10,143 nt of DNA from Sulfuricella sp. (GTDB lineage: Bacteria; Pseudomonadota; Gammaproteobacteria; Burkholderiales; Sulfuricellaceae), in NCBI GenBank assembly GCA_030691435.1, contig JAUYEK010000404.1, positions 1-10,143 of the forward strand. The letters run 5' to 3'. Shown here piece after piece: positions 1-10,143 of this stretch. Each line of letters starts with the position of its first letter. Position 1 is the stretch's first letter. The notes beneath the pieces were generated by a model. The model searched no databases and had not been told where the DNA came from. It was given only the letters and a program-made list of their open reading frames with translations. The translations under genes and the position numbers were made by a program.

Positions 1-784
1 CCAGCAGCCGACCGGTTTTCTGGCATTCGCAGTGGTAGGGGTCGCCTTTGTCCAGCGTGTAGCGCGGTACGCCGTGGAAGCTCATGACGAGCTTGTCGGG
101 GCGGCCATTCTGCATCCAGTCGTCGCGCACGCTTTGCGCCAATGCCGCGATGTAGCCGGGGTGGTCGTGAAAGCTCCTGACGGTGCGGATTTCCGGTATG
201 TTGCGCATCTTGCGCAAGGCGTCGAACACCGCGTCCATGGCTGAAGCCGTGGAGCTGGCGGCATACTGCGGGTAGAGCGGGAGAATCAGGATGCGCCCGC
301 AGTTCTGCTGCTTGAGCTTTTCCAGCGCCGACGCAACCGAAGGATTGCCGTAGCGCATGGCGAATTCAAGTAGAACAACATTTTTCACTTTTGCCCCCTC
401 TCCCGCAGGCGGGAGAGGGTTGGGGAGAGGGCTTGTCCCGTGGGAGAGGGGCAGTGCAGACGGCGCATTCAAAGTTTCACCCAAATAACCCTTCAGCATC
501 CTGGTTTGCCGCTGGGTGTGAACCAGCAGCGGAGAACCTTCCTTAGTCCATATCTTGGCGTATTTTTCCGCCGACTTCTTCGGCCGGGTGTTGAGGATGA
601 TGCCGTTCAGAATCAGCCACCACAGCGCACGGGGAATTTCCACCACGCGCGGGTCGCTGAGGAATTCCCTGAGATAAGGCTTCACCGCCGCGGCAGTTGG
701 CGCTTCCGGCGTGCCGAGGTTGATCAGGAGGATGCCGGTTTTGGTGGCAGTACCGTGGCGGTAGGGCGGTTCGGGATGGTACAT
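1..784 (-). CDS. hemH: Ferrochelatase (3' end outside window), carrying an in-frame repeat insertion
   Basis: Ferrochelatase inserts Fe2+ into protoporphyrin IX, the last step of protoheme synthesis. 261 N-terminal residues are in the window; the gene continues past the left edge. Visible family signatures are [12 protein letters not shown] (18-29), SPLL (84-87), FAMRYGNPS (141-149), the [13 protein letters not shown] block and [18 protein letters not shown], whose His237 matches the metal-inserting histidine of the family. The chosen ATG at 784 has AGGA 8 nt upstream (793-796). Between the conserved GYLGE and [11 protein letters not shown] segments there is an unexpected stretch of about 20-25 residues containing [13 protein letters not shown]. 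It is encoded by a GC-rich palindromic repeat (about 390-454) and keeps the frame open. The gene lies downstream of hrcA and the HicB-like ORF in the same direction, but is separated from them by a REP cluster that may terminate or process the transcript. The family assignment is firm; whether the enlarged enzyme is active is unknown. Confidence 0.93.
390..454. repeat. GC-rich palindromic repeat inserted in frame in hemH
   Basis: A perfect 11-bp stem lies at 396-406 and 409-419 (CCCTCTCCCGC / GCGGGAGAGGG, two unpaired bases). The nonamer GGGAGAGGG recurs three times, at 411-419, 423-431 and 442-450. Similar CCCTCTCCC...GGGAGAGGG units are common dispersed repeats in proteobacterial genomes. 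Read on the minus strand it has no stop and encodes [13 protein letters not shown] within ferrochelatase. The exact insertion limits are estimated from where ferrochelatase homology seems to stop and resume. Confidence 0.85.
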
Positions 785-807
785 GCAAGGAGTCCTGAGT
801 GGTAGAT

Positions 808-957
808 ATGTAGGTTGGGTTAGGCGCGGCTTTTTGCGCCATAACCCAACAAACCCAATCTTCCTTCTAAACGTCGGTGTCGCCTAGAGGCGCCTACTTT
901 TGGTGAATGTTTGGGTTTGTTGGGTTACGCGATAAAGCCGCTAACCCAACCTACATG
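808..957. repeat. Cluster of three GTAG-headed palindromes (REP/BIME) upstream of hemH
   Basis: The left arm (808-857, + orientation) begins ATGTAGGTTGGGTTA and ends TAACCCAACAAACCCA. The right arm (912-956) is its reverse complement with a few changes in the centre. Each arm is itself a hairpin (GTTGGGTTA...TAACCCAAC), and together they form a large inverted repeat. In the spacer, a third shorter GTAG-headed palindrome lies on the minus strand (876-897) with perfect stem CGCCT-AG-AGGCG at 881-892. This is the layout of bacterial interspersed mosaic elements (REPs in opposite orientation). It fills the gap between the HicB-like ORF and hemH, and its right arm supplies the TAG stop of the HicB-like ORF. 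Confidence 0.85.
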
Positions 958-1112
958 ATTGGTACATCTTCCATCAGCAGATAGGCGTCCTTGAGGTTTT
1001 CTTCCAGTTCTTCCTGTGTCTCGCCCTGAGTCATTATTTCCGGGTGCTCCAGGAGTTTTCCCAGCCAGAATTTGTCGGATTTCCAATAAATCATGGTCAT
1101 CTTGGGTTGCAT
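951..1112 (-). CDS. Small HicB-like (UPF0150-type) protein, probably C-terminally truncated
   Basis: 53 residues, beginning MQPKMTMIYWKSDKFWLGKL and containing LEHPEIMTQGETQEELEENL, which is the compact beta-beta-beta-alpha partial-RNase-H fold core seen in short HicB-like antitoxins. The start is well supported: GAGGAG at 1122-1127 lies 9 nt upstream of the ATG and overlaps the hrcA stop codon, so translation is probably coupled to hrcA. HicB-like proteins usually act as antitoxins for a HicA mRNA interferase, but no hicA ORF is found on either side. As I recall the family, several more residues normally follow this point; here the protein ends Asp-Val-Pro-Ile-Met and the TAG stop is part of the GTAG head of a REP element. 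A REP insertion probably clipped the C-terminus and may have accompanied loss of hicA. Function today is uncertain. Confidence 0.75.
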   Translation of the reverse strand: MQPKMTMIYWKSDKFWLGKLLEHPEIMTQGETQEELEENLKDAYLLMEDVPIM

Positions 1113-1125
1113 GATGGATTTCTCC

Positions 1126-2145
1126 TCAGTGGTAGGAAAGCGCGCTGGACAGCAGCTTGGCGGTGACGTCCACGATCGGGATGATGCGTTCGTAGGCCAT
1201 CCGGGTCGGGCCGATCACGCCGACAGTGCCGACGGTCTGGCCGTCCACCTCGTAGGGGGCGGTCACCAGGCTGCATTCGTCGAGCGGCATGCGGCCGGAT
1301 TCGCCGCCGATGAATATCTGTACGCCCTGGGCGTGCTGGCTGACGTCCAGAAGCTGGAGCAGGGTGGTTTTCTGGTCGAATGCATCGAACAACCGGCGCA
1401 GGGACGCCATGTTGGAAGACAGATCCCGCACATGCAGCAGCTTGCGCTCGCCAGACAGTACGTAGCTGTCGGCGCCTTCGTTCATCGCTTCGCTGCCGGC
1501 CTCCAGCGCCACGGCCATGAGCGCGGTCATGTCGTGGTGCAGCTGTTTCAGTTCGACCTGCATTTTGCCGCGCACCTCTTCCAGGGTGCAGCCGGCATAG
1601 TGCTGGTTGATGAAATTGGCCGCCTGGGTCAGCTCCGAGGCGGAATAGGATTTCTCGCTAACGATGATGCGGTTCTGCACATTGTCGTCGGTAGTGACCA
1701 GGATTAAGAGTATTCGTTTTTCGGAAAGATTCACGAATTCGATATGGCGGAAGGCGATGCTGCGGCGCTTCGGCGCCATCACGATGCCGGCGAACTGGGT
1801 CAGGTCGGAAAGCAGTTGCGAGGCGGAGGCGATCAGCTTCTGCGGATCGCTGGGATGAAGCTGGTTTTCCAGCTGGTGCACTTCGACCGCGTCGAGCGGC
1901 TGCACGGTGAGCAGGGAGTCAACGAAGAAGCGATAGCCGAGCGGAGTCGGAATGCGGCCAGCGCTGGTGTGCGGGCTGATGATGTAGCCCATTTCTTCCA
2001 GGTCGGCCATGATATTCCGGATGGTGGCCGGGCTGAGGTCCAGGCCGGAGAACTTCGACAGGGTTCGGGAGCCGATGGGCTGGCCTTCGCTGATATAGCG
2101 TTCCACCAGGGTTTTAAGCAGGATTTGCGCGCGTTTGTCGATCAT
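1126..2145 (-). CDS. hrcA: Heat-inducible transcription repressor HrcA
   Basis: HrcA represses class I heat-shock genes (groESL, dnaK operons) by binding the CIRCE inverted repeat, and depends on GroEL for activity. The 339-residue product has the N-terminal winged helix (about 1-75: [33 protein letters not shown], then [20 protein letters not shown]), followed by the GAF-like and dimerisation regions and ending LSSALSYH. The ATG at 2145 (MIDKRAQ) was chosen because it matches the usual start of the family; an in-frame GTG at 2175 would add 10 residues ([10 protein letters not shown]), and neither has a strong ribosome site. It is divergent from nadK across a short AT-rich gap and probably co-transcribed with the downstream HicB-like ORF. 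No CIRCE (TTAGCACTC-N9-GAGTGCTAA) is visible upstream, so autoregulation by that site is not evident here. Confidence 0.95.
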
Positions 2146-2223
2146 ACGTTCGGTTGTGCGACAGGTGTTATGCACTTCGAGTCATAGTACCACCAAAAGT
2201 TTTATTATGGTTTAATTCACGGC
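2146..2223. promoter_or_regulatory. Divergent hrcA/nadK intergenic region
   Basis: This AT-rich 78-bp gap must hold the promoters of the two diverging genes, unless the hrcA promoter lies inside nadK. On the + strand TATTAT (2203-2208) is a fair -10 for nadK, but no good -35 is seen at the right distance. It would put the transcript start only about 10 nt before the nadK ATG, matching the absence of a clear ribosome site there (near-leaderless mRNA). No palindromic operator was found. Confidence 0.35.
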
Positions 2224-3096
2224 ATGAGCCAGCTCTTCAAAACCATTGCCCTGATCGGCAAATACAACAGCCCGGAAATCGGCGATTCGCTGCTGCGTCT
2301 GGCCAGGTTTCTCGTCGAACAGGAACACGCCGTGCTGGTGGAGCGGCAGACGGCTGAAAGCGCCGGCGTGACCGATTATCCCCTGGCAGACCTGGAAGAG
2401 ATCGGGGCGCAGGCCGATCTGGCCGTGGTTCTCGGCGGCGACGGCACCATGCTGAATGTCGCCCGTTCCCTGCATACCTTCGGCGTGCCGCTGGTCGGCA
2501 TCAACCAGGGCAGGCTCGGCTTTCTGACCGACGTTTCGGTCGATACCATGCTGGAAACCATGGCGGAAATCCTTGCCGGCGACTACCTCAGCGAAGCGCG
2601 CTTCCTGCTCGACGTGACCGTCCGCCGCCAGGGGGAGAACGTCTACGAAGCCTGCGCCTTCAACGATGCGGCGGTCAGCAAGGGCGCGACAGCGCGCCTG
2701 ATCGAGCTGGAAGTGTTCGTCGACGGCCAGTTCGTTTACAGCCAGCGTTCCGACGGCATGATCATTTCCACCCCAACCGGCTCCACGGCCTATGCGCTGT
2801 CAGCCGGCGGGCCGATCCTGCACCCCACGCTGGAAGCGATTGTGCTCGTGCCAGTCTGCCCGCACACCCTGAGCAACCGGCCGATTGCGGTGAACAGCGA
2901 AAGCACCATCGAACTCCTGCTGCTCCATGCCAATGACGCGCGCTTGCATTTCGACGGCCAGCGCCATCTGGATTTGCAGGAAAGCGACTGGGTGATCGTG
3001 CGCCGGTCCAAGCAGATGGTGCGCCTGCTCCACCCATTCGGCTACAGCCACTACGACATGCTGCGCCAGAAGCTGCACTGGGGGGAGAAACTATAA
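2224..3096 (+). CDS. nadK: ATP-NAD kinase
   Basis: NAD kinase phosphorylates NAD+ to NADP+ and so sets the cytoplasmic NADP(H) pool. The 290-residue length is normal for proteobacterial enzymes (E. coli about 292). Visible motifs: the GGDGT catalytic/nucleotide loop (71-75) within VVLGGDGTMLN, NQGRLGFL (94-101), NDAAVSKG (147-154, NAD-binding), the DGMIISTPTGSTAYALS segment (from 177) followed by AGGPI, and LSNRPI (216-221). The ATG at 2224 starts the usual N-terminus (KTIALIGKYNSPEI); no clear Shine-Dalgarno precedes it. It lies just upstream of recN in the same direction, a pairing common in proteobacteria, but here the two are separated by a REP pair. No frameshift or missing motif was seen. 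Confidence 0.97.
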   Translation: MSQLFKTIALIGKYNSPEIGDSLLRLARFLVEQEHAVLVERQTAESAGVTDYPLADLEEIGAQADLAVVLGGDGTMLNVARSLHTFGVPLVGINQGRLGFLTDVSVDTMLETMAEILAGDYLSEARFLLDVTVRRQGENVYEACAFNDAAVSKGATARLIELEVFVDGQFVYSQRSDGMIISTPTGSTAYALSAGGPILHPTLEAIVLVPVCPHTLSNRPIAVNSESTIELLLLHANDARLHFDGQRHLDLQESDWVIVRRSKQMVRLLHPFGYSHYDMLRQKLHWGEKL

Positions 3097-3118
3097 AAAT
3101 CGCACTTTCAACCGCTGT

Positions 3119-3165
3119 GTGGGTACGGCTTCAGCCGTACATAATCAGGCTGAAGCCTGACCTAC
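3119..3165. repeat. Inverted REP pair between nadK and recN
   Basis: Two adjacent hairpins: GTACGGCTTCAGCCGTAC at 3123-3140 (7-bp stem, TTCA loop) and TCAGGCTGAAGCCTGA at 3145-3160 (7-bp stem). The second, read on the minus strand, starts GTAGGTCAGGCTTCAG from 3165. The first, read on the plus strand from 3119, starts GTGGGTACGGCTTCAG. They share the architecture GTRGGT-xx-GGCTTCAGCC-xx-AC in opposite orientation, the form of a minimal BIME. Without a T-tract this is not a typical intrinsic terminator, though it may stabilise or attenuate the nadK-recN transcript. Confidence 0.8.
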
Positions 3166-3193
3166 AGAACCCGCTGCCAAGGAACGAGTACGA

Positions 3194-4852
3194 ATGCTCC
3201 TGACCCTCAACATCCGTGATTTCGTCATCGTCGATCGCCTCGAGCTGGAATTTCAGCCCGGCTTCACCGTGCTTACCGGCGAAACCGGGGCAGGCAAATC
3301 CATCCTGATCGACGCCCTGTCGCTGGCATTGGGCGAACGTGCCGATGCCGGCGTGGTGCGCGCAGGCGCGGAACGCGCCGAGATCGAGGCCGAATTCGAT
3401 ACCCGCACCCTGCCCCAGCTTGAGTCCTGGCTGGACGAGCACGAGCTCGGCGGCGATCCCGGCGCGTGCCTGATGCGCCGCGTGGTGGATGCCGGAGGCC
3501 GCTCGCGCGCTTTCATCAACGGCCGCTCCGCCACCTTGCAGCAATTGCGCGAAACCGGCGAATTCCTGGTCGACATTCACGGCCAGCACGCCCACCAATC
3601 CCTGCTCAAGGCGGCTGCCCAGCGCGAGCTGCTCGATGCCTACGCCGGCCTGGGGCGTCCGGCCAGGGAAACGGCGGCAGCCTGGAAGGAATGGCAGGCG
3701 TTGAAGAAGGCGCGGCTGGAGCGGGAAAAGAATGCCGCCGCCTACGCCGAGGAGCTGGAACGCCTGGAATGGCAGGTGAAAGAGCTGGCGACGCTGAAAT
3801 TTTCCGGCCCGGAATGGGAAGAATTGCAGGCCGAACACGGCCGGCTGACCCACGCTGCCAGTCTGATGGAGGGTGCGCAGTTCGGCCTGGAAGTCCTGTC
3901 GGAGAATGACATGGCTTGCCTGGCGCAGGTCAACGGCGTGATTGCGCGCCTCAACAACCTGGTCGAACACGACGCCGGACTGAAGGAGGTGCTGGACTTG
4001 CTGGAACCGGCCGAGGTGCAACTGCGCGAAGCCGCCTACAGCCTGCGCCATTACTTGCAGCGCCTCGATCTCGACCCGGAGCGGCTCGCCCAGTGCGAGC
4101 AACGGCTGGGGGAGGTTCACGATGCCGCGCGCAAATGCCGTGTCGGCCCGGATCAACTGCCCGAACTACTGGCCGAGAAGATCGTTCGCCTGGACGAGCT
4201 GCGCGGCTTCGACAGCGGCAATGATGGGGTTCAGCGCGAACAGACGGCTCAGGCGCAATATCTCGAACTGGCCGGCAAGTTGAGCGCAGCCAGGAAAGAA
4301 GCGGCACGGGAGCTGGGTGGGAAGGTCAGCGTCGCGATGCAGTCCCTCGCCATGGCGGGCGGGCGCTTCGAAATTGCGCTGACCGAATTTGAAGGCAGTG
4401 CGCACGGCCTCGAAGAAATCGAGTTCCAGGTCAGCGCCCACGCCAGCCTGCCGCCCAAACCCCTGGCCAAGGTGGCCTCCGGCGGCGAACTGTCGCGCAT
4501 CAGCCTGGCTATCCAGGTTATCACCAGCAAGGTATCGCTGGTGCCTACCCTGATCTTCGACGAAGTGGACGTGGGCATCGGCGGCGGCGTGGCGGAAATC
4601 GTCGGCCAGTTGCTCAAGCAGCTCGGCACGGAGCGCCAGGTGCTGTGCGTCACCCACCTGCCCCAGGTGGCGTCGCAGGGCGACCATCATTGGCAAGTCA
4701 GTAAGTCCAGCCAAGGCGGCGGCGTGGCGAGCCGCATCCAGGTGCTGGAGCGGGATGCGCGCATCGAGGAAGTGGCACGCATGCTGGGCGGTGTCGAAGT
4801 CACCGAAACTACCCGCAAGCACGCGGCGGAGATGTTGGGGTTTAGCATGTAG
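3194..4852 (+). CDS. recN: DNA repair protein RecN (SMC-like ATPase)
   Basis: RecN is a cytoplasmic SMC-family ATPase acting in recombinational repair of double-strand breaks, holding DNA segments together. The 552-residue product matches the E. coli length (about 553). Walker A GETGAGKS is at 29-36, the ABC signature SGGELSR at 429-435, Walker B with catalytic acid in IFDEVD (D456, E457), and the switch histidine at H488 in CVTHLPQVAS. The middle (about 150-370) is rich in Glu, Leu, Arg and Ala as expected for the coiled coil. AAGGAA at 3179-3184 lies 9 nt before the ATG. The C-terminus AAEMLGFSM ends at a TAG that belongs to the GTAG head of the REP flanking the downstream transposase, so the last residue or residues and the stop are probably element-derived. 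In many bacteria recN is SOS-controlled; no convincing LexA box was seen here. Confidence 0.97.
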   Translation: MLLTLNIRDFVIVDRLELEFQPGFTVLTGETGAGKSILIDALSLALGERADAGVVRAGAERAEIEAEFDTRTLPQLESWLDEHELGGDPGACLMRRVVDAGGRSRAFINGRSATLQQLRETGEFLVDIHGQHAHQSLLKAAAQRELLDAYAGLGRPARETAAAWKEWQALKKARLEREKNAAAYAEELERLEWQVKELATLKFSGPEWEELQAEHGRLTHAASLMEGAQFGLEVLSENDMACLAQVNGVIARLNNLVEHDAGLKEVLDLLEPAEVQLREAAYSLRHYLQRLDLDPERLAQCEQRLGEVHDAARKCRVGPDQLPELLAEKIVRLDELRGFDSGNDGVQREQTAQAQYLELAGKLSAARKEAARELGGKVSVAMQSLAMAGGRFEIALTEFEGSAHGLEEIEFQVSAHASLPPKPLAKVASGGELSRISLAIQVITSKVSLVPTLIFDEVDVGIGGGVAEIVGQLLKQLGTERQVLCVTHLPQVASQGDHHWQVSKSSQGGGVASRIQVLERDARIEEVARMLGGVEVTETTRKHAAEMLGFSM

Positions 4853-4880
4853 GCTGGGGTGAGCCCGCGAACCCCAGCAA
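4849..4880 (+). repeat. Left REP flanking the RAYT transposase
   Basis: The element starts with the diagnostic GTAG at 4849-4852, then an 8-bp perfect stem GCTGGGGT (4853-4860) / ACCCCAGC, with a short loop. It is nearly identical (about 30 of 32 bases) to the reverse complement of the element at 5433-5464. It overlaps the recN stop codon (TAG 4850-4852). Confidence 0.92.
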
Positions 4881-4897
4881 CAACAATCGAACCCAAC

Positions 4898-5431
4898 ATG
4901 AGAAGCTACCTACGCGCATTCATCCGGGGCGGGACATTCTTCTTCACCGTCAACCTGGCTGACAGATCGAAAACGCTACTCACCGATCATGTCGGCGAGC
5001 TACGCGAAACCATCCGAAAAGTTCGCGACCGGCACCCCTTTCATATCGACGCCATCGTCATTCTCCCCGATCACCTCCATGCCATTTGGACATTGCCACC
5101 GGGAGATACGGATTACCCTACGCGCTGGGCGTTGATCAAAGCCGGGTTTTCACGAAACCTGCCCAAGGTCGAGCGCATCAGCGCGAGCCGGATAGGGAAA
5201 GGCGAGCGGGGTATCTGGCAAAGGCGCTATTGGGAGCACCAGGTTCGTGACGAGGCCGATTACGAGCGGCATGTGGACTACATCCATTACAACCCGGTCA
5301 AACATGGACATGCGCAAGCGCCGCTTGACTGGCCCTATTCGTCACTGCACCGGTTCGTTCGGGAGGGTTCTATCCCGCCGCATTGGGGGGCAAATTATGC
5401 CGTACCGGAAGTGGCGGTATGGGGAGAGTGA
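4898..5431 (+). CDS. REP-associated tyrosine transposase (RAYT, Y1 HUH family)
   Basis: RAYTs are domesticated relatives of IS200/IS605 Y1 transposases that cut and join single-stranded REP DNA and are thought to spread REP elements. The 177-residue product carries GGTFFFTVNL near the N-terminus, the HUH metal motif in LPDHLHAIW (H59, H61), WQRRYWEH (107-114), and the HVDYIHYNPVKHG block. Y128 in this block aligns with the tyrosine I recall as catalytic (Y115) in E. coli TnpA-REP. The ATG at 4898 fits the family N-terminus (MRSYLRAFIRGG); an in-frame GTG at 4859 lies inside the left REP and would add 13 unlikely residues. All key residues are present, so it is probably active. It sits between near-perfect inverted REPs with no other cargo, in the recN-fur gap where the family backbone normally has nothing. 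Confidence 0.94.
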   Translation: MRSYLRAFIRGGTFFFTVNLADRSKTLLTDHVGELRETIRKVRDRHPFHIDAIVILPDHLHAIWTLPPGDTDYPTRWALIKAGFSRNLPKVERISASRIGKGERGIWQRRYWEHQVRDEADYERHVDYIHYNPVKHGHAQAPLDWPYSSLHRFVREGSIPPHWGANYAVPEVAVWGE

Positions 5432-5432
5432 A

Positions 5433-5464
5433 TTGCTGGGGTTCGCAGGGTCACCCCAGCCTAC
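5433..5464 (-). repeat. Right REP flanking the RAYT transposase
   Basis: Read on the minus strand it begins GTAG (5464-5461) followed by GCTGGGGTGA and ends AACCCCAGCAA, with the same 8-bp stem as the left copy and about two substitutions in the loop. It begins one base after the transposase stop codon. The two copies are inverted around the gene, as is usual for RAYT loci. Confidence 0.92.
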
Positions 5465-5528
5465 GCCTTCAGCGGGGTCTTGCTCGAAGCGGGTGGCGGT
5501 CAGCGACACGGCGGGTGGGAAGATGGGA

Positions 5529-5954
5529 TCAGGTCTTGTTCGGGCAGTCCGGTTTGGTGCAGTCGGCGAACAGGTACAGCGAGTGCTCGCGGACAACGAA
5601 GCCGCGCTCCTTGGCAACCTTGTCCTGGCGTTTTTCGATATCCGGGTCGTAAAACTCCTCCACCTTGCCGCATTGCAGGCAGACCAGGTGGTCGTGATGC
5701 TTGCCCTGGTCGAGTTCGAACACCGCCTTGTCACCCTCGAAGCTGTGGCGGATCAGCAGCCCCGCCTGCTCGAACTGGGTCAGTACCCGGTATACCGTGG
5801 CCAGACCCACGTCCTCGTTGTCCGCCAGCAGGATTTTGTACACGTCCTCGGCGGTGAGGTGGCGCACATCGCTGGTCTCGAACAGGTTGAGGATTTTCAG
5901 GCGCGGGGTGGTGGCCTTGAGCCCGGCGTTTTTCAGATCCTGCGAGTCGCCCAT
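5529..5954 (-). CDS. fur: Ferric uptake regulator Fur
   Basis: Fur is the Fe2+-dependent dimeric repressor of iron-uptake genes. The 141-residue length is typical. The N-terminal winged helix includes [23 protein letters not shown] (32-40) and the recognition region [17 protein letters not shown] (50-66). The metal-binding dimerisation half has [11 protein letters not shown] (86-96) with C92 and C95, the acidic EEFYDPDIE stretch, HSLYLF (124-129), and the C-terminal C132/C137 pair that forms the structural zinc site with the first pair. The ATG at 5954 is preceded by AGGA at a spacing of 7. It is divergent from bamE. A tandem GATTAAAC/GATTAAAT motif lies in its leader, but it is not a convincing Fur box, so autoregulation is unproven. 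Fur regulating iron supply next to hemH in the same region is conserved linkage, not an operon. Confidence 0.96.
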
Positions 5955-6005
5955 GAGTCGATCCTAATAATTTAATCGTTTAATCATATAATGTTTACCC
6001 TTCGC

Positions 6006-6033
6006 TTTCCAGCGCTTCCTGGGGTGTTATAAT
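6006..6033 (+). promoter_or_regulatory. Predicted sigma-70 promoter of bamE-dapB
   Basis: A perfect TATAAT (6028-6033) lies 16 bp downstream of TTTCCA (6006-6011, 4 of 6 matches to TTGACA). It is placed about 33 bases before the bamE ATG in the fur/bamE divergent gap. Confidence 0.6.
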
Positions 6034-6066
6034 GCCGCCACTTTATTGTTTTTTGCCGGGATTTTT

Positions 6067-7355
<1,289 letters not shown>

Positions 7356-7403
7356 CGTAAAATTTGCTCAGCCCGGCCTGCATCACTCTCGGATTAGGTT
7401 GCC

Positions 7404-7444
7404 AAAAAAATATCGGGGCACATGGCTTTTTACCATGTGCCCCG
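7404..7444 (-). terminator. Rho-independent terminator of the outer-membrane protein gene
   Basis: A perfect 12-bp stem CGGGGCACATGG (7414-7425) / CCATGTGCCCCG (7433-7444) with a 7-base loop is followed, on the minus strand, by ATA and a run of seven T (A-run 7404-7410). It is oriented for the leftward gene that ends at 7487. There is no T-run on the plus-strand side, so it should not terminate dapB transcripts efficiently. Confidence 0.9.
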
Positions 7445-7486
7445 AAACAATCCGCCGGAAATGCAGCGTTTGGCAGTTTGCAGTAA

Positions 7487-8092
7487 TTAAAACTTGTAGG
7501 TCATGCCTGCAGACCACGCGGAAGTATTGGTACGCCCGGTCGCTGTGCTGCCGAACTGGCCGAAATCTTCGTATTCCAGCCGGATGCCGACCTGCTTGGT
7601 GACGTTATATTCCGCGCCTATCCCATACAGAACTCCGTTACGGCTGTCCGACCCTGAGCCACTGCCCGTGCTGTCGCTCCAAGACGCCGAGACCTTGTTT
7701 TGGGTTAGGCCGAGCTTGCCGAACAAGTTGAACTGCTCGTTGATCGGCAGCGTTCCCTTGCCGGCAACGAACCATGCGGATTCCTTCTGGGTCTGCGGAA
7801 CTGTTTCGGTTGCCGAGATGAACTTGCTGGAGGGCTTGCCCAAATCGGCATATCCGCCTTCGATGGCGAAAGACGGGTTGAAGTTGTAGCCGGCAAAGAG
7901 CTTGTAGGCCGTTTTCGTTTTTTCATGGCTTGTGGTTATACCCGGCACAGTAAAGTCGCTGCTATCGAACTTGGTCATCGACTGGCCGATGCTGCCGCCG
8001 ACGTAAGCCTCTGCGCAAGCAAGCGATGAAACGGAAAGCGCAGCAGCAACAAGCACTGCCTGGCCAAGGCTATTACGGGGAAATATTGTCAT
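7487..8092 (-). CDS. Outer-membrane beta-barrel protein (OmpA-like transmembrane / opacity family)
   Basis: The 201-residue protein begins with a signal peptide, likely cleaved after LACA near residue 27. The mature part alternates short aromatic-rich strands and polar loops: AYVGGSIGQSMTKF, AYKLFAGYNFNPSFAIEGGYADLG, AWFVAGKGTLPI, FNLFGKLGL, GVLYGIGAEYNV and GIRLEYEDFGQFG. It ends TYKF, a C-terminal aromatic as in BAM-recognised beta-signals. This fits an 8-stranded barrel of the OMP_b-brl / OmpA-like type. One loop is Ser/Gly-rich (SDSTGSGSGSDS). AAGGAA at 8101-8106 lies 8 nt before the ATG. It stands alone, with its own terminator, inserted between dapB and carA, so it is not part of the backbone operons. 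Its ligand or role cannot be told from sequence; adhesion or envelope stability are typical for such barrels. Confidence 0.88.
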   Translation of the reverse strand: MTIFPRNSLGQAVLVAAALSVSSLACAEAYVGGSIGQSMTKFDSSDFTVPGITTSHEKTKTAYKLFAGYNFNPSFAIEGGYADLGKPSSKFISATETVPQTQKESAWFVAGKGTLPINEQFNLFGKLGLTQNKVSASWSDSTGSGSGSDSRNGVLYGIGAEYNVTKQVGIRLEYEDFGQFGSTATGRTNTSAWSAGMTYKF

Positions 8093-8204
8093 TTTTCGGA
8101 TTCCTTCATTGATTTGAGAAAATATTTGATATGGATCGCATTTTGTATGCGATTTTCATTTTACCCCCCCCCCGTCAATGGGTATGTCATCTAATTTGCA
8201 ATTC
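8093..8204 (-). promoter_or_regulatory. Upstream region of the outer-membrane protein gene, with G10 tract and leader hairpin
   Basis: Reading leftward: TTGACG (8178-8173), a run of ten G (C-run 8164-8173 on the plus strand), then TAAAAT (-10-like, 8162-8157 region) directly after the run. A perfect 7-bp inverted repeat ATCGCAT/ATGCGAT (8135-8141, 8147-8153) lies between this and the ribosome site. The spacing between TTGACG and TAAAAT is only about 9-10 bp, too short for a normal sigma-70 promoter, so the true promoter is not settled. A homopolymer of this length next to a surface-protein promoter is a candidate for slipped-strand variation. Confidence 0.45.
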
Positions 8205-8312
8205 GCATAAGGCTTTGGTGGTACGGCGCAAAATCCGCTAGCGGGTAATAGGGGACGTAGCCCGACTAACCGGGTATTTTCCATCGCCATTAGCACCCCC
8301 ACAACCTTATGC
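8205..8312. mobile_element. 108-bp MITE-like imperfect palindrome
   Basis: The ends are perfect inverted repeats GCATAAGG (8205-8212) and CCTTATGC (8305-8312). Pairing continues inward (about 16 of the outer 20 bases match) and again at GGCG (8225-8228 with 8284-8287) and AAAAT (8230-8234 with 8276-8280). The centre holds a second small fold, GGGGACGTAGCCC (8251-8263). The trinucleotide TTC flanks both ends (8202-8204, 8313-8315), a possible 3-bp target duplication. There is no ORF. It resembles a non-autonomous miniature inverted-repeat element; a structured RNA is an alternative. Confidence 0.55.
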
Positions 8313-8350
8313 TTCTCACAACGTAGCGAAGGTAATACTTATTGCATGTG

Positions 8351-8400
8351 TTGCGATGTTCTATACAACAATGTATGCTTAAAATCCATACAAGGAGTAT
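8351..8400 (+). promoter_or_regulatory. Promoter/operator of the tacA-tacT operon
   Basis: TTGCGA (8351-8356), a 17-bp spacer and TATGCT (8374-8379) form a plausible promoter. Over it lie ATACA (8363-8367) and its inverted partner TGTAT (8372-8376), and a further pair ATAC (8388-8391) / GTAT (8397-8400) around the ribosome site AAGGAG (8392-8397). Such short inverted half-sites are what a ribbon-helix-helix antitoxin would bind for autorepression. Confidence 0.55.
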
Positions 8401-8404
8401 ATCC

Positions 8405-8692
8405 ATGCCGCATGCACAAACCAGAGAAGCGGTTTCCGTTTCCATCAACATCCGCGCCAAAGCTCGGCAGCGCGATCTAATCGACCAGGCCGCAGATCGT
8501 TTGGGTCGCAGTCGGTCTGATTTTATGCTTGAGGCCGCCTGTCGCGAGGCGGAAGATGTGCTGCTCGACCAGGCATTCTTCACGGTCGATGAAGGCGCCT
8601 TTGCTAAATTTCAGGCGCTGCTCGATCACCCATTGCCACCGACTGACAAGCTACGCCGGTTGCTCAAGACGAAAGCGCCCTGGGAGAAATGA
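8405..8692 (+). CDS. tacA: DUF1778 (TacA-type) ribbon-helix-helix antitoxin
   Basis: The antitoxin neutralises the partner acetyltransferase and represses its own operon. The 95-residue protein has an N-terminal ribbon-helix-helix: the beta strand EAVSVSINIRAK (8-19) followed by two helices with QRDLIDQAADRLGRSRSDFMLEAA (22-45), a hallmark of DUF1778. The C-terminal part (about 50-95: VLLDQAFFTVDEGAFAKFQ, LLDHPLPPTDKLRRLL) is the toxin-binding tail with the Phe- and Pro-rich pattern of TacA. AAGGAG lies 7 nt before the ATG. Its stop overlaps the tacT start (ATGA, 8689-8692), so the two are translationally coupled. The gene symbol follows the Salmonella family name; direct orthology was not tested. 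Confidence 0.93.
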   Translation: MPHAQTREAVSVSINIRAKARQRDLIDQAADRLGRSRSDFMLEAACREAEDVLLDQAFFTVDEGAFAKFQALLDHPLPPTDKLRRLLKTKAPWEK

Positions 8693-9201
8693 CCACGCTG
8701 GATTTCGCGCCACCCGCGCCGATTACGGCGGATCAAGAGCTGGCAAATTTCGACAGCGGCGAATTGTCCCTGAACGAATGGCTCAAAAAGCGCGCGTTCA
8801 AGAACCATGCGTCTGGTGCTTCGCGCTGCTTCGTGTTGTGTGCCGGTGGGGTCGTCATTGCTTACTACAGCCTGTCGGCCGGTGCGATCAGCCATGAGGC
8901 GGCGCCCAGGGTGATGCGGAGAAATATGCCCGATCCGTTGCCAGTTCTGCTGCTCGGTCGGCTTGCAGTCGACAAACGCTACCACAATCAGGGAATTGGG
9001 CAGGCATTGCTGCGCGATGCAATGCTTCGGGCAGTCAACGTCGCCGGTGATGCCGGCGTATTCGCCATATTGGTTCATGCTCTTTCTGACCAAGCCAAGC
9101 AGTTCTATCTTTCACGCGGCTTCGTGGAATCGCCTTTGCAGCCGATGACTCTGCTCATGACGATAGAAACAGTTCGATCAATTCTGGCCGAACCTGATTG
9201 A
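8689..9201 (+). CDS. tacT: GNAT-family toxin (TacT-type, acetylates aminoacyl-tRNA)
   Basis: TacT-family toxins use acetyl-CoA to acetylate the amino group of charged tRNA and block translation. The 170 residues match the family length. The conserved start FDSGELSLNEWLKKRA (21-36), ASRCFVL, YYSLSAGAI, and LLLGRLAVDKRYHNQGIG (87-104) are present. The acetyl-CoA pyrophosphate loop is Q101-G-I-G-Q-A, and the catalytic tyrosine is Y140 in KQFYLSRGF, the same number as in Salmonella TacT. All key residues are intact, so the toxin is predicted active. Which tRNA it prefers cannot be read from the sequence. It overlaps the antitoxin by 4 bp and is followed immediately by a PIN-toxin relic on the other strand. 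Confidence 0.94.
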   Translation: MTTLDFAPPAPITADQELANFDSGELSLNEWLKKRAFKNHASGASRCFVLCAGGVVIAYYSLSAGAISHEAAPRVMRRNMPDPLPVLLLGRLAVDKRYHNQGIGQALLRDAMLRAVNVAGDAGVFAILVHALSDQAKQFYLSRGFVESPLQPMTLLMTIETVRSILAEPD

Positions 9202-9212
9202 CAATAAAAGGG

Positions 9213-9314
9213 TGAAACCTTGGGCAAGGTGTCGAGCAGCCACTGGCGCAGTTTGGCGTGTTCCGGCTGGGTGGCGTAGATGAGGGTGTTGCTGTCGGCC
9301 AGCACAGTGCTCAT
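9213..9314 (-). pseudogene. Truncated PIN-domain (VapC-like) toxin relic
   Basis: From the ATG at 9314 the minus strand reads MSTVLADSNTLIYATQPEHA followed by KLRQWLLDTLPKVS, a good match to the first 34 residues of PIN-domain ribonuclease toxins, including the first acidic metal ligand D7. PIN toxins are usually about 130 residues; here the homology ends abruptly at about 9213, twelve bases from the tacT stop, and the frame then runs antisense through tacT. The remaining acidic residues are absent. Just upstream another frame stops at GAATGA, overlapping the relic's ATG as a VapB-type antitoxin would, but only a short unrecognisable tail remains before the carA promoter. It looks like a vapBC locus eroded on both sides. 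Confidence 0.75.
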
Positions 9315-9363
9315 TCGCGGCACGGCAGAGAGGGAGGCGACGCATGGCGTGTGCGCCTGCTCG

Positions 9364-9392
9364 TTGATCGCAACGCCGCAATCCGGTATAAT
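9364..9392 (+). promoter_or_regulatory. Predicted sigma-70 promoter of carA
   Basis: TTGATC (9364-9369), a 17-bp spacer and a perfect TATAAT (9387-9392). It is the best promoter match in the window and leaves a leader of about 70 bases before carA. The -35 box lies where the lost antitoxin of the vapC relic would have been. Confidence 0.75.
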
Positions 9393-9407
9393 TTCAAAAG
9401 TTTGAAG

Positions 9408-9435
9408 AGCGGGGAGGGCGTGAGCCTACCCCGCT
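9408..9435 (+). promoter_or_regulatory. Stable hairpin in the carA leader
   Basis: AGCGGGG (9408-9414) pairs with CCCCGCT (9429-9435), extended by AGG/CCT (9415-9417 with 9425-9427) around one bulged A and a 7-base loop. It lies within the transcribed leader, 33 bases before the carA start. Only short T-runs follow, so it is a weak terminator candidate; it could act in attenuation or mRNA stability. No leader peptide was identified. Confidence 0.4.
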
Positions 9436-9468
9436 TTGCATATCCGCTTTAATCTCAAGGAGCCCCCT

Positions 9469-10143
9469 GTGCCGCACCACCAGACCGCCATTCTCGCGCT
9501 TGCTGATGGGACAATATTTCGCGGCATTTCCATCGGCGCTACCGGTCATGCCGTCGGCGAGGTGGTGTTCAATACCGCGATGACCGGGTATCAGGAAATT
9601 CTTACCGACCCCTCCTACTGCCGCCAGATCGTCACCCTGACCTACCCGCACATCGGCAACACCGGCACCAATTCCGAAGATGCCGAATCGACGCAGATTC
9701 ATGCTGCCGGTCTGGTGATCCGCGATTTGCCGATCCAGTCCAGCAACTGGCGCAGCAGCGAGGATTTGGGCGCTTATCTCCAGCGCCATAATGTGGTTGC
9801 CATCGCCGATATCGACACCCGCAAGCTGACGCGCCTGCTGCGCGAAAAGGGTGCGCAGAGCGGCTGCCTGATGGCAGGCGATATTGACGAGGCCAGGGCC
9901 ACCGAACTGGCGCGCGGTTTTCCCGGCCTGGCCGGCATGGATCTGGCCAAGGTGGTGAGCTGCGACCAGCCTTATGTCTGGCAGGAGGGCGAGTGGAAGC
10001 TGGGTAGCGGCTTCACGCCCCAGGCTACCCCCCGGTTTCATGTGGTCGCCTACGATTACGGCATCAAGCGCAACATCCTGCGCTGCCTGGCCGATGCCGG
10101 CTGCAAGGTGACGGTCGTGCCCGCCACCGCCACGCCGGAAGAC
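9469..10143 (+). CDS. carA: Carbamoyl-phosphate synthase small subunit (5' part)
   Basis: CarA is the glutaminase subunit that supplies ammonia to CarB for carbamoyl phosphate, feeding pyrimidine and arginine synthesis. 225 codons are in the window; the gene runs off the right edge (family length about 375-390). The GTG at 9469 is chosen because AAGGAG (9457-9462) lies 6 nt upstream and the usual N-terminus follows ([13 protein letters not shown]). The N-terminal domain shows [20 protein letters not shown] (30-49), YPHIGNTG, and [16 protein letters not shown]. The class I glutamine amidotransferase domain begins near residue 190 with [16 protein letters not shown]; the catalytic Cys/His lie beyond the window. 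It normally precedes carB. The insertion block between dapB and carA means it now relies on its own promoter. Confidence 0.96.

Follow-up and report, generated by a model that had tools for sequence, protein, structure and literature searches.

The feature seen in the ferrochelatase gene (hemH) of the window, the whole 10,143-nucleotide stretch of Sulfuricella DNA analysed here, is best explained, with a probability of about 0.87, as a dispersed palindromic element of about 64 nt, short, non-autonomous and of triplex type, that inserted in frame. The gene occupies positions 2–784 of the minus strand as an open reading frame of 261 codons (784 to 2), its C-terminal part having been lost at the contig edge. 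The ORF is matched in two stretches by Pfam Ferrochelatase PF00762 (2e-73), and again in two stretches by NCBIfam TIGR00109 (2.4e-55). A conserved helix end, GYLGE (476–490, minus strand), precedes the insert, and a conserved strand, EFAMRYG (347–367, minus strand), follows directly after it. The total insert comprises minus-strand bases 368–451; the loop of 55 residues compares with 27 in the typical protein, a net gain of about 28 residues.

Two insertions can be distinguished within these bases. A whole copy of the dispersed element, the second to insert, covers 368–431 of the minus strand, matches positions 1–64 of R1, a covariance model built from 11 copies, with 62.1 bits, and is read in frame A. 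The first hairpin of the element is a perfect 11-bp inverted repeat with a 2-nt loop (396–419, no strand assigned), the arms being CCCTCTCCCGC at 396–406 and GCGGGAGAGGG at 409–419. A second GGGAGAGGG, on the plus strand at 423–431, is the outer arm of the element and corresponds to the "third strand" of a triplex-type motif as laid out in Table 1 of PMC4666352. Beyond it, at 432–451 of the minus strand, lies CCCCTCTCCCACGGGACAAG, a relic of an older element that was recognised by codon comparison with loci L002–L007 and L013 and that contains the third GGGAGAGGG. The window thus has three copies of this motif because a whole element adjoins the relic of an older one, and the codon alignments indicate that the second element inserted beside or into that relic. 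The earlier note on this DNA had reported the perfect stem, three copies of the motif and an open hemH frame with conserved HemH blocks on both sides, all of which hold; the motif lies at 411–419, 423–431 and 442–450. It had placed the insert at 390–454, a span that is too short, and had credited it with 20–25 added residues, an underestimate; it missed both the older relic and the breadth of the phenomenon.

The repeated unit has the form CCCTCTCCCCAACCCTCTCCC-loop-GGGAGAGGGGGCAAACGTGAAGGGCGCTTGTTTTGAT. Aligned copies start with CCCTCTCC and finish with TTTTGAT, limits that were drawn by the analyst from conservation. Copies in the window's own genome (G000) share CCCTCTCCCCAACCCTCTCCC, a short loop and GGGAGAGGG, followed in many by GGCAAACGTGAAGGGCGCTTGTTTTGAT; some consist of the hairpin without this 3′ half. 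Searches with R1 at E-values up to 0.01 return at least 132 matches in the own genome and at least 67, 82 and 85 in G004, G010 and G007, counts that are lower bounds, with 150 candidate places scored per genome. The own genome has 39 matches to the simple pattern CCCTCTCCCN2-7GGGAGAGGG versus 0 for a reversed control pattern; with a wider gap of 0–20 the figures are 57 and 6. The core pattern is found 4–80 times in each of 11 other genomes of the genus (control 0), in nine of ten genomes of the family's two other genera and in 3 of 19 genomes from other families of the order, and the reversed-pattern control is 0 across all 41 genomes. This is a dispersed palindromic repeat family of the genus.

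By its layout the element would be classed as triplex-type, its core matching the "intrastrand triplex motif": in the window copy a hairpin (396–404 and 411–419) is accompanied by a third strand with matching purine sequence (423–431). A strong RNA structure in the window copy was also considered and is unsupported. The fold has a z-score of −1.63 and 14 of 200 shuffles fold equally well; since the copy folds only mildly better than shuffled sequence, the evidence for the element is its repetition and not its fold energy. A long-loop variant, which has an additional inner hairpin of roughly 40–50 nt, occurs at G000 C80:331-445, C449:50-165 and C231:2662-2768, at G007 C8:196666-196784 and in the hemH insert of L010; murF of G007 carries the variant in frame and so, judged by eye, does hemH of G013. 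Four adjoining element matches (L082, G007:C17:20821-21110) lie between genes that resemble secD and secF by eye. Contigs C8, C15, C77, C128, C228, C255, C259 and C449 of G000 end about 65 bases or less from copies of the element; the repeat is thus a probable cause of breaks in this assembly.

The earlier note had proposed alignment with relatives as a check, and the relatives bear it out. Twelve genomes of the genus were searched and 11 gave a hemH gene, G006 giving a repeat match only; ten of the 11 genes have an in-frame insert at this site, and a sister gene (G005) with 95.5% identity to a filled one is empty. The site is empty in seven of eight genes from genus g2, the eighth (G020) having a short repeat-like insert, and it is filled in both genes from genus g3, which may or may not share the ancestral insertion (tree support 41%). 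The frame is kept in all 13 filled or short hemH alleles of the family. Among 80 named hemH loci, 62 have measurable loops, of which 58 are 26–28 residues long, one is 23 and three are longer (55, 39 and 33); the first two of these belong to G009 and G020, genes already included above. The loci excluded are 13 with no ORF by the rule used (including L122, the filled G015 gene) and five with no loop.

The inserts appear to have been both gained and lost. In a tree calculated with the loop left out, the empty G005 gene is sister to the filled G009 gene with 100% support and lies within the filled clade; the insert was thus most likely lost in G005, and the hemH loop has probably been emptied again in this one species. 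The same tree places the short G020 gene inside the otherwise empty genus g2, so that an independent fill of the site in this related genus is most likely. Loci L002, L003, L004, L005 and L007 have a common older insert whose reading frame and 3′ hairpin are different, and the window and L013 have a newer element beside the relic of that older insert. The insert of G007 (L009) is much decayed, its 5′ half being no longer repeat-like.

Values of dN/dS outside the loop are 0.07–0.17 in all ten pairs tested, filled and empty, and indicate that hemH is under purifying selection. A second intact hemH, which by the earlier note would have marked this copy as a dead duplicate, was found neither in the own genome (79% complete) nor in the relatives searched. 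An AlphaFold2 model of the G009 HemH protein, calculated with 40 aligned sequences, has a mean pLDDT of 87.3, with 255 of 386 residues at 90 or above. The insert lies between the helix at 82–106 and the strand at 134–143, and pLDDT falls below 50 at 111–117 and 119–131. The model suggests a disordered insert on an intact ferrochelatase fold, low pLDDT being no proof of disorder. Selection and predicted fold are indirect signs that the host protein may still be expressed and functional. The proposal that a repeat colonised a core heme gene without destroying it gains support from the relatives, the other copies and the predicted fold, and the predicted disorder fits the suggestion of a tolerated surface loop.

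Copies elsewhere in the genome, and a count of those inside ORFs, had likewise been proposed as a check; such copies are present, and hemH is one host among many. All 112 listed strong copies (at least 55 bits; 48 in G000, 16 in G004, 39 in G010 and nine in G007) were examined for spanning ORFs, and 24 of them, about a fifth, are in frame inside conserved genes. In 21 of these, family homology extends on both sides of the copy or across it; three with homology on one side only were counted as well (G000 nuoG-like and rnb, G010 addB). Of the 21, the hosts in G000 are hemH, murE, murF, ileS, uvrC, cobB (two copies, forming an inverted pair), metG, pabC and a glycosyltransferase-9 gene of the heptosyltransferase family; those in G004 are ileS and hypF; those in G010 are smc, murF, cheA, hrpA (two) and hemH; and those in G007 are metG, murF and hrpA. 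The remaining 88 are intergenic or lack a demonstrated location in a conserved gene. The family search took ORFs of at least 190 residues, with at least 45 before and at least 30 after the copy, and so missed short or terminal cases. The count leaves aside ORFs with no family match, copies that precede or follow the conserved part of a gene (rnfD-like, rsmB, a PTS EIIA gene and a phosphorylase) and a possible apgM case (L173). Beyond the 112, weaker or other matches are placed in frame by HMM in trpC and at two hrpA sites (G000) and in murC (G008).

Comparison of host genes reveals that particular sites are filled in some species and empty in others. Site 1 of murF is filled in two of the three genomes compared, G010 and G007, but is empty in G000, and site 2 shows the reverse. 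Site 1 of hrpA has the same distribution as murF site 1; at hrpA site 2, G000 has the element, G010 has none and G007 has a different palindromic repeat. These patterns argue that the same loops have been filled repeatedly, and that more than one repeat family has filled them. A few native codons have been lost at filled sites, and no clear target-site duplication was found when they were compared with empty orthologues. The other repeat, around SPLTPLFQRG in G007 hrpA (L264), is a CCCCTTTTTCAAAGGGGG-type palindrome that lies in frame at the loop holding the element in G000.

Among alignable copies, frame A (...GEGANVKGACFDL) is open in 100 of 101, and the other five frames are open in 25 to 85. 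The 24 in-gene copies are read in frame A in 18 cases, antisense in four and in another sense frame in two. Counted by distinct gene-sites, with frames and sites judged by the analyst and not fully independent, frame A is used at 14 of 20 versus 27% expected from stop content (binomial 8e-5), and antisense frames at 4 of 20 versus 57% expected (8e-4). A second scan, of ORFs initially omitted, added one in-frame case, the antisense copy in the glycosyltransferase-9 gene (G000 C26), and with it the sense bias becomes slightly weaker (14 of 19 becoming 14 of 20). What is surprising is how few copies are antisense, the remaining sense frames being mostly closed. We read this shortage as possible selection for a flexible, Pro/Gly-rich peptide, a reading and no proof. 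General selection on frame A was considered and dropped. A first simulation had seemed to favour it, with 100 of 101 copies open versus a mean of 89.8 and none of 500 runs as high, but frame anti2 was equally deviant in the opposite direction (57 versus a mean of 74.7), a sign of shared ancestry among the copies, and private changes revealed no selection on frame A (two stop-making changes, 1.5 expected).

Might the insert have been domesticated, so that a hairpin or triplex in hemH DNA or mRNA, or the peptide loop itself, has a role such as tuning heme synthesis? Across considerable divergence the site is filled in ten of 11 hemH genes of the genus, and elsewhere it seems to have been filled independently, which would accord with such a role. 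Yet the frame, length and sequence of the insert differ among species, G005 lacks it altogether, it is modelled as disordered, its RNA folding is unexceptional, and many unrelated genes show the same insertion; domestication is accordingly unlikely. An origin by slippage is a good deal less probable still. Here a low-complexity Pro/Gly loop would have expanded by slippage and would merely look like the repeat, as the Pro/Gly-rich composition and variable length of the loops, together with the 5′ half of the G007 insert, might suggest. Slippage does not account for matches at all 64 model positions, including a non-repetitive 3′ half (62.1 bits for the window, 57.6 for G010), nor for a site that is empty in relatives.

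An error of assembly or binning, in which short reads collapsed on a repeat and placed it in hemH, is the most improbable of these explanations. The window's genome is indeed fragmented (453 contigs), with several contigs ending close to repeat copies, but nine other genomes of the genus, including the two-contig G004, have in-frame inserts at this site, with sequences in part shared and in part diverged, and none of the 13 alleles has lost the frame.

Under the favoured explanation, insertions would land in many places, and those that disrupt genes would be removed by selection. Surviving copies would sit in loops that tolerate changes in length, and would mostly be translated in a single sense frame, one almost always free of stops, which supplies a Pro/Gly-rich, flexible peptide. 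The hemH loop would then be a tolerated, disordered surface loop with no new function. A bolder proposal is tentative, and we consider it possible but rather doubtful: a protein-compatible mobile element, with its stop-free Pro/Gly-rich sense frame, would colonise core genes as a set of ready-made linkers, and repeated gain, nesting and loss would continually generate variation in protein length across the family.

Movement of the copies is assumed to depend on a trans-acting transposase or on copying during repair. The window itself contains, at 4849–5464, a Y1/RAYT-type transposase ORF (4859–5431) between 94% complementary inverted arms starting GTAGGCTGGGGTGAGC. This ORF was rejected as the mover, being flanked by GTAG-type inverted repeats and not by copies of the element; the GTAG-type system and the triplex-type element coexist in the window. 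Among 23 Y1 match loci in five genomes, which include pieces of one gene and loci cut by contig ends, none has the element on both sides, two have a copy on one side within the approximately 1.5 kb fetched, and four have GTAG repeats on both sides. G004, with 16 strong copies listed, has no Y1 match.

Several known systems resemble parts of this picture. Rickettsia palindromic elements (RPEs; Ogata et al. 2000, 2002, as cited in PMC3733652 and PMC10969869), about 150 bp long according to PMC10969869, are likewise short palindromes found in frame in many unrelated housekeeping genes, where they add segments to apparently functional proteins; the present family shares this behaviour, being dispersed in many copies and in frame in several unrelated conserved genes. 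As far as published descriptions allow them to be set apart, RPEs are longer than the approximately 64-nt CCCTCTCCC element and their hosts are obligate intracellular bacteria; the RPE-4 and RPE-6 types are classed as CGTC repeats in PMC3733652. The intrastrand triplex motif (TM or TMECO) is described by Holder et al. (2015, PMC4666352) as occurring in many copies in more than 260 genomes. Its layout (Table 1 of that paper) is shared by the core here, CCCTCTCCC-loop-GGGAGAGGG-linker-GGGAGAGGG, but here the core is translated and makes up the 5′ half of a longer element. Holder et al. treat the motif as intergenic in E. coli and link it to rearrangement, and the main text makes no mention of "in-frame", "intragenic" or "Sulfuricella".

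Palindromic repeats within core genes are also known from GTAG/CGTC REPs, which Di Nocera et al. (2013, PMC3733652) report inside uvrA, dnaE2, tRNA synthetases and helicases of several free-living bacteria including Thauera, recB of two Xanthomonas being hit at about the same site. In contrast to those REPs, which have a GTAG or CGTC tag at one end of the palindrome and flank RAYT genes, the copies here begin CCCTCTCC and end TTTTGAT and have neither tag within their modelled limits; no RAYT-type partner was found among the 23 Y1 loci, none of which has copies on both sides. An identical hairpin core is present in the CCCTCTCCCXX(X)GGGAGAGGG repeats of Enterobacter sp. 638 (PMC2869309), which reportedly number one hundred copies, often at the 3′ ends of genes, and are not reported there as coding inserts. 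The small mobile sequences of enterobacteria that carry ORFs and occur inside genes (reportedly units of 103–168 bp; PMC2759123) belong to other families.

The triplex motif that the core matches is already known, as are in-frame palindromes in Rickettsia and as intragenic REPs. What is new is a non-REP, triplex-type family widely in frame in the Sulfuricella-related group, and alongside it the frame bias, the repeated hits on the same loops, the nesting and the loss. No prior publication of this case was found in a literature search, which is weak evidence of novelty, subscription papers being mostly outside its reach. In-frame palindromes are best known from Rickettsia, and the usual explanation for them is small populations and relaxed selection. 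The present host is presumably free-living. A large case near culturable sulfur oxidisers makes insert-tolerant loops, peptide neutrality and the mover testable, and segments of the PLPNPLPxxGEG type in annotated proteins deserve a look before they are dismissed as misannotation.

Two further features of the window may be recorded. Repeats of the GTAGGTTGGGTTAG type lie in inverted orientation at 811–955, just upstream of hemH. At 8342–9201 an ORF for a TacA1-like antitoxin (PF08681) overlaps one for a GNAT acetyltransferase, an arrangement that looks like a toxin-antitoxin pair of the TacA-TacT type.
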